DNA of 64,000 nucleotides from Candidatus Nezhaarchaeales archaeon (GTDB lineage: Archaea; Thermoproteota; Methanomethylicia; Nezhaarchaeales; JAWCJE01): assembly GCA_038853715.1 (NCBI GenBank), contig JAWCJE010000007.1, forward strand, positions 1-64,000, given 5' to 3'. Both the position numbers and the translations under genes were made by a program. Of the stretch, positions 1-64,000 are shown in pieces; within the stretch, counting starts at the first letter, position 1; each line of letters starts with the position of its first letter. The notes beneath the pieces were generated by a model. It made no database searches. It had not been told where the DNA came from and was given only the letters and a program-made list of their open reading frames with translations.

Positions 1-543
1 AAGACGTACATCATCGAACCGCTGTACAAAGCGCTTCAACAGCGCGGTTACAGGGTGAACCTATACGTAACGCCTAAGGGAACCGCGACAAACTATGGAC
101 GTTCCAATAACGATTACTACTATATCATGGTCTGCGCTAAAGCTGACATAAAGCGCCTCCTAGAGAACGTTGAGCCAATTCTTTCACATAAACGGCTTAA
201 GGCGTTACTAATCAAGCACGCCTTAAGGGATCCTAGCAGGCCAGTGTACTGGAATACTATAGAACCAATCTACAGCGAGATTAAAGCCGTTCGCGAGGAA
301 ATGCTGAGGGAAAGCAAGTTCATCACAAAGAGCCTCCATGAGGTGTTGCAAGCGCTGACAGAAAAACGTAAGCGAAGGGAGATCACGTATACACAGTACG
401 AGGAAGAAAGTGCTCGGCTTAGAGACAAGACGTGGAGGACACTTGAAGAGGTCAAGAAAAAGTACGATGAAAAGTTTAAAGAACTTGAAAAGCGAATCGA
501 GGCTTACTTCCGAGCCCGAAAGCCCCGTGGACTATCTCCATAG
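1..543 (+). CDS. LAGLIDADG-like protein with coiled-coil tail, 3' part only
   Basis: The frame is open from base 1, so the gene begins before the window; the GTG at 55 is internal. The first 80 or so residues (YYYIMVCAKADIKRLL, then a run of basic and leucine residues) resemble the second half of a LAGLIDADG homing endonuclease or DNA-binding fold; this family call is tentative. From about base 300 the protein is a charged helix, probably a coiled coil. Bases 397-526 are closely similar to 55061-55189, but carry one extra base near 510, so the last residues (FRARKPRGLSP) are out of frame relative to that copy, which reads FEPESP. After base 526 the sequence becomes a cofH fragment on the other strand. 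The 3' end is therefore probably broken and the gene may be dead. Confidence 0.5.
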   Translation, partial: KTYIIEPLYKALQQRGYRVNLYVTPKGTATNYGRSNNDYYYIMVCAKADIKRLLENVEPILSHKRLKALLIKHALRDPSRPVYWNTIEPIYSEIKAVREEMLRESKFITKSLHEVLQALTEKRKRREITYTQYEEESARLRDKTWRTLEEVKKKYDEKFKELEKRIEAYFRARKPRGLSP

Positions 544-718
544 GCGAGAAGGCATGTATATGAATGCCCGGCGCCCTCTTCTTTACTTCGCGGCATATCG
601 CCACGTAGAAATCGGCATCGACACGCGGATGGATCCCGCCCTGTATACATACCTCGGTAGCACCCATCCTTAAAGCTTCCTCAGCTCTTCTAGCCACCTC
701 ATTAACGCTTAAAAAGCC
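527..718 (-). pseudogene. cofH: cofH (FO synthase subunit 2) fragment
   Basis: Read on the minus strand, about 60 codons match the middle of the radical SAM enzyme CofH: a piece reading GATEVCIQGG and, further on, HIHAFSPMEI, both very typical of CofH/MqnE-type enzymes. The full family is about 350-400 residues, so roughly one sixth is present and the radical SAM CxxxCxxC cluster motif is absent. A stop lies just upstream of base 718. At about 526 the similarity ends and the tail of the LAGLIDADG-like gene begins. CofH makes the deazaflavin part of coenzyme F420. This remnant shows the lineage carried such a gene or an extra copy; it says nothing about a functional one elsewhere. Confidence 0.7.
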
Positions 719-729
719 TTAAACAATAA

Positions 730-1542
730 CTAAAGGTAGTCCTGCCTATTATCAGATAGTGCTTTACGTATTTCCCCAGCCCTTTTTATAGCGGCTTCAA
801 CAGCATCCATTAACGCGGCTCTAAACCCGTATTTTTCAAGCTCGTACATCGCCATAATGGTAACGCCACCCGGCGTTACCACCATATCCCTAAGCTCTAT
901 AGGGTGCTTATTAAGCTCTAAAACCATTTTAGAGGCTCCTAGCATCGTTTTTGCTACAAGCTCTAATGCTAGATCCTTAGGAAGTCCAGCTTTAACCCCG
1001 GCATCGGCTAAGGCATCTATAACCACGAAGGCGTAAGCAGGACCACTACCGCTAACCCCGGTTATCATGTCCATTAGCTTCTCGTCAACTATTAGACAAT
1101 CGCCTATAGTCTTAAAGATCTCCATAGCCGTTTCAACGTCGGAACGCGTAACCCGTTTACCTAGAGCTATGGCGGTAACCGCTTCACGAACCATGGCCGC
1201 TAAGTTCGGCATGGCCCTTATAACCCTCGCCTCAGGTATTAAGCTCTCCAGAAAATCGATGGTGATAGCCGCCGCTATTGATATCACCAGCTTCCCTTTA
1301 ACAGCCTCCTTAACTTCCTCAACCACCCCTTTAACCTGTACCGGTTTAACGGCTATAATAACCACTTCTCCGTTTCGAGCAGCTTCAACGTTTGACGGCA
1401 GGATCCTAACCCCCAGCTCCTCAACCTCCTTATGCTTCTCCGGGTGTAAGGTTGAAGCTAGCACTTCGTATTTACCGCTTTTATGTAAGCCTAAGGCTAG
1501 AGCCGTCCCCATCTTACCCAATCCTATTACGGCTACCTTCAA
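730..1542 (-). CDS. proC: pyrroline-5-carboxylate reductase
   Basis: Last step of proline synthesis: NAD(P)H-dependent reduction of 1-pyrroline-5-carboxylate in the cytoplasm. The 270-residue length is normal. The N-terminal Rossmann motif is GLGKMG (residues 7-12), RAMPN is at 109-113, and the family signature region VSGSGPAYAF (163-172) followed by VTPGGVT (222-228) is intact. The start is TTG, chosen because it gives the usual MKVAVIGLGKMG beginning and has GGGGAGG about 10 bases upstream. It stands alone; no proA or proB is in the window. Next to it lie the cofH fragment on one side and the aldehyde ferredoxin oxidoreductase gene, same strand, on the other. Confidence 0.95.
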   Translation of the reverse strand: MKVAVIGLGKMGTALALGLHKSGKYEVLASTLHPEKHKEVEELGVRILPSNVEAARNGEVVIIAVKPVQVKGVVEEVKEAVKGKLVISIAAAITIDFLESLIPEARVIRAMPNLAAMVREAVTAIALGKRVTRSDVETAMEIFKTIGDCLIVDEKLMDMITGVSGSGPAYAFVVIDALADAGVKAGLPKDLALELVAKTMLGASKMVLELNKHPIELRDMVVTPGGVTIMAMYELEKYGFRAALMDAVEAAIKRAGEIRKALSDNRQDYL

Positions 1543-1596
1543 GCCTTTACGCCTCCCCTAGTTAGCTTAACGGCTTCAAGTTTATTGGCTACATCC

Positions 1597-3300
1597 TTAA
1601 GCCTGGGCCCGATAAGCTTTTCCCTCCTCAGGGTCCCGATCTTCGCATCCCATCTCCAACCTTGTAGTACGCGTCCAACATCCTTCCGAACCAGCTTCGC
1701 TAGGCTTCAGCCCTTTAAGGGCTCCACTTAACGCTAAATGCTTAAACCATGGTTGTAGGTTACCGCGCCCCCCATAAATTCCCCTTAAGGAGTTTATAGC
1801 CCGCGTTAAATCGTATATTGCCTTACCCCTCCTAAGTAGAAAGTCGAAGGTTACGTTAACCCCGACAACAGCCTCATAAGCCTCCCGATAAGCCTCTAGG
1901 TTTAACCCTAACCTAACCCATGGTAACTGGCAAACGCCTAAGCAGTCGAGGAGCAATCCCACGTGTTGAAGATACGATACCCGTTCAGCTTGATCCTCGG
2001 TATATCTTCCGCGTCCCGCCTTTAAGTCATAGGTTATAGCTCCCGCCCCATCACTATGTTCTCCGATACCGTAAGTAGCGTATGCCAACGCCGTGGCCAG
2101 CGCGGCTTTAACGTCGTAACCTAACGCCTTCAAGCCACTTACATGCATAGCTATCCTGATAGCTTCCTCTCCCATCCTTTCAGCCGCGGCTTCCACGCCT
2201 TCAGCTAGGAGATTTCCTATACCTCGACGTCTAGCTACGTCTCCAAGTAGCCTTAAAACGTCTTCAGCCTCCCCGAAGCGTAAATCTAAGCCGTTAAGCT
2301 CCTCCCTGCTAAGAAGCCCTCGCTCATAGCATTCCATGGCGAACGCTATAACCGTCCCAGCTGATACGACGTCCATGCCTAGCTCATCACATAGCCAACC
2401 CCCATAAACTACGTCCTTCATACTAGGTAGGACGTAATTCATACTTAGAAACGCCGTCTCTTCATACTCAGGGCTTAGAATCTTAATACCAGTCTTACCA
2501 ATTACGTTTACCCTTCTACAGGCCATCGGGCATAGGTAACATGAAGCATCCCCCATCCTAACCCTGCCCCTTACCGTTCCACCGTCGCCGCCCTCGTAAT
2601 TAACGTACTTCATAGCCCGGTCAAAGGTACTTCTCATAAGCTCCATATTAGCCACGGGGATATCGAAGTGACCCTTAACAGCTATCGCTTTAAGCTTCTT
2701 AGAACCAAACACGGCGCCTATACCCATTCCGCCAGCCTGATGGCCGCGATCACACATTACACAGGCAAACTTAACCAAATTTTCACCGGCTGGACCTATC
2801 GTCGCGACGCTTACTTCAGCATCACCCAGCTCCTTCCTAATGGCGTCCTCAGCGCTTAAGCATCCTAACCCCCAAAGGTGGCTTGCATCCTTAATCTCCA
2901 CACGCCTATCAGTAACCCATAGGTATACGGGTTTACGTGAAGCCCCCTCCACTATTAAGGCGTCAAAGCCGGATTGTTTAAGTTCTACACCTAGCATACC
3001 TCCTATGCTACTATTCCCGTAAAGCTTAGTAGCAGGGCTTATGGAGCTTAAGCTCGTTTTACAAGCACCTAATACCAAGGTCCCCGTTAAAGGCCCAGTA
3101 GCCACTACAACCTTATTCTTACCGCTTAAAGGATGAACGTTAGGCTTCACCTCATCCCATATTAACCGAGCCCCCCAACCACTCCCCCCTACATAGCTCA
3201 CCATGAAGTCCGGTTTTACCTCCTCCACCTTAACCTTAAGCTTAGTAAGATTCACCCTAACCATCCTACCTATGTAGCCACCCCTAATCAAACCTACCAC
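1597..3300 (-). CDS. aldehyde ferredoxin oxidoreductase family tungstoenzyme
   Basis: Member of the AOR family, which oxidises aldehydes to acids with a tungsten-bispyranopterin cofactor and one 4Fe-4S cluster, passing electrons to ferredoxin. The protein has 567 residues, a little shorter than typical AORs (about 600). The N-terminus GRMVRVNLTK is typical of domain 1. The cluster-type cysteines appear in ASCYLCPMACRR and in LDCLGVCQLP near the C-terminus, spaced as in the family. It starts with GTG and overlaps the end of the upstream ferredoxin gene by 17 bases, so the two are translated together. The substrate cannot be read from the sequence; AOR, FOR and GAPOR-like enzymes look alike at this level. 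Confidence 0.9.
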   Translation of the reverse strand: MVGLIRGGYIGRMVRVNLTKLKVKVEEVKPDFMVSYVGGSGWGARLIWDEVKPNVHPLSGKNKVVVATGPLTGTLVLGACKTSLSSISPATKLYGNSSIGGMLGVELKQSGFDALIVEGASRKPVYLWVTDRRVEIKDASHLWGLGCLSAEDAIRKELGDAEVSVATIGPAGENLVKFACVMCDRGHQAGGMGIGAVFGSKKLKAIAVKGHFDIPVANMELMRSTFDRAMKYVNYEGGDGGTVRGRVRMGDASCYLCPMACRRVNVIGKTGIKILSPEYEETAFLSMNYVLPSMKDVVYGGWLCDELGMDVVSAGTVIAFAMECYERGLLSREELNGLDLRFGEAEDVLRLLGDVARRRGIGNLLAEGVEAAAERMGEEAIRIAMHVSGLKALGYDVKAALATALAYATYGIGEHSDGAGAITYDLKAGRGRYTEDQAERVSYLQHVGLLLDCLGVCQLPWVRLGLNLEAYREAYEAVVGVNVTFDFLLRRGKAIYDLTRAINSLRGIYGGRGNLQPWFKHLALSGALKGLKPSEAGSEGCWTRTTRLEMGCEDRDPEEGKAYRAQA

Positions 3301-3724
3301 CTAGCGTTAAGGCTTGAACGGGACAAGCCTTTAAACAGGCTGGATCGCCACCGCAAAGATCACATTTAAAGGGTTTACCTTGCTCGCGAAGCCAGAACAT
3401 GGCGCCGTAAACGCAGCCATCAACACACAACCCGCACCCCGTACACTTATCGTAATCTACCACTACGATGCCATTACTCCTCCTTATAGCTCCAGCTAAA
3501 CACGACTTAGCGCATAAGGGGTCTTCACATTGACGGCAGACAACTACGCCCTTTAAAGGTGGGAGCGCCACCCTTATTACACTTTTACTCCGATTTAAAA
3601 CATTAAAACGCGTTAACGCACAAATAACCTCGCAAACCTTACAACCGGTACAAAGGTCTTCATTAACGTGTAACTTAAACTCCACGTCCGCTTCGTACTT
3701 TCTCCCAGACTGGAACGTGACCAC
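3284..3724 (-). CDS. polyferredoxin partner of AOR
   Basis: A 146-residue iron-sulfur protein with four groups of cysteines: CTGCKVCEVIC, CRQCEDPLCAKSC, CTGCGLCVDGC and CDLCGGDPACLKAC. This is the HycB/DmsB-type four-cluster arrangement of electron-transfer subunits. It lies directly upstream of and overlaps the AOR gene by 17 bases, so it is very probably the electron carrier or subunit of that enzyme, taking electrons from the aldehyde oxidation. No membrane segment is visible, so it should act in the cytoplasm. The start is a GTG; an internal start nearer the first cluster is possible. Confidence 0.88.
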   Translation of the reverse strand: MVTFQSGRKYEADVEFKLHVNEDLCTGCKVCEVICALTRFNVLNRSKSVIRVALPPLKGVVVCRQCEDPLCAKSCLAGAIRRSNGIVVVDYDKCTGCGLCVDGCVYGAMFWLREQGKPFKCDLCGGDPACLKACPVQALTLGGRFD

Positions 3725-3798
3725 CCATTAAGCTTCCCCCAAGCATTAGACCTAACACTTTTAGGTCTAAGTATTTAAAACTTTCCATCCACTCTTGG

Positions 3799-3815
3799 TG
3801 TTTGTAACAGTCCAT
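3799..3815 (+). repeat. 17-bp repeat motif, copy 1 (left arm)
   Basis: TGTTTGTAACAGTCCAT. It is inverted relative to 4090-4106 (15 of 17 positions agree) and direct relative to 37719-37735 (16 of 17). The pair at 3799 and 4106 encloses about 308 bases and looks like the ends of a small inverted-repeat element. Confidence 0.5.
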
Positions 3816-4089
3816 TAGTTTTGTTAATTCTTTCTATGCTTGTTAAGTTTTTTACTGTTTTAGTTTTAATTTATGTATAGGGTTTACTTGGTTCGAGTCT
3901 TACTAAGTATTCTACCTTTCGAAGCATAGGCGCAAAACCTTCAGGAATAGGAACACGGTGGAACAAGCATTCAGATCATTAAAACATAAACTAAAAAATT
4001 CTACAGCTTCAAGCATAGAAGCACAAAACAAACAACAATAAACCGATAAAAACATACACAACAATACCAAACATAATAATCAGGAAGCG

Positions 4090-4106
4090 ATGAACTATTA
4101 CAAACA
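4090..4106 (-). repeat. 17-bp repeat motif, copy 2 (right arm, inverted)
   Basis: On the minus strand this reads TGTTTGTAATAGTTCAT, the inverted partner of 3799-3815. Read on the plus strand it gives MNYYKHHSLRN, which resembles MDYYKH and HSLRN pieces read from the minus strand near 37720-37850. That suggests the motif is part of a decayed coding sequence and not purely a terminal repeat. Confidence 0.45.
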
Positions 4107-4287
4107 TCACTCTTTACGTAACGCTTAGCGTCCCAAGCGGTTATCGCTTCACGTAGCCTCCTCCATAATCGCTTATTGAAAAGCAGCCTCTCCAAGGATT
4201 TTAACACTTTAGCTCCATTAGGGATATAAGGACCTAACACGTCTCAAGTAAGGTAATTAAGGCGGATGGCTGGAGTGAGCCTACGGA

Positions 4288-5514
4288 ATGAGGGTTAAAC
4301 CTAAGTTTATCTTCATTGTGGGGGACGGGATGGCCGACCGCCCGGTCGATGAGCTAGGCGGTAAAACGCCTTTAGAAGTGGCCGTTCACCCCAACATGGA
4401 CGAAGTGGCTTCGAGGGGTGAGGTAGGCCTTATTAAGGCCATTCCCGAAGGAATGGAACCTGGATCAGAAGTAGCCAACCTATCAATAATGGGCTACGAC
4501 CCTAAAAAGTACTTTACGGGTAGAGGCCCCCTAGAGGCCGCTGGGCAGGGAATACCGTTAAGCGATGAAGACTTAGTTTTTAGATGTAACCTAATAACGG
4601 AGAAGGATGGAGTATTAGTAGACTACGCGGCAGGCCACATAGGAAGCGAGGATGCACGAATACTAATCGAAGCTTTAAACAGGGAGATTAAGGACCCCAA
4701 CATTAAGCTCTACGCTGGCGTTAGCTATAGGAACCTACTAATCCTTAAGGGGTCTAAGTATTCAGCCTCCGTAACGTGTACGCCGCCACACCATGCTGAA
4801 GGGCGGAGGATTAATGACATACTAGTTAAACCTATCGACGTTAACGGTGTGGCAACGGCCAACCTCCTTAACTCCTTAATCCTTAACTCTAAGAAGGTCC
4901 TCGATCAACACCCAGTAAACTTAAGGAGGGAAGGATCAGGGAAAGCGAACATGATATGGCCTTGGGGCGTAGGCAGGAGGCCGAAGCTACCCCGATTTAA
5001 AGATAAGTGGTCATTAACCGCCGGGGTAATATCAGCTGTAAACCTAATTAAGGGGATCGCGGCCTGCGCCGGGATGGATATCGTAAACGTTCCAGGAGCC
5101 ACCGGATACTACGATACCAACTATCAAGGTAAAGCGATGTACGCGTTAAAATACTTAGAGAAGCACGACTTCATCTATATACACGTGGAGGCGCCGGATG
5201 AAGCTGGACACGCTGGAGACTACGAGATGAAAATAAGGACCATAGAACACGTAGATAAGAAGGTAGTAGGATGCATACTGGATAACGTTAGTAGGTTCGA
5301 GGAGTACGTAATCGCGATCATGGCGGACCATGCAACACCCGTTAAGCTAAAAATACACGTTTCCGACCCCGTACCCTTCGCCTTCCACTACTCAAAAATT
5401 AACGTTAGAAGCCACCGAGCCTTCAACGAGGGGGCGATAGGTAGAAGCAAGCACTTACTTATCGACCCAGGCCATCTACTCATGGCTTACTTAGTGAACA
5501 GAGTGAGGTCTTAA
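4288..5514 (+). CDS. apgM: cofactor-independent phosphoglycerate mutase, archaeal type
   Basis: Interconverts 3- and 2-phosphoglycerate in glycolysis and gluconeogenesis without bisphosphoglycerate. The 408-residue length matches the archaeal ApgM family of the alkaline phosphatase superfamily. Metal-binding motifs are visible: GDGMADRP near the N-terminus (residues 12-19), the family stretch [12 protein letters not shown] near 301-312, and MADHATP near 345-350. The start ATG gives the expected [14 protein letters not shown] opening. It stands alone on the plus strand between two long gene-poor stretches, so it is probably transcribed on its own. Confidence 0.95.
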
Positions 5515-5933
5515 TGCTTACTTAGAAGCGCTATACTTAAGGATGGTGACGTGGACGGAACGCCTCCTTAACATCTAACGCCTCATAAAGGGTTTAAGGC
5601 CCGAGGTGAACGCGTCGATCTCCGTAGCCGTCTAATAGCGCTCGGCCAACCAATGGTAGAGGCAGCTGTAATCCATATAGCCCTACTTCTAGAGGGCTTT
5701 GAGCTCTTCGAAGGAGGGTTAACCCGTTATAGTCTACCTTTTATCATCAACCGGCTTAAAGCACCTGTAAAGGTCTTTGTCGCTAGCCGGTTCAGCATCT
5801 GCTTATACTTAAATCCCCGTTTACCTTTCAACTAGTTGTACGTCGAGAACCATGGCTTAACCTTACGCTTAACTAGTAAACCTAAGTAATAGAGTTTCGC
5901 AATAGGCTTAAACGGGCTGCTAGCAGGGAGGGA
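5515..5933. other. gene-poor stretch, possible decayed gene
   Basis: About 420 bases between apgM and livF. On the plus strand two coding-looking pieces occur in different frames, one of them reading LGQPMVEAAVIHIALLLEG from about 5640, with stops between. I do not recognise the family. I see no clear promoter, hairpin or RNA gene here. Confidence 0.3.
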
Positions 5934-6638
5934 TTATAGGCCGATGTAAGCCTTCTTCACCTTTTCATCCTTAAGGATCTCCTCCTTACTTCCGCCGATC
6001 ACTATGCGTCCGTTCTCCATTACGTATACCTTTTGAGCTATCCTTAAGGCTTGATAGACGTTTTGCTCAACTAGAAGTATGGTAACGCCTTCCTCACTTA
6101 TTTGCTTCAACGCGTCAATAACCCTCTCCATGAGTATAGGCCCAAGGCCTATGGAGGGTTCATCTAAGAGTAGTAGTTTAGGCTTAGACATAAGAGCCCT
6201 CCCTATAGCCAACATCTGCTGCTCCCCACCGCTTAAGGTTTCAGCAAGCTGCTTTCTACGCTCCTTAAGTATTGGGAATAGGTTGTAAACCCTCTCCAGG
6301 CGGTCTTCAATTTCCTTTTCAACCTTTAACGTGTAAGCTCCAAGCTTTAAGTTCTCCAGCACTGTCATCTCAGGGAAGAGCCTTCTACCCTCAGGGACTA
6401 ATGATATGCCCTTCTCAACTATCTTATAGGGTGGAAGCCCATCTATCCTTTCACCCATAAACCTCACCTCTCCCTTCCTAGGTTTAAGAAGCCCTGAAAC
6501 CGTTTTTAGCAAAGTTGTTTTACCAGCACCATTAGCGCCTAGAAGCACCACTCTTTCACCTCGATTAACGTATAAAGTTACATCCCATAGGACTTGAAGG
6601 TCTCCGTAAAAAACGTCCACTCGATCTACCTCAAGCAT
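5934..6638 (-). CDS. livF: branched-chain amino acid ABC transporter ATPase LivF
   Basis: Second ATPase subunit of a Liv-type importer. It is 234 residues from the ATG at 6638, which I prefer over an upstream in-frame start at 6662: it gives the usual MLEVDRVDVFYG opening and an 8-base overlap (ATGCTTGA) with the end of livG. The Walker A motif GANGAGKTT is at residues 34-42, the ABC signature LSGGEQQ is present, and Walker B is LLLLDEPSIGLGP. It is co-transcribed with livG and faces away from livJHM, completing the transporter. Length and motifs are normal for LivF. Confidence 0.94.
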   Translation of the reverse strand: MLEVDRVDVFYGDLQVLWDVTLYVNRGERVVLLGANGAGKTTLLKTVSGLLKPRKGEVRFMGERIDGLPPYKIVEKGISLVPEGRRLFPEMTVLENLKLGAYTLKVEKEIEDRLERVYNLFPILKERRKQLAETLSGGEQQMLAIGRALMSKPKLLLLDEPSIGLGPILMERVIDALKQISEEGVTILLVEQNVYQALRIAQKVYVMENGRIVIGGSKEEILKDEKVKKAYIGL

Positions 6639-7350
6639 AGGCCCTCCCCAAGTATGCTTCAATAACCTTCCTATCGCTCGATACTTCCTCAGGCCTACCT
6701 TCAGCTATTTTAACCCCTTTATCAAGCACTACCACGCGGGATGAAATACTCATTACAATCCGCATAACGTGTTCAATTAGACATAGGGTTATCCCCATCT
6801 TGTTAAGTTTCCTAATTAATTTAAGGAAATCTTCAACCTCCATAGGGTTTAATCCGGCAGCCCCTTCATCTATAAGTAGGAGTTTAGGCTTCGTCGCTAA
6901 AGCCCTTGCAAGCTCGAGTAGTTTACGCTTAGCTACTGTTAAGGCTCTTACGGTAGAATCCTTTAAGTCTTCAAGGCCTACTAGTTTTAAAAGGCTTTCA
7001 GCCTCCTTTAAGGCTTCCTCCTTATCGTTAAGGATGGAGAAAGCCCCAACCACGACGTTTTCTAGAACGCTCATATTTAAGAAGGGTTTAGTAAGCTGGA
7101 AGGTTCTAGCGATACCCATCCTACAAATCTGATGGGTCTTTAAACCAGTTATATTAACCCCTCGAAATACTACCCTACCCGAGTTCGGACGGTAGAAACC
7201 AGTTATAACGTTAAAAACCGTAGTCTTACCGGAGCCATTCGGACCTATTAAGCTTAAAATCTCACCCTCGTTAACGTGAAAGCTTAAATCTTTAACGGCT
7301 ATAAGCCCCCCAAACCTCTTGGTAAGGTTTATAACCTCTAGGATCTTCAT
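6631..7350 (-). CDS. livG: branched-chain amino acid ABC transporter ATPase LivG
   Basis: First ATPase subunit of the Liv importer, 239 residues from the ATG at 7350. A longer frame reaches 7419, but the extra 23 residues are atypical and MKILEVINLTKRFGG is the family opening. Walker A is GPNGSGKTT, Walker B LLLIDEGAAGLNP, and the usual LivG stretch ARTFQLTKPFLNM is present. The signature motif is degenerate: ALTVAKRKLLELARAL stands where LSxGQQ is usual, a variation common in LivG. It is divergent from livJ, with the promoters in the roughly 100 bases between. Confidence 0.93.
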   Translation of the reverse strand: MKILEVINLTKRFGGLIAVKDLSFHVNEGEILSLIGPNGSGKTTVFNVITGFYRPNSGRVVFRGVNITGLKTHQICRMGIARTFQLTKPFLNMSVLENVVVGAFSILNDKEEALKEAESLLKLVGLEDLKDSTVRALTVAKRKLLELARALATKPKLLLIDEGAAGLNPMEVEDFLKLIRKLNKMGITLCLIEHVMRIVMSISSRVVVLDKGVKIAEGRPEEVSSDRKVIEAYLGRAYA

Positions 7351-7407
7351 CCCTAGATAGGTCCGTAGGAGTGTAAATAAAATTTTTGCATACCGACCTC
7401 CGTAAAG

Positions 7408-7416
7408 CTTTTTAAA
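7408..7416 (+). promoter_or_regulatory. probable TATA box for livJ
   Basis: CTTTTTAAA preceded by purine-rich GTAAAG lies about 40 bases before the livJ ATG. This leaves room for a short leader containing AGGGGAA. Position and composition fit an archaeal BRE/TATA promoter. The element lies in the divergent livG-livJ spacer, so control of both directions may meet here. Confidence 0.45.
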
Positions 7417-7455
7417 CATAAACCCGAAGTAATAATTGTTAGCTAGGGGAAATCA

Positions 7456-8784
7456 ATGGCTGAAAAGGTTTCACGTAGAACCGCGGTTAAAGCTATCGCG
7501 GCCATAGTCGTTTGCGGCGTTGCAGCCGGTATAGGTGCTTGGTACGCTGGTTTAATCGGTCAACCACCTCGACCAGTAGTTGAGGAGGTTAAGATCGGAA
7601 CAGTCTGGCCCCTTTCAGGCCCGTTAGCACCATCCGGGGAGAAGCATTTAAGAGGTGTTCAGCTAAGGGTTGAGGAGGTTAATAGGGCCGGAGGTATAAA
7701 GTCGCTTGGCGGCGCTAAGGTAAAGCTGGTAGTCGCCGATAACCAGGATGACCCGAAGCTTTCAGCATCGGAAACCGAGAGGCTAATAACCGTGGAGAAG
7801 ATCGTAGGCTTCATAGGCTGTTACACTAGTGGATCCACCCTTCCAGCGACCGAGGTAACCGAGAGGTACGGTATACCCGCGGTCGTATGTGCCGGTTCTC
7901 CGGCGATAACCGGTAGAGGGTTTAAGTACGTTTTTAGAGCGCATTCCGAAGTGTTTAAAACGGCTAAGGTATCCTTCGAGTTCCTAAAGCAGATCGGCGT
8001 AAAAACCGCCGCCATAGTTATGGATCATGGGGCCTACGGAACCACTTCAAAGAGGGTCTGCGAAGCCCTAGCACCTAGGTATGGAATTGAAATAGTGCAT
8101 AGTGAACTCTTCCCAACAGGTACTACTGATCTATCTCCAACACTCCTTAAGGTGAAGGAGAAGGCCCCCGACGCCCTCATAGCCGTAGCCTACATTACGG
8201 ACGCCCTCCTAATGATGCGTCAAATGAGGGAGTACGACGTTAACGTTAAGGTACTCATAGCCCCTGGAGGCGCAGGTTTTAACGATTTAACATTCATTAA
8301 GGAGGGAGGGAAGCTAGCTGAATACGTCCTCATAGGGATATACTGGAGCCCCGATGCAGGCTGGCCGCATAACGCCGAATTCGTTAAGCACTATACGGAA
8401 GTTTACAAGGAACCTCCAGACGCCCTCGCTGAAGAGGCCTACGAAGCGGCCTATGTACTCCTAGATGCCATTGAAAGGGCTGGCTCCACGGATCCAAGTA
8501 AAATACGTGAAGCATTAGTTGCAACAGATACCATATGGATAGCGGGCCCCATTAAGTTCTCCAAGCCGGGTGAAAAGTTCCTCTTAGACCCGATGCTTAA
8601 AGATATGAAGATAGAGGAGCAGGCGGGTGAAAACGTGTACGACAACGTGGTTGTCGTCCAAATACAGGATGGGAAGTTCGTAACCGTATGGCCTGAAAGT
8701 ACCACATGGAAGGGTCAGACAATAAAAATCGCATCCGCGAAGCCCAGAATACCTATGCCAACCTGGAAGGAACGAGGCTTATAG
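7456..8784 (+). CDS. livJ: branched-chain amino acid ABC transporter substrate-binding protein
   Basis: Extracellular ligand-binding component (periplasmic binding protein type 1 fold, Leu/Ile/Val-binding family), 442 residues. The N-terminus has a twin arginine, SRRTAVKA (residues 6-13), followed by a hydrophobic stretch to about residue 35, so it may be exported and anchored through a Tat-like or Sec signal anchor. I see no lipobox cysteine at the usual place. The family stretch VKIGTVWPLSGPLAPSGE follows. It heads the livJHM transcript and diverges from livGF. The ligand may be branched-chain amino acids, but amides, urea or aromatic acids are also bound by this family. Confidence 0.92.
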   Translation: MAEKVSRRTAVKAIAAIVVCGVAAGIGAWYAGLIGQPPRPVVEEVKIGTVWPLSGPLAPSGEKHLRGVQLRVEEVNRAGGIKSLGGAKVKLVVADNQDDPKLSASETERLITVEKIVGFIGCYTSGSTLPATEVTERYGIPAVVCAGSPAITGRGFKYVFRAHSEVFKTAKVSFEFLKQIGVKTAAIVMDHGAYGTTSKRVCEALAPRYGIEIVHSELFPTGTTDLSPTLLKVKEKAPDALIAVAYITDALLMMRQMREYDVNVKVLIAPGGAGFNDLTFIKEGGKLAEYVLIGIYWSPDAGWPHNAEFVKHYTEVYKEPPDALAEEAYEAAYVLLDAIERAGSTDPSKIREALVATDTIWIAGPIKFSKPGEKFLLDPMLKDMKIEEQAGENVYDNVVVVQIQDGKFVTVWPESTTWKGQTIKIASAKPRIPMPTWKERGL

Positions 8785-8799
8785 TATAGCCGCGTAAAC

Positions 8800-8814
8800 C
8801 CCCTTCCTTTTTTC
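8800..8814 (+). terminator. T-rich run between livJ and livH
   Basis: A pyrimidine-rich run (CCTTCCTTTTTTCT) lies 15-30 bases after the livJ stop, just before livH. Archaeal termination uses such T-runs. Here partial termination would give more binding protein than permease, which is the usual need. Read-through must occur for livHM. Confidence 0.3.
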
Positions 8815-8817
8815 TCG

Positions 8818-9681
8818 GTGCGGGGTATGCTACCACAAATCCTATTGGAAGGCGTATTGATCGGAGGGGTTTACGCTTTAACCGCTACGGGCTTAACCTT
8901 AATACTTGGCGTTATGAGGATCTTAAACTTAGCGCACGGCCACTTAATTATGATAGCGATGTACATAACCTACTTCCTTTACACCCTCTTCGGGGTTGAC
9001 CCCTTCCTTTCAATCCCGGTATCCGCCATCCTCATGTTCGCTGTTGGAATGACCCTTCAGAGAACCATAGTTAAGCCCGTGATCGATGCCCCGGTGGTGA
9101 ACCAGATGATCCTAATGATGGGGCTATTAATATTCCTCGAGAACCTAGCGGCTTTCGCCTGGACCCATGACTATAGGGCGCTTAAGGGTTACGGCGGGAT
9201 CGTGTACGAGTTTATGGGTTTAAGGGTCGTTAGTACGAGGCTTACAGCCTTCCTTACGGCGTTAATCATAACGTTGACGTTGTACCTACTCGTTATGAAG
9301 ACGAAGTGGGGTAGAGCTTTAAGGGCTTGCTCAATGGATCCGGAAGCCGCTATGCTTATGGGGGTTAACCTTCCAAGGGTAAGGGCCGAGGCCTTCGGCC
9401 TAGGTATAGCACTAGCCGGCGTCGCAGGATCCCTTATCACCACCCTATACTACATTTTCCCGAGCGTTGGAATGCACTATATAATCGTAGCCTTAGTCAT
9501 AGTTATCCTCGGTGGGATGGGAAACATATTCGGCGCGTTAGTAGGAGGGATAATTCTAGGCCTCGTGGAGGTCTTAACGGCCTTTTACGTTTCATCCCAG
9601 CTTAAGCTTTTAGGCATCTTCATAATCTTCATCCTACTCCTACTATTCAGGCCTGAAGGACTTCTCACTAAGAGGAGGTGA
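8818..9681 (+). CDS. livH: branched-chain amino acid ABC transporter permease LivH
   Basis: Integral membrane permease of the Liv importer, 287 residues with about eight hydrophobic segments. The opening LLEGVLIGGVYALTATGLTL and the downstream NLAHGHLIMIAMY are characteristic of LivH, and GGMGNIFGALVGGIILG is the conserved region near the C-terminus. The first start is a GTG at 8818, with an ATG nine bases later as an alternative. It is followed closely by livM, whose GGAGGTG ribosome site overlaps the livH end. Confidence 0.93.
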   Translation: MRGMLPQILLEGVLIGGVYALTATGLTLILGVMRILNLAHGHLIMIAMYITYFLYTLFGVDPFLSIPVSAILMFAVGMTLQRTIVKPVIDAPVVNQMILMMGLLIFLENLAAFAWTHDYRALKGYGGIVYEFMGLRVVSTRLTAFLTALIITLTLYLLVMKTKWGRALRACSMDPEAAMLMGVNLPRVRAEAFGLGIALAGVAGSLITTLYYIFPSVGMHYIIVALVIVILGGMGNIFGALVGGIILGLVEVLTAFYVSSQLKLLGIFIIFILLLLFRPEGLLTKRR

Positions 9682-9690
9682 CTATGAAGC

Positions 9691-10656
9691 ATGAGGGCTC
9701 AGTACTACGTCATACCAACGGTAGCTTTACTGACGCTCCCGATCCTAATATATCACCCAGTGGTCTTACACATATTTATATACGTATTCTTCTACGCTTA
9801 CTTCGCCTTAGCGTGGGCTATCCTCGGAGTGTTAGCCGGTCAACTTTCACTCGGGCACTCCGTATTCTTCGGGATTGGAGCTTACACCGCCGTAATCCTA
9901 CATACTAGGTACGCGGTAACCCCCTGGGCCAGCATGTTCGTTGGAGGGGGGCTCGCCGCCTTAACGGGCTTCCTACTAGGCTTCCCCTGCTTTAGGCTTA
10001 AAGGAGGATTTTACGCTTTAGCTACCCTAGCCCTCACCGAGATTATGAGGCTGTTAGCCATATACTTCGTAGACGTCACCGGCGGCGCTGAAGGCATAAC
10101 CGTACCCTTAATCGGGGAATCACCACTTTACTTCCAGTTTACGAGTAAAGCGCCCTATTACTACGTAATGTTTATCTTGCTAGTCGTCATGGTCCTCGTA
10201 TACCATAAAATATCGGGCTCCAAACTCGGCTATCAGCTTCAAGCTATTAGAGAGGACGAGGACGCCGCCAGCTCCCTCGGGATAAACGTATTCTTACTTA
10301 AGCTTAAAGCGGCAGCCATAAGCGCCTTCTTCACAGGCGTATTAGGCGTATTCTACGTTCAGTATACGCGTTTTATCCACCCGGAATCTGCCTTCGGGCT
10401 ATGGCGGGCGGCCGAACCAATAATAATTTCAGCTTTAGGAGGTCCGGGGGTTTTAGGGCCGCTGGTAGGCTCATCGATTATAACTCCGACGCTCGAGGTT
10501 TTAGTCATCACGCTGGGGGGGAGGTTTGCAACCGTCAAGATGATGATCCAAGGGGCGATCCTGATGGCGATCATCCTAAAAATGCCAACCGGAATTACAA
10601 GCCCACTAACAAGGCTTCTTCGTAAAACCCTCCCATTAGGAGGGAAAAAGCCTTAA
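9691..10656 (+). CDS. livM: branched-chain amino acid ABC transporter permease LivM
   Basis: Second permease of the Liv importer, 321 residues, rich in hydrophobic segments. The family stretches GQLSLGHSVFFGIGAY and AIREDEDAASSLGINV (the cytoplasmic EAA-like loop that meets the ATPase) are present. The ATG start has GGAGGTG about 12 bases upstream. It ends the livJHM transcript. A different-frame reading at 9678-9908 is only a shadow of this gene. Confidence 0.93.
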   Translation: MRAQYYVIPTVALLTLPILIYHPVVLHIFIYVFFYAYFALAWAILGVLAGQLSLGHSVFFGIGAYTAVILHTRYAVTPWASMFVGGGLAALTGFLLGFPCFRLKGGFYALATLALTEIMRLLAIYFVDVTGGAEGITVPLIGESPLYFQFTSKAPYYYVMFILLVVMVLVYHKISGSKLGYQLQAIREDEDAASSLGINVFLLKLKAAAISAFFTGVLGVFYVQYTRFIHPESAFGLWRAAEPIIISALGGPGVLGPLVGSSIITPTLEVLVITLGGRFATVKMMIQGAILMAIILKMPTGITSPLTRLLRKTLPLGGKKP

Positions 10657-10781
10657 CGGTTAGGCCGTAGGGTACGCTCAAAGGTAGGAGGGGTTCACAT
10701 AAACTCCTTAGAGCTACGCCGACTCATATCACGATATATTAGGGGGCTTAAAAACGTGCACGTAAATAAAAAGTGGAAGGT

Positions 10782-12356
10782 TTAGGGCTTCTTAGGGAAG
10801 AACTTCGCTAACTCTTCTTCAGGCAGTGGCTTAGTTAGCAAGCTTACGACTACGTAGACTATTGCGCAGCCAAATATTAGAGTCAGCGCCCAGACGCCCC
10901 AATGGTTAAGGGGTGGGTAGAACTTTCCGTATACGCCAGGGTGGAAGAGCGCTAATATCATGCCGTAGATGATCGTGCATACAGCCCCCCACTTAGTTGC
11001 GCGCTTCCAGTACATCGAGGCCGCGATTACAAAGAAGAATATCCCCGCTTGAGCTACAGCGGAACCAGCCATAAACTCCGAAAGGACCGGCGGCGGAGCT
11101 GTATAGGTCCACCACAACGGTATTACCACAAACGGGATAAGCAGCACCCTTGAGAGCCATAGCAACGCTTTCGGGGAAGCCTTCGGGTAGGCGTTGTGGA
11201 TGAGGTCGCGCGTTACGTTCGTAGCCATGATCATGACCATGCCGGCCAGCGTTGAAACGGCAGCAGCGAAAACAGCGGCTGAAAAAGCAGCCGCGCTAAC
11301 GGGGCCGCCCATAGCCATGCTTACCAGAGTCGCGGCTGCGTCACCGAATACCGGCGCCATCTTCATCAACTCGCCGCCCCATACCGTCCTAGCTGCGAAG
11401 CCCATCGAGCCTATCATCATGGGCGTTATGCAATTTACGATTACGAAGAACATTAGAATCCAGTACTCCCTCTTCGTTACCTTCCTAACGCCGAGGAACC
11501 TAGCAATATTATGGGGGAAGCCAGTTGCCATGAACAGGAACATGAATAAAACGGCCGTGACACCCAAGTAGTCGAATCCCGGAAAAGTCGGAGCTAGTGG
11601 TGCCGTATATCCGCCTATCGGGATCGGCGTTTCTCTACCGCCAGGCGCGACGAACTTCGCCGCGGCTATTGCTTCGGCTATTTTAGCTGGGCCGCCAGCC
11701 CAGAAAATGGACCATATTCCGAAGATCCAGCCGACCACTAGGAAAACGGCGCCTTGGAAGGCCAGCGACAACTGCGTTCCAGCGTAGCCTCCAACCGCTA
11801 AGTATACTATGCATAGTATGGCTGTAGCTACTAAGCTACCGAGCCAAGGCGTCCCCGTCGTAAGGGTCCAAACACTAGCCATGGCTTTGTACTGCCCCAC
11901 GCTGTACACTATTAATAGTATAATCATCGCTATACCCGCTAGCGCTTGAACCAACCTACTATTGAACCTAACCCTAGCGACCTCGGGTACGGTTCTAGCA
12001 CCTAGAGCGGCGTAGCGCCTCATTCGGTAACCCATAACCGCGCAGAGCGAAAGCCCCATTAAGTTCATTATGCCGATTAACCAAGACCCGGACCATCCGT
12101 AGGTGTAGCTTAAACCCGCGTTTCCAAATATTGCCCAACCGCTCATCCACGTGGCGGTTAACGCTAAACCGGTTGCTATAGGCCCTATATCCCTATGCCC
12201 CACCAGCCATTCATCGTAGCTCCTAGCCTTCCTGAAGAGGTATATGCCTATGCCGGCGCTAATGAGTAGGAATATCGTTATGGAGACCATGGTCGCCGTG
12301 GCGAACTCCGCCGTTGGGCTAGGTATCGGCACTTGCTCAACTACAGGTGGAAACAC
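10782..12356 (-). CDS. sodium/solute symporter (SSS family)
   Basis: A 524-residue membrane protein with 12-13 hydrophobic segments. Its opening (YLFRKARSYDEWLVGHRDIG) and GLALTATWMSGWAIFG are typical of the SSS family of Na+-driven importers such as PutP, PanF and ActP. The start is GTG at 12356: an in-frame stop lies six bases upstream, which is also the stop of the small membrane protein gene, so the two genes are adjacent and co-transcribed. The substrate is not evident; proline, pantothenate, acetate or other monocarboxylates are possible. Several bacterial SSS proteins come with a small membrane partner, and this pair has the same layout. Confidence 0.9.
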   Translation of the reverse strand: MFPPVVEQVPIPSPTAEFATATMVSITIFLLISAGIGIYLFRKARSYDEWLVGHRDIGPIATGLALTATWMSGWAIFGNAGLSYTYGWSGSWLIGIMNLMGLSLCAVMGYRMRRYAALGARTVPEVARVRFNSRLVQALAGIAMIILLIVYSVGQYKAMASVWTLTTGTPWLGSLVATAILCIVYLAVGGYAGTQLSLAFQGAVFLVVGWIFGIWSIFWAGGPAKIAEAIAAAKFVAPGGRETPIPIGGYTAPLAPTFPGFDYLGVTAVLFMFLFMATGFPHNIARFLGVRKVTKREYWILMFFVIVNCITPMMIGSMGFAARTVWGGELMKMAPVFGDAAATLVSMAMGGPVSAAAFSAAVFAAAVSTLAGMVMIMATNVTRDLIHNAYPKASPKALLWLSRVLLIPFVVIPLWWTYTAPPPVLSEFMAGSAVAQAGIFFFVIAASMYWKRATKWGAVCTIIYGMILALFHPGVYGKFYPPLNHWGVWALTLIFGCAIVYVVVSLLTKPLPEEELAKFFPKKP

Positions 12357-12362
12357 AACCCA

Positions 12363-12536
12363 TCACTCCTCCCAGTACCTAGACGTTCTTAGCCACGTGA
12401 TGATTATGGCCCATATCACGCTTAGCGCTACTGCACCCCAGTAGGCGTACCATCCTCCAACGGTAGAAGCGATGATTGGCACTAGTATGAAGCAGATGGC
12501 CATTATTAGGAGGGCAAAGAAAACGTCTACCTTCAT
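12363..12536 (-). CDS. 57-residue membrane protein paired with the symporter
   Basis: A small open frame (ATG at 12536, TGA at 12365-12363) encoding 57 residues with two hydrophobic segments, FFALLIMAICFILVPIIAS and WGAVALSVIWAIIITWL, and a charged tail. It ends six bases before the symporter GTG. It corresponds in position and design to the small DUF485/DUF997-type proteins found before ActP and PanF in bacteria, although I cannot assign it to either family by sequence. It probably stabilises or modulates the symporter in the membrane. A perfect inverted repeat sits just before its start. Confidence 0.75.
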   Translation of the reverse strand: MKVDVFFALLIMAICFILVPIIASTVGGWYAYWGAVALSVIWAIIITWLRTSRYWEE

Positions 12537-12541
12537 ACCTT

Positions 12542-12557
12542 CTCACTTTTAAGTGAG
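12542..12557 (-). promoter_or_regulatory. perfect inverted repeat before symporter operon
   Basis: CTCACTTTTAAGTGAG: seven-base arms with a two-base centre, ending six bases before the ATG of the small membrane protein. AT-rich TATA-like sequences lie 10-40 bases further upstream. The location around the expected transcription start suits a repressor operator; an RNA hairpin in the leader is the alternative. Confidence 0.5.
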
Positions 12558-12676
12558 TTTAAAGAAATATTAAACTTACGAGTATTTAAAGCTTGCATCT
12601 AGCGCCTTCATTCATCTGCAAATAATATATTTAGGAGGCTTACCTTCGATTAAGGGTTTGAGTCGTAATTATCAAC

Positions 12677-13507
12677 GTGGCGTTAGGCATGCGGTTCGGA
12701 ATACAGCTACCCTGTTCCACTATTAATGATGACGTCTTAAGGATTATTAGAGGGAAGGGCTTCGAAGGTGTTGAACTCTTAATCGGGGAGGATGAAGGTG
12801 GCTTATCGGATTTGATGTTTACAACTGTCAAGATTAAAGCTCAAGGGTTAAACATCCTTCTTCACGCCCCCTTCCTCACCATTAACATCGCCTCCTTAAA
12901 TCGAGCTATTAGGAGGAAATCCATTAATAGGATCTTGAGGCTTCTTGAAGCCGCGGGTTTAATGGGTTGCAGTATTATCACGATCCATCCTGGTTGCGCA
13001 ATCCCAATGCCTAGACTACTTCCATTCCTGCTACGAGGCTTTGAGAGGTCTTTAATCATCGGCTCCCTTAAGGAGGTGGCGAGGAAAGCTGAAGAAGTAG
13101 GCGTTGACATAGGTATCGAAAACATGCCTACACTTAAGCTCTGGGACTTAGACTGTTACACTCCATGCGATAACCCTGAAGATTTAATCTCGTTAATCTC
13201 GAACGTGAATAGCCCAAGGTTAAAGGTTACACTTGACGTTGGCCACGCGGCCACAACAGGCGGGGTCAGCCTCTTCGTAGAGAAGCTAGCTGACTACATA
13301 GTTAACGTTCACCTAGGTTATAAGCATACGCCTAAATACTTCGAACGTAAGGATAATAGTATTTCATACTTCAAGGAGTCCTTGAAATCATTACGTAGAG
13401 CCGGATATAAGGGTATGCTGATAATAGAGGTTAACGATCTAAACGAGGCCTTCAAACTTAAAGAGTCCATAGAATCATTGCGTAGAGCCGAATCGGAAGT
13501 AACTTAA
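12677..13507 (+). CDS. sugar phosphate isomerase/epimerase-like TIM barrel protein
   Basis: A 276-residue protein of the xylose isomerase-like/AP endonuclease family 2 TIM barrel. Supporting stretches are the N-terminal FGIQLP, LLHAPFL, VDIGIENMPT with the metal-binding Glu, VTLDVGHAATTGG with Asp and His, and VNVHLGY followed by a late MLIIEVND. These metal-binding residues are those of the sugar isomerase and endonuclease IV families, so a divalent metal enzyme is likely, but the substrate is unknown. The start may be the GTG at 12677 or the ATG at 12689. No ribosome site is obvious; an AT-rich box near 12618-12632 may be its promoter. Confidence 0.75.
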   Translation: MALGMRFGIQLPCSTINDDVLRIIRGKGFEGVELLIGEDEGGLSDLMFTTVKIKAQGLNILLHAPFLTINIASLNRAIRRKSINRILRLLEAAGLMGCSIITIHPGCAIPMPRLLPFLLRGFERSLIIGSLKEVARKAEEVGVDIGIENMPTLKLWDLDCYTPCDNPEDLISLISNVNSPRLKVTLDVGHAATTGGVSLFVEKLADYIVNVHLGYKHTPKYFERKDNSISYFKESLKSLRRAGYKGMLIIEVNDLNEAFKLKESIESLRRAESEVT

Positions 13508-14099
13508 GCCTCGTTCCAAGCCTTAAGCTACTCCTCTACATCGTTAAGCCCTTCGTCGCATTCTCCCTTCTATTTCTCCAACTCCCCATAGATTCCTTTA
13601 GGCTTCTTATAGTATTGATATTCTCCACGAGTAAAGCTTAGAGGTTCACGGTTTCCGGCGCACCTTCATCCCCATGGAGGTTGAAGCGTTCCTCTATGGT
13701 TTACTCGATAGCCTCACTACCTCCTTAACGCCTATAGCGACGTGCTCGGGTTTAAACCTATCCTTAAGCCCCACGTTCTCAATAAGTCCAATAACCCTTT
13801 AAGCCTCATACATTAAGATTTGCCTCTTCATATGTCTAAGTATTTGACGTAAAGTTTTAGATCTTTGCTGGACGACTTGGCTTGTTCAGCCTGAGGGAAA
13901 AACGATGAGGATGGAGAAATATTCAAGCATTCGTAGTGTAGCTCATTCTTAAGCTAATAGCTTTTTTCTAATATCATCTGCGCCATCTTTTCTGCTATAC
14001 CCCTACATTTGATAGGCTTAGTGGTTGAACATTTTGTAAGCTGAACCTTCAGCTTTTTCATTAGTTGAGCCTCTGATTAAAGTTCTAATTAAGGGCTTG
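13508..14099. other. gene-free stretch with coding-like debris
   Basis: About 590 bases without an intact gene. On the minus strand, roughly 13696-13885, one frame reads coding-like for about 60 codons (pieces such as QQRSKTLRQILRHMKRQILM and FKPEHVAIGVKEVVRLSS) with one in-frame stop. The composition resembles a real protein, but I do not recognise it. Nothing else is evident. Confidence 0.3.
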
Positions 14100-14573
14100 C
14101 TATTCGCCTTTACCGCTAATTAGCTTTCTAATAACATCCTCACCGTGAACTACTACGTAATCCCCAACCCTATTAAGCATCTTTACGAGCTTCCAAGACT
14201 CCTGACTAGTGAAAAATACGAGATGCCAGTATACTTTACGTTCCTCATCGAATTTAAACTCGTTAACGTCTATAAGTGCCCCTATTCGAATCCTAGTTCT
14301 GGTTGGTAGTTTATCTTCGAAGGACCAAGCCATACGCCTATCACCATCGTAAAACACCATGAAGTCTATGTCCGAATCGTCAAGGAAGGGACGGTTAGGT
14401 TGAACAACGGACCCGAACACTATTACCGATAACAGTTTATCTTTAAAGTGTTCCCTAACTAAAAGTAGGAACCTAGTTATTGAGTCAAGGATCCTACGTT
14501 TAACCTGGCTAGGTATAGGCTTCCTCTCGATCAAGGCCTCTAAAGACGAAGAAACCTTCCCCACGTCCATCAA
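14100..14573 (-). CDS. nucleotidyltransferase domain protein (MNT-like)
   Basis: A 157-residue protein with the DNA polymerase beta-like nucleotidyltransferase signature: G54-S55 in VIVFGSV and D68-x-D70 in DDSDIDFMVF, on an alpha/beta fold. Such minimal nucleotidyltransferases often pair with a HEPN protein as toxin-antitoxin modules, but no HEPN gene is adjacent. The upstream region carries TATA-like AT-rich sequence. It lies alone on the minus strand, divergent from the metallo-beta-lactamase gene. Possible activities are nucleotidylylation of protein or RNA; the target cannot be read from the sequence. Confidence 0.75.
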   Translation of the reverse strand: MMDVGKVSSSLEALIERKPIPSQVKRRILDSITRFLLLVREHFKDKLLSVIVFGSVVQPNRPFLDDSDIDFMVFYDGDRRMAWSFEDKLPTRTRIRIGALIDVNEFKFDEERKVYWHLVFFTSQESWKLVKMLNRVGDYVVVHGEDVIRKLISGKGE

Positions 14574-14648
14574 ACAGTTAAAGCTATCCCTATAAAAAAT
14601 CCTTTTTATAGCTTAATGCCGTATTAAAGTGATGGAAGGCGTTTAGTA

Positions 14649-15647
14649 GTGATCAGGACCATGCCGCTCAAGGCTAACGTGGCTAGGAGCGGCGCAATCC
14701 TTTTAGGCGAGTTTATAGCGTGCGACGGCTTTGAACCTAGACGTGAAGTCGGAATTATTACTCACGCGCATTCAGACCATACTGCTGGGCTAAGGGAAGC
14801 CCTTACGAGCTATAAGCACGTACTTATGACGGAAGCAACGAAGGACTTAATAGAGGTTCTAGAGGGACCATTAGGCGTATCCATCCTAACCCTAAAGTAC
14901 GGCCTCCCCTTCCCTTACAAAGGCAACCTAATAATACTCCAACCGGCTAATCATATCGTAGGGTCAGCACAGGTTTTAGTGGAAGACGAGGATGGCTTTA
15001 GGGCATCGTATTCGTCGGATTTTAGACTCCCCGTAGCCCAGATCATCGAGGTCGATGTACTAGTACTTGACGCTACGTATGGAAATCCTAGGTGTATAAG
15101 GCCGCCGTTAAACGAAGTTTACGAGGCCCTCGTCAAGCTAGTAATACAAGGTTTAAGGGAGGGAGCAGTTCACGTTTATGGCTTTCATGGTAAGCTTCAG
15201 GAGGCCATGGAGGTTCTACGTAGAGCCGGTGTAAAAGCCCCCTTCATCGCTACTAGGCGCGTTTACGAGGTAACGCAGGTATGTCTAAAGCACGGGGTGA
15301 AGGTGGGCGAAGTATTACGTTACGGGACCGATGAAGCTAACGAAGCTATGAAAGGCGGAGGCTACGTCCTATTCAATCATACTAGTAGGGGTTTAATTGA
15401 TGGAGGTAATACTACTCACATTACCCTTACCGGGTGGCTATTTAACGCTACCCATAAGGTTATCGGCGATAGAAAATACCATGTAGCGCTGAGCGATCAT
15501 GCCGATTTTAACCAGCTCTTAGCCTACGTTGAAGCCGTGAAGCCTAAGCTGGTTATAACAGATAATAAACGGATTGGTAGCGCTACTCTCTTAGCGCGTG
15601 AGATTAGGAGGAGGCTCGGTATAACCGCCTATCCAGCACCACCCTAA
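14649..15647 (+). CDS. metallo-beta-lactamase fold protein, YSH1/exonuclease-like
   Basis: A 332-residue metallo-beta-lactamase protein. The zinc motif THAHSDHTAGL is near residues 38-48, a second metal His lies in QPANHIVGSAQ, an Asp in YSSDFRLP, and a late SDHADF His is present. The pattern resembles the RNA/DNA-processing beta-CASP-related group (YSH1, ligase-associated exonucleases), but the protein is shorter than CPSF-type nucleases (about 420-640 residues). A nuclease role is therefore an inference. The start GTG is at 14649, with an ATG four codons in as an alternative. It stands alone, with a gene-free spacer after it. Confidence 0.78.
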   Translation: MIRTMPLKANVARSGAILLGEFIACDGFEPRREVGIITHAHSDHTAGLREALTSYKHVLMTEATKDLIEVLEGPLGVSILTLKYGLPFPYKGNLIILQPANHIVGSAQVLVEDEDGFRASYSSDFRLPVAQIIEVDVLVLDATYGNPRCIRPPLNEVYEALVKLVIQGLREGAVHVYGFHGKLQEAMEVLRRAGVKAPFIATRRVYEVTQVCLKHGVKVGEVLRYGTDEANEAMKGGGYVLFNHTSRGLIDGGNTTHITLTGWLFNATHKVIGDRKYHVALSDHADFNQLLAYVEAVKPKLVITDNKRIGSATLLAREIRRRLGITAYPAPP

Positions 15648-15810
15648 TGATAACTGGCTTCGCTCTTCAAAGTTGTCGTTATCAACTCTTAACAAGATCG
15701 TTGCAAAATCTTAGTAGATGCTTAACTAGTCAGCCTAAGTGATGGAGTTTTGCATCAGGCCCAACGTTAATTGGCGCCGTTTAATAATGGCGGTGTACGT
15801 TTAATCAGCC

Positions 15811-16875
15811 CTATAGTAGTCCTTCCTTAACTAGTAGTTCAGCGTTTAATACCGAGTTTCCGGCAGCCCCCCTTATTGTATTATGGCCTAGTACTACGTA
15901 TTTAACCCCGTTTTCAATAGCCGGATCCCTTCTAACTCGCCCTACGGCTACTGACATACCTCCTCCAGCGTACCTATCGAAGCGAGGTTGCGGTCGATCC
16001 GGTTCATCCTTAACGATTATTGGCTGCTGAGGAGCTGTAGGCAGTTTAAGTTCTTGAGGTTTTCCCTTAAAGTTCTTCATCGCGTTGATCACTTCAACGG
16101 CTTCAACCGCTTTCCCGAGTTCGACGAATACCGCTTCTAGGTGACCGTCTAAAACGTTTACCCTATGACAACTCGCTGAAATCTTAAAGTTAGCCGCCTT
16201 CACCTCTCCTTGGTTAAGGCTACCTAGGATTTTTAAGCTTTCAGCCTCCACCTTCTCCTCCTCCTTAGCTATGTAGGGTATGACGTTATCTATTATCGCC
16301 ATTGACGGTACGCCCCCCCATCCAGCTCCCGAAACCGCCTGCATCGTCGATACGATAACCCTCTTAACGCCGAAGTTGTCAAGGAGAGGTTTAAGGGACA
16401 TAACTAATACCGTCGTCGTACAGTTTGGATTCGTAATTATACATCCCCGCCACCCCCTCCTTCTTCTCTGTACCTCGAGCAGTTTAAGGTGTTCCGGGTT
16501 TACCTCGGGTATTAACACAGGGACGTCTTTCTCCATCCTAAAGGTGCTCGCATCGCTTAGAACGTTTATCCCCGCTTTAGCTAGTTCAGGCTCCACCTTA
16601 AGAGCTACCTCAGCCGGTAACGCCGTAAAGGCTACTTCGACCCCTAAAGCTTTAAGCCAGTTAGGATCATCCGTGGATACCTTCATTTCAGCTACGCCTT
16701 CAGGCATCTGTCCCTCCACGTACCAATGGGCCGCCTCACTATACCGTTTACCTACGGAGGCCGGGGAAGCTGTAAGCGCTACAAGTTCGAACATTGAATG
16801 GTTCTCCAGAAGCTTAACGAAGCGTTGCCCAACCATCCCGGTGGCTCCAACCACAGCTACCCTTACCTTATCCAA
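15811..16875 (-). CDS. asd: aspartate-semialdehyde dehydrogenase
   Basis: Reduces aspartyl phosphate to aspartate semialdehyde with NADPH, the branch point to threonine, methionine/homocysteine and lysine. At 354 residues it is of the archaeal/fungal-type length. The N-terminal VGATGMVGQRF binds the nucleotide; the active-site cysteine is in TNPNCTTTVL, and a conserved His follows in the ASCHRVNVLDGH region. The gene follows lysC with a 22-base gap on the same strand, so the two first enzymes of the pathway are co-transcribed. Its product feeds Hom and, by inference, the DUF39 homocysteine system at 32-34 kb. Confidence 0.95.
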   Translation of the reverse strand: MDKVRVAVVGATGMVGQRFVKLLENHSMFELVALTASPASVGKRYSEAAHWYVEGQMPEGVAEMKVSTDDPNWLKALGVEVAFTALPAEVALKVEPELAKAGINVLSDASTFRMEKDVPVLIPEVNPEHLKLLEVQRRRRGWRGCIITNPNCTTTVLVMSLKPLLDNFGVKRVIVSTMQAVSGAGWGGVPSMAIIDNVIPYIAKEEEKVEAESLKILGSLNQGEVKAANFKISASCHRVNVLDGHLEAVFVELGKAVEAVEVINAMKNFKGKPQELKLPTAPQQPIIVKDEPDRPQPRFDRYAGGGMSVAVGRVRRDPAIENGVKYVVLGHNTIRGAAGNSVLNAELLVKEGLL

Positions 16876-16897
16876 GCCACTACACTCCCTCAGACCT

Positions 16898-18328
16898 TTA
16901 TGATGGGAACTTAGACGTTGACATTAAGCTTTTCGGTTTAAATCCGAGCTCAAATTCTTGATGTACCGCCTCCACGGCTTTAGACCCATCACCCTCCTTA
17001 ACTACGAAGGATATATTAAGCTCGGAGGAGCCCTGCGCTATCATCCTTACGTTTATACCCTTTTTCGCTACTGCCTGGAATACTTTAGCGGCTACGCCCG
17101 GCGTCCCCCGCATCCCGGATCCTATTACGGCTACTACGCAAACATCATCCTCATCCTCTACCTTGTAGAGGTTTGGGGTTAAAGCCTCCTTTATGTGTTT
17201 AATGGCCTTCGCTAAGTCCTTCCTAGGTATTACGACCGATAGGCTTGCTTGGGAGGATCCCTGCGACACCATGATGGGGTTGACGTCAGCGTCGCTTAAC
17301 GACTTAAAGACCTTGGCGTTAAAGGCCGGAGCTTCAACCATGCCTGCGCCGCTAATAGTGAGCATGGCTACATCCTTTATCATGGTCACGGCTTTAACTA
17401 CGCCTTCACCCTCGGCGCCGCCCTCAATGATTGTTCCAGCCGCCTTAGGGTTAAAGAAGTTCTTAACGCGTAAGGGTATACCGTACTCCATTAAGGGCTC
17501 TAGCGCTAACGGATGAAGTACCTTCGCCCCGAAGTACGCTAGTTCAGTAGCCTCCTCGTAGGAGATCCTTGGGAGGGGCTTCGCGTCGGTAACGAGCTTC
17601 GGGTCAGCCGTCATTATGCCGTCTACGTCCTTCCAAACTATTACTTCGTCGGCCTTAATCGAAGCCCCTATAATGGTGGCGGTGTAATCCGAGCCGCCTC
17701 TACCGAGCGTTGTTACGATCCCCTCCTCATCAGCCGCTATAAAGCCAGTTACCACCGGTAAGCTTCCTTCGGCTAAAAGCCTTGATATCCTTTCATTAAC
17801 CCTTTTAACGGTTAAATCCATTAACGGCCTAGCTTCTCCATGATTACTATTTGTAACTATACCCGCCTCCCAACCAGTCATGTAGACGGCGTTTACCCCT
17901 AGGTCTTTAAGGGATCCCGTAAATACCTTAGCGCAAAGCCGCTCTCCAAAGGATAGTACGTAGTCGTTAGATCTAGGAGTTAACTCGCGGAGGTACGCTA
18001 TAACCGTTAATAGCTTTTTAAGCTCGTTAAGCTCCTTAACCAAGGAGCTCCAAATAGCCCCTTTAATGTCCGAGCTCCGTATCGCTTCATCAATAGCTTT
18101 ACTATGCCGCTCCTCTAGTCCGTCGATGAAACCATCGATAAAAGAGGCTTCACCCCCACTAGCTCTACGCGCGGCTTGCGCTAATTGATCCGTAACGCCA
18201 GCCATCGCCGATACGACAGCGACTACTTCGTTACCTTCGTCCTTAAAGGTTTTAGCTAGTTCCGCCGACCGCCTTATGTTTGCTCCATTCCCCACGCATG
18301 TACCGCCGAACTTCATAACTAAGCGCAT
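16898..18328 (-). CDS. lysC: aspartate kinase
   Basis: Phosphorylates aspartate, the first step of the aspartate family pathway. It is 476 residues from the ATG at 18328 (an upstream start at 18346 is possible). I chose 18328 because MRLVMKFGGTCVGNG matches the family and GGAGAGG lies just upstream. The catalytic amino acid kinase domain occupies about residues 1-300, with GRGGSDYTAT as a signature; two C-terminal ACT domains follow, indicating feedback control by an amino acid such as threonine or lysine. It heads a lysC-asd transcript whose promoter box is shared with the DUF39 gene. Confidence 0.95.
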   Translation of the reverse strand: MRLVMKFGGTCVGNGANIRRSAELAKTFKDEGNEVVAVVSAMAGVTDQLAQAARRASGGEASFIDGFIDGLEERHSKAIDEAIRSSDIKGAIWSSLVKELNELKKLLTVIAYLRELTPRSNDYVLSFGERLCAKVFTGSLKDLGVNAVYMTGWEAGIVTNSNHGEARPLMDLTVKRVNERISRLLAEGSLPVVTGFIAADEEGIVTTLGRGGSDYTATIIGASIKADEVIVWKDVDGIMTADPKLVTDAKPLPRISYEEATELAYFGAKVLHPLALEPLMEYGIPLRVKNFFNPKAAGTIIEGGAEGEGVVKAVTMIKDVAMLTISGAGMVEAPAFNAKVFKSLSDADVNPIMVSQGSSQASLSVVIPRKDLAKAIKHIKEALTPNLYKVEDEDDVCVVAVIGSGMRGTPGVAAKVFQAVAKKGINVRMIAQGSSELNISFVVKEGDGSKAVEAVHQEFELGFKPKSLMSTSKFPS

Positions 18329-18355
18329 CGAGACCTCTCCCAGCAAGTATTAAGG

Positions 18356-18371
18356 ATATTTAAAATTTTCC
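18356..18371 (-). promoter_or_regulatory. lysC promoter box shared with the DUF39 gene
   Basis: On the minus strand GGAAAATTTTAAATAT, ending 28 bases before the lysC ATG. The same 16 bases occur at 33735-33750, 32 bases before the DUF39-CBS start. The sequence has the form of an archaeal BRE (GGAAAA) plus TATA box (TTTTAAATA). Confidence 0.6.
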
Positions 18372-18396
18372 TCAGCGATTATTACCATCGGTTATT

Positions 18397-19380
18397 TTAA
18401 GTTAGGACGTCGATGGTATCGTTAAGCATCGCGGAAACAGTTTCTTCACCAGCGCCTCGACCTATAAGGGTTAATTCGCCCGCGAGATCCATTTCAAAGC
18501 GTACAGCGTTTAACGTTCCGTGAACGCAGAGGGGATGATTTAACGGTACAAGCTTAGGAGCTACCGTTCTCCTATCGTCTATGGATGCTATCAGCTTTAT
18601 GGCGTAGCCTGCTCGTTTAGCCAATGTTATCGCTTCAGGCGTAATCTTAGTTATCCCGGTTACGTTAACGTCGTTTAACTTTAAGTCTTTACCCATTAAA
18701 CTATTAGCCAAAATAACTACTTTACAGGCTGCATCTACCCCCTCCACGTCGAGCGTAGGATCACGCTCCGCGATACCGCGTTCCTGCGCTTCCTTTAAGG
18801 CTTGTTGAAAGCTCACCCCCTCAAAATGCATCCTAGTCAATATGTAATTAGTCGTTCCGTTAAGTATCCCGTAAATCCTTTTTATTTTATCACCTCGTAG
18901 GCATTTCTCAACGAGCGAGAAGATCGGTATCGCACCAGCGACGGTTGCCTCATACTTTAATTTAACACCTTTCGCCTTAGCGAGCTCCATTAGCCTTCGG
19001 AAAGCTACTACTAGAGGGCCTTTATTCGAAGTTACTACATGTATCCCCCTTGTTAAGGCTTTAACTATATGAGTTAAACCCGGCTCTCCATCCTTAACGT
19101 TAGTAGGTGTAGCCTCCACTAGTAGGTCTATTTCGCCTTTCTCCAAGAGTTCAATGGCGCTCCCGCCGTATAGTTTTTCACCTCGATATTCGGTTATTTT
19201 AGTGATTACCGATAGCCTACCTAGGTCTAAGCCATCAGCATTGTAAAGGTAGCCTTCAATATCAGCTACCCCTACGACTTTAAACCCATCATCGATGGAT
19301 CTTAGTAGATCAAGCTTCCTATTTAAGGCTCTAACGTAGCTTCTACCTATATAGCCAAACCCCACAATAGCCAGCTTCAA
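18397..19380 (-). CDS. hom: homoserine dehydrogenase
   Basis: NAD(P)H-dependent reduction of aspartate semialdehyde to homoserine. At 327 residues it is the short form, without the C-terminal ACT domain of bacterial enzymes. The N-terminal VGFGYIGRSYV binds nucleotide; catalytic-domain stretches GLTHIVKALTRGIHVVTSNK, then GILNGTTNYIL and DPTLDVEGVDAA, are clear. It starts with TTG immediately after the stop of the small ACT-like gene, so the genes are translated in series. The separate small protein may supply the regulatory domain that this Hom lacks. Confidence 0.95.
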   Translation of the reverse strand: MKLAIVGFGYIGRSYVRALNRKLDLLRSIDDGFKVVGVADIEGYLYNADGLDLGRLSVITKITEYRGEKLYGGSAIELLEKGEIDLLVEATPTNVKDGEPGLTHIVKALTRGIHVVTSNKGPLVVAFRRLMELAKAKGVKLKYEATVAGAIPIFSLVEKCLRGDKIKRIYGILNGTTNYILTRMHFEGVSFQQALKEAQERGIAERDPTLDVEGVDAACKVVILANSLMGKDLKLNDVNVTGITKITPEAITLAKRAGYAIKLIASIDDRRTVAPKLVPLNHPLCVHGTLNAVRFEMDLAGELTLIGRGAGEETVSAMLNDTIDVLT

Positions 19381-19692
19381 TTAGACCACCTCCAAGGGTG
19401 GTATTAGTAAGCCACCGGATTGCCTAACCCAGCTATCAATACGCTCTAGGACCCTTGTAGCTGAACCTACTGGTAACTCCAAGTTGAGCTTAATGCAGCT
19501 GCCCTCACCCTCAAGGCTTAATACCTTAACGCCCTCAGCTTCAAGGCTCCGTATAGCGTCAACATTAAAACGGCCGATCACTAATAAGGTTACGTTATTC
19601 GTCTTAACGCCTTTAAGCACACCCTCACCCTCCTCCCTTAAAGCCTCGTAGGCTCTACTAGTTAATCCAGCCTTAGAGTTGACCACTTTCAA
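19381..19692 (-). CDS. small ACT-like protein between thrC and hom
   Basis: A 103-residue protein that overlaps the end of thrC by 20 bases and abuts hom. The central part (NNVTLLVIGRFNVDAIRSLE and the later SCIKLNLELPVGSATRVLER) has an alternating strand-helix pattern like an ACT or ACT-like amino-acid-binding fold, but the match is weak and by eye only. Its position in a translationally coupled thrC-hom operon, next to a Hom without an ACT domain, suggests a detached regulatory subunit. No catalytic motif is visible. It could also be an uncharacterised archaeal small protein. Confidence 0.65.
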   Translation of the reverse strand: MKVVNSKAGLTSRAYEALREEGEGVLKGVKTNNVTLLVIGRFNVDAIRSLEAEGVKVLSLEGEGSCIKLNLELPVGSATRVLERIDSWVRQSGGLLIPPLEVV

Positions 19693-20932
19693 CTCTCCCG
19701 ATAAGGTTTAGAACTCGTTCTAGGCTGGCTTCAACTTCTATAGGCTTCTCGTATAGCCTTTCAATAATACCCGGATCCTTCAATCCATGGCCGGTTGCTA
19801 CGCATACTACCACCTCATCCTTATCCACGATGCCCTCTTGGAGGGCCCTCTTTAACCCAGCTATTGAAGCGGCGCTGGCAGCTTCAATGAATAAGCCTTC
19901 AAGCCTAGCGGCCGCTTTTTGAGCCTCCACTATTTCCTCATCAGTAACCACGGTTACCGCGCCCTTAGACTCGTTGACGGCGCGTACCGCCTTCTTCCAG
20001 TTAACGGGGTAGCCGATCCTTATCGCGGTAGCTATGGTTTCAGGTTTTTCCACGGGTTCCAGCTGCTTCATCCCCTTAGCCATCATGGACGCGATAGGAG
20101 CGGCGCCAGCGGCTTGAACCCCGATCATCCTAGGTAGTTTATCCGTAACGCCTAGAAGTTTAAGCTCCTTGAAGCCCTTCCAGATCGCGCTTATATTTCC
20201 AGCGTTACCTACAGGTACTACCATTACGTCCGGGATGCGGCATCCCAACTGTTCAAATACTTCGTAGGCAAGGGTCTTCTGCCCCTCCAACCTGTACGGG
20301 TTGATGGAGTTTAGAAGGTATATGGAATGCTTCTCGCATAGATCCCTAATTAGCTTTAAAGCGTGGTCAAAATCCCCCTTAATGGCTATTACCTTGGCTC
20401 CATGCGCTACTGCTTGAGCCAGCTTACCAATGGCTATCTTACCCGATGGTATTAAGACGATACAGTTTAACCCTGCCTTCGCAGAGTAAGCCGCTAAGGA
20501 GGCTGAAGTATTACCGGTTGAAGCACATGCGGTAGCCTTAGCCCCTAACTCTAAGGCCCTCGTAACGCCTACGGTCATACCGCGATCCTTGAAGGACCCG
20601 GTAGGATTCCCACCTTCATTCTTAACGTATAGCTTCCCTAAGCCTATGACGTTACCAATCCTTAAGCATCGGTATAGCTTTGTTCCACCCTCTCCGAGGG
20701 AAATCACCTGCGTATAATCTTCAATCGGTAGTAGTTCCCGATACTTCCAAACCTGTAAATCTGTATTAAAGGGTTTTAAGTGAAGTTTTTCAACGTCTAC
20801 TTCATCATACTTTAACACTACGTCTAACAGGCCCTTACACTTACTACAGAGGTATAGAACGTCTTTAGGGGCGTAATCAGCGCCGCAATCTATACACCGC
20901 AAGCTATACTTTACTCTAGGTGAAGGAGGCAT
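19673..20932 (-). CDS. thrC: threonine synthase
   Basis: PLP enzyme converting O-phosphohomoserine to threonine, 419 residues. The N-terminus has a zinc ribbon (CIDCGADY, then YLCSKCKG) common in archaeal and Thermus-type enzymes. The PLP lysine lies in PTGSFKDRGMTV; the phosphate loop is in VPVGNAGNISAI. The gene is first in a tightly packed thrC-ACT-hom operon. No homoserine kinase gene is in the window, so the substrate must come from one located elsewhere. Confidence 0.95.
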   Translation of the reverse strand: MPPSPRVKYSLRCIDCGADYAPKDVLYLCSKCKGLLDVVLKYDEVDVEKLHLKPFNTDLQVWKYRELLPIEDYTQVISLGEGGTKLYRCLRIGNVIGLGKLYVKNEGGNPTGSFKDRGMTVGVTRALELGAKATACASTGNTSASLAAYSAKAGLNCIVLIPSGKIAIGKLAQAVAHGAKVIAIKGDFDHALKLIRDLCEKHSIYLLNSINPYRLEGQKTLAYEVFEQLGCRIPDVMVVPVGNAGNISAIWKGFKELKLLGVTDKLPRMIGVQAAGAAPIASMMAKGMKQLEPVEKPETIATAIRIGYPVNWKKAVRAVNESKGAVTVVTDEEIVEAQKAAARLEGLFIEAASAASIAGLKRALQEGIVDKDEVVVCVATGHGLKDPGIIERLYEKPIEVEASLERVLNLIGRVESGQL

Positions 20933-21248
20933 CTTTAAAGGGTTTGGCTTTCCATCACCACGCCTACCTCCAAGGAATACAGCAAAGTAAAGCTCCTAGG
21001 GAGGATTTAAGCCTTTGGAATTTTTCTTAAGTTTACGCGCCCATCATACTAGGTTTATCCTCATCTGCTGACGATTAAAGCCGTGGAGAGCTGTACAAGT
21101 TAAATGAAGGGGGTGAAGCCGTTGAAGGGACTAGGATCATCTACTTAACCGTGGAGCCTAATACAGTAAACCCAAGGTATGTAGCTACCATCTTGATGCT
21201 CCACGGCTTAAGTTTGGAGGCCTCGGTTTTCAAGAGTTTAACTAGGCC
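20933..21248. other. intergenic spacer with coding-like plus-strand stretch
   Basis: About 315 bases between thrC and the end of carB. From about 21080 to 21250 the plus strand reads a coding-like stretch (pieces TRIIYLTVEPNTVNP and YVATILMLHGLSLEASVF) that runs on, open, antisense into carB to 21513. I do not recognise it and take it as a fragment of an old gene joined to the carB end. The thrC promoter should lie near 20940-21030. Confidence 0.3.
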
Positions 21249-24200
21249 TTACCATATTAGCTTAGAAGTATTTGCTACTCGTTCTAAGTGGTCGTTAAGG
21301 GAGAAGCTCGTCTCCTTATTCCATTGGCGCCAGACAAGGGCTTTAATGAAGGCTGAAGCAGTTTCTAAGGTAGTTATTACTGGTATGCCTAGCTCTATGG
21401 CTTTACGCCTTATCGCGTATTCATCCTCCATTACTTCAGTGTACTTAACAGGGTTAGTGCCTGGGCTCGCCGTTATGTTTATGACGAGGCTTAACCTTCT
21501 GCTCGCCAAGTAGGTTGCTATGTTCGGCTCTTCGCGCTCTCTAACCTTCTTAAGGACTGTCACGTCGTTAATACCGGCTTTAACTAGGTGTTCAGCGGTA
21601 TGCTCAGTGGCGCAGATCCTATATCCGAGTTTTTGAAGTATTCGCGCTAAAGGTATGACCTGATCCTTCGCTTTTTCTCCTCCCACCGTTATAAGTATGT
21701 TCTCCCCTGGTCTAGGTATTCTAAAGCCAGCGGCTACTAAGGCTTTAAGCAGGGCGTCGAAGAAGTTTTCACCGAAGCACGCTACCTCACCGGTCGACTG
21801 CATTTCAACGCCTAATATCGGGTCGGCGCCTTCAAGCTGCATGAACGAGAACTGCGGAACCTTAATACCGACAGCTAAAGCTAACGGCTCATCATCTATT
21901 GGTACCTGCATAGGCTTTCCAAGTAGTATTGGAGCCGCGGCCTTCATTAGGTTTAAACCTTTAAGCTTCGAAACGTAGGGCATAGACCTCGAAGCCCTAA
22001 GGTTACACTCTATTACGTAGACCTCCTCACCTTTAACGATGAACTGTATGTTGAAGGGGCCCTTTATCCTAAGGGCCTTAGCTATCATCCTAGTGTAATC
22101 CTTAATTTTAAGGATGGCGTTAGGCGGCGTCCTCTGAGGAGGTATCACCATTATGGCGTCGCCTGAATGAACCCCGGCCCTTTCAACATGCTCTATAACG
22201 GCTCCTATTAACACCCTTTCACCATCAGATACACCGTCAACCTCAACCTCTAGAGCGTCCTCTACAAACTTACTTATAACCACGGGATATTCAGGTGAAA
22301 CCTTAGCAGCCCTCGCTAAGAAGCCGTAAAGCTGCGATTCAGACCAGGCTACCCGCATAGCCGCGCCGCTTAAAACGTAAGACGGCCTAACTAGAACGGG
22401 GTAACCAACCTCTTCAGCGAATTTACGCGCCTCCTCAATAGATGTAAACCTACTCCATTTAGGCTGTTTAATGCCTAACTCGTCGAGTAGCCTACTAAAC
22501 TTAGAACGGTCTTCGGCCCTATCAACGTCCTCCCCAGCTGTTCCGAGGAGTTTAACGCCGCGTTGAGCTAGCTTAGGGGCTAGGTTATTCGGCGTTTGCC
22601 CCCCTACACACGTAACAATGCCCATGGGTCTCTCCTTTTCATATATGTCGAGAACCCTTTCAAGGGTTAATTCCTCGAAGTATAGCTTATCACTCATATC
22701 GTAATCCGTTGAAACCGTTTCAGGGTTACAGTTTACCACTATTACCTCGCCTATTCCATACTCTTTAAGAGCCCACACCATATTCATGGTGGTCCAGTCG
22801 AACTCGACCGAGCTACCTATCCTGTAGGTACCTGCCCCTAACACCATTACCTTCTCGACCCGGTCTTTAAATTCAACGTCGTCCTCATCCCCTCCATAGG
22901 TTAGGTATAGGTAGTTCGTTTTCGCGGGCCACTCAGCAGCCAACGTATCGATACGTTTAACCACCGGCGTTATACCGTAACGCTTCCTAAAGGCTCTAAC
23001 CTCGTCTTCATCCATACCTAACGCTAAACCTATCTGCCTGTCAGAAAAGCCTAGCCTCTTAGCCTCCCTTACGAGGGAGACTAGCTCCTCCTCGTTAATC
23101 CTCCCTCTAAACCCCTTCAACTTGGACTCTAAGTCTATGAGGTTCTTAATCTTATATAGGAACCAGCTATCGATGTTGGAAAGCTCTGAAACCCTTTCAA
23201 CAGGTAAACCCTGCTTTAACGCCTTAACGACGTTAAACAGATGCTTATCGGTAGTTATGGTAAGCTCGTACTCCAGCCTTTCTAAGGGTACGCTATCCTC
23301 CTCCTCAGTGTTACCTACCAATCCAACCTTACCTATATCAAGCATCCTAGCCGCCTTCTGAATAGCCTCCTCGAAGCACCGTCCAATAGCCATAACCTCG
23401 CCCACGGACTTCATCTGCGTACCTATATTCCTCTTAACCAATTCAAACTTATCGAGATCCCACCTAGGCATCTTAATAACCACGTAATCTAGGGCAGGCT
23501 CGAAGCAAGCCGTCGTAATCCCCGTAACCTTATTAATGAGCTCCGGAAGCCTATAACCTATGGCGAGCTTAGCGGCCATATAGGCCAACGGGTAGCCAGT
23601 AGCTTTAGACGCTAACGCGGAGGACCTTGAAAGCCTAGGGTTTATTTCTATCACGTAAAACTCCTTAGACCTCGGGTTTAACGCGAACTGTATGTTACAT
23701 TCTCCAACTATTTGGCACGCTCTTACAGCCCTTATGGAGGCCTGCCTAAGCATATGGTACTCCTCATTATTCAATGTTTGGGAGGGGGCTATGACAACGT
23801 TATCCCCAGTATGGACCTTCATACCGAAGAGGTTCTCCATATTGCAAACGGTGATACAGTTATCGTCATAGTCCCTCATAACCTCGTACTCGATCTGCTT
23901 CCAACCACCAACATACCTCTCTATTAGAACCTGCCCCACCATGCTATTGCTAATACCCCTCGTCACGATTTCATCTAGCTCGTACTCGTTATGCGCAACG
24001 CCAGTCCCCCTACCGCCTAGGTTGTAGGCTACGCGTACCATTACCGGGTAGCCAAGCCTTTTAGCGATCCTTCTAGCCTCTTCAACAGAGCCTGTAGCCT
24101 CACTCTCCAATACCGGTAGGCCGGCTTCACGCATAACCTTGGAGAAGAGAGCCCTATCCTCAGTAGCTTCAACCCCGAATAGGGGGGTACCTAGGATTTT

Positions 24201-24539
24201 AACCCCGTACTTTTCGAGAACCCCGCTTTTAGCGAGTTGTACCCCGCAATTTATAGCGGTTTGCCCTCCAAAACCGAGCAGTATCCCATCGGGGCGCTCC
24301 TTAGCTATAACCTCCTCAACATACTCCGGTACTATGGGGAGTAGGTAGACCACGTCCGCCATTTTAGGGTCGGTTTGTATGGTAGCTATGTTCGGGTTAA
24401 CCAGTACGGTTTTTATGCCCTCCTCCTTCAAGGCCTTAATGGCTTGAGACCCACTATAGTCGAACTCGCCAGCTTCAGCTATTTTAATGGAGCCAGACCC
24501 TAGTATTAAGACCTTCTTAATCCAGTCGAACTTAGGCAT
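21249..24539 (-). CDS. carB: carbamoyl phosphate synthase large subunit
   Basis: Makes carbamoyl phosphate from ammonia (delivered by CarA), bicarbonate and two ATP, for pyrimidines and arginine. At 1096 residues it is slightly longer than the usual 1060-1080. Two homologous ATP-grasp halves are visible: the first from GSGSIKIAEAGEFDYSG and the second from GAGTYRIGSSVEFDW; the C-terminal MGS-like allosteric domain begins near residue 930. It overlaps carA by 8 bases. The final residues may be extended by sequence acquired at the junction near 21250. Confidence 0.96.
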   Translation of the reverse strand: MPKFDWIKKVLILGSGSIKIAEAGEFDYSGSQAIKALKEEGIKTVLVNPNIATIQTDPKMADVVYLLPIVPEYVEEVIAKERPDGILLGFGGQTAINCGVQLAKSGVLEKYGVKILGTPLFGVEATEDRALFSKVMREAGLPVLESEATGSVEEARRIAKRLGYPVMVRVAYNLGGRGTGVAHNEYELDEIVTRGISNSMVGQVLIERYVGGWKQIEYEVMRDYDDNCITVCNMENLFGMKVHTGDNVVIAPSQTLNNEEYHMLRQASIRAVRACQIVGECNIQFALNPRSKEFYVIEINPRLSRSSALASKATGYPLAYMAAKLAIGYRLPELINKVTGITTACFEPALDYVVIKMPRWDLDKFELVKRNIGTQMKSVGEVMAIGRCFEEAIQKAARMLDIGKVGLVGNTEEEDSVPLERLEYELTITTDKHLFNVVKALKQGLPVERVSELSNIDSWFLYKIKNLIDLESKLKGFRGRINEEELVSLVREAKRLGFSDRQIGLALGMDEDEVRAFRKRYGITPVVKRIDTLAAEWPAKTNYLYLTYGGDEDDVEFKDRVEKVMVLGAGTYRIGSSVEFDWTTMNMVWALKEYGIGEVIVVNCNPETVSTDYDMSDKLYFEELTLERVLDIYEKERPMGIVTCVGGQTPNNLAPKLAQRGVKLLGTAGEDVDRAEDRSKFSRLLDELGIKQPKWSRFTSIEEARKFAEEVGYPVLVRPSYVLSGAAMRVAWSESQLYGFLARAAKVSPEYPVVISKFVEDALEVEVDGVSDGERVLIGAVIEHVERAGVHSGDAIMVIPPQRTPPNAILKIKDYTRMIAKALRIKGPFNIQFIVKGEEVYVIECNLRASRSMPYVSKLKGLNLMKAAAPILLGKPMQVPIDDEPLALAVGIKVPQFSFMQLEGADPILGVEMQSTGEVACFGENFFDALLKALVAAGFRIPRPGENILITVGGEKAKDQVIPLARILQKLGYRICATEHTAEHLVKAGINDVTVLKKVREREEPNIATYLASRRLSLVINITASPGTNPVKYTEVMEDEYAIRRKAIELGIPVITTLETASAFIKALVWRQWNKETSFSLNDHLERVANTSKLIW

Positions 24540-25635
24540 ACCCCCTCACCATCTGAGCGAACTGGTCGAAAATGAACGTACAGTCTAATGGCCCAGGGGT
24601 AGCTTCAGGGTGGAACTGAACGGCCATGCATGGCTTCTCCTCATGCTTTATGCCTTCAACCGTTTTATCGTCAGCGTTTAACCACCAAACCCTTAACCCC
24701 GTTCCTTTCAAGGATTCGGCGTTAACAGCGTACCCATGGTTCTGGCTGGTAACGTAGCATCGATTGGTTTCTAGGTTTATGCAGGGCTTATTCTGACCCC
24801 TATGCCCATATTTAAGCTTATACGTATCCCCACCTAACGCGAGGGCTAGAATTTGGTTACCGAGGCAAATACCAAGCATCGGTACATCGGCATCGAAAAG
24901 CTTCCTCACCGTATTAACGGTGTCCATACACTGCTTCGGATCCCCGGGGCCGTTACTAATTACGACGCCTAAGGGGTTATAGCTCATTACGTGCTCGTAG
25001 CTAGTGTTATACGGTACTGATACAACCCTAAACCCGCGGTTAAGCAGGCTTCGAATAATACTAAGCTTAACTCCGCAATCTATTAAAACTACTACCTCAT
25101 CACTAGACCCGTAAACCTTATCCTCCTTAGGGCTTACCTCAGCTACAAAATTTACCTCCCCATAGTTAGGGGTTTTACTAATACTTTCAAGTAGGACGTC
25201 TAAGGGCACTTCATCCCTTGAAACTGCGAGAGCACCCATCATAACCCCTTTAACCCTAAGCTTTTTCGTTAACATCCTCGTATCTACCCCGTAGATCCCC
25301 GGAACCCCCTCTTCAGCCAGCCATTGATTAAGCGTTTTCTCAGCCCTCCAATGGCTAGGTTTTAAGCATAACTCATGGATTATAATACCTAAAGCCTGTA
25401 TCCTCCACGACTCGAAGAATCTAGGTAGCCCATACTCATCCAGAAGCGAATAGCTAGGTACCCCGTAGTTCCCTATTAAGGGGTAGGTGAAGCAAAGTAT
25501 CTGACCCCTATAGGAGGGGTCAGTTAAGGATTCATGGTAGCCTACCATCCCCGTAGTGAAAACTACTTCGCCTACTACTACCTTTTCGGCTCCAAACCCT
25601 ACACCCTTAAAGACCGTTCCGTCTTCAAGAACCAA
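24532..25635 (-). CDS. carA: carbamoyl phosphate synthase small subunit
   Basis: Glutamine amidotransferase subunit that releases ammonia for CarB, 367 residues. The N-terminal VLEDGTVFKGVGFGAE and the DPSYRGQILCFTYPLIGNYG region are typical. The class I amidotransferase domain has its nucleophile in LGICLGNQ and the His/Glu pair in QFHPEATPGP. The start is taken as TTG at 25635. The bases upstream read KAT in frame, as in families that begin MKATLVLEDG, but no standard start precedes them, so the true start is a little uncertain. It is translationally coupled to carB. Confidence 0.95.
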   Translation of the reverse strand: MVLEDGTVFKGVGFGAEKVVVGEVVFTTGMVGYHESLTDPSYRGQILCFTYPLIGNYGVPSYSLLDEYGLPRFFESWRIQALGIIIHELCLKPSHWRAEKTLNQWLAEEGVPGIYGVDTRMLTKKLRVKGVMMGALAVSRDEVPLDVLLESISKTPNYGEVNFVAEVSPKEDKVYGSSDEVVVLIDCGVKLSIIRSLLNRGFRVVSVPYNTSYEHVMSYNPLGVVISNGPGDPKQCMDTVNTVRKLFDADVPMLGICLGNQILALALGGDTYKLKYGHRGQNKPCINLETNRCYVTSQNHGYAVNAESLKGTGLRVWWLNADDKTVEGIKHEEKPCMAVQFHPEATPGPLDCTFIFDQFAQMVRGYA

Positions 25636-25888
25636 AGTGGCCTTTAAACGTTGATCAGTTTCCTCTTTGCCTACCTTCGTTAAAACCCTACAAAATCCAG
25701 TTGTAGATGCCCTTATTTAAGAGTTTTGATATTTTAGCGGGCGTAGCAACTTAACATGGAGCTTATCTTAAAACTCTTAATGTAGTGTTGACCGGACGAG
25801 TTAAACAATGCATTTTTGAGGTAGAAGCGTTACACCCCGTCCAGCGTAACGTAAAGAGTAATGCTTTTCTCTCCGCCCACCTTATTTT

Positions 25889-26563
25889 TTGGGTGCATCC
25901 CTAATGGAGGGTGGCGGTGTTTCAACGGTTGAACGTAAAGCCTACGAACTACTATATGAGCATTTAAGGAGCGCTTACGAAGCCTTTAGGCTATTAAGCT
26001 TAGCGGTGGATAGCTACCTAAGCGGTAAGGTCGACGAGGTTAATGAGTACGCCAATAAAGTGAAAAACATAGAAACGAAGGCCAACGATTTAAAGCGTTC
26101 CATCTACGAGTACCTAGCTAAAGCGGCACCGGGCCTACTCTACCGTGAGGAATGGCTTAGGTTTCTCTTCGACCTCGATAGGATAATTGACGTATCGGAT
26201 GGTTTAGCCGTAAGGGTTGCCATAGCCGCTAGTAAAGGTTGGCTTCCCCCCGAAAACATAGCTACAGCTTTAAGGGAGCTAATTGAGGTTACCCTACATA
26301 TCTGTGAAAAACTTAAGGAGGTTTTCCATACCTTCGCCTTTAACGCTGAACGCGCGTTAACTTTATGCCGCGACATAGAGGTTCAAGAGGAAGGGATAGA
26401 TAGGCTGCATAGGAGGTTAAGCTCGTTAATCCTTGAAGCCCATATGTCTATACCTTTAACCTTAATCCTTAGGGATATAGCTGAACGTATAGAAAACGTA
26501 TCAGACTTAGTAGTAGACGCTGTTGAAGACCTCAGGGTCCTATCACTTCGTAGGATTACCTAG
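25889..26563 (+). CDS. PhoU-like DUF47 protein
   Basis: A 224-residue all-helical protein of the DUF47/PhoU-like group, which in archaea and bacteria often accompanies inorganic phosphate transporters and is thought to regulate them. Supporting stretches are KVKNIETKANDLKRSIYEYL and the late DIAERIENVSDLVVDAVEDLR, which carry the repeated acidic metal-binding pattern of PhoU helices. No Pit or Pst gene is next to it. The frame opens with TTG at 25889; the ATG at 25904 is an equally good start. Confidence 0.82.
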   Translation: MGASLMEGGGVSTVERKAYELLYEHLRSAYEAFRLLSLAVDSYLSGKVDEVNEYANKVKNIETKANDLKRSIYEYLAKAAPGLLYREEWLRFLFDLDRIIDVSDGLAVRVAIAASKGWLPPENIATALRELIEVTLHICEKLKEVFHTFAFNAERALTLCRDIEVQEEGIDRLHRRLSSLILEAHMSIPLTLILRDIAERIENVSDLVVDAVEDLRVLSLRRIT

Positions 26564-26617
26564 CAAAATAGGCTTAAACCGCTTAATATAAAGCTGAACA
26601 GGCGCTCCATTCTTCCT

Positions 26618-27646
26618 TCAACTCAACTTAATGGTTGAAAGCAGGTCTGATGCATAGTAAACCGTGAAAATACCAGTAACGATCACTGTAAACCAAACAG
26701 TAACGATCCTGGTTAGAATGGTGGCGAGCGAAGCCGGAGCTTGAGGGATCCCGAACGCCATGAAGGTTGAGGTCATTGCGAACTCCAAAACCCCCATCAT
26801 AGCAGGTATACCCACCGGGATAAGGGTAATAAGCCCGTAGAGCGGGTAAGCCGCCGCCACCACGTAGAACTCCACCTGGTAACCTATAGCGTAAAAGACT
26901 GTGAAAGGTATTAGGATCCCGGTAAACCACTGAAAGAAGAGCACTATAAGCGCTAAGAATAGCATCCTACGCTTACGGAATATAATCCTAGCCCCTTGAT
27001 CGAAGCTATCAACCAGCTTAAGGGCTGCATTAGTTAAAGTATTTCCGCCTTTAAGCCTATCGATAAGCCTCGTTAACCTAAATATGAGCGGGCTTACGCG
27101 TTTAACGTTAAACGATACGTAAAAGCCGAGTACGCAGATGATAATGGATCCGCCGATCATAACGGCGTAGCCAGCTTGAAGCGGTGTTGACCCCATCGTT
27201 AGTTGCGCGTAGGTTAAAACGGCGAAGGCTAAAAGGACGATGAAGGCGACCGCGTTTAATAGGCGGTGAACTATTATGGAGAGCGTAGCTTTACCGGTCT
27301 CAATACCCATCTTACTTCGAGCTAGAAAAAGCCTAAACGCTTCACCTGTTAAAGACCCAGTGGGTATTAGTATATCGCCGAAAATACTCACCAAGGAAAC
27401 AGCTAAACACTGATTAAACCTAACTGGCGTGTTAAGACCTTTAAGCACCACGTACCAGCCTACGGCGTAAAGCAACATGAAGAATACGGACTCTAAAAAA
27501 GCCAATAAACAAAGGGTTAGGTTAGCCTCAGAAAACATACCTAGCAGGGCTCCAATGTTAAATACGTAAATGTAGGCGGCTAAGAAGCCTATCCCAAACA
27601 CCGTGAAGAATACTGGTTTAGCTCTGAAGCCCCTCCTTACCTTCAA
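26618..27646 (-). CDS. UPF0104/AglD-like membrane protein
   Basis: A 342-residue integral membrane protein with eight or so hydrophobic segments, of the lysylphosphatidylglycerol synthase transmembrane region (UPF0104) family. Members include flippase-like and AglD-related proteins linked to lipid-carried sugars in archaea. Supporting motifs are GDILIPTGSLTGEAFRLF and a late LIPVGIPAMMGVLEFA. A 96-base part of this gene (26982-27077), coding for the cytoplasmic loop RLKGGNT to FDQGARI, is duplicated at 55242-55336 immediately before the DNA ligase gene. No glycosyltransferase is adjacent. Confidence 0.85.
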   Translation of the reverse strand: MKVRRGFRAKPVFFTVFGIGFLAAYIYVFNIGALLGMFSEANLTLCLLAFLESVFFMLLYAVGWYVVLKGLNTPVRFNQCLAVSLVSIFGDILIPTGSLTGEAFRLFLARSKMGIETGKATLSIIVHRLLNAVAFIVLLAFAVLTYAQLTMGSTPLQAGYAVMIGGSIIICVLGFYVSFNVKRVSPLIFRLTRLIDRLKGGNTLTNAALKLVDSFDQGARIIFRKRRMLFLALIVLFFQWFTGILIPFTVFYAIGYQVEFYVVAAAYPLYGLITLIPVGIPAMMGVLEFAMTSTFMAFGIPQAPASLATILTRIVTVWFTVIVTGIFTVYYASDLLSTIKLS

Positions 27647-27924
27647 CCGCCTACACCACGAAGCGTCACGCTGTTTACACCTAGGTAATAGGATGTTTAA
27701 GTCAAGCCCCTCTTAAAAAGGCTACCTAATTATGTGAATAACATCAATACCGCGTTAAGTATGCGTATTATCTGCGCGAAGATGGGGATTAAGCGTAGGC
27801 AGTTGACGATCCGATGGATTATTGGGGGATGATGAAAGCCTCAAGAATTTAAAGGACTTCTACGGCAAAGCTTAATTTCCAGCACACTTATCTTAACGCT
27901 GAGTAATAGGTTGGAGGCTTCCTT

Positions 27925-28491
27925 TTGACTGTTAGCAGTAAGCCTAGGATACAAGCTACCCTATTCGATAACAGGGTAATAGTATGGGATGCAAAGCATG
28001 GAAGTTCGCTTTACCGTGAAGGCTTTTACGGTAAGCCCATAGGTATACGGAAGCCTAAAGACTTCAACTTCGAAAAGCCCTTAGAACTATCGCTACTAGA
28101 AACCCTCTACCTAGTTGAGAAGGGCCGTATATCCGTGCAAACCGAGACCGGTAAAGAGTTAACTAGGGAGGAGCTTTTAAGTATCGCCAGTCAACGATAC
28201 GAAGGCTTTAACAACCTATACCTCGTTTATAAGGACTTAAGGGATAAAGGCTACGTGGTTAGACCAGGCATGAAGTTCGGGGCCAACTTCGCCGTGTATA
28301 AGTACGGCCCCGGTATTGATCACGCCCCGTTCCTAGTCCACGTAATGCCCCTCCAAGCTAAAATAGACCCAATAGAGGTAGTTAGAGCTGGTAGATTATC
28401 GCATAGCGTAAAGAAGAAGTTTATAGTGGCTGTGATAAACCAGTCGACGGGCGCTATTGATTACTTAATGTTTTCATGGGTTAAGTTCTAG
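27925..28491 (+). CDS. endA: tRNA-splicing endonuclease
   Basis: Cuts introns from precursor tRNA at bulge-helix-bulge structures. The 188-residue length matches the single-domain homotetramer or heterotetramer catalytic subunit. The catalytic triad is visible: Tyr in FAVYKYGPG, His in IDHAPFLVHV, and Lys in SVKKKFIVAV. The N-terminal domain includes VWDAKHGSSLYREGFYGKP. I chose the start at 27925 because it gives a full N-terminal domain. It stands alone on the plus strand. Confidence 0.94.
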   Translation: MTVSSKPRIQATLFDNRVIVWDAKHGSSLYREGFYGKPIGIRKPKDFNFEKPLELSLLETLYLVEKGRISVQTETGKELTREELLSIASQRYEGFNNLYLVYKDLRDKGYVVRPGMKFGANFAVYKYGPGIDHAPFLVHVMPLQAKIDPIEVVRAGRLSHSVKKKFIVAVINQSTGAIDYLMFSWVKF

Positions 28492-28848
28492 GGGTACGCC
28501 ACCCCCTCTTAGGAAGGGGTTTAAACCCTAACCCCGGCAACATATTCAAAGCTTGAGAATAACCAGAATTAAGCTCTTCCTTAGCTAAAAGCCGTTAAAA
28601 TCTTTGCTCTATTTTATCGTCCAATCGTAACCGGCTTTTGCATCTTAGCCTTTTCTTGTTCTGCTATTTGTAGGGAGTTTCGTACTCCTTTAACATCTTA
28701 ACCATGGGGTTTTCTAGGTTAATTTTGTACAGTTTAACGGCTTCACTCAACCTAGGTTCATCGGCTACGAACTTCTTACGTTTCTAACTCCGTTGAACCA
28801 TTCCTTGAAACCGGGGATTTAGGCTCGGAGACTTACCAACCCCGTTCA
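28492..28848. other. gene-free stretch with decayed coding remnant
   Basis: On the minus strand, bases 28667-28783 are open for 39 codons and coding-like (pieces FVADEPRLSEAVKLYKI and ENPMVKMLKEYETPYK) between two stops. I do not recognise the parent. The rest of the stretch has no recognised feature. Confidence 0.3.
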
Positions 28849-29046
28849 TTATAGGCTGCTAGTACTACGTACACTTCTTACCTTCTTCCTCGGGGCCGTC
28901 TTACTTTTAACTAGTTTTTCAAGGGCTTTAACTACTAACCGTCCCTTCTCCGTTAGCCCTATCCCTTCTCCTTTAAACTCTATATAGCCTCCCTCCATAA
29001 GGTCGGCGAGAAGCAGTATCGCCTTTATCGTATCTCCGCCTCCCAT
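28849..29046 (-). CDS. small winged-helix-like protein
   Basis: A 65-residue open frame starting at ATG. The middle, GGYIEFKGEGIGLTEKGRLV, followed by a helix, resembles the strand-wing-helix end of a winged-helix DNA-binding domain, and the C-terminus is strongly basic. An in-frame stop lies seven bases before the ATG, so the full winged helix (which would need about 20 more residues upstream) is not encoded. It may be a small regulator, or the remaining end of a broken one. No partner gene is evident. Confidence 0.45.
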   Translation of the reverse strand: MGGGDTIKAILLLADLMEGGYIEFKGEGIGLTEKGRLVVKALEKLVKSKTAPRKKVRSVRSTSSL

Positions 29047-29175
29047 GAACCTCTACCGTAGCTATCTTACACCACTTTCAGCTTTTAACGTTCGCGGGCG
29101 GTCTTAGATTGAACTCGATGGGTCCTTAGGTTAAAGAGTAACCGCCACTTTCGCTTAACTCTCCCCCGGACATCC

Positions 29176-29940
29176 CTATATGTAGCTAACCCCTTTCTCC
29201 TCCCATCCAATGAATTTTTCAGCATACCCCCTTACAACCTCTTCGAATTTAATAGCCTCCTCCTCCAGCCTCTCCGTATCTATCTCGACGCCGAGTATTA
29301 TGGAGAGTTTTTTAAGGATCGCGATGGCCGCCCTTAAATCCCTACCGTTAATTATACTGGTCTCAACAAGTAGACAGGCGGCCTTCATACCTACACGATT
29401 AGCGTACTCCGCGAGTAATCCGTTAACACCGCTTATAGTAGTATCCTCCCTTAACCTAGGTATCCCTAACCCTTCCAACTCCTTAAGGAGTTCAACGCTA
29501 TTTGAAACGCAGTAAACTTGAGGATCCCTCGTATAGCTACGAACCGGGTACGCAGCTACCGTATACACGGTTTCAACCCCCTCCCTTTCAACCTCCCTTA
29601 TAACCTCGTTCGCTAGTTTATGCTGCCCTTCAGCGGTTGAAGGCTGTAGGTCGCCTGTGAAAACCAATAAGTCAACGCCGTTTAACTCCTTACGGTAAAA
29701 CCTATAGAAGCTCTTAGAGTCGAGAGGGGTTAACAGTCCATTGCTGAAGAAAGCCAAGGAGGGGTAGAGGTCCACTAGGTGAAGTCTCTTAACGAGTTTA
29801 GCGTTAAATACTTCAACAATGTAGTCGGCCACCTGTTTAGCTACAAGCCCCATACCCGGTAAACCAGCCACTAAGACCCGTTTCTTTAAACCAGTGCTCA
29901 TACGTAAAACCGTAGGCGTACTTAATAATCCTCTAAGCAC
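29176..29940 (-). CDS. PAC2 family protein
   Basis: A 254-residue protein of the PAC2 family, related to eukaryotic proteasome assembly chaperone 2. The opening motif VLVAGLPGMGLVAKQVADYI and the central TISGVNGLLAEYANRVGMKA are characteristic. Archaeal PAC2 proteins are thought to aid proteasome assembly, but this has not been shown for most. The start is GTG at 29940; an ATG at 29901 is possible, but the longer form keeps the first beta strand seen in the family. A zinc-ribbon gene and an lrp-type regulator follow upstream on the same strand with large gaps. Confidence 0.85.
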   Translation of the reverse strand: MLRGLLSTPTVLRMSTGLKKRVLVAGLPGMGLVAKQVADYIVEVFNAKLVKRLHLVDLYPSLAFFSNGLLTPLDSKSFYRFYRKELNGVDLLVFTGDLQPSTAEGQHKLANEVIREVEREGVETVYTVAAYPVRSYTRDPQVYCVSNSVELLKELEGLGIPRLREDTTISGVNGLLAEYANRVGMKAACLLVETSIINGRDLRAAIAILKKLSIILGVEIDTERLEEEAIKFEEVVRGYAEKFIGWEEKGVSYI

Positions 29941-30173
29941 CTCCTCAATTAAACCTTACTAATACAACGCGTATTTAGTAGCTTCAAACAGGTAGGCTTA
30001 AGTTGTAATTATGGACGGTTTTACCCCGTCTCTAAGCCCCTTCGAAGGCCTTATGAAGGCTTGGATAGGGCCTCACCTAACAAGGGGTAGGTTGATTAGC
30101 TACCAATAAACCCTTAAGGAGGGCGATACCGACGAAGCCTTAAAGCCACATATACCTACTTAAGACCACGTAG

Positions 30174-30332
30174 CTAAGCTCCCTCAGAGGCTTCAACCTC
30201 CCTCATGACCGCTTTGCGGCAGCGGGGGCAAACTATCTGTCCTTGATCCTCGAGTTCAAGCATCCAGTCGTAGGGACCAGTCCTTATAACCAAGCCGCAG
30301 AGCGGGCATTTGTAGGCTTTGTTTAAGGTCAT
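30174..30332 (-). CDS. 52-residue zinc-ribbon protein
   Basis: An open frame from ATG at 30332 to TAG at 30174 encodes 52 residues with two CxxC knuckles, YKCPLCGLV (Cys9, Cys12) and IVCPRCRKAV (Cys35, Cys38), spaced as in a zinc ribbon. It is directly downstream of the Lrp-type regulator (13 bases between stop and next start, same strand), so the two are probably one transcript. Small archaeal zinc ribbons of this type may bind RNA polymerase, ribosomes or nucleic acid; the function here is unknown. Confidence 0.7.
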   Translation of the reverse strand: MTLNKAYKCPLCGLVIRTGPYDWMLELEDQGQIVCPRCRKAVMREVEASEGA

Positions 30333-30345
30333 CGTGGAGCCACCG

Positions 30346-30804
30346 TTAAACCGATAGTTGGATGGGGGGCTCCTTTACAACGTTTAAAACCACGCTTGTA
30401 GAGGTCCTCTTAATATAGGGTATTTTAAGTATGTTTTTAACGAACTTATTAAGCGCGTCACGCGTTTTAAACTTAGCTATAACGGCTACATCAAACTCCC
30501 CGGTTATATCGTAAACGGCTACGGTATCCTTAAACTTAGCCAACTCGTTTTCAACCTCCACTAGATGGGCGCCATCAACCTGAATTAGGATTAGAGCGGT
30601 TAAATCATATCCTAACCGTGAAGGATCGAGTACTACGGTATACCCCTTCAATACGCCCTTATCCATTAGCTTCTTAATCCTATTGTAAACGGTGCCAACC
30701 GCGACGTTAAGCTCGTTAGCTATATCCCTATAACTCTTCCTAGCATCACTCTGTAAGGCCCTTAAAATCTTAAGGTCGAACCCGTCTATCTTTACATCGC
30801 TCAA
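30346..30804 (-). CDS. Lrp/AsnC family transcriptional regulator
   Basis: A 152-residue regulator. The N-terminal helix-turn-helix domain (DLKILRALQSDARKSYRDIA to VYNRIKKLMDKGVLKGYTVV) is followed by the C-terminal RAM/ACT-like domain (LIQVDGAHLVEVENELAKFK), which binds amino acids and mediates oligomerisation. Lrp proteins control amino acid metabolism in archaea; the nearby homocysteine-synthesis genes, and the aspartate family and Liv genes elsewhere in the window, are candidate targets by inference only. It is followed by the zinc-ribbon gene. Confidence 0.92.
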   Translation of the reverse strand: MSDVKIDGFDLKILRALQSDARKSYRDIANELNVAVGTVYNRIKKLMDKGVLKGYTVVLDPSRLGYDLTALILIQVDGAHLVEVENELAKFKDTVAVYDITGEFDVAVIAKFKTRDALNKFVKNILKIPYIKRTSTSVVLNVVKEPPIQLSV

Positions 30805-30988
30805 TCAGTAATCACCAGCATTACTTTATGAATACCCCTTTTTACTTCTTACAGTTATCCTAGGGCTTTAGGAAGGACTTAAACTTTTCATGTTTAAGCC
30901 GTTCTAAGTGGTCATACGCCTTAGCACGGCTTGGTTCAACGTGGCCGGTATAAGGGAGGTTGAACCGGAAGACAGTAGACCTTCAGGC

Positions 30989-31786
30989 TTAAACACCGTA
31001 GAAGGGGCTTAAAGAAGTATCCATAAGCACGGATTTAAACAGCTCGTTTAAAGGACCTGAAATCGCTACGAGTTTAGGTAGTTTACCTTTAACGCCTACA
31101 TACCTACCCTTAACGATTAAGGCCCCGCGAATACAATTTATCTCGTCGGCGGCTTCTAATCCACGCTGTACGGCTTCCTCCGCTTCATCGCCGATAACGG
31201 CGTTACAAATGGCTTTAGCCGCCGCATCAGCTAAGGCCGCTGAATCAGCTATAGCTACTGCTGCATCCGCAACCCCGAAGTTTATAGCTTTACTAACTGT
31301 TGCGGAGCTAGTAGCTATACCTATAGGTGTATCGGCGGCCTCCAGCTTAAACCCGAGGCGTCCAGATAGGGGTGATGAACCGGCGTAAACCCCTACGTTA
31401 ATAGGCCTAATTGAAATAGCGGCGATTTCACCGCCGTCTTCAACGACCGCTACCTTAGCTCCACTTTTAACCATGCTTACGGCGGCTACCTCCGCTAAAG
31501 CTCCTGGAACCGCCGCCATAGGTCCCACCCCGGCTATTTCAGCGGCTTCAGCGGCTAACCTAGCTACGTAGGGAGCATTCCATCCAACCCTCACCGGGGT
31601 TAACGATAACTTAAATAAGGGGTTATGTTGAACATACCTTTCAAGCACCTCTCCATGATACGAGATAGCGTTAAAGGCCGCCCTTACCGCTTCAAGCTTC
31701 TCACTGATTACAAGTAGGTTTGAGTACCCAATAACCATACGTACGCGGTAAAGCCCTCGAGCGTAATGGATAGGCAGCATAAACAT
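30989..31786 (-). CDS. UPF0280 family protein (MA1715-like)
   Basis: A 265-residue member of UPF0280 (COG2122), related in fold to the flavin transferase ApbE. The family stretch VGPMAAVPGALAEVAA and the later KVAVVEDGGEIAA are clear, as is GIATSSATVSKAINFGVAD. In Methanosarcina the homologue MA1715 is linked to efficient sulfide assimilation with the DUF39 and NIL-ferredoxin proteins. Here all three genes are consecutive on one strand, eight bases apart or overlapping. That strongly supports a role in homocysteine formation, though the biochemical step of this protein is not settled. Confidence 0.9.
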   Translation of the reverse strand: MFMLPIHYARGLYRVRMVIGYSNLLVISEKLEAVRAAFNAISYHGEVLERYVQHNPLFKLSLTPVRVGWNAPYVARLAAEAAEIAGVGPMAAVPGALAEVAAVSMVKSGAKVAVVEDGGEIAAISIRPINVGVYAGSSPLSGRLGFKLEAADTPIGIATSSATVSKAINFGVADAAVAIADSAALADAAAKAICNAVIGDEAEEAVQRGLEAADEINCIRGALIVKGRYVGVKGKLPKLVAISGPLNELFKSVLMDTSLSPFYGV

Positions 31787-31793
31787 CCCGCGT

Positions 31794-32183
31794 TTAAAGT
31801 ATTGTTATCGCATGCATCGGGCAGGTGTCAACGCAAATCCTACACCGAATACATTTCTCCTCTTTTATCGTAACGCTTAAATCCTCTTCCCACTTAATGG
31901 CGCCGACGGGGCATGGAGAGATACATGCCCCACAGGATACGCATTTTTCACCATCAACCAAGGCGGCTTTCTCAATAACCTTAACCGTAACACCCTCAAC
32001 TTTAAAGGCGGACGCTACCTTTTCAACCTCCAACCTTCCTCCTGGTACTTCAACTGTAAGCTCGGCTGAACTATGGGTTACCTTAGCCTCAAGTATGTTG
32101 AGGGGTATACCGGTCCTTAACACTACGCTGGAAAGCACCGGTCTACTTACGTGTTCGTGTGGATAGATAAGCTTAAGCCTCAA
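31794..32183 (-). CDS. NIL domain plus 2[4Fe-4S] ferredoxin (MA1822-like)
   Basis: A 129-residue fusion: an N-terminal NIL domain (residues 1-75), an amino-acid-binding-like fold also found in MetN, followed by two 4Fe-4S motifs (C81-C84-C87-C91 and C111-C114-C117-C121). The match is to MA1822 of Methanosarcina, which acts with the DUF39 protein in sulfur transfer to make homocysteine from aspartate semialdehyde. It starts with TTG, overlapping the stop of the DUF39 gene by four bases, and is followed by UPF0280. It probably delivers electrons to the persulfide-forming step. Confidence 0.93.
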   Translation of the reverse strand: MRLKLIYPHEHVSRPVLSSVVLRTGIPLNILEAKVTHSSAELTVEVPGGRLEVEKVASAFKVEGVTVKVIEKAALVDGEKCVSCGACISPCPVGAIKWEEDLSVTIKEEKCIRCRICVDTCPMHAITIL

Positions 32184-33703
32184 CCTCCTACCCCCCTTAA
32201 TAGCTTAGCTAAGTCGTTAGCGGTTACAATCCCTATAACCCTTCCAGCCTCATCAACCACCGGCGTACCGGAGATATTATACTGTGAAAGCCTTCTAGCT
32301 ACGACGTCGACAGCCTCATCAGGCTTAGCCACTATAACCTTAACGGTCATTACGTCCTCAAGCTTCTCAGCTCCGGAAGCAACCGCTTTAGCTATATCCC
32401 AGGAGGTTACTATTCCCTTTAATACTCCATGTGCATCCACCACCGGTACGTGATCGACGTTATGCTTAATCATTTTGCTAGCTACGTCCTTTAAACCCTC
32501 GTTAAGCGTAGCCGTTACCACGGCCCGGGTCATAACGTCTTTAACCCTAGGCTCGTACCTACGGGCCTCGAGGGGTTTAAGCTCCTCGTAGGATGGTAGT
32601 AGCTCCACGGGTCTTGATACAGTGAACCACCCCTCCAGAATCCACTTCTTTAAGGTTTCAGCAACCTCCTTAGCGTACTTAAGGCTTGAAAGCGATGAAA
32701 CCGGTACGGTTTTATCGCCTACCACAGTCCTCCCCGATTTAAGCTCAGCGTAAGAAACCCTCCTTAATACTGGCCGTCGGCGGGATGGAACCCCATAGTC
32801 TAAGATCTCAGTCACTATTTCCTCGTCCGATAACGCCGCGGTTTGCGCAACCCTCATGTTTATTAGGGGTATGGGTACCCCTAACCCTACGTAGAGGGTT
32901 GTACCATACTTATGGAAGGTAGCGCCTCGAAGGTAGCGCGGCTTCATCCTTTTAAGGTCGCCCTTAACCATTAAGGTGCTAAACATATTCTGCGGGTTAT
33001 GCTGAGTCCCTTGACCTATAACGTATCCTATTCCTCCGCCTAGAAAGATCCTAGTCCCTAACCCAATGACCTCGAGACCTCTATCCTTGCATAGGGGGTT
33101 TAACTGTCCTGACCCTGAGAACGTTACGTTTCCAAGCCTCGGTAGGAGGGTACCCATATATGTATATAGGATTCTATCGGTGGAGTTGGTAGCGGCGTTG
33201 TAACGCTGATAAGCGTTTCTAGGGTTTACCATTACCGCCTGGTTGACGGTATCTATGCTTATAACGGTCTCTATGTACTTCCTCGGATAACAATCCGTTC
33301 CGTAGGATTCGGCGCGTAATTCCACTTCCTTACGGCTTACTAGGTCCTCTATTACATGTCCTCCTCCGTATTCGAAGCCCTTCGTTTCGCTCATAGCTGT
33401 AGCCCCTATATAGGCGTCGACGGCCGCTAAACCCTTATAAGCTGGTACATCGTTAAGCCAGCACCTATACATCTTCATGGGCGGCTCCGAATGCCCGAAG
33501 TTTATAAAGGCCCCGGAGCTACACATCGCTCCGAAGGTCCCCGTCGTTACTACGTCTACCTCCTTAGCCGCCTTCTCAACCCCGTACCTACGCGCGTACT
33601 CTACGTACTCGTCCGCCGTCATAACGACGGCGTCGCCACGCTTTATTTTGGCGTTTACCTCCTCATAGGTTCTAAGGGTTTCCTGCCCCCGCTCCTCAAC
33701 CAT
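32180..33703 (-). CDS. DUF39 homocysteine biosynthesis protein with CBS pair (MA1821-like)
   Basis: 507 residues. The DUF39 domain (COG1900, about residues 1-380) carries GTFGAMCSSGAFINFGHSEP and the SYGTDCYPRKYI cysteine region expected of a protein-persulfide carrier. Two CBS domains follow, opening with VKDVMTRAVVTATL and LEDVMTVKVIVAKP; such pairs bind adenosyl ligands such as AMP, ATP or S-adenosylmethionine. In methanogens MA1821-type proteins make homocysteine from aspartate semialdehyde and sulfide. The CBS pair suggests allosteric control. It heads the three-gene operon and has a consensus promoter and a GC hairpin before its start. Confidence 0.93.
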   Translation of the reverse strand: MVEERGQETLRTYEEVNAKIKRGDAVVMTADEYVEYARRYGVEKAAKEVDVVTTGTFGAMCSSGAFINFGHSEPPMKMYRCWLNDVPAYKGLAAVDAYIGATAMSETKGFEYGGGHVIEDLVSRKEVELRAESYGTDCYPRKYIETVISIDTVNQAVMVNPRNAYQRYNAATNSTDRILYTYMGTLLPRLGNVTFSGSGQLNPLCKDRGLEVIGLGTRIFLGGGIGYVIGQGTQHNPQNMFSTLMVKGDLKRMKPRYLRGATFHKYGTTLYVGLGVPIPLINMRVAQTAALSDEEIVTEILDYGVPSRRRPVLRRVSYAELKSGRTVVGDKTVPVSSLSSLKYAKEVAETLKKWILEGWFTVSRPVELLPSYEELKPLEARRYEPRVKDVMTRAVVTATLNEGLKDVASKMIKHNVDHVPVVDAHGVLKGIVTSWDIAKAVASGAEKLEDVMTVKVIVAKPDEAVDVVARRLSQYNISGTPVVDEAGRVIGIVTANDLAKLLRGVGG

Positions 33704-33708
33704 GGGTA

Positions 33709-33722
33709 CCGCCCTTAGGCGG
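33709..33722 (-). promoter_or_regulatory. short GC hairpin just before the DUF39 start
   Basis: On the minus strand CCGCC-TAAG-GGCGG: five-base GC arms and a four-base loop, ending five bases before the ATG. It spans the place where a ribosome site would lie, so it might limit translation or mark a regulated leader. The short stem leaves real doubt. Confidence 0.35.
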
Positions 33723-33734
33723 GGGCGATTAAAA

Positions 33735-33750
33735 ATATTTAAAATTTTCC
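33735..33750 (-). promoter_or_regulatory. DUF39 operon promoter box, identical to that of lysC
   Basis: GGAAAATTTTAAATAT on the minus strand, 32 bases before the ATG. It has the form of a strong archaeal BRE/TATA promoter. The same 16 bases stand at the same kind of position before lysC (18356-18371). Confidence 0.6.
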
Positions 33751-33753
33751 GAG

Positions 33754-34623
33754 CTAAATATTACTGTTATTAATATGTCTAGGCTCCGTTTCCCCCTTAG
33801 CCTCCAAAACTTTACGTACCACGGATTTAGGGAGCACTATATCCTCCTTCCTAAGCTCCACGGGCCGTAAGACTACGAAGCCCTTACCGTCCACTATATC
33901 TATTAGGTGAAGCCTAAGGTCGTGAGGTGTTTGCCTCATCTTCTCTATTAGTAGATACCTCTGAAGCCTTCCACCAACAATGCTCCTCCTAAACCTTATT
34001 ATCCCATCGGCTATATGTTCAACGCCGAAGCCGAAGGCCTCCGAGGTAGTTATAGCGTACTGAGACGTTAACAATATTGTGAAGCCCCACTGCGATAACA
34101 CCTTTTTAACGTAGTAGGAGTGCCTTCTAGCCATAGCTGGGGCGTCAAGCCAGAAGGCGCTCATCGAGTCAACTACGAGCCTACCGTCACCGTACCCTAA
34201 ATACTTCTTCGCCTCTATAACCTTATTAACGAGCTCCTCAGGGTTTAAGGATTGTAGGGACCAAGGCTCCTCCCCGGGACGCATTAACGCATCTATTATT
34301 ACTAGCTTCTTATCCTCAACGGCCTTCTTAAAGTCGAAGTTAAACTGGGCTGCTTGAACGATTATAGAATTAAGGCTCTCCTCCGTAGTAACGTATACGC
34401 ATTTATCCCCCCTCTTAATTCCTTCAGCTATGAAGTGTATGCAGAAAATCGTTTTACCCGTACCCGGTTCACCGGTAACGGCTACTACAAACCCCTTAGG
34501 GATACCTCCAGCTAAAAGCTGATCTACACCCGGTACGCCCGTAGAAATACGGGTTATAAGCTGACTTCCAACCGTAGAACTATGCATACCCAACCTCTTA
34601 TGAACCTCCGCGTTTGACCTCAT
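33754..34623 (-). CDS. KaiC-like RecA-fold ATPase
   Basis: A 289-residue single-domain KaiC-family ATPase. The opening STGVPGVDQLLAGGIPKG, the Walker A GEPGTGKT, the Glu pair in YVTTEES and the Walker B LVVDSMSAF are typical. Archaea carry many such proteins, usually of unknown role in signalling or DNA/RNA metabolism; this is not RadA, as it lacks the helix-hairpin-helix N-terminus. It lies downstream of thioredoxin and ferredoxin-thioredoxin reductase on the same strand with a 45-base gap. The start ATG at 34623 leaves a short N-terminal extension. Confidence 0.88.
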   Translation of the reverse strand: MRSNAEVHKRLGMHSSTVGSQLITRISTGVPGVDQLLAGGIPKGFVVAVTGEPGTGKTIFCIHFIAEGIKRGDKCVYVTTEESLNSIIVQAAQFNFDFKKAVEDKKLVIIDALMRPGEEPWSLQSLNPEELVNKVIEAKKYLGYGDGRLVVDSMSAFWLDAPAMARRHSYYVKKVLSQWGFTILLTSQYAITTSEAFGFGVEHIADGIIRFRRSIVGGRLQRYLLIEKMRQTPHDLRLHLIDIVDGKGFVVLRPVELRKEDIVLPKSVVRKVLEAKGETEPRHINNSNI

Positions 34624-34667
34624 AAACGTTTTGAACCATTAACGCCCGCGGATACTAAAGCATGCTC

Positions 34668-35069
34668 CTAATCTAAGTACTTGCTTAATTCGGCTTCAAG
34701 GGTTTTAAGGGGCATGTAGCCCTCGAGCCTCCCAACAGGAAGCCCCTTCCTAAACACGATGAGCGTCGGTACTACGTATATTGAAAACCTCCTAGCGATC
34801 GTCGGATTCTCATCAACGTTTACCTTCCCAAAAACTATTTTACCGCGGTACTTCATCGCTAACTCATCAATTATCGGGGCTAGCATTAAGCAAGGCCCAC
34901 ACCATTCAGCCCAGAAATCGATAACCACCAAGGGATACTTAGATACGAACTCGTCGAAGCCATCGCCAACGTGAACCGGTTTACCCGGTACCTCGTAACC
35001 CTTCGAAGCCTTAAGTAGCTTATCTAGCATCCTCCGCTTCACTCTTTCAAGCTCTAGGCCCTCACCCAT
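34668..35069 (-). CDS. trxA: thioredoxin
   Basis: Disulfide reductase of 133 residues with the classical active site WCGPC (residues 56-60) in FWAEWCGPCLMLAP, and the cis-Pro loop VVPTLIVF. It has an N-terminal helix-rich extension of about 28 residues compared with typical 105-residue thioredoxins. It is 57 bases downstream of the catalytic subunit of ferredoxin-thioredoxin reductase on the same strand, so the two probably form a ferredoxin-driven redox relay in the cytoplasm. Confidence 0.94.
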   Translation of the reverse strand: MGEGLELERVKRRMLDKLLKASKGYEVPGKPVHVGDGFDEFVSKYPLVVIDFWAEWCGPCLMLAPIIDELAMKYRGKIVFGKVNVDENPTIARRFSIYVVPTLIVFRKGLPVGRLEGYMPLKTLEAELSKYLD

Positions 35070-35126
35070 GAATTACGCCTCGAAAGCATCCTTCCTCGGT
35101 TGCCCTACGCTTAAAGGGCGCTCTTT

Positions 35127-35414
35127 TTAAGCTTTTCCACTAACGAAGAGGCCGCATTTACACCTACCATAGGCCTCTATCTCCTGCGAATGGTAAATGC
35201 AGGGGCAGATGATCCGCCTATCATCCTCAGGGTTTCCAGTAGTAACCCTACAAGGACAATATCTAGCGCCCTTCACGGCTTCGTTCCTAAGTAGGCCTCG
35301 AAGCACCATTTCAACGATCCTACGGTCAGGGTTTAACCTTAAACCCCTCATCCTAGCGTAGTCCTCAGCCCACCTTAATAGCTCCTTAAACCTATCCTCA
35401 TCCGTATTCTTCAC
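35127..35414 (-). CDS. ftrB: ferredoxin-thioredoxin reductase catalytic subunit
   Basis: 95 residues with the three CxC motifs of FTR beta: C53-P-C55, C70-P-C72 and C85-K-C87. These bind the 4Fe-4S cluster and form the redox disulfide that passes ferredoxin electrons to thioredoxin. The spacing (14 and 12 residues) differs from the plant/cyanobacterial 16 and 8, but the overall pattern is clear. The last motif has Lys where plant enzymes have His (CHC). The thioredoxin gene follows directly. No variable alpha subunit is present, in keeping with archaeal FTRs. Confidence 0.92.
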   Translation of the reverse strand: MKNTDEDRFKELLRWAEDYARMRGLRLNPDRRIVEMVLRGLLRNEAVKGARYCPCRVTTGNPEDDRRIICPCIYHSQEIEAYGRCKCGLFVSGKA

Positions 35415-35529
35415 GCCTCCCCCATAGGCCCAGTTGAGGCTTCAACTTTAAGAGGCTCCTAGAAACCATTAGGTAGACGCTTAACCCTATTAAGGGTTTC
35501 CCTTTAAGCTTAAGCGAGCTGGAAGCTCC

Positions 35530-36258
35530 ATGATTACATCAGTCCTATTCGATTTAGGCGGTACTCTAGCTAACGGCGTTAAGAACGCTAAGCTTCAAGA
35601 GCAATCCGTAAGGCGTGTGATTAACGCGCTCGACGGCTTAGGGGTTAAGGTAGACGCGTTAAGGTTAATGGAGGCTAGGTTAAGGAATCGTAGGAGACAT
35701 GAGCTTTATCGGCGTAAAACCCTAAAGGAAGTATTGGCTGAGCAGTGGATGAAGGAGGACCTTGAAGCCGTTGGGGTCACGGTATCTAAGGAGGTTTTAG
35801 ATGCTGCGTTAAAAGCGCATTTCGACGTAGTTCTAGCTACGCGTACCCTCTACGATGACACCCTACCTACTTTAGAAGGAGTTAAAGCCCTCAATCTTAA
35901 GGTCGGAGTGGTATCAAACGTATCAAGCGATTGGGCCGTTAATGAGCTAGTAAAACGTTTAAATATAGCTAGGTACTTGGACGTAGTGATTACATCGGCG
36001 AAGGTTGGCTATCGAAAGCCCCATCCAACAATCTTCCTAGAGGCCTTAAAGGCTTTAGCCGTAACGCCTCGGGAAGCGGTTTTCGTCGGCGACGACCCAG
36101 TATCAGACGTAGCCGGGGCTAAACGGGTTGGAATGATAGCCGTATGGCTTAATAGGGGAGGCCTTCAAAAAGAAGCTATAGAGGCTGACTACGTTATTAG
36201 CTCCCTACTACAGCTTCTACAGCTTCTTAAACGGCTTAACGAGAAGAGCAATATTTAA
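35530..36258 (+). CDS. HAD superfamily hydrolase
   Basis: A 242-residue haloacid dehalogenase-like hydrolase with a C1 helical cap. Motif I is LFDLGGTLA: the nucleophile Asp is present, and the usual second Asp (DxDGT) is replaced by Gly, as in some HAD groups. Motif II is GVVSNVSS, motif III the Lys in VGYRKPHP, and motif IV GDDPVSDVAGAK. It is probably a small-molecule phosphatase or phosphoglycolate-phosphatase-like enzyme; the substrate is unknown. The absence of the general acid Asp leaves catalysis in some doubt. It precedes the TIP49 gene by about 50 bases on the same strand. Confidence 0.85.
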   Translation: MITSVLFDLGGTLANGVKNAKLQEQSVRRVINALDGLGVKVDALRLMEARLRNRRRHELYRRKTLKEVLAEQWMKEDLEAVGVTVSKEVLDAALKAHFDVVLATRTLYDDTLPTLEGVKALNLKVGVVSNVSSDWAVNELVKRLNIARYLDVVITSAKVGYRKPHPTIFLEALKALAVTPREAVFVGDDPVSDVAGAKRVGMIAVWLNRGGLQKEAIEADYVISSLLQLLQLLKRLNEKSNI

Positions 36259-36308
36259 AACCCCTCAGGCTTTTTCAGTCTTAAAGCCACCCTAAGAGGG
36301 GTTTCTCA

Positions 36309-37661
36309 TTGTCTAGGATTACCGAGGTTACTCGCCGTTGGGAGCGTGTAGGGGCTCATAGCCATATTAAGGGGTTAGGGCTAAAGGATGGGAAGGCCCT
36401 ATCGGTAGCCGGAGGGATGGTAGGGCAGATCGAAGGCCGTGAAGCCGCTGGCATCATAGTTGAAATGATTAAACGCGGTAAGATGGCTGGTCGCGCCGTT
36501 CTACTAGCCGGCCCTCCAGGTACAGGTAAAACCGCTATAGCCTCAGCTATAGCTAAGGAGCTAGGCGCAGACGTCCCCTTCATAATGATAGCCGCCTCAG
36601 AAATTTACTCCTCAGAGATGAAGAAAACCGAGTTTTTAATGCAAGCGTTAAGGAAGGCTATAGGCATCAGGATCCATGAAACACGCAGGGTTTACGAGGG
36701 GATGGTTTCAGACCTAGAGATTAAAACCGGTAAGCATCCCTATAACCCATACCAACAGATCCCGATAGGCGCTAGGATTAAGCTGAAAACGAGGGATGAG
36801 GAGCGTAGCTTTAACGTGGATGAAACCATCGTGCAGGAGTTATTAGCGAGAAATACCGCGGTAGGCGACGTCATATGGATAGATGCTGAAACAGGACGCG
36901 TAAGCAAGCTTGGTAGATGCCAGGAAGCACCTGAGACCGCTAAGTACGATATCGAGGCAACAGCTAAAGTACCCTTACCCACCGGACCCATATCGAAGGA
37001 GAAGGAGTTCGTTTACACCACTACATTACACACCCTAGATGAAAGTAGCGCGCAGAGGGGAAGCATGTTTACCCTACTCTTCGGTGGACGTGAGGAGCGG
37101 GAAATACCGCCGGAGGTTAGACAAAGCGTTGATGAAACCGTTAAGCGATGGGTTGACGAGGGTAAAGCCGAGGTCATACCGGGCGTCCTCTTCATAGATG
37201 AAGCCTCAGCCCTCGACATAGAAACCTTCTCCTTCCTCGGTAGGGCTATGGAGGGTGAGCTAGCCCCGGTTATAATACTAGCTACCAATAGAGGTATAAC
37301 GAAGGTTAAGGGGACCGACATTATATCGCCCCACGGCATCCCTATCGATCTACTGGATCGGCTCCTTATAATAACTACGAAGGAGTATACGGCTGATGAA
37401 ATACGTGAAATACTTAAGATAAGGGCTCTCGAGGAGAAGGTGGATCTTGACGATGAGGCGTTAAACCTCCTAACAAAAATAGGGGTTGAGAACTCGTTAC
37501 GTTACGCCGTCCAACTACTAACGCCAGCCTACGAAGTAGCTATGAAGGACAATAGGAGAAAGGTTACGTCTAAAGATGTTGAAAGGGTTAAATCGCTCTT
37601 CGCAGACGTTAAACAATCAGTTAAATACCTCAAGGAGTACGAGGATCGACTGCTAAAGTAG
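36309..37661 (+). CDS. TIP49/RuvB-like AAA+ ATPase
   Basis: A 450-residue homologue of eukaryotic RuvBL1/2 (TIP49, COG1224), a hexameric AAA+ ATPase of chromatin remodelling, snoRNP and PIKK assembly in eukaryotes. The start region RWERVGAHSHIKGLGL is typical. Walker A is GPPGTGKTAIA; a long OB-fold insertion (domain II) lies between; Walker B is GVLFIDEASALDIE (eukaryotes usually have DEVHMLDIE, so two positions differ, but the catalytic Glu stays). Sensor 1 ATNRG and the arginine-finger stretch LLDRLLII follow. Its archaeal role is unknown. The start is a TTG at 36309 with GAGGGG before it. Confidence 0.92.
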   Translation: MSRITEVTRRWERVGAHSHIKGLGLKDGKALSVAGGMVGQIEGREAAGIIVEMIKRGKMAGRAVLLAGPPGTGKTAIASAIAKELGADVPFIMIAASEIYSSEMKKTEFLMQALRKAIGIRIHETRRVYEGMVSDLEIKTGKHPYNPYQQIPIGARIKLKTRDEERSFNVDETIVQELLARNTAVGDVIWIDAETGRVSKLGRCQEAPETAKYDIEATAKVPLPTGPISKEKEFVYTTTLHTLDESSAQRGSMFTLLFGGREEREIPPEVRQSVDETVKRWVDEGKAEVIPGVLFIDEASALDIETFSFLGRAMEGELAPVIILATNRGITKVKGTDIISPHGIPIDLLDRLLIITTKEYTADEIREILKIRALEEKVDLDDEALNLLTKIGVENSLRYAVQLLTPAYEVAMKDNRRKVTSKDVERVKSLFADVKQSVKYLKEYEDRLLK

Positions 37662-37718
37662 GTTTTCGAAACACTTGCTTCGGCTCTACGGTGAAGCCTA
37701 TTAGCTTCAAAAACGCGA

Positions 37719-37735
37719 TGTTTGTAATAGTCCAT
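37719..37735 (+). repeat. 17-bp repeat motif, copy 3
   Basis: TGTTTGTAATAGTCCAT, matching 3799-3815 at 16 of 17 bases in the same orientation and 4090-4106 in inverted orientation. Similarity to the first copy continues for about 30 further bases. No second inverted arm is visible on this side. Confidence 0.5.
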
Positions 37736-38048
37736 CGGTTTTACTAATTCTTTCCAACGCTTGTTAAGGTCTTTCAATGGTTCCTTCCAAGCCTCTTACC
37801 GCTTCAATCCATGCGTAGGCTAAGTTTCTCAGGGAATGCCCGGTTTAAGCCTTACTAGGTATGCCTTCGGTTAAACCGTACTGCAATTATGGTTGAAGAA
37901 CAAATAGGTTACTACTTAGACTTATCCTGCAGGGCTGCTTCATTAAAGTATAGCTTCTCCTTTATGCCGTTATTAGCATTCATTCAGATCGTTAAAACGT
38001 GGACTAAAAAGGTTTCACAGATTCGCACACTAAACGCGTAGAGAAAGC

Positions 38049-38056
38049 TTTTTATA
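38049..38056 (+). promoter_or_regulatory. thermosome operon TATA box
   Basis: TTTTTATA preceded by GAGAAAGC (BRE-like), 46 bases before the first thermosome ATG. This leaves a leader of about 20 bases with GAGGGA near the start. It fits a strong archaeal promoter; heat control cannot be judged. Confidence 0.5.
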
Positions 38057-38101
38057 GAAGTGCCTTTCTCCTTCCTCAGGATCTAAACTAGAGGGATCTA
38101 G

Positions 38102-39757
38102 ATGTCTGTACCCGCGCAAGCAGTTCCTGTACTCCTACTGAAGGAGGGTACTCAACGCACCGTTGGGAGGGATGCGCAGAGAGCCAACATCATGGCTGTT
38201 AAGATTATAAGTGAAGCTGTGAAAAGCTCGCTAGGCCCCATGGGCATGGATAAGATGCTGGTAAGTAGCTTCGGCGACGTAACCATTACCAACGACGGAG
38301 CAACCATACTTAAAGAGATGGATATACAACACCCTGCCGCTAAGATGATGGTCGAGGTGGCAAAGGCCCAGGATACTGAAGTTGGAGATGGAACTACTAC
38401 CGCGGTTGTATTGGCTGGCGAACTACTTAGGAACGCTGAAGAGCTACTGGATCAAGATATACATCCCACGGTCATAATGGACGGGTATAGGAAAGCGATG
38501 AATAAGGCCCTAGAAATACTTGACAGCATAGCTATTAAGGTGGATCCCACGGATCGCGACACACTAATGAAGTGCGCTTTAACAACCCTTTCCGGTAAGT
38601 CCGCCGTAGCTGAAGCTAAAGAACTACTAGCTAAGCTAAGCGTAGACGCAATACTTCAAGTAGCTCGTAAGGTAGATGATAGGTGGGTCGTTGACGTCGA
38701 CGACGTTAAAGTGGAGAAGAAGCGCGGTGAATCACTAACTGAAACCCAGCTAATAGGCGGCATAGTCCTAGATAAGGAAGTAGTACACCCCGGTATGCCT
38801 AAGCGTGTTGAAAAAGCTAAAATAGCGCTTCTAGAATGTCCGCTTGAAATAGAGAAGACGGAAATGACCGCTAAAATAAACATAACCAACCCGGAGCAGA
38901 TGAAGGCCTTCCTCGATGAGGAGGCGAACATGCTGAGGAAGATGGTCGACAAAATATCATCGGTGGGCGCTAACGTAGTTATCTGTGAAAAGGGGATCGA
39001 CGATGTAGCGCAACACTTCCTAGCTAAGAAGGGTATTCTCGCCGTTCGAAGGGTTAAAACATCGGATATGGAGAAGCTGGCTAAAGCAACCGGCGGTAGG
39101 ATCGTAACCAGCATTGAAGACCTTAGCTCAGCAGATCTAGGCGAGGCTGAACTAGTGGAGGAGCGTAAGATTGGCGACGAGAAGATGACGTTCGTAACAG
39201 GGTGTAAGAACCCGAAGGCGGTCTCCATACTAATAAGGGGTAGCAGCGACATGAGCATTAAGGAGGCTGAACGCTCAGTCCACGACTCCCTCTGCGTGGT
39301 TCGAAACGTAGTACAGGATCCAAAAGTAGTAGCTGGAGGTGGAGCCGCCGAAGTGGAAGTAGCCCTTAAACTACGTCAGTGGGCTCGAAGCCTAGCTGGT
39401 AGAGAGCAGCTAGCAGCTCTACAGTTCGCCGACGCCTTAGAGGCCATACCGGAAATCCTAGCTGAGAACGCTGGTTTAGAGCCGCTCGACATAATGGTAC
39501 AACTTAAAGCGGAACACGAAAAAGGCGGCATTTACTCCGGTGTAAACGTGTTTGAGGGTAAGGTTTCCGACATGGTTAAGCTAAACGTACTTGATCCACT
39601 CGCCGTTAAAAAGCAAGCCATTAAGTCCGCTACCGAAGCAGCCCTCATGGTCCTTAAAATAGACGATATAATAGCGGCCTCCGCCCTTAAGAAGGAGGAG
39701 AAAGGTAAGAAGGGGGCGGAGGGAAAAGCACCTGAATATGAAGGAGGCGAGTTTTAA
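38102..39757 (+). CDS. thsA: thermosome subunit (group II chaperonin), first copy
   Basis: A 551-residue ATP-driven chaperonin subunit that folds proteins in a double-ring complex. The N-terminus with [11 protein letters not shown], the ATP loop [26 protein letters not shown], and the C-terminal equatorial stretch GGGAAEVE are all canonical. The tail [12 protein letters not shown] is charged. It overlaps the second subunit gene by one base (TAATG). The two genes share long identical nucleotide tracts, which points to exchange between them. The name follows the usual alpha/beta pattern; which copy is alpha is a convention. Confidence 0.97.
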
Positions 39758-41409
39758 TGGCGGCGGCCGTAGGTCAACTCGGAGGGGTACCGGTCTTAAT
39801 ACTTAAGGAAGGCTCCACGCGAAGCGCTGGCCGTGAGGCTCAAAGGGCTAATATCGCGGCGGCTAAAGCGATAGCTGAAGCCGTAAGGTCGACGCTAGGA
39901 CCTAGAGGTATGGATAAAATGCTGGTCGATAGCCTCGGCGACGTAACCATTACCAACGACGGAGCAACCATACTCGACGAGATAGAAGTACAACACCCTG
40001 CCGCTAAGATGATGGTCGAGGTGGCAAAGGCCCAGGACGATGAGATGGGTGATGGAACTACAAGCGTCGTTGTACTAGCCGGTGAACTATTGAAGCGGGC
40101 CGAGGAGTTAACAGCTAAAAACGTACATCCAACAACCATAATAAGCGGTTACGGTAAGGCTTTAGAGTTCTGTAGGAAGGAGCTTGAAAAACTAGCGAAA
40201 CCAATCAACATCGATGACGAGGAGACCCTACGTAAGGTAGCTATGACCTCCATAGCCGCTAAGGCAATAGCCGGCTTCAAGGAGTACCTAGCGAGTTTAG
40301 CCGTCAAAGCCGTGAAGCAGATCATGGAGAAGAGGGACGATAGAATAGTAGCCGACATAGACCAAGTACAACTCATAAAGAAGCATGGTTCCAGTATAGC
40401 TGATACTAACCTTATCTCCGGCGTCATCATCGATAAGGAAGTTGTTCACGGTGGAATGCCTAAGAGAGTCGAGAAGGCTAAAATAGCGCTCCTAGATTGC
40501 CCGCTTGAAATAGAGAAGACGGAAATGGACGCTGAAATAAGGATAAGCAATCCGGAGCAGATGAAGGCCTTCCTCGACGAGGAGGAACGCATGCTAAGGG
40601 AGATGGTGAAAAAGATTAAGGACGCCGGCGCTAACGTCGTCTTGGTTCAGAAAGGTATAGACGATATGGCCCAGCATTACCTCGCTAAACAGGGAATACT
40701 AGCAGCACGCCGCGTTAAGAAATCGGATATGGAGAAACTGGCTAGAGCTACCGGAGGTAGGATAGTAACGAACATCGACGACCTCCGCCCAGCAGATCTA
40801 GGCGAGGCTGAACTAGTGGAGGAGCGTAAGATTGGCGACGAGAAGATGATATTCGTCGAAGGATGCAAAAACCCACGCTCCGTAGCTATACTAATAAGAG
40901 GCGGGCTTGAAAAGTTCGTGGATGAAGCAGAACGCGCTCTTACGGACGCTCTCTCAGTAGTATCTGACGCCGTTGAATGCGGTAAAATACTACCTGGCGG
41001 CGGCGCGGTGGAAGTAGAACTAGCTAAGCGTTTACGTGACTATGCTCCTAGCGTGGGTGGTAGGGAGCAATTAGCCGTGGAGGCCTTCGCTAACGCCTTA
41101 GAAGTAATACCTAGAAGCTTAGCTGAGAACGCTGGTTTAGAGCCGCTCGACATAATGATGGAGCTTAGAGCTGCCCACGAGAAGCCGGGTAACGAGGTTA
41201 TAGGCCTTGAAGCGATATCGGGTAAGGTCAAGAACATGTACGATGAAGGCGTTATAGAGCCCTTAAACGTTAAGTTAAACGTAATTAGATCAGCCGTCGA
41301 AGCCGCCTCCATGATCCTAAGGATAGACGACATAATAGCTGCGGCTAAAACCGAGACAAAGGCTCCTGAAACTCCAAAGAAAGGCGAGGAGAGCACCGAA
41401 ACAGAATAG
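39757..41409 (+). CDS. thsB: thermosome subunit (group II chaperonin), second copy
   Basis: A 550-residue chaperonin subunit, co-translated with the preceding copy (overlapping TAATG). The N-terminal [38 protein letters not shown] and the C-terminal [13 protein letters not shown] are typical. The apical domain (about 200-370) differs from copy one in scattered positions, while some tracts are identical to the base. The two probably form mixed rings. A T-rich terminator-like run follows. Confidence 0.97.
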
Positions 41410-41424
41410 TAACGTATAAACCTT

Positions 41425-41446
41425 AATCTATTCTTTTTCCCCTTTT
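41425..41446. terminator. T/C-rich terminator after thermosome genes
   Basis: CTATTCTTTTTCCCCTTTTAAGG lies 20-35 bases past the stop of the second thermosome gene, before the convergent DUF72 gene. T-runs of this kind end transcription in archaea. It may serve the plus-strand operon only. Confidence 0.4.
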
Positions 41447-42215
41447 AAGGTAGGTTAAGGTTTTCCGTACCGGCTATCTCCATGAAGCGCTTCGCATCCT
41501 CGACCATATTAGTATTGTTGAAGAGTACGTAGACATCCTTCCCCCTATCGACGTAGGGTTTAACGTACTCTCTATATAGACGTATATGCTCCTCGTCGTT
41601 ATAGTCGTATACGTACATCCTCCTCCCAAGCCCATGTAGCCTGTAATATATGAGGGGGGAGTTCTTAGTGGCTGTAGCTTCTTTAAAGGGGTCTACGGCG
41701 TGAATTAGATTTAAGCGTTGGCATAAGCTACTTACTAGTTCAAGGGTCCAACTCCGATTTCTAAACTCGATTACTACGTTAATATCGTCACGCTTAACGC
41801 TCTTAAAGAACCGATAGGCATTATCCAAGTTAGCCTCCTTGGAGTCAAAGGCTGGCGGTAATTGAACAATAACGGCTACGGCCCTTAAGGCTTTAGCTAC
41901 TTCAATCGTTCTCTCCCAGGCTTCAAAGTTTTCCTTAGTGGGCTTTAATAATCCGTACTTATCTGTTTTATCACTAGGCACCCTTATCCCAGCCTTCCTC
42001 CACGTAGGGCTCGTAGCTGGATGCGTACAGGCTTGCCAACACTTTAAGGTATACTCGAAGGTGTCAGGGGCCTTCCTACGCCAATTAATCGCGGTTTCAA
42101 TCCTTGGAAGCTTGTAAAACGTGCTTTGCAACTCGATAACCTTAAAGGTTTTAAAGTAGGCCTCCATCCCGCCTTTAACCGCCCAACCGCAACATCCAAC
42201 CTTGAGGCTCAACAT
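41445..42215 (-). CDS. DUF72 family protein
   Basis: A 256-residue TIM-barrel protein of the DUF72 (YecE) family. The opening VGCCGWAVKGGMEAYFKTFK, the central STFYKLPR, and VIEFRNRSW are the family hallmarks. Members are widespread and lack an established enzymatic function. The ATG start overlaps the stop of the upstream Nramp-like transporter gene by one base (TAATG), so the two are translationally coupled; this is the only hint of function. Confidence 0.9.
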   Translation of the reverse strand: MLSLKVGCCGWAVKGGMEAYFKTFKVIELQSTFYKLPRIETAINWRRKAPDTFEYTLKCWQACTHPATSPTWRKAGIRVPSDKTDKYGLLKPTKENFEAWERTIEVAKALRAVAVIVQLPPAFDSKEANLDNAYRFFKSVKRDDINVVIEFRNRSWTLELVSSLCQRLNLIHAVDPFKEATATKNSPLIYYRLHGLGRRMYVYDYNDEEHIRLYREYVKPYVDRGKDVYVLFNNTNMVEDAKRFMEIAGTENLNLP

Positions 42216-43585
42216 TAAACCCCGGCAAAACCACTATTAAAATTGTGTTTAAGGTGTTTTCTCTTAGCCTTAACGAGCCTACCTACAACGTCCCTCCTTC
42301 CAGCTATATAGGCTGCAACCGCTACCACCACGAAGCTTAGAAGCCCTTCGATCGGTATGGTTACATGCCCTAGAAGCGGAGTGTAGGGTACTGACAGCGT
42401 TAATAAGGCTAGGTTTAGTAGTATGAAGAACGATATAATTGTCCACGTGCAAACTTTCATAATCGTCGACGCCTTAAACTCGCCCATGACCCCATCGTCA
42501 CTATATAGCCTCGCGAGCCCTATTAAGGGGAAAACCGTGAACGCTGTTGAAAGTAAGCCGGCTATAAACGCGATCCTAACATAGTTCAAGTCGACCAGCG
42601 CTGGTATACCTCCAGCTATTACACTTAAAACGATGATCATTAGCGCCTCCAACCTCCTATACGGGGAATGGGTCAGCAACTTAGCTTCGTAAACTTCGCT
42701 AATTAAGGCTAGTGTCGAGTACAAAATTACGGTCCCGGTTAGAATGGAGCCGGAGAAAAGGCCTAAAGCGAAGACTAAGGAAGCCCCCTCTCCAACCATG
42801 CTTCTAAAGACTATTAAAACTCCTTCAACCACTTCGAGCGTATTAATAGCTGCCCCGGTCATAACTATGGCCGTACAGACTAAAAAGTTAACCAACGCTC
42901 CTAACAGTATACCGTCGAACGACAACGTAAGGGTTGTTATCGGTAGCTTCTTCCCAGCTAAATTACTACTTTGGTAGAAGATTCCGTAAGGGCTTATAAG
43001 GGTCCCCATAATGGCTATAACGACCGAGAGATAGTTCCAACTAATTTCAATGCGTGGCTTTAGGATACCGGTAGCCACCTGCTCAATGGGAGGTTTAGAG
43101 CACACGGCTACTAAAACGTAGGCTAATAGTGTAAGCCCTAAACCCATAAGTACGTTGTCTACTTCATCCATAGCCCCCGACACTACGAGGCCTAGAAGTA
43201 TTAACATAGCGATTAAAACCGTTACCCTCAACGGTAGCCCGGTTAACACGGTTAAGGATAACCCAGCCCCTAATAATTCAATAGAGAGTAAAGCCATATT
43301 AGATGATATCGTGGTAAATATCGTTAGCGTAATGAACCTCCTACCGTAACGCTCACGTATGCACCGCGCTATTCCCTTACCAGTAACTAAGGTAACCTCG
43401 GAGGTTAACTGTAGGATGAAGACGTAGAGGAGAGTACTAAACGCTAAAACCCATAGGAACTCGTACTTAAAGCTATAACCCACAAACACCAAGTATATGA
43501 TTGCGCACGCGTCAACCTCGGATACGCTAGCTATAAAGCCTGGAGCTATTACCTTTAAGAGCCTAGTTAACCCATTCCCCCTCAA
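42215..43585 (-). CDS. Nramp-like metal transporter with altered metal motifs
   Basis: A 456-residue membrane protein with about eleven hydrophobic segments. Helix 1 has APGFIASVSEVDACA (residues 14-28), which lines up with the GPGFLVAIAYVDPGN motif of Nramp; helix 6 has SPYG (198-201) where Nramp has MPHN. The fold is thus Nramp/LeuT-like, but the metal-binding Asp-Pro-Gly-Asn and Met/His residues are replaced, with only the Asp kept. It may move Mg, Al or something else instead of Mn or Fe. It starts at TTG 43585 and is coupled to DUF72. Confidence 0.78.
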   Translation of the reverse strand: MRGNGLTRLLKVIAPGFIASVSEVDACAIIYLVFVGYSFKYEFLWVLAFSTLLYVFILQLTSEVTLVTGKGIARCIRERYGRRFITLTIFTTISSNMALLSIELLGAGLSLTVLTGLPLRVTVLIAMLILLGLVVSGAMDEVDNVLMGLGLTLLAYVLVAVCSKPPIEQVATGILKPRIEISWNYLSVVIAIMGTLISPYGIFYQSSNLAGKKLPITTLTLSFDGILLGALVNFLVCTAIVMTGAAINTLEVVEGVLIVFRSMVGEGASLVFALGLFSGSILTGTVILYSTLALISEVYEAKLLTHSPYRRLEALMIIVLSVIAGGIPALVDLNYVRIAFIAGLLSTAFTVFPLIGLARLYSDDGVMGEFKASTIMKVCTWTIISFFILLNLALLTLSVPYTPLLGHVTIPIEGLLSFVVVAVAAYIAGRRDVVGRLVKAKRKHLKHNFNSGFAGV

Positions 43586-43618
43586 AGCTTAACCCTCTTT
43601 GAGGGCCTCGGAAAACGG

Positions 43619-43984
43619 TTAAAGCCCGCTTCTAACCGCTTTATCCTCGCTTAACGAGAGGTTTCTACCTAGCTCCCATTGATTAAACAGATGGTCGTGA
43701 TTAAGCGTAAGCTGCAATATCTTTAACCCATCCTCATCGTGAAGCATGGTAACGTAGCAGGGAACTCTTAATGTTACGGTCCTACGTCCCTCACTAATCG
43801 GGGTTAGTACGTGTACTTCCTTATGATGCTTCTTATCCTCCTCCATATGCCTGCAAAGCAGGTCATGGGTTTCCTTATGCCTCTTTAAAACCTTCTTAAC
43901 CATTAAGTAGTTATAGAGTATTGGCGTTAACCCTATCGTAAGGTAAGTGGTTAGAAGCCCTATTTCAGCCATCATCCTACTCAC
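43619..43984 (-). CDS. hypothetical membrane-anchored protein
   Basis: A 121-residue protein. Residues 8-28 are hydrophobic (LLTTYLTIGLTPILYNYLMV), followed by a His- and Lys-rich helix with KRHKETHDLLCRHMEEDKKH and then a strand-rich C-terminal part. The His-rich segment might bind metal and the gene lies 33 bases before the Nramp-like transporter on the same strand, so a metal-related role is conceivable, but no family is recognised. The first start is GTG 43984; ATGs at 43975 and 43972 are alternatives. Confidence 0.55.
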   Translation of the reverse strand: MSRMMAEIGLLTTYLTIGLTPILYNYLMVKKVLKRHKETHDLLCRHMEEDKKHHKEVHVLTPISEGRRTVTLRVPCYVTMLHDEDGLKILQLTLNHDHLFNQWELGRNLSLSEDKAVRSGL

Positions 43985-44322
43985 CTATCAGTAGGGAATA
44001 CGGCTTAAGATATATATTGGTGAGGCTTGACGCAGTTAAAATACGCCTAAGTATATCCGAGGTATTCCCGTACGTTTACCCGTACACACCGATCCCTACA
44101 ACCATTCCTTAATAACCTATACAATTGTCAATCAAATAGGAGTTGATAGTTTTCGAAGCCACATAGTTAACGTACTTCTCCATCAGGCGCCTCAACACCC
44201 TCTGCGGCTAAAGCCGGAAGTTTTCCGGCTGCTACCCATATCATTTGGCGGGCGCTTCTCTAAGCCTTTAAAACATCCATTTTCAATAACTATTTTGACG
44301 CGCGCCTTAGGGTTGGTAATAG
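43985..44322. other. intergenic spacer
   Basis: About 340 bases between divergent genes. It has a short inverted repeat, GCCGGAAGTTTTCCGGC near 44214-44230, with seven-base arms. No T-run follows, so a terminator is unlikely. Otherwise I see nothing. Confidence 0.3.
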
Positions 44323-45558
44323 TTGCAAGCCTTTAAGGCCTTCTTAGCAGTAGTTATTATACTGCTTATCAACACATCTCCCTTAATGGATGATAGCCAA
44401 CCAGCGAAGGCAACCTATAACTATAAGTTAAATATGCAACTAGTAAACCATGGAGTGGAGGAATATCCACTCGATAATCTACACGTATTAACAATATTTC
44501 CGAATACAACCCTACAGAAGGCCTACCTAGTTAAGGCTTACTTTTCAACAGATAATCTCTCAAGCTCCGAGTACACCCTCACGATCGATGAGGAAGGCAA
44601 CACCGTGCTTCACTTCGTAAAATTGCCTAAAGGCTTAAGGCCCGCTTCATCCTTAAACTTAAGCCTTGAGTACACGCTTAAGGTGATGGAGAAAAAGATA
44701 GATATTAATGAGCTGTCTAAAGGCGTAGTAAGCGATGTACCTAGCGAGCTTAAAAGTTACTTCACAGCTAAAACCGGTATTTGGGATACTGACGACGTTA
44801 AGCTACGCGAGTTAGCGATGAACCTAGCTAAGGGAGAAACTAGGGTTTTGCCTATACTTTTAAGCTTCATAGAATGGATGGAGCTTAACATTAGGTACCC
44901 CTTGTACCCCGAGGCCGATGAACGCCACATCGCTTGGTACCCGAATCAAACCTATGAGGAGAAAGAGGGTGATTGTGACGATTTAGGCAACCTGCTAATA
45001 ACGTTACTAAGGATAAGGGGTATACCTGCCTACCTACAAATAGGGGTTATTTATTATAAGGGTTCAACCTCTATTAGACTTTTTAACGGTAGCTATGTTC
45101 GGGACTCTATTAACGCTGCTTGGCACGGCTGGGTAATGGTCTACGTGCCGCCAGTAGGTTGGGTTCCGGTGGATTTAACGTACTTTAGCGGTTTACGCGT
45201 AACCCCAACTAACGGAGGCCGCTTTCAATACATAAGAAGCGAAAACCTAACCGACCATATAATTGGGGCTGCCGCGGCATCGTCAAGGGCCCTGCTTTAC
45301 GTAAACGTAACCAAAAAGGACTACATGACCGAAAACCTAAGGTTAAAGGAGGACTTAAAACGTTACAACCTAACCCTAATAATACGCGAGGAGCTACGCG
45401 AGGTAATCGAGCTTAAGCCGGTATCCGTAGGGTTTAAACCAACATTAACGGGGCTCGTCATAGCCACGCTGCTTTTAACCATTACCTTAATCGCCACCTA
45501 CGCATACCTAAGGAGGCGTGCTCGACGGATCTCGTGGACCTACATCCCCGTTAAGTAG
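44323..45558 (+). CDS. membrane-anchored transglutaminase-like protease-fold protein
   Basis: A 411-residue protein. The N-terminus is a signal sequence (FLAVVIILLINTSPL, about residues 6-20), and a C-terminal hydrophobic helix, LTGLVIATLLLTITLIATYA, is followed by basic residues, so the bulk is outside the cell. The transglutaminase-core triad is visible: Cys in EGDCDDLGNLL, His in AAWHGWVMVYV and Asp in VPVDLTYF. Such archaeal proteins are thought to be peptidases or peptide cross-linkers acting at the cell surface. It starts at TTG. It lies near the pilus genes, but a link is not shown. Confidence 0.8.
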   Translation: MQAFKAFLAVVIILLINTSPLMDDSQPAKATYNYKLNMQLVNHGVEEYPLDNLHVLTIFPNTTLQKAYLVKAYFSTDNLSSSEYTLTIDEEGNTVLHFVKLPKGLRPASSLNLSLEYTLKVMEKKIDINELSKGVVSDVPSELKSYFTAKTGIWDTDDVKLRELAMNLAKGETRVLPILLSFIEWMELNIRYPLYPEADERHIAWYPNQTYEEKEGDCDDLGNLLITLLRIRGIPAYLQIGVIYYKGSTSIRLFNGSYVRDSINAAWHGWVMVYVPPVGWVPVDLTYFSGLRVTPTNGGRFQYIRSENLTDHIIGAAAASSRALLYVNVTKKDYMTENLRLKEDLKRYNLTLIIREELREVIELKPVSVGFKPTLTGLVIATLLLTITLIATYAYLRRRARRISWTYIPVK

Positions 45559-45685
45559 GCTTTACCTCGACTACGATGCTTTAAAGGTAGACGTGTAAGG
45601 CATGTAAGGAGCCTCATTTTAAGTAGTGAAGTAGCCTATTAGCTTAACCTATACTTCCAATGGAGTTTTGAGTGAACTTGCCTCT

Positions 45686-45703
45686 AAACTATTTAAATAG
45701 TTT
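45686..45703. promoter_or_regulatory. 18-bp palindrome/TATA before the nitroreductase
   Basis: AAACTATTTAAATAGTTT is a perfect palindrome. It contains a TATA-like TATTTAAAT centred about 28 bases before the ATG at 45722, the distance expected for a leaderless archaeal transcript. It may be a promoter with an overlapping operator, or merely a symmetrical TATA box. Confidence 0.5.
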
Positions 45704-45721
45704 GTGAATAATTTTTTCCAT

Positions 45722-46243
45722 ATGGACCTGTTTGAAGCCATTAAAACCAGGAGGAGCGTAAGAAGCTTCACTTCGAAGGATGTTACTGACGATCAAGTAG
45801 TAAAGATTATAGAGGCGGCAACCTGGGCTCCTTCAGCTGGAAATTTACAGCCTTGGGAGTTTATAGTGGTTAGAAACGAAGAAACAAAGCGGAAGCTAGC
45901 TCGTGCGGCCCTTAACCAAGACTGGCTGGTAGAGGCGCCAGTAGTAATCGTAGCCTGTGCTAACGAGAAGCGATCATCATGGTACGGTGAGCGTGGTAGA
46001 ACCTTGTATTGCATATGTGATACGTCAGCAGCTATACAAAACCTTCTACTAGCCGTTCACGCTCTAGGGCTTGGAGCATGCTGGATAGGCGCCTTCCACG
46101 AAGATGAGGTATCCTCCATACTACGCATCCCGAGAGGAGTAAGACCTATAGCGATAATACCCATCGGTTATCCAGCTGAGCATCCACGTCCACCTGAGAG
46201 AAGACCTGTTAAAGACGTGATACATTCAGAGCGCTACGGGTAA
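45722..46243 (+). CDS. nitroreductase family protein
   Basis: A 173-residue FMN-dependent oxidoreductase of the nitroreductase family. FEAIKTRRSVRSF at the start holds the Arg-Arg-Ser FMN-binding motif; APSAGNLQPWEF and GLGACWIGAF complete the flavin site. The ATG at 45722 is chosen over the GTG at 45704, as it begins the usual MDLFEAIKTRRS and fits the promoter position. The natural substrate is unknown. Confidence 0.9.
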   Translation: MDLFEAIKTRRSVRSFTSKDVTDDQVVKIIEAATWAPSAGNLQPWEFIVVRNEETKRKLARAALNQDWLVEAPVVIVACANEKRSSWYGERGRTLYCICDTSAAIQNLLLAVHALGLGACWIGAFHEDEVSSILRIPRGVRPIAIIPIGYPAEHPRPPERRPVKDVIHSERYG

Positions 46244-46655
46244 TGTGCCTCGAAGGTTGAACCAGTTAAAGGAAGATCCGAGTTACACTTAGAGGCTCGT
46301 TCAACTTAAACTGGTTTAGAGGCATACGTATCCTACCTCAGATGCTTGTAGGGTTCGCGGGGTGAATGATGGATAAAGCGTTAAGGAGAGACGATAAACA
46401 TGGGGAAGAAGGCCTTAAAGTCCCTCATTTTAAGTGTAAGCATGGCGTTATCAGTTTGCCGGCTTTACCTATAAGCTTCTTTACATTTCCCATAGCTTAG
46501 GCCTAGAAGTTCTCCTTTTTCCTTGCCAAGCCTTCATCATGTCAAGCTACGTTGAACTAGCCATAGCTATGGGCGTATGGTCCGCTTAAAACAGCTTAAA
46601 CATCAAAAAAGTTTAAAACATCGGGCCCCCCTAATCATAAGGAGGCCTTCCCCTA
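46244..46655. other. intergenic stretch before the pilus region
   Basis: About 410 bases without a gene. Its right end holds the promoter of the next gene: AAAGTTTAAAAC near 46610 and a GGAGG ribosome site at 46641-46645. A 44-codon frame at about 46370-46500 is probably chance. No recognisable RNA. Confidence 0.3.
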
Positions 46656-47210
46656 TTGTCTAGCGAGGAGGCTAAGATATTAGCGGAGCTTAAGAAGAGC
46701 TTGGAGGATAAGGTTGTTCAGCTTCAAAGGGAGCTGGATTTAACGAAGCAGCTCGTTAAACTTGTCGATGAATCGCTTACAAAGCTATCTTTTAAACCAG
46801 CGGTTGAACTTACAGCAACAGAGGAGAAACCCCTCGAGAGAACGGCTGAACCCAAGGTTTTAATTACTTCGAGGGATCGGAAAACCTTGGGAGCAATGTA
46901 CATAGGGGAGGACTACGTGAGGATCGAGCCCTCACCGGAATACCAGTTCGACGTTAACACGTCACCCTTCAAACAGTTCTTTATTGATAGGGTACTGGAG
47001 GATATGAAAAATAAGGATAGAAAAGCAGCAGAATCAGGAGCCCTTAGCCCAGACAAGGTTATGGATTACCAAATAACCACCGACGGTAATATCTTAAAGG
47101 AAATACTAGTGAAGAACGTGACTGATGAAAGGCGTATAAGGGAGCTACGTAGCTCGATAAGATGGACGCTAGAGCGGATGTTAGAGAAGATGAAGACATC
47201 TAAAACGTAG
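46656..47210 (+). CDS. conserved archaeal coiled-coil protein of unknown function
   Basis: A 184-residue protein. Residues 5-50 form a coiled coil (LAELKKSLEDKVVQLQRELD), then a linker with PAVELTATEEKPLE, a mixed region YIGEDYVRIEPSPEYQF and a C-terminal charged helix ending RRIRELRSSIRWTLERMLEK. I do not recognise a functional family, although the design resembles conserved proteins of Thermoproteota. It starts at TTG with AAGGAGG 12 bases upstream and its own promoter. It precedes the pilin genes by about 440 bases and may be unrelated to them. Confidence 0.65.
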   Translation: MSSEEAKILAELKKSLEDKVVQLQRELDLTKQLVKLVDESLTKLSFKPAVELTATEEKPLERTAEPKVLITSRDRKTLGAMYIGEDYVRIEPSPEYQFDVNTSPFKQFFIDRVLEDMKNKDRKAAESGALSPDKVMDYQITTDGNILKEILVKNVTDERRIRELRSSIRWTLERMLEKMKTSKT

Positions 47211-47647
47211 AAGCCGTAGCAGGGCATTTTAATAGTTTCTAAATAGTTAACTTCCTATAACACTTCCGTTAATACTGTTGTAGTTTTCATCCCTTCACCT
47301 TTAAGAATAGGGGTTCATTAAAGGCCTCCCCATGATAGTTAGGGAAGTGTTAATTATCCGATAACGGTTGGTAACCGTGGCTTTCAGCTTAAAGTAGTCC
47401 TGGCTCCTCCTTCCTTAAACTTCCCTTTGTAACGTTCTTTAAACCCCTCACGTGGATAGCTCTAGTTTGATACGTTTAACGTTCACTTTAATGTCAAGCT
47501 TTTCCATTATAAGGCGATAGTAATTACTCTTAAGAGCGTCGTAGCCTATCAGGTTCCCTTCAAGTTTCTACGTAGCATCCACCCGTGGGAGGTTACGGCT
47601 GGGGGTCGCCTTATAACGCTTTGTATAAGGGTAGTAAGGGTGTTGTC
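47211..47647. other. spacer with decayed minus-strand coding sequence
   Basis: About 440 bases. Read on the minus strand, one frame contains coding-like pieces: GNLIGYDALKSNYYRLIMEK (about 47485-47560) and DYFKLKATVTNRYRIINTSL (about 47300-47400), separated by stops. I do not recognise the parent. No clear promoter for the pilus genes is visible. Confidence 0.3.
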
Positions 47648-48118
47648 TTGCCGCGCGTAAACCTACCAAAATTAAAGCGGAATAAGAAGGGCGTTTCAAT
47701 CATAGTAGCTAGTTTAGCGCTAATTGGCGTTGTACTGATGGCCGCTTTCTTCATAAACACGTTCATTACCACGTTCGTTAAATCATCATCCAATGTAGCT
47801 GGGCTAACAATAACCGATGCACGCCTTACCAGGGTCGGTAGTAAGGTTTTCTTAGCTGCAACCGTTAGGAACGTAGGGACCGTGCCACTTAACATTACGA
47901 GGGCCTCCCTAATAGGGGAAGCTATAAATTATGATGAAACACTCTCACCAGCCATTATACTAACGCCAGGCGAATCCCGTACGTTAACTGAAAGCGACTT
48001 AGGATGGAGCTTAAACTCCGCGTCCTTCAGGGTGGGAGCTTACTACCTATTCAGGGTTTGGGTAAGCCAAAGTACAGGTAGTAGTATCGTAGCTGAAACC
48101 AGAGTATACTGTGAGTGA
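47648..48118 (+). CDS. type IV pilin-like protein 1
   Basis: A 156-residue pilin-like protein. A class III signal peptide is clear: basic PKLKRNKKG, then the hydrophobic VSIIVASLALIGVVLMAAFF, with the likely prepilin peptidase cut after Gly. The C-terminal half is beta-rich, with TLTESDLGWSLNSASF. I chose the TTG at 47648 over the GTG at 47585 because the former begins just before the basic segment and has AAGGGTG upstream. It overlaps the next gene by 8 bases. Probably a pilus subunit or a minor pilin. Confidence 0.75.
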   Translation: MPRVNLPKLKRNKKGVSIIVASLALIGVVLMAAFFINTFITTFVKSSSNVAGLTITDARLTRVGSKVFLAATVRNVGTVPLNITRASLIGEAINYDETLSPAIILTPGESRTLTESDLGWSLNSASFRVGAYYLFRVWVSQSTGSSIVAETRVYCE

Positions 48119-48539
48119 AAAAGCTATGCGTAGTAGAGCCGTATCCCAAGTGGTTTCAGCCCTCCTATTAACTTTAACCGTAATGGGGTTAATGACTTTT
48201 TTACTTAACCAGTTTGACACCATTACTCGCAGCTCCTCAGCCTACCTAATATCTTCGATTAAATCGAAAACGGAAGCAGCTCAAGAGCTTATCTCCATAC
48301 TAGACGCGCTACCAGTTAACGAAGGCTTAACCGTGCTTATCTACAACTATGGTGAACTCGACGTTAAGATATCGAAGCTATACGTTAACGGTACGCTTTT
48401 TAACGTTAACATCACCATCCCCGGCAGATCATTAAAGCAAGTAATCGTACCAGTAGCCACCTCCCGAGGAAGCTACTATCAGGTAGCTATCGAAACCATG
48501 AATGGAGTAGTGCATAAGTATGGCTTCCAAGCGCTGTAA
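48111..48539 (+). CDS. type IV pilin-like protein 2
   Basis: A 142-residue protein with a class III signal: RSRAVSQVVSALLLTLTVMG, followed by a long hydrophobic helix and a beta-rich C-terminal domain. The Arg-Ala-Val-Ser junction lacks the usual Gly before the cut, but position and shape fit an archaeal pilin. Start GTG at 48111 overlaps the previous stop by 8 bases, and its own end overlaps the next gene by 20. The three genes are therefore tightly coupled. Confidence 0.72.
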   Translation: MSEKAMRSRAVSQVVSALLLTLTVMGLMTFLLNQFDTITRSSSAYLISSIKSKTEAAQELISILDALPVNEGLTVLIYNYGELDVKISKLYVNGTLFNVNITIPGRSLKQVIVPVATSRGSYYQVAIETMNGVVHKYGFQAL

Positions 48540-51144
48540 AGGGCTAAGTACCCTTGTAGGCTCAATCGGCTTAATCCTAATACTAGGATTAGCCACCACC
48601 TTTCTTACCACTACGTTTTTTGAGTATACGCGTTACATGGACACCGTAAGGAGCGTACAAGCTATTGAGGCGTATAGGTTAAAGGAGAGCTTAGAAGGCT
48701 TCTACAAGGAAGCCACGAATAATACGCTTAACGTAAGCTTTACCAACAACGGCCCGGTGGATTCACTTATAGATTACGTGTACGCGTACTATGAAGGCCG
48801 TCGTGAAGTTTCAGTAATAGGACTTAACCAGCCTCTTCGTAGTGGTTCAACCATAACCCTTAACTTAACGGGGCTAAACGCCGTTAACGATGACAACCTT
48901 ACGCTTAAAGCCGTAACCAGACTAGGCAACGTAGTACTTTTAAAGCGTAAGACGAACAATGATAACCCCTCCAACCCAAAGGTTAAGGAGGAGCCAACCA
49001 ACCCTATCTCGAAGCCATTATACCTAGAACTCGATAAACCGTTTTCAGCCGTTTCCGTGGCTAATGCCTCATCCCCGCCTAAGACGCTTCTACTTTCACC
49101 TTCAGGCCCGATAGTTATATGCGCCGACTGGTCTTCAAGGGTGTATTGGAGCTACTGGGTACCAAGAGGGGAGGTACCATCCACCGCTGGCTTAACCTAC
49201 ATATCTGAGGACGGTAAGTACGCGTTCACTGTTTCACAGCAAACAATGCAGCCCTCAGGGCTTTACTTAATGTACTTCATTGACGGGAACTTAGTATGGG
49301 TTGACTTCATAAGTATACCTAGCCACCTCCTCCACCTCCCAAGCGCAGTTATGAACAAGAAGGTAGGCACCGTTTACCTCGCGTATTACGACGGCTACCT
49401 CCTAAAGGTTAAGAGGTACCTATGGTCGGCGGCTAGCCTAGAAATCGTACTCACCCAGCTACCCGTAACGGGTAGGTTAAACCTAACCTTAAGCGGAAGC
49501 TACCTAGCCGTTAGCGGCGGTATTAGCCTAGGACGTGTAATCCTAGTGAAGGATGAGGGCAGTACGCTTAAGGTATTAAGCACGATAGACGTCACCGATC
49601 AAGTACCCGCTGGAATGGCTCAAGCTAGCTATAGCTTAACCGACGTTAACGAAGCGGCCGATTTAATGGTAGTAGCTAGCTACTATACTTCACCGAAAAC
49701 CTATACGCGTATAGCGGCGTTTAAACTCTCTAACCAACGCCTACTTTGGGTGGCTAGATCTTATCCATCAGGTCGTCCAACATCGTCCTCAATAGGAGGC
49801 TACGTAGCCCTCGCCTACGATAATGGCGTAGTTGAAGCCTACGATCCGATTGGAGGAGCTAGGCTTGGAACCAGGAACGTTGGTTACAACACATTAAAGG
49901 TTAGAGACGGTGTCATATATGCTCCAGGCTGTGCTCTTAACCATAAGCTAGAAGAGATCATCAAGGTAACCCTACCTAGACAGTATACCGGCATGGATGT
50001 AGCTAGCGACCTTTCAACGGTAGCGGTAGGGATGACCTCAGGAGCAGCTTGGATACCGGCGCCAGCATCATCCTTTAAACAGAGCGGCTTACAACTATCG
50101 GTTGACTATACGTGGAAGCCCCTATACATCGATACGTTTGACGGCTCATGGGTTGAAGGCGGCTACGATGACGAGAAATGGATCGGTACGTCAAAGTCCT
50201 ACGCCTATTGCCAAGAAGGCTCGCTTAAATTCTACTCCCCACCTAGTTCGGGGGCAACGTGGTGGATACGGTCAAAGCGTAACTGGGGTAAGGGCGTCTA
50301 CGTCTTTCCAATCGAGGTACTCCAGCTAGCGGTACTAGCTCAAAACCCAGATTACTGGGGGGGATACCCAAGGACGTACGACGTAATCCCCTACTTCACC
50401 GTAGGCAGCCATAGGGTTTACTTAAAATTCACCATCGAGCGAACCTACATTTACTGGGGAGGAAGGGCTTTTGAAGCCTTTATCGAAAAAGTATACCTCC
50501 ACCTCTTAAGGTGGGGAAGCGAGGTTGGACGCGCCGAAGTCGTCTCCTACGGCCCCTATGAGACGTGGGGTGCGTCCGAGGAGGCACCTTACAGGGTTTA
50601 CAATATGCGGAGTGGAACTCTAACCTTTAAGGCTACAGATTCCGGGGTTGAGGTTACCTTAGCGGGGTATTGGTATAGGCTAGGCTCAAGCATGGGGTAT
50701 AAGGTAATTACGTTAAGGGACTCATATCCATATCAGCCGGGCCCCATCAACGTGGATTTGTTCTTCACACAGGATATTTATCGCTATGGGCCTCCCTATG
50801 GAAAGCTGGCCTTATCGTTAGCATGCGTAAGGGTGGATGAAAGCAGTGAAACGCTTTCAGCGGCGTTTAACGCCCCAGTCTACGCCTTGGATGATGGCCT
50901 CCTAGCGGTAATCCCCAGATACCCCGCCTACCTCTACGATGGGGTGCAGAAATCACTAAAGATCATAGTGCCGAAAAACCTACAATCAACACTACTAGTA
51001 AGGGTTGATGGCGCCACCCGTAGACAAATAGCTTTAAACGTGGAACCCTACGACGCTAACAACTACGCAGTCATCATCGGGGAACGTGATATAGTTAGTG
51101 GCTCAGCCGAGTCAACGTGGCTCCTCTACTTAAAGCGAGGCTAG
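48520..51144 (+). CDS. giant pilin-like surface protein with propeller and lectin-like domains
   Basis: An 874-residue protein. It opens with a class III signal, KRCKGLSTLVGSIGLILILG, then a pilin-type helix to about residue 35. Residues about 170-520 contain repeated strands (PSGPIVICADWSSRVYWSYW, GVIYAPGCALN) that look like a beta propeller. From about 540 a region beginning DTFDGSWVEGGYDDEKW resembles concanavalin A-like lectin/DUF1349 domains. No C-terminal anchor is seen. It is likely a pilus-tip adhesin: a normal pilin stem carrying a large binding head. Confidence 0.7.
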   Translation: MASKRCKGLSTLVGSIGLILILGLATTFLTTTFFEYTRYMDTVRSVQAIEAYRLKESLEGFYKEATNNTLNVSFTNNGPVDSLIDYVYAYYEGRREVSVIGLNQPLRSGSTITLNLTGLNAVNDDNLTLKAVTRLGNVVLLKRKTNNDNPSNPKVKEEPTNPISKPLYLELDKPFSAVSVANASSPPKTLLLSPSGPIVICADWSSRVYWSYWVPRGEVPSTAGLTYISEDGKYAFTVSQQTMQPSGLYLMYFIDGNLVWVDFISIPSHLLHLPSAVMNKKVGTVYLAYYDGYLLKVKRYLWSAASLEIVLTQLPVTGRLNLTLSGSYLAVSGGISLGRVILVKDEGSTLKVLSTIDVTDQVPAGMAQASYSLTDVNEAADLMVVASYYTSPKTYTRIAAFKLSNQRLLWVARSYPSGRPTSSSIGGYVALAYDNGVVEAYDPIGGARLGTRNVGYNTLKVRDGVIYAPGCALNHKLEEIIKVTLPRQYTGMDVASDLSTVAVGMTSGAAWIPAPASSFKQSGLQLSVDYTWKPLYIDTFDGSWVEGGYDDEKWIGTSKSYAYCQEGSLKFYSPPSSGATWWIRSKRNWGKGVYVFPIEVLQLAVLAQNPDYWGGYPRTYDVIPYFTVGSHRVYLKFTIERTYIYWGGRAFEAFIEKVYLHLLRWGSEVGRAEVVSYGPYETWGASEEAPYRVYNMRSGTLTFKATDSGVEVTLAGYWYRLGSSMGYKVITLRDSYPYQPGPINVDLFFTQDIYRYGPPYGKLALSLACVRVDESSETLSAAFNAPVYALDDGLLAVIPRYPAYLYDGVQKSLKIIVPKNLQSTLLVRVDGATRRQIALNVEPYDANNYAVIIGERDIVSGSAESTWLLYLKRG

Positions 51145-51148
51145 ATCG

Positions 51149-52765
51149 ATGTTCAACGCTATGTTACGCTCCTTAAAGCTAAGGCTCGGTAAGTATCTCC
51201 CTCAAACAAGGTTGGAGAAAGCCTCCCTTCAAGGTTTAAGCGGTGAGATCAGCAAGGAGTCCGGCTTCAATGTTCTATACTGCTCCTTCAACCCTTCACT
51301 ACTGGAGGACGAGTTAAAACTGGTTGAGAGTTATAGCCTCAAAGATGGTTTAGTTTCGGTTTCAATAGCTACGCTTAATGGAGTCTACAAGTACCTAGTA
51401 AGTGAACCACAGCTAAGCTTCTCAGAGTTAAGCTATTTAAGGGTTTTAATGGAAACAATGAAAACCGTTACTAAACCGGATCCGGGGCTCCTTAATAACC
51501 CTGAAGCGTACATTGACCGCTGCATTAAGGAGGCTATAAACCACCGCGGCATTAACCTCGCGGATGATGTTCGAACTAAGCTTACCTACTACTTAAGAAG
51601 GGATACGGTAGGCTACGGCCCCCTAGACCCATTCATGTCCGATACCCGCATCGAGGATATATCGCTTGAAGGCGTTGGGAGGCCTGTACGAGTTATCCAT
51701 AGGGATTATGGGGACGTAGGCTGGCTTACCTCAAACCTCGTATTCACGGCTGAGAAGGACGTTGACGACATAGTGATGCGACTAGCCCATATGGGCGGTA
51801 AGCATGTAAGCACTGCCTTCCCCATGACCGAGGTAGCGCTCACAAGCAATCATAGAGCCACCGTAACGCTATCGCGGGAGATATCACCACACGGATCCAG
51901 CTTCACCATAAGGAAGTTTAGGGAGGAACCCTTAACCATTTGCCATCTAGTGAAGTCTGGTACACTATCGCCGTTAATGGCCGCCTACCTATGGCTACTG
52001 TTAGATTACCGGTGCTTCATAATGGTCATAGGGCCCATGGCCAGCGGTAAGACAACACTCCTTAACGCCCTCTCATCCTTCCTAAACCCCTCCTGGAAGA
52101 TCGTTACAATAGAAGATACGCCGGAGCTAAACCTACCCCATCAAGGATGGAAGCCCCTAGTAGCTCGCCACGTATACACACTTGGAGAGGTTAGGACCGA
52201 AATTAAGATCTTTGACCTCGTCAAACTAAGCCTCCGTGAACGCGCCGACTTCCTAATAGTTGGAGAGGTTCGAGGTAGGGAGGTACACTCATTAATACAG
52301 GCCGCCGCCTCAGGCCATGGATGCGCGTGCACCTTCCATGGCGATAGTTTCGAATCCATGGTTCAACGGTTAACCAATCCTCCTCTCTCCGTGAAGGAGT
52401 CAACCCTACCCCTCATTCAATGCCTTATAATACTTAAAAGGGTGCTCCTACATGGGAAGCGTTACGTTAGGAGAATTGTTGAGATCGGCGAAATCCTTTC
52501 AGCTAAGGAGTATGGAAGGATATTCTCATGGAATCCTAAAACCGATACGTTTACGCCGAGTAATACTGAAGAGGTAGTGAAGGCTAGCTCCCTACTAGCT
52601 AAGATTCGTGAACGCTACCTCATCGGTAACGCTGAAATATTATCGGAGATCAATAACAGAGCCTCCTTCCTAGAGGACCTTATTAAAAAAGGCATCATCA
52701 ACCATGTGGAGGTAGCTAAACGCGTAGCTGAACTCTACTCCAAAGGACGCTTAACAGCCATTTAA
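51149..52765 (+). CDS. type II/IV secretion ATPase of the pilus
   Basis: A 538-residue ATPase of the archaeal FlaI/TadA/VirB11 family that drives pilus assembly. The N-terminal domain precedes TVGYGPLDPFMSDTRIEDIS; Walker A is GPMASGKTTLLN, followed by IEDTPELNLP, a Walker B-like DFLIVGEVRGRE, and the HGDSFESMVQRL histidine motif. It lies 4 bases after the adhesin gene and is followed by the platform protein. The locus has no accessory archaellum genes (FlaF, FlaG, FlaH), so this is a pilus and not an archaellum. Confidence 0.92.
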   Translation: MFNAMLRSLKLRLGKYLPQTRLEKASLQGLSGEISKESGFNVLYCSFNPSLLEDELKLVESYSLKDGLVSVSIATLNGVYKYLVSEPQLSFSELSYLRVLMETMKTVTKPDPGLLNNPEAYIDRCIKEAINHRGINLADDVRTKLTYYLRRDTVGYGPLDPFMSDTRIEDISLEGVGRPVRVIHRDYGDVGWLTSNLVFTAEKDVDDIVMRLAHMGGKHVSTAFPMTEVALTSNHRATVTLSREISPHGSSFTIRKFREEPLTICHLVKSGTLSPLMAAYLWLLLDYRCFIMVIGPMASGKTTLLNALSSFLNPSWKIVTIEDTPELNLPHQGWKPLVARHVYTLGEVRTEIKIFDLVKLSLRERADFLIVGEVRGREVHSLIQAAASGHGCACTFHGDSFESMVQRLTNPPLSVKESTLPLIQCLIILKRVLLHGKRYVRRIVEIGEILSAKEYGRIFSWNPKTDTFTPSNTEEVVKASSLLAKIRERYLIGNAEILSEINNRASFLEDLIKKGIINHVEVAKRVAELYSKGRLTAI

Positions 52766-52822
52766 CAACCTTAAGGGGTTAACCGCGTTACCTTCAAGCT
52801 TAAGTCAGCGTCGGCATCGTTA

Positions 52823-54565
52823 ATGGGTGCTACCTTAATGCCCCTCGCCATTAACAAGGGGAAGAGTAAACGCGTATCACTAATTATAACCGTTAAGGGC
52901 AAAAAACGTGTTAAAGCCAAGCTACCCAGTATAGGGGTAAAGGATAGGATTATTAACGTTATAGCTAATAGCTTCCTAACTAGCTACATCCTTCACGCTA
53001 CCTACCGACATTTAAAGCAGACGACGCTAACCATAACACCATACTCCTACGCGATTAAAGCGTCCAGCTTCACGTTAACGGCCGCGGCCGCTGCTACAGC
53101 GTTATCGATTGCCCTCCTCCTTAACCAGGGCGGCTTAATACCGCTACTGATCCCACCTTTAACGATGGCCTCCATCCTACTAGTAAGCCTAGCAATACCT
53201 AGGGTGTTAACGTTTAAGCGCGCTAAAGGAGTCGAAGAGGAGCTTCCCTTCTTCGCTATCTTAGCGTCGGTCTTCGTCGCTTCAGGCCTCTCCATCCTCA
53301 GGGTTTTTAACGCCTTAACGAACTGTACCTTCCTAGGTAGTATGAGGCTAGAATCCCTACTCATTAGGAGGGATTGCCTAATTTCCGGCTCTAACCCGCT
53401 TCAAGCCTTAGAGGACTCCGTTAAACAGCATCCTTCAAACACGTATAGGGAGCTACTATTAAGCTATACGTCGGTTTTAAGGAGTGGAGGCGACGTAGTT
53501 AGCTTCCTAAACGGGAAGGTTCAAGAGCTTTTAAGGGCTGTTGAAAGAAGGTGGAAAACGTATGCTTCAAGCATGTTTCTAATCGGCGACTTAATTTTAG
53601 CGTTATTTCTAGCGGCCCCCCTCATGCTTTCAATGTCGGCTTTAGCCCTTGCAACGCCAGTAGCCATGGGGTTCGTGGATCTATACAGCTTTACCATCAT
53701 ACCGATGTTAACCCTCACATCCATAACCTTAATCCATATCTGGTCTCCTAAAACGCGTAATAATTACGCTAATCCAACGAGGACCTTTATCGTGGCTACG
53801 TTAGCCATGACGTTAGTAGCAACGATACTAAGGTTTACGATTAACCCGCCGCTCCACATAATACTGCCCGTAAGCTTAACGGCTTTCTCCATCCCCTTAA
53901 CCATCACTTCATGGGCTAGGATAAACAACGTCTCCAACATCGAAAGGGCGTTACCGGCCTTTCTAAGGGACATAACGGAGTATAGGAAGATGGGTCAAGA
54001 CCTTAAACGCGCGATATTAACGCTCGCGCAACGCCGCTTCTACAATAAACACTTCAACGAGCTACTTAATAACGTCGTGAAGCTTTTAGGTTTAGGCATA
54101 CCCTTTAACCGTTTAGCATCGTTAATGGATACGCCATCCTTCATGGCTAGGGTGACATTCTTCATCCTAGCCCATATGGCTGAAACAGGTAGCGATACAC
54201 CCATCCTTTTAGAGTCTTTAACCAGATCCATGGATAACTTAAAACAGGCTAAAGAGCAGGCTAAAGCCAACTTGAAGCTACAGATGATAATAGGATACCT
54301 AGCCCCCGTAATAGTCATAGCGAGCGTCTCCCTCCTCTTCAACTTCATCAAGGACGCCTCAGTAATCCCTACCCTAATATTTGACGCGGCTAATCCAGCG
54401 CTCATAAGGGTGCTTTTAGAGAAGGTTAAACTAGCTGTAGCCTTCTCATCAGTCTCCATAGGCCTATTGATAGCTAAAGCTTCAGATGCAACCCTCCATA
54501 GCCTACGCCACCTACTTGGCTGCCTAATAAGCTACATAGCGGCTTTAACCGTTTTCCCGGTTTAA
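52823..54565 (+). CDS. pilus assembly membrane platform protein (GspF/FlaJ/TadC-like)
   Basis: A 580-residue integral membrane protein with two GspF/T2SSF-type halves. The first contains EEELPFFAILASVFVASGLS and the second ERALPAFLRDITEYRKMGQD, each followed by hydrophobic segments. It is the platform that couples to the ATPase. Family members of the archaeal type (FlaJ, TadC) are about 450-580 residues. It ends the pilus operon; no prepilin peptidase gene is present in the window, so that activity must come from elsewhere. Confidence 0.88.
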   Translation: MGATLMPLAINKGKSKRVSLIITVKGKKRVKAKLPSIGVKDRIINVIANSFLTSYILHATYRHLKQTTLTITPYSYAIKASSFTLTAAAAATALSIALLLNQGGLIPLLIPPLTMASILLVSLAIPRVLTFKRAKGVEEELPFFAILASVFVASGLSILRVFNALTNCTFLGSMRLESLLIRRDCLISGSNPLQALEDSVKQHPSNTYRELLLSYTSVLRSGGDVVSFLNGKVQELLRAVERRWKTYASSMFLIGDLILALFLAAPLMLSMSALALATPVAMGFVDLYSFTIIPMLTLTSITLIHIWSPKTRNNYANPTRTFIVATLAMTLVATILRFTINPPLHIILPVSLTAFSIPLTITSWARINNVSNIERALPAFLRDITEYRKMGQDLKRAILTLAQRRFYNKHFNELLNNVVKLLGLGIPFNRLASLMDTPSFMARVTFFILAHMAETGSDTPILLESLTRSMDNLKQAKEQAKANLKLQMIIGYLAPVIVIASVSLLFNFIKDASVIPTLIFDAANPALIRVLLEKVKLAVAFSSVSIGLLIAKASDATLHSLRHLLGCLISYIAALTVFPV

Positions 54566-54648
54566 AGCTATAAATGGTATACGTTGCGGTTTTCATAGAT
54601 TTTCACCCTCGATAACGCTTTCAGGGGCAACGGTGAAACATATAAACG

Positions 54649-54858
54649 TTGGACGTTTCGCGGATACACCCATTCGGCTTAATGATCTCGCTACACTTTG
54701 AAGCAATAGACACAGCGATGATAATGCTACTGGTGCTAGACGGATACGTATGGGGCGTAATATGTGAAGGATGTAGGCGTAGGTATCACGGCGATAAGCC
54801 GTTACTCGCGTGGAACGAGTACGAGGAAGCGATGATAATGATAGGTGAGCCGCCGTGA
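54649..54858 (+). other. possible small open frame of unknown function
   Basis: A 69-codon frame from TTG, or from the ATG at 54682, containing a CxxC (VICEGCRRRYHGD) and an acidic end. The composition is coding-like, but it lies in debris and I know no family. It may be a real small gene or a piece of one. Confidence 0.3.
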
Positions 54859-55060
54859 CGCAACCATCCCTCTACGCTTTTCTAAACGGGCAGCGATCTA
54901 TTGGCGGAGCGGCTATGCCTACTTTTCGCCGAACGCCTCCATGAACCGTTAAAAGAGTTCCTAGAGAAAAATACGTTACACTCTAAGCTCGTTAAGGCCT
55001 TCACGAGGCGTGGCGTTCCCTTAACGGAAGCGTAAGCGAGGGGAGGTTAACGTAAAGCGT

Positions 55061-55240
55061 TACGAGGATGAGAAGGCTAGGCTTAGAGTCGAGGCTTGGA
55101 GGGCTCTTGAAGCGTTAAAGATGAAATATGATGAAAGGTTTAAAGGGCTTGAAAAGCGTATTGAGGCTTACTTCGAGCCCGAAAGCCCCTTAGTCCTTAA
55201 GACCGCGGCCACCTTACCGGCTTCCACTCCTTTGGCTTAG
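55061..55240 (+). pseudogene. degenerate copy of the LAGLIDADG-like protein's coiled-coil tail
   Basis: The frame reads YEDEKARLRVEAWRALEALK and on to LEKRIEAYFEPESPLVLK, ending with a stop near 55240. It matches the tail of the gene at 1-543 (bases 397-526). The upstream frame has stops at about 55033 and 55050, so no long protein is encoded. It lacks the extra base found near 510 in the other copy. Confidence 0.6.
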
Positions 55241-55241
55241 A

Positions 55242-55336
55242 GTTAACGAGGTTTATCGATAGGCTTAAAGGCGGAAATACTCTAATTAATGTAGCCCTTA
55301 AGTGATCGATAACTTCGATCAAGGGGCTAGGATTAT
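55242..55336 (+). repeat. duplicated fragment of the UPF0104 gene
   Basis: Ninety-five bases matching the minus strand of 26982-27077 at 88 of 96 positions with one base missing. The piece spans RLIDRLKGGNT to FDQGARI in the parent protein. Both edges are sharp: bases before 55242 and after 55336 show no similarity to the parent. The right edge lies inside the ATG of the ligase gene. Confidence 0.85.
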
Positions 55337-57140
55337 GCTTTACTCAAAGCTGATTAACGCTTATGAGAAGATAGAAAGTACTACTAAAAGGCTTGAAATA
55401 ACCGATATACTCGTTGAACTCTTCAAGCAAACACCGCCGGATACTATAGATAAAGTGGTCTACTTAACCCAAGGTAAACTATACCCGGATTTCGTCGGTG
55501 TGGAGCTTGGTATGGCTGAGAAGCTAGCTATGAGGTCGATCGCTGAAGCTGTAGGCGTCCCCGTGAAAATCGTCGATGAAACCTTCAAGAAAACCGGCGA
55601 TATAGGGGTTACCGCTGAAACTATATTAAGTAGGAGGAAAACCGTTTCACTTCTATCCTTCATGGCTGAGAGGAAGTCCGAACCCTTAACGGTGGCAAGG
55701 GTTTTTGAAGCACTAGATAAAATAGCTAAAGCATCTGGGGAGGGGGCTCAAGAAGCCAAAATCTCACTTCTAACAGGGCTTCTTAAGGAGGCATCGCCTA
55801 AGGAGGCACGATACATACTGAGAACGGTAACCGGGAAGTTAAGGTTAGGAGTAGCCGATATGACCATCCTCGACGCCTTAGCAGTAACATTTTGCGGAGG
55901 GAAGGATCAAAGACCACTAGTTGAAAGAGCCTATAACCTTTCAAGCGACCTAGGAGCGGTGGCTAAGGCCGTAGCAGGTAAAGGAGTGGAAGGCGTTAAG
56001 GAGTTCCAGATAACCATCGGTAAACCCATAAGGCCTATGCTCGCGGAACGCTTATCCACAGCCGAAGAAATCCTTGAAAAGCTAAACGGTGTCTGCGCCG
56101 CCGAATATAAATATGATGGGGAGCGCCTTCAAGCACATAAGTCTAATGGTAACGTAATACTGTTTTCGAGGCGGCTTGAAAACATAACCAACCACTACCC
56201 AGATGCCTGCACCCTTATAAGGGATCACATTAAAGCCTACGAAGCGATAGTCGAATGCGAATGCGTAGCCATAGACCCAGATACGGGTGAAATGAAGCCC
56301 TTCCAGGAGTTAATGCACAGGAGGAGGAAGTACGGCGTCGAGGAGGCTATGAAGCTATTCCCAGTAACCCTCTTCCTATTTGACGTCCTCTACGTAGACG
56401 GCGAGGACTTAACGTTAAAACCGTACTACGAGCGTAGGAAGAGGCTACTAGAAATAGTAGAGGAAACGGAGAGGTTTAAGGTAGCTGAAGCTAAGAAGCT
56501 GGAAACACCGCAGGACTTAGAGAAGTTCTTCGAAGAGGCGGTAGCTGAAGGTTGTGAAGGCCTAATCTGTAAATCCTTAAGCCCCGACTCCATATATCAA
56601 GCTGGGGCAAGGGGTTGGCTATGGATAAAGCTAAAAAGATCCTACCAATCGAAAATGCAGGACACCGTAGACCTAGTCCCAGTGGGAGCCTTCCACGGTA
56701 GGGGTAAACGGGCTGGGACGTACGGCGCGCTATTAATGGCCGCCTACAACCCCGATAACGATACCTTCGAAACCGTATGTAAATGTGGATCGGGGTTTAG
56801 CGATGAAGACCTAGCATCCCTCCCCGAACTCTTTAAGCCCTACGTTATCCCACACCCACATCCAAGGGTTAACTCTAAGATGAAAGCGGATGTATGGTTC
56901 GCTCCGTATAAGGTAGCTGAAGTATTAGGTGACGAGATAACATTATCCCCGATGCATACCGCGGCCATGAACGCCGTAAGGGAAGGCGCAGGCCTCGCCA
57001 TCAGGTTCCCAAGGTTCCTTCGCTGGCGGACAGATAAAGAGGCTGAGCAAGCAACCACATCCCTCGAGCTCGTAGAGCTTTATAAAGCACAGTTAAAGAA
57101 GATATCCGAAGAAGCACCAGGTGAAACCCAAAGGACCTAG
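55335..57140 (+). CDS. lig: ATP-dependent DNA ligase
   Basis: Seals nicks in DNA during replication and repair. It is 601 residues from the ATG at 55335, the family's usual length; a longer frame from 55302 adds IDNFDQGARI, which is derived from another gene and not native. The N-terminal DNA-binding domain includes DKVVYLTQGKLYPDFVG. The adenylation motif is KYDGERLQAH with the catalytic Lys, and later motifs CECVAIDPDTGEM and GCEGLICKS are clear, with the OB-fold at the C-terminus. AAGGGG lies about 8 bases before the start. Confidence 0.95.
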   Translation: MLYSKLINAYEKIESTTKRLEITDILVELFKQTPPDTIDKVVYLTQGKLYPDFVGVELGMAEKLAMRSIAEAVGVPVKIVDETFKKTGDIGVTAETILSRRKTVSLLSFMAERKSEPLTVARVFEALDKIAKASGEGAQEAKISLLTGLLKEASPKEARYILRTVTGKLRLGVADMTILDALAVTFCGGKDQRPLVERAYNLSSDLGAVAKAVAGKGVEGVKEFQITIGKPIRPMLAERLSTAEEILEKLNGVCAAEYKYDGERLQAHKSNGNVILFSRRLENITNHYPDACTLIRDHIKAYEAIVECECVAIDPDTGEMKPFQELMHRRRKYGVEEAMKLFPVTLFLFDVLYVDGEDLTLKPYYERRKRLLEIVEETERFKVAEAKKLETPQDLEKFFEEAVAEGCEGLICKSLSPDSIYQAGARGWLWIKLKRSYQSKMQDTVDLVPVGAFHGRGKRAGTYGALLMAAYNPDNDTFETVCKCGSGFSDEDLASLPELFKPYVIPHPHPRVNSKMKADVWFAPYKVAEVLGDEITLSPMHTAAMNAVREGAGLAIRFPRFLRWRTDKEAEQATTSLELVELYKAQLKKISEEAPGETQRT

Positions 57141-57263
57141 CTCGAGCTAAACGTTAACCTACCACGTCATACTAGACCCTTTAAACTTATTGGGGCGCAT
57201 CAATTAATGGTTAAAACCTTAACGCTATAAGAAGCGTGAACCTATTAGGTAGGGCGTTGGAAA

Positions 57264-57971
57264 ATGCGTATTATAGCTGCCGACTCAGGATCAGCGTTAT
57301 TAAACAGCGATTTTAAAGCGCAATTAACGCTTTCAACCGCGGCAGTAGTTATCGATCCACCATATACCCATCCATTCGCTATTAGGGAGCAGCAGGCTTT
57401 AAAGAGGATTGACGATAGAAGCGTAATACTTGACGAGTTAAAACTATGCTTAGAGCTAGCGCGTCAATATAGGCCGGACGCCGTTCACGTGGACGTTACC
57501 TTAAACTCCTTAGACCTCGCATCCATTAGTGCTGAAGAACTACTAAAAACCATACCGTCAAAGCTAGCGCGTAGATTCATGGAACCCCTAGCCCCATACA
57601 TGGTTGAAGTAGCCCGCGAGATAAGGAGGACATGTGGAGCACCAGTCCTACTAGTAGGTAAGGAGAGCGTACCCGTTAGGGTCGCTGAACTAACGGCTGG
57701 AGCCCACGGAGTTTTACGTGGTGCTAGAAAGGCTTTAAACGAGGGCGTCAAGGTGCTTATTGGTTTACCGAGGGCTTGCACGTCTAAAGTGGCCGATGGG
57801 AGGTTAACGTTAGTAAGCCTACTACCAGCTGAGGAAGACGTGGAAGGATATGCCGCGGATGAAGAGGGGGTTTTAATGCGTGTTCAACTGCGTGAATACG
57901 TTAACCCCGTAGCCTCGGGGTTTAAGATGATCGAGGTAAACCCTAAGGAAGTCGAAGGTGCTACCGGTTGA
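57264..57971 (+). CDS. DUF4152-like protein
   Basis: A 235-residue archaeal protein with the opening MRIIAADSGSALL, a ribonuclease H/3'-5' exonuclease-like first strand and Asp, then HVDVTLNSLDLA and GKESVPVRVAE. It resembles the DUF4152 family, by memory and by eye, and a nuclease fold is suspected for that family; no activity is claimed here. Its stop overlaps the start of the GPN GTPase gene by four bases (TTGA), so the two are coupled. It follows the ligase gene, which may be relevant. Confidence 0.65.
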   Translation: MRIIAADSGSALLNSDFKAQLTLSTAAVVIDPPYTHPFAIREQQALKRIDDRSVILDELKLCLELARQYRPDAVHVDVTLNSLDLASISAEELLKTIPSKLARRFMEPLAPYMVEVAREIRRTCGAPVLLVGKESVPVRVAELTAGAHGVLRGARKALNEGVKVLIGLPRACTSKVADGRLTLVSLLPAEEDVEGYAADEEGVLMRVQLREYVNPVASGFKMIEVNPKEVEGATG

Positions 57972-58723
57972 ACGTGGTATTCCTAGGTACGGCCGGTTGC
58001 GGGAAAAGCCTATTAACCCATAGCTTCGGGGAATGGATCAAATCCAACCTGAACCTAGACGTCGGCTACGTAAACCTAGACCCAGGCTGCGAATATACCC
58101 CTTACGAGCCCGACTTCGATATCCGAAGCATTTTCACCATCTCGGACCTCATGATGAAGGAGGGGTTAGGGCCTAATGGAGCTATGATTAGAGCCTCCCA
58201 ACTCATGGAGGAAAGGTTCCAGGAAATAGCGAAAGCTATAGTGAGTATTAACGCTAAATCCGCCTACACGTTAATAGATACACCGGGCCAAATGGAGATC
58301 TTCGTATTTAGACCTACAGGCCCCCTTGTAATAAGTAGATTACGTAGTTTATCGCGAACCGTGAACGTCTTCATTATCGATCCAACCTTAGCAGCTACCG
58401 CCCCGGAATTAATGGTTGCTATGCTTCTAGGAGTCGCCGTTCAATTAAGGCTAGAGGCCTCCACAGTAACCGTGATTAATAAGTCAGACCTCCTAAAGGG
58501 CTCAATGATAGACCTTATTTTAACGAGGCCATCCCATCTTAAAAGACTGATAAGCGAACAGGAAGGCGTTTTTACCGATCTAGCTTTAAGCTGCGCCAGC
58601 ATCGTAAGGAAGCTTACGAAGGCTTCAAGGGTAGTTAAAGTATCGGCTAAAACCGGTTACGGTATGAACGCCCTCTACGATCTAATACATGAAGCCCTAT
58701 GTGTCTGCGGCGATCTAACCTAG
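57968..58723 (+). CDS. GPN-loop GTPase
   Basis: A 251-residue GTPase of the GPN family (eukaryotic XAB1/GPN1-3, needed for RNA polymerase assembly and transport). The P-loop is GTAGCGKSLLTHSF, the defining insertion is GPNGAMIRA, the switch region is TLIDTPGQMEIF and the base-recognition motif is INKSD. It starts with TTG overlapping the DUF4152-like stop. Archaeal members form homodimers; their role is not established. Confidence 0.93.
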   Translation: MNVVFLGTAGCGKSLLTHSFGEWIKSNLNLDVGYVNLDPGCEYTPYEPDFDIRSIFTISDLMMKEGLGPNGAMIRASQLMEERFQEIAKAIVSINAKSAYTLIDTPGQMEIFVFRPTGPLVISRLRSLSRTVNVFIIDPTLAATAPELMVAMLLGVAVQLRLEASTVTVINKSDLLKGSMIDLILTRPSHLKRLISEQEGVFTDLALSCASIVRKLTKASRVVKVSAKTGYGMNALYDLIHEALCVCGDLT

Positions 58724-58826
58724 CTTTAAGGGTTTAAAGCCCCGCTGTCTTCACCCTTAATGATAGAAGTAATGGTAAGGTTAGCTCCAGTAAAAAAGGT
58801 TAATATGGCTTCTCCCTAGCTTCTAT

Positions 58827-59021
58827 CTACTCGATCACTTGGATAGCTCCGGTGGGGCATTGGGCTTCGCAAGCTCTACAGAGTAGACAAGCATCCTGAT
58901 TGACAACTACAGACTTTTTAGAGCCGCCGATTTCCTTTAGCTCGAAAACGGATGCCGGGCATACTTCAACGCAGATGCCATCACCATTACACTTATCATG
59001 GTCGACAATCACTTTAACCAA
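58827..59021 (-). CDS. ferredoxin with Asp ligand-type cluster I
   Basis: A 64-residue electron carrier. Cluster II motif is C45-C48-C51 with C55; cluster I motif is CNGDGIC (C11, then D14 in place of the second Cys, C17) with C21. The Asp14 arrangement matches Pyrococcus furiosus ferredoxin, where Asp replaces Cys and the cluster converts easily between 3Fe and 4Fe forms. It is a free soluble carrier for ferredoxin-dependent enzymes such as AOR and FTR elsewhere in the window. Confidence 0.92.
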   Translation of the reverse strand: MVKVIVDHDKCNGDGICVEVCPASVFELKEIGGSKKSVVVNQDACLLCRACEAQCPTGAIQVIE

Positions 59022-59074
59022 GTCTTACGCCTCCTAAAGCCTTAACTTAGGGGGGAATCGGTTTTATAAATACT

Positions 59075-60256
59075 TTATGACTTTTCAGCAATAGCCATAG
59101 CCGCTTCTACCACGGCCTTTAACCCGTTATACCTTAAAACCTTACTTTTCAACTCTTTAGCCTTAACCCTATAGCTAGGGTTATAAAGTACCTCTTCTAA
59201 AGCATCCTTTAACCCTTCATCTATACGTTCATCTAACACTACGACCTTAGCTACTCCCAACTTCTCCACGGCCTTCGCGTTACCCATTCTCTCGGTATGA
59301 CCCTTTATAGGTACTACGATCATAGGGACTGCGTGGTAGAGTGCTTCAACCAGTGTTCCATGCCCGCCGTGGGTTACTAAGACGTCAGCCGCTTCAAGGT
59401 AGTTGGAGCGATTCCCTACCCAGCCGTGTACCTCAACATTACCCTTCCTAGTTTTTGGGTAGGCGTTAGCAGGGTCACCCATGGATACCACTATGAACCA
59501 GTTTGGGTTAGCGTTAGCTAAGGCGTAAACAACCTTCTTCAAAAGTACCCCTTTTTCAGCCTTTGATCCGCTGATTGAAGCGTAAATCAGCTTTTCACCG
59601 CTCAGTCCAAGCCTCCTCTTTAATTCCGTTTTACCTACCTCAGAGATCGTCGGCCTTTCAATTATGGGTCCTACCAGTTTAACCTTACCTAGTAGCTTAG
59701 CCGGTATTTCAAGGTTATCCTTAGATATGGTGTAAGGCGGGGGGAAGTCTACGATAAATATGGCTCTACTCCTACACCATATAACCCCAAGTAGCTCACA
59801 GAGTACGCGTTCAGCGAAGTTCTTAACCTTAAGTGTTAGCTTCCTTGGCGGCTTCAGCTTAGGTATCACTATCTTAACTTGGTTAACGATAAGGAGGCAC
59901 GGTTTACCTAGAAGGTAAGCGGCCATCACCGTGGATAACCGTGAATCCGATATAACCACATCTGGGCGCTCCTTAATCATTACTGATAACTCACAACCCA
60001 GTTGACGTATAAACCTATAAATGGCGCTAGGACCCTTAGCTATCGTTAATCTAAAGTCCACGGCTCCTTCAGGCTTTAACTGGTACGCTATATCCGGCTC
60101 CTCGTAAAGCTTAAACCCGCTCATACGGATTAGGTTACACGCCTCGTCACCGTACGCCGAGAATACAACGTTCCACCCCCTCCGCTTCATCTCCCTACCT
60201 ACGATTAAGGATCTAGCGGCGTGGCCTAGCCCCATGCCGCATACGCTTATTAACAC
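59075..60256 (-). CDS. GT-B glycosyltransferase, MurG/UGT-like
   Basis: A 393-residue GT-B fold transferase. The opening GMGLGHAARSLIVGREMKRR is typical of MurG/UDP-glycosyltransferase relatives, and the C-terminal nucleotide-sugar site is VLVTHGGHGTLVEALYHAVP. It would act in the cytoplasm on a sugar acceptor, maybe a lipid. Archaeal homologues are of unknown acceptor. It stands alone on the minus strand with 54 bases to the ferredoxin gene. Confidence 0.85.
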   Translation of the reverse strand: MLISVCGMGLGHAARSLIVGREMKRRGWNVVFSAYGDEACNLIRMSGFKLYEEPDIAYQLKPEGAVDFRLTIAKGPSAIYRFIRQLGCELSVMIKERPDVVISDSRLSTVMAAYLLGKPCLLIVNQVKIVIPKLKPPRKLTLKVKNFAERVLCELLGVIWCRSRAIFIVDFPPPYTISKDNLEIPAKLLGKVKLVGPIIERPTISEVGKTELKRRLGLSGEKLIYASISGSKAEKGVLLKKVVYALANANPNWFIVVSMGDPANAYPKTRKGNVEVHGWVGNRSNYLEAADVLVTHGGHGTLVEALYHAVPMIVVPIKGHTERMGNAKAVEKLGVAKVVVLDERIDEGLKDALEEVLYNPSYRVKAKELKSKVLRYNGLKAVVEAAMAIAEKS

Positions 60257-60341
60257 CGTTTTACGCTTCAGCTTCCCCCCTCCCTTCGGGGTTTTCGTAG
60301 GGGCAAGCCTCTTTTACGCCTCATGGATATAAACGATAAGC

Positions 60342-60989
60342 CTACTCTCCGCCTTTAGCTATCTCCTTACGGATAACCCTACCTCCAGGTTCAAGCTCCT
60401 CGAAAATCTCCGCCTCAAACCTGTAGACACGCGTACCCCTCTGTAGCCACGCATCTGGGTATAACCCAGCCTTTATACACGCCTCGCTTAGAAATGTTTC
60501 CTCATCCCAACCCCATTCAACTGGTACCTGTGGAAGCAGTAACCCCCTAAAAATACCCTTCTCAATAACGAGCCCATGCCTTCCAACCTTTATCTTCTTC
60601 GGGTACTCTATAGGCTTAGATACGGTTACCAATTCCAGCGGCGTTAAAACGCTTACCTCGAAAACCACGCTATTAAGCTCCTTAAGCGTCATCGGATAGA
60701 AGCGAGGATCCTTAGTCGCCGAGCTTATAGCTGCGTCTATAACGGCTTCAACAAGCGGAGCCACCGGCTCAGGGTATCCTATACATCCTCTAAGTTGCCT
60801 CGTGATCCTCCCTTCAAGCTTGATTTGCTCGTTAATAGTAACGAAAACCCCCCTCTTCTCAAAAAGCTTAGGCGGCGTATTAGAAGGCGGCGTAATATGG
60901 TGTCCATCCCTTAAATATACCGTAACAGCCCCCCTAGCTAATCTAACTAGGAATTCTCCTTCAGCCGGGGTTATTCGCATAAACCACAC
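60342..60989 (-). CDS. AMMECR1 domain protein
   Basis: A 215-residue protein of the AMMECR1 family with the invariant LRGCIGYPEPVAPLV motif and KDPRFYPMTLKEL. The family is conserved from archaea to humans and often sits beside a radical SAM (AmrS) and MEMO proteins; these are absent here. The biochemical role is unknown. The start at 60989 gives a short N-terminal tail. Confidence 0.93.
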   Translation of the reverse strand: MWFMRITPAEGEFLVRLARGAVTVYLRDGHHITPPSNTPPKLFEKRGVFVTINEQIKLEGRITRQLRGCIGYPEPVAPLVEAVIDAAISSATKDPRFYPMTLKELNSVVFEVSVLTPLELVTVSKPIEYPKKIKVGRHGLVIEKGIFRGLLLPQVPVEWGWDEETFLSEACIKAGLYPDAWLQRGTRVYRFEAEIFEELEPGGRVIRKEIAKGGE

Positions 60990-61618
60990 CTAGGTTATTA
61001 GAAAAGTTATGATACGTTTAACCTTTTAGCTTTACGGTGGGCTTCGTGGACACGTTAAGCGGATGTATTGTAGCGCGTTATGTAACGTGTTTCCAGCTTT
61101 CACCTTAAAGTTTCATTAAATTAGTTTAAGCTTTCAATAGTTATCATGCACATGGGAAGGCTTAAGGCTGAGGTAAACGGAGGTATGCCGAGAAGGAAGA
61201 AAGGTTAAGAACCCTGCTTAGGCCGGGTAGGCTCGGGCGCGTCGAGCTTCATCATACCCTCCAGCTTCAACCCAGGTTAAGGCTGACACCCAAAGTCAGA
61301 GGCGTTCACTGAGGCTTTCCAGCGTTAAGAAGCATGATACTCTGAATGAATACTACATGCTTACAATACGCGTCGCAGCACGGCTACGCGGCGCGCTATA
61401 ACACAACCACAATACATATTACAGCACAACTACGCGCTTACGAGGCCACCTACATACCTTTAGACGCGATAAGTACTTATAGACCCTAAGCTTAACCAAG
61501 GCGCGTAACGTCACCTTAGCTATGAAGGACGCCGTTTAACAGTTTTACACTCTAAGTGGGCTATACACTCCTTTACGATTGGAGGTTTAATGGTTTTAGC
61601 CGGTAGCAACGTTAAACG
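60990..61618. other. long gene-free stretch
   Basis: About 630 bases. A locally GC-rich segment at 61170-61340 contains short inverted repeats (for example GGCTGACACCCAAAGTCAG), but I could not fit an RNase P, SRP or snoRNA consensus. A noncoding RNA is possible; otherwise it is degraded sequence. Confidence 0.3.
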
Positions 61619-62122
61619 CTAGTTTCCTTTTAGCTTAGCCTTCACATCGTTTAGGATCTTCGTTATATTACGCCAATGGGAGCCTAACCAGTAAACCTTA
61701 CCGCAGCCTCCACATACCCAGTATTCACGATAAACGCTATACGTCCTCGGCGGAACCCTACCGGCTACATCCTCCCTACCCGTTTTCGTTAGGGCTCCGT
61801 TACAGTTTGGGCACCTCGACCTTTCAATGTTAACTATGGGTTCAGCCTCCACCACTTTAAGGAACTCTGAAAGCCCGTCTACGACGCTAGCCCCCGAGAT
61901 GAGGATGACGCTTAAACCAAGCTTTAAGGCCTTCCTATACAACTCGACGTCCCGCGTTACTAATACGCGAGCCTCCTCCTTAGCGGCTTTTAAAAGGTCT
62001 TCGTCTTCAGCATCCTTAAGGTAGGACGCATCAAAACCGAGGATACGAAGCCATCGAGCTAGCTTCCCACACATCCCATCCAGTAGGAACTTGGTAGGTT
62101 TACCGGCCATGAGGCTATCCAC
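61619..62122 (-). CDS. Mut7-C RNase domain protein with zinc ribbon
   Basis: A 167-residue protein of the Mut7-C (DUF82) family, a PIN-like RNase fold with a zinc ribbon. The opening KFLLDGMCGKLARWLRILGF holds the first acidic residue, VLVTRDVEL another, and the ribbon is CPNCNGAL and CGGCGKVYWLGSHW. It begins at GTG 62122 with GGAGGAG seven bases before it, overlapping the pyrC stop by 8 bases; the longer frame to 62176 lies inside pyrC. A ribonuclease role is inferred from the fold. Confidence 0.9.
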   Translation of the reverse strand: MDSLMAGKPTKFLLDGMCGKLARWLRILGFDASYLKDAEDEDLLKAAKEEARVLVTRDVELYRKALKLGLSVILISGASVVDGLSEFLKVVEAEPIVNIERSRCPNCNGALTKTGREDVAGRVPPRTYSVYREYWVCGGCGKVYWLGSHWRNITKILNDVKAKLKGN

Positions 62123-63440
62123 AATAGCTCCTCCGTAGGATTCTCCCCTCCCCACCTTTAGCGTATACCTCCCCACGTTCAGCTAAAACCCTCCCCGCCA
62201 CCATAGTTATTACAGGTAGCCCTTTAACCCGCCACCCCTTAAACGGGGAGTACTTAGCCTTAGACTTAAACTTGGCAGGGTCTATTACGCCTTCAAGCTT
62301 CATATCTACCAACGTTAAATCAGCATCGTAACCCGGCTTAACGCTCCCCTTACGCTTAATGCCAAAGATCCTAGCCGGGTTCTCAGACATCATAGCTACA
62401 GCTCTTTCCAACCCTATTAGCCCGCGGGTCACAAGCGTCATCACCAATGGGACCATAACCTCAAGCCCGGGTGATCCAGGAGCTACCTTGAAGGGGTCCT
62501 CCACCTCCTTATCCTTAGAAGGATCGTGAGGGGCGTGATCACTAGCAATCACGTCTACGTCGCCGCTAGCTACCCTCCTCTGCAAGCCGATAACGCTTCT
62601 TAACCCCCTTAACGGGGGCTCGTAGAAAGCAATCGCACCATGCTTCTTTAAGCTATCTAAACCTAATAGTAGGTGGTGGGGGGTAACCTCGCAGGTAACA
62701 GGTATCCTGGACCTTCTCGCCTTACATACCAAGCTTATAGACGTACTACTGGTTAAATGGCAAAAGTGTAGCTTCGCCCCCCAGGTGTTAAGGGTTAGGA
62801 GTTCAGCTACCGATTTACGCTCAGCCTTAATGGTATGCGCCTTAGCTAGCTGGTAAAGGTCTTTAGGCGACCTCTCCATAACCATAAATCTATCCTCAGC
62901 ATGTATTAACGCCGGAATCGAACATTCACTTGCTTGCCCTAGGACTTTAACGATCCTTGGAGGGGTTAAATCCACGCCCCCGATAGGCCTTAAAAGGTTA
63001 AGCTTCACCCCGAAGGCGCCGAGGCGTAATAAATCCTTAAGGGCCTCGGGTTTTTCAGGTGGAGCTACGTAAAAACCGACGTTAACAACCACCCTATTAC
63101 GCGCCCTCTCCATCCTCTTAAGTAATGCCTCCTTACTATTAGTTGGAGGCACGTTATTAGGCATATCTAAGACGCTAGTTATCCCACCGACGGCCGCGCT
63201 ACAAGTCCCTGTGTAGAAATCCTCCTTATACGCGAGGCCTTGATCCCTTAAATGGACGTGGCAATCTATAAGCCCGGGTAAAACCAGTAACCCGCTAGCG
63301 TTAACCTTTAAATCCGCATTAGGTAAGTGGGCCTCCTTAGCTACCTTAACGATCCTACCATCATCGACAGCTACCCCGGCCTCGAAGAGGCTTCCCTCCA
63401 CATATACTCGGCCTCCCATTACCACGAGGTCAACGGTCAA
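62115..63440 (-). CDS. pyrC: dihydroorotase
   Basis: Ring closure of carbamoyl aspartate in pyrimidine synthesis, a zinc metalloenzyme of the amidohydrolase superfamily, 441 residues. The motifs DCHVHLRDQG (metal His pair), FCHLTSS, and ASDHAPH (catalytic Asp) are in order. The C-terminal beta domain carries VKPGYDADLTLVDM. It starts with TTG. It overlaps the Mut7-C gene by 8 bases and follows the CBS-domain gene by 45 bases, so an operon with the CBS gene is possible. It works with CarAB, found at 21-25.6 kb. Confidence 0.95.
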   Translation of the reverse strand: MTVDLVVMGGRVYVEGSLFEAGVAVDDGRIVKVAKEAHLPNADLKVNASGLLVLPGLIDCHVHLRDQGLAYKEDFYTGTCSAAVGGITSVLDMPNNVPPTNSKEALLKRMERARNRVVVNVGFYVAPPEKPEALKDLLRLGAFGVKLNLLRPIGGVDLTPPRIVKVLGQASECSIPALIHAEDRFMVMERSPKDLYQLAKAHTIKAERKSVAELLTLNTWGAKLHFCHLTSSTSISLVCKARRSRIPVTCEVTPHHLLLGLDSLKKHGAIAFYEPPLRGLRSVIGLQRRVASGDVDVIASDHAPHDPSKDKEVEDPFKVAPGSPGLEVMVPLVMTLVTRGLIGLERAVAMMSENPARIFGIKRKGSVKPGYDADLTLVDMKLEGVIDPAKFKSKAKYSPFKGWRVKGLPVITMVAGRVLAERGEVYAKGGEGRILRRSYCG

Positions 63441-63485
63441 GGAGGCCCCTCAACAGCTTAAGCAGCCCTTAAAGGTTTTTAGCCT

Positions 63486-64000
63486 TTAGGATTCACCTAC
63501 GCCATACTCTAGGCGGCACTCTTCACATAACATTTGGTCGTCAACTAGCATTAACGAGTCGCTCCACTCACCGCAACTATCACAGTACCCGGCTAAGGCC
63601 TCCTTTCTATAGGCCTCCCTCGGGGTTAAAGCCTCCTTTTCGGTTAAAAGGTCTATTAAAGCTGGTGCAACCCTTACTATTTCACGCTCCTGTACAACTC
63701 CTATCAATTTGCTCTGCTTAATCACGACGAGGTGTTGTACGCCGAATTTAACCATCTTCTTCAAGGCATCCGTTAACGACTCGTCAGGGCTTACCGTAAT
63801 AAGAGGGGATGACATAACCTCTTCGGCTTTAACCTCATCAGGGTTAAGACCCTTAGCTAATACCCGCGATATTAAGTCGCCACTCGTCACCATTCCTATG
63901 GGCTTCCCCTCCCGAGAGGTTACTAGGACGTAGTCTACACCCCTCTCAGCCATAATTTGAGCTAGCCGCGTAATACTCTCGTCGTAGTTAACCATAGCTG
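63486..64000 (-). CDS. CBS domain protein with zinc ribbon, 5' end outside window
   Basis: The frame runs off the window edge: the ATG at 63995 is preceded by an open codon, and the CBS domain lacks its usual first strand, so the true start lies beyond 64000. About 170 residues are visible. Two CBS domains (AQIMAERGVDYVLVTSREGK and VMSSPLITVSPDESLTDALK) are followed by a four-Cys ribbon CDSCGEWS and LCEECRLEYG. CBS pairs bind adenosyl compounds; the ribbon may bind nucleic acid or protein. It is close to pyrC on the same strand. Confidence 0.85.
   Translation of the reverse strand, partial: AMVNYDESITRLAQIMAERGVDYVLVTSREGKPIGMVTSGDLISRVLAKGLNPDEVKAEEVMSSPLITVSPDESLTDALKKMVKFGVQHLVVIKQSKLIGVVQEREIVRVAPALIDLLTEKEALTPREAYRKEALAGYCDSCGEWSDSLMLVDDQMLCEECRLEYGVGES

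Follow-up and report, generated by a model that had tools for sequence, protein, structure and literature searches.

How did a piece of one gene's body come to lie directly 5' of a DNA ligase gene, and to end within its start codon? The question arises in a 64,000-nt stretch of the genome of an uncultured archaeon (the window, to which positions given without a contig refer; C1, C2 and so on up to C29 are contigs of the same genome assembly), in which an ATP-dependent DNA ligase gene (PF04675/PF01068/PF04679) occupies positions 55335-57140 of the plus strand. A preliminary description of this DNA regarded the upstream sequence as a clear case of a gene fragment taken up as a 5' region. The duplicated UPF0104 piece stands up to analysis; the self-contained case does not, since the gap upstream of the ligase holds a mosaic of which the piece is the final tile, and about 100 comparable pairs occur genome-wide. 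We propose that the ligase leader is probably, at roughly two chances in three, a by-product of microhomology-primed templated-insertion repair, acting in part at breaks induced by an endonuclease.

The ligase leader is copied from inside a UPF0104 gene

BLASTN within the window aligned positions 55237-55336 of the plus strand to positions 27081-26982 of the minus strand, with 92 of 101 positions identical (E=1e-33), and a search of the whole genome recovered this match at E=3e-32. For the slightly shorter segment that had been noted initially, 55242-55336 against 27077-26982 (minus strand), we reproduced 88 identities in 96 columns with a single deleted base; the seven substitutions are all transitions. 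The match scores 135 bits, as compared to at most 39.2 bits for the best genome match in 500 dinucleotide shuffles. On the ligase side the edge is as sharp as had been claimed: similarity stops within the start codon ATG at 55335, whose A and T are still covered, the T being the final base of the copied fragment.

The parent segment (26982-27081, minus strand) belongs to an intact ORF of 342 aa (26618-27646, minus strand; PF03706, E=5e-38) with homologues in relatives, in agreement with its earlier assignment to UPF0104. The copied residues (about 190-225) fall within full-length alignments of this protein to homologues in several relatives. The leader is thus a duplicated gene fragment, significantly similar to a stretch inside an intact gene and lacking the remainder, and copying from the UPF0104 gene into the ligase leader is the direction that the sequences support. 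Since the two copies lie on the same contig and are 9% divergent, an assembly k-mer artefact cannot explain the match.

The ATG at 55335 is backed by relatives, whose ligases align from this point and have start codons at the same place; by ligase, the closest named-genome relative is Candidatus Nezhaarchaeota (68%). A 612-aa frame that starts at the GTG at 55302 adds MIDNFDQGARI, and the parent frame reads VDSFDQGARI: as had been suggested, the fragment accounts for the false longer ligase frame, which is the parent's own. The candidate ribosome site AAGGGG has a calculated anti-SD pairing of -5.4 kcal/mol, weaker than the gene median of -6.1 and equalled by 37% of shuffled leaders, and is weakly plausible as such. 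The UPF0104 scrap may serve as a functional leader or ribosome site; it is best seen as the point where a chain of repair happened to end.

A mosaic between the TadC-like gene and the ligase

Upstream of the ligase lies a gene for a TadC-like/T2SSF membrane protein (52823-54565, plus strand; PF00482), and much of the interval between the two genes is composed, in this order and on the plus strand, of a deleted copy of a LAGLIDADG-type element, a scrap of a PLP-dependent decarboxylase-like gene and the UPF0104 scrap. The element copy is internally deleted, and consists of a 5' part at 54704-54860 (element positions 693-849, from the zinc-ribbon ORF) and a 3' end at 54989-55190 (element positions 1898-2102) with the constant terminus GCCCGAAAGCCCCT; the same deleted form is also present at C2:13276-13896. 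The PLP scrap (55187-55232, 46 bp) has its source at C9:9295-9340 (85%, E=3e-7), within a gene at C9:9177-10331 (PF00282, E=6e-38). Neither this scrap nor the 3' end of the multi-copy element, at 55028-55190, figured in the preliminary description. Where the element tile ends and the PLP scrap begins, the two have CCCTTA in common; between the PLP and UPF0104 scraps there is a 4-base gap without shared bases, which counts against the explanation that we favor.

Within the order, some relatives have the TadC-like gene directly 5' of the ligase, and two others have a single 240-aa gene between them. Comparison of ligase upstream regions, a check that had been suggested earlier, placed UPF0104 beside the ligase in no relative examined and revealed no clear equivalent of the gap sequence among them. 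The gap holds DNA copied from elsewhere in the genome; because an empty ligase site is not seen in any close relative, insertion and replacement are indistinguishable here.

Gene scraps in intergenic DNA genome-wide

The whole genome was compared with itself, genes being delimited by simple ORF calling rather than by a gene finder, and multi-copy families, long matches and assembly artefacts were removed before pairs were counted. This yielded 100 low-copy pairs in which part of a gene body recurs in intergenic DNA (median 100 bp), and some of which may be ordinary decayed paralogues; in 84 of them, copy and source were on different contigs. Identities ranged from 69 to 100%, indicating a long-running process. 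When this genome was compared to the sole control, G007, which is of the same order and 67% complete, an equal-sized subset contained 46 pairs versus 4, matches elsewhere tiled 20.3% of intergenic bases versus 2.3% (all repeat families included), and abutting tiles from non-collinear sources numbered 143 versus 3.

At least 5 bases were shared at 20 of 54 good joins, as compared to 7.4% by chance (P about 7e-10), a rate that presumes blunt joins and ungapped extension. With low-copy tiles alone, 9 of 23 joins did so (P about 2e-5). Overlaps between chained scraps were often 5-19 bp. Sharing at joins is thus above chance genome-wide, and at the ligase site it is seen at one join and replaced by a gap at the other. 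The clearest chain, at C23:856-1066, unites three sources, C14:38704-38733, C10:48159-48224 and C10:52908-53041, of which the first two are joined via GTTTGATCC and the last two via CTTATCCAGC. Scrap edges showed no preference for start codons, with 6 near starts as compared to 6.4 ± 2.2 under random placement.

Other intergenic scraps in the window are found at 13659-13787 (source gene C4:64731, 89%), 28771-28875 (C4:4308, 78%), 46312-46368 (C10:36198, 84%) and 61536-61637 (C17:29152, 90%). Two gene pieces in the window appear to have given rise to scraps elsewhere, 26476-26562 to one at the start of a 493-aa gene (C28:9071-9157) and 49547-49625 to one next to radA (C1:103408-103484). Mostly intergenic repeat families were also observed, namely a 101-bp repeat with terminal inverted repeats GCTTTGTGGCTTAATTA in about 20 copies, a palindromic family of 60-70 bp (TTGCAAAACTC..GAGTTTTGCAA) and a further family of about 170 bp, which are spread over C1, C2, C11, C13, C20, C22, C23, C25, C29 and other contigs. 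Assembly artefacts that imitate repeats take the form of 127-bp identical contig ends and of 127 bp-100 N-127 bp duplications, at sites such as C3:14397-14752 and the contig ends of C5, C9 and C12-C15.

A putative LAGLIDADG-type element and the repair genes

The element measures about 1.56 kb; besides a zinc-ribbon ORF, it encodes a protein of approximately 430 aa. This protein matched no Pfam family and had no significant sequence match in the PDB. Its structural model, whose mean pLDDT is only 64, displays the order H-E-E-H-E-E twice, that is, two alpha-beta-beta-alpha-beta-beta halves, and the best Foldseek matches are the LAGLIDADG proteins bI3 maturase and I-AniI (E 1e-4, probability 1.00, low TM-scores); the sequence includes the motifs AHTDGSV and ITIDAEGSV. 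This low-confidence model thus shows a pair of LAGLIDADG domains folded in the typical way, and we predict that the protein is a putative LAGLIDADG-type endonuclease.

In the genome, 46 profile matches to the element were detected, many of them fragmentary, and most copies have one 3' end in common. No relatives of the element were present in 39 other genomes of the class; in a sample of the phylum, weak partial matches were found in 7 of 397 other genomes, and near-full-length copies occur in this genome only, among the 398 sampled. A pattern search of named genomes and viral contigs gave no hits. The window contains a second copy at 1-527 (plus strand), which corresponds to the C-terminal part of the LAGLIDADG-type protein and whose 5' side is outside the window. 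Its 3' end is adjoined by a 195-bp scrap (521-715, minus strand; source C9:44929-45123, 91%) of what we take, from its translation as read by eye, to be a CofH-like radical-SAM gene. Scraps within 100 bp of the element numbered 9, as compared to 2.0 ± 1.4 expected. The remaining 91 of the 100 scraps are not beside the element, which leaves the endonuclease no more than a contributing role; as a source of some of the breaks, it is plausible.

Profile searches of the genome revealed neither Ku (PF02735) nor reverse transcriptase (PF00078), which makes classical NHEJ and reverse-transcribed scraps unlikely. Loss of Hel308 was rejected as a cause, Hel308 being present, as was loss of Rad50, an idea that arose from a missing zinc-hook match: a NurA-HerA-Mre11-Rad50-like cluster is located at C13:17409-23614 and includes a Rad50-like ORF. 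In this ORF (C13:21491-23614) the zinc hook is not recognizable, unlike in most relatives of the order.

Proposed mechanism and alternatives

We suggest that a break occurred in the DNA between the TadC-like gene and the ligase, plausibly where a LAGLIDADG-type element is or was inserted. Repair would then have copied short stretches from unrelated sites of the cell's own genome, 46 bp of the PLP-enzyme gene followed by approximately 100 bp of UPF0104, moving from template to template at short shared sequences until the end was rejoined at the ligase. Closure of the break at the ligase start codon would have spared the gene, and would also be the reason why its upstream DNA is now UPF0104 sequence. 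The same repair process would have been repeatedly active across the genome.

The constant 3' end of the element copies, the gene scraps that adjoin several of them (window 521-715, C21, C22, C23, C24) and the presence of the internally deleted form at two sites would also suit a gene-capturing (Pack-type) transposon, which would have brought the UPF0104 scrap to the ligase site. The scrap is different at each element copy, however, and lies outside the conserved 3' end; most scraps are not near the element, and a non-exhaustive look showed no terminal repeat enclosing scrap and element. We consider gene capture unlikely. In short-patch illegitimate recombination, a single-stranded genomic fragment, from taken-up or lysed-cell DNA, anneals at short matches and is incorporated during replication, leaving short intragenomic patches with short matches at their edges. 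Natural uptake could provide such fragments, and the genome-wide tile and join statistics fit this process too, but chains of scraps require several events at one point, and the insertions described for it are shorter than the median of 100 bp measured here; we hold it to be quite improbable.

Prokaryotes do contain pseudogene remnants, and one could imagine that a UPF0104 duplicate near the ligase was eroded to 100 bp by ordinary decay, without any special process. This appears very improbable for a fragment with two sharp edges at 91% identity, flanked by another gene's scrap and by the ligase, in a place where the examined relatives have no UPF0104. A metagenome assembly artefact or a mixture of strains is hardly credible: although genuine artefacts exist in this assembly, as described above, the UPF0104 copies differ in sequence and are separated by 28 kb of a single contig, and artefactual pairs are 100% identical and were left out of the counts. 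Repeated templated-insertion repair accounts better than decayed duplicates or a faulty assembly for the sharp edges, the succession of several unlinked sources, the bases shared where scraps meet and the broad spread of ages.

Beyond the ligase locus, we tentatively put forward that, in this archaeal lineage, gene fragments from the genome itself may be copied continually, primed by microhomology, and may thereby supply much of the intergenic DNA, with the leaders of essential genes like DNA ligase included; breaks from an amplified LAGLIDADG element so far known only here would be part of the driving force. A prokaryotic genome in which about one fifth of the intergenic DNA consists of recognizable copies would be a natural archive of archaeal end joining. 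It would illustrate the origin of new 5' leaders, and of short protein extensions, from unrelated genes, and would link a selfish endonuclease to genome-wide remodelling. These hypotheses are testable by sequence comparison of sibling genomes alone.

Comparison with known systems

In a limited search of the open-access literature, we found no reports of such patchwork in archaea. The element resembles free-standing LAGLIDADG homing endonucleases in its predicted double-domain fold and its best Foldseek matches, and differs from them in the missing Pfam match, the tens of copies and fragments, their mostly intergenic location and the additional zinc-ribbon ORF. Short-patch double illegitimate recombination in Acinetobacter reportedly also joins intragenomic short patches at short matches in a prokaryote; its patches are said to be shorter and single, whereas those described here have a median of 100 bp and are chained.

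Patchwork templated insertions have precedents in animals and plants, where they mark error-prone repair of breaks. They have been described, under the name patchwork, for polymerase-theta end joining in helq-1 C. elegans and in plants, where short copied stretches are likewise chained at the repair site with short shared sequences at the joins (PMC8654963). Their templates mostly adjoin the break (PMC8654963), whereas the scraps described here come from across the genome; this archaeon has Hel308, and the search for Ku was negative. In vertebrates, capture of chromosomal pieces at breaks was proposed by Pace et al. 2009 for insertions of chromosomal DNA that are no shorter than 50 bp and reach a few hundred bp, among them pieces of UTRs and exons (PMC2671141); these are similar to our scraps in kind, but mostly closely linked on the same chromosome, while in this archaeon 84 of 100 lie on other contigs. 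Haloferax repairs breaks by microhomology-mediated end joining without Ku and with the involvement of Mre11-Rad50, and is thus comparable as an archaeal case of break repair via short matches; its described products are deletions and rearrangements (PMC7776575), whereas insertions of copied DNA dominate here.
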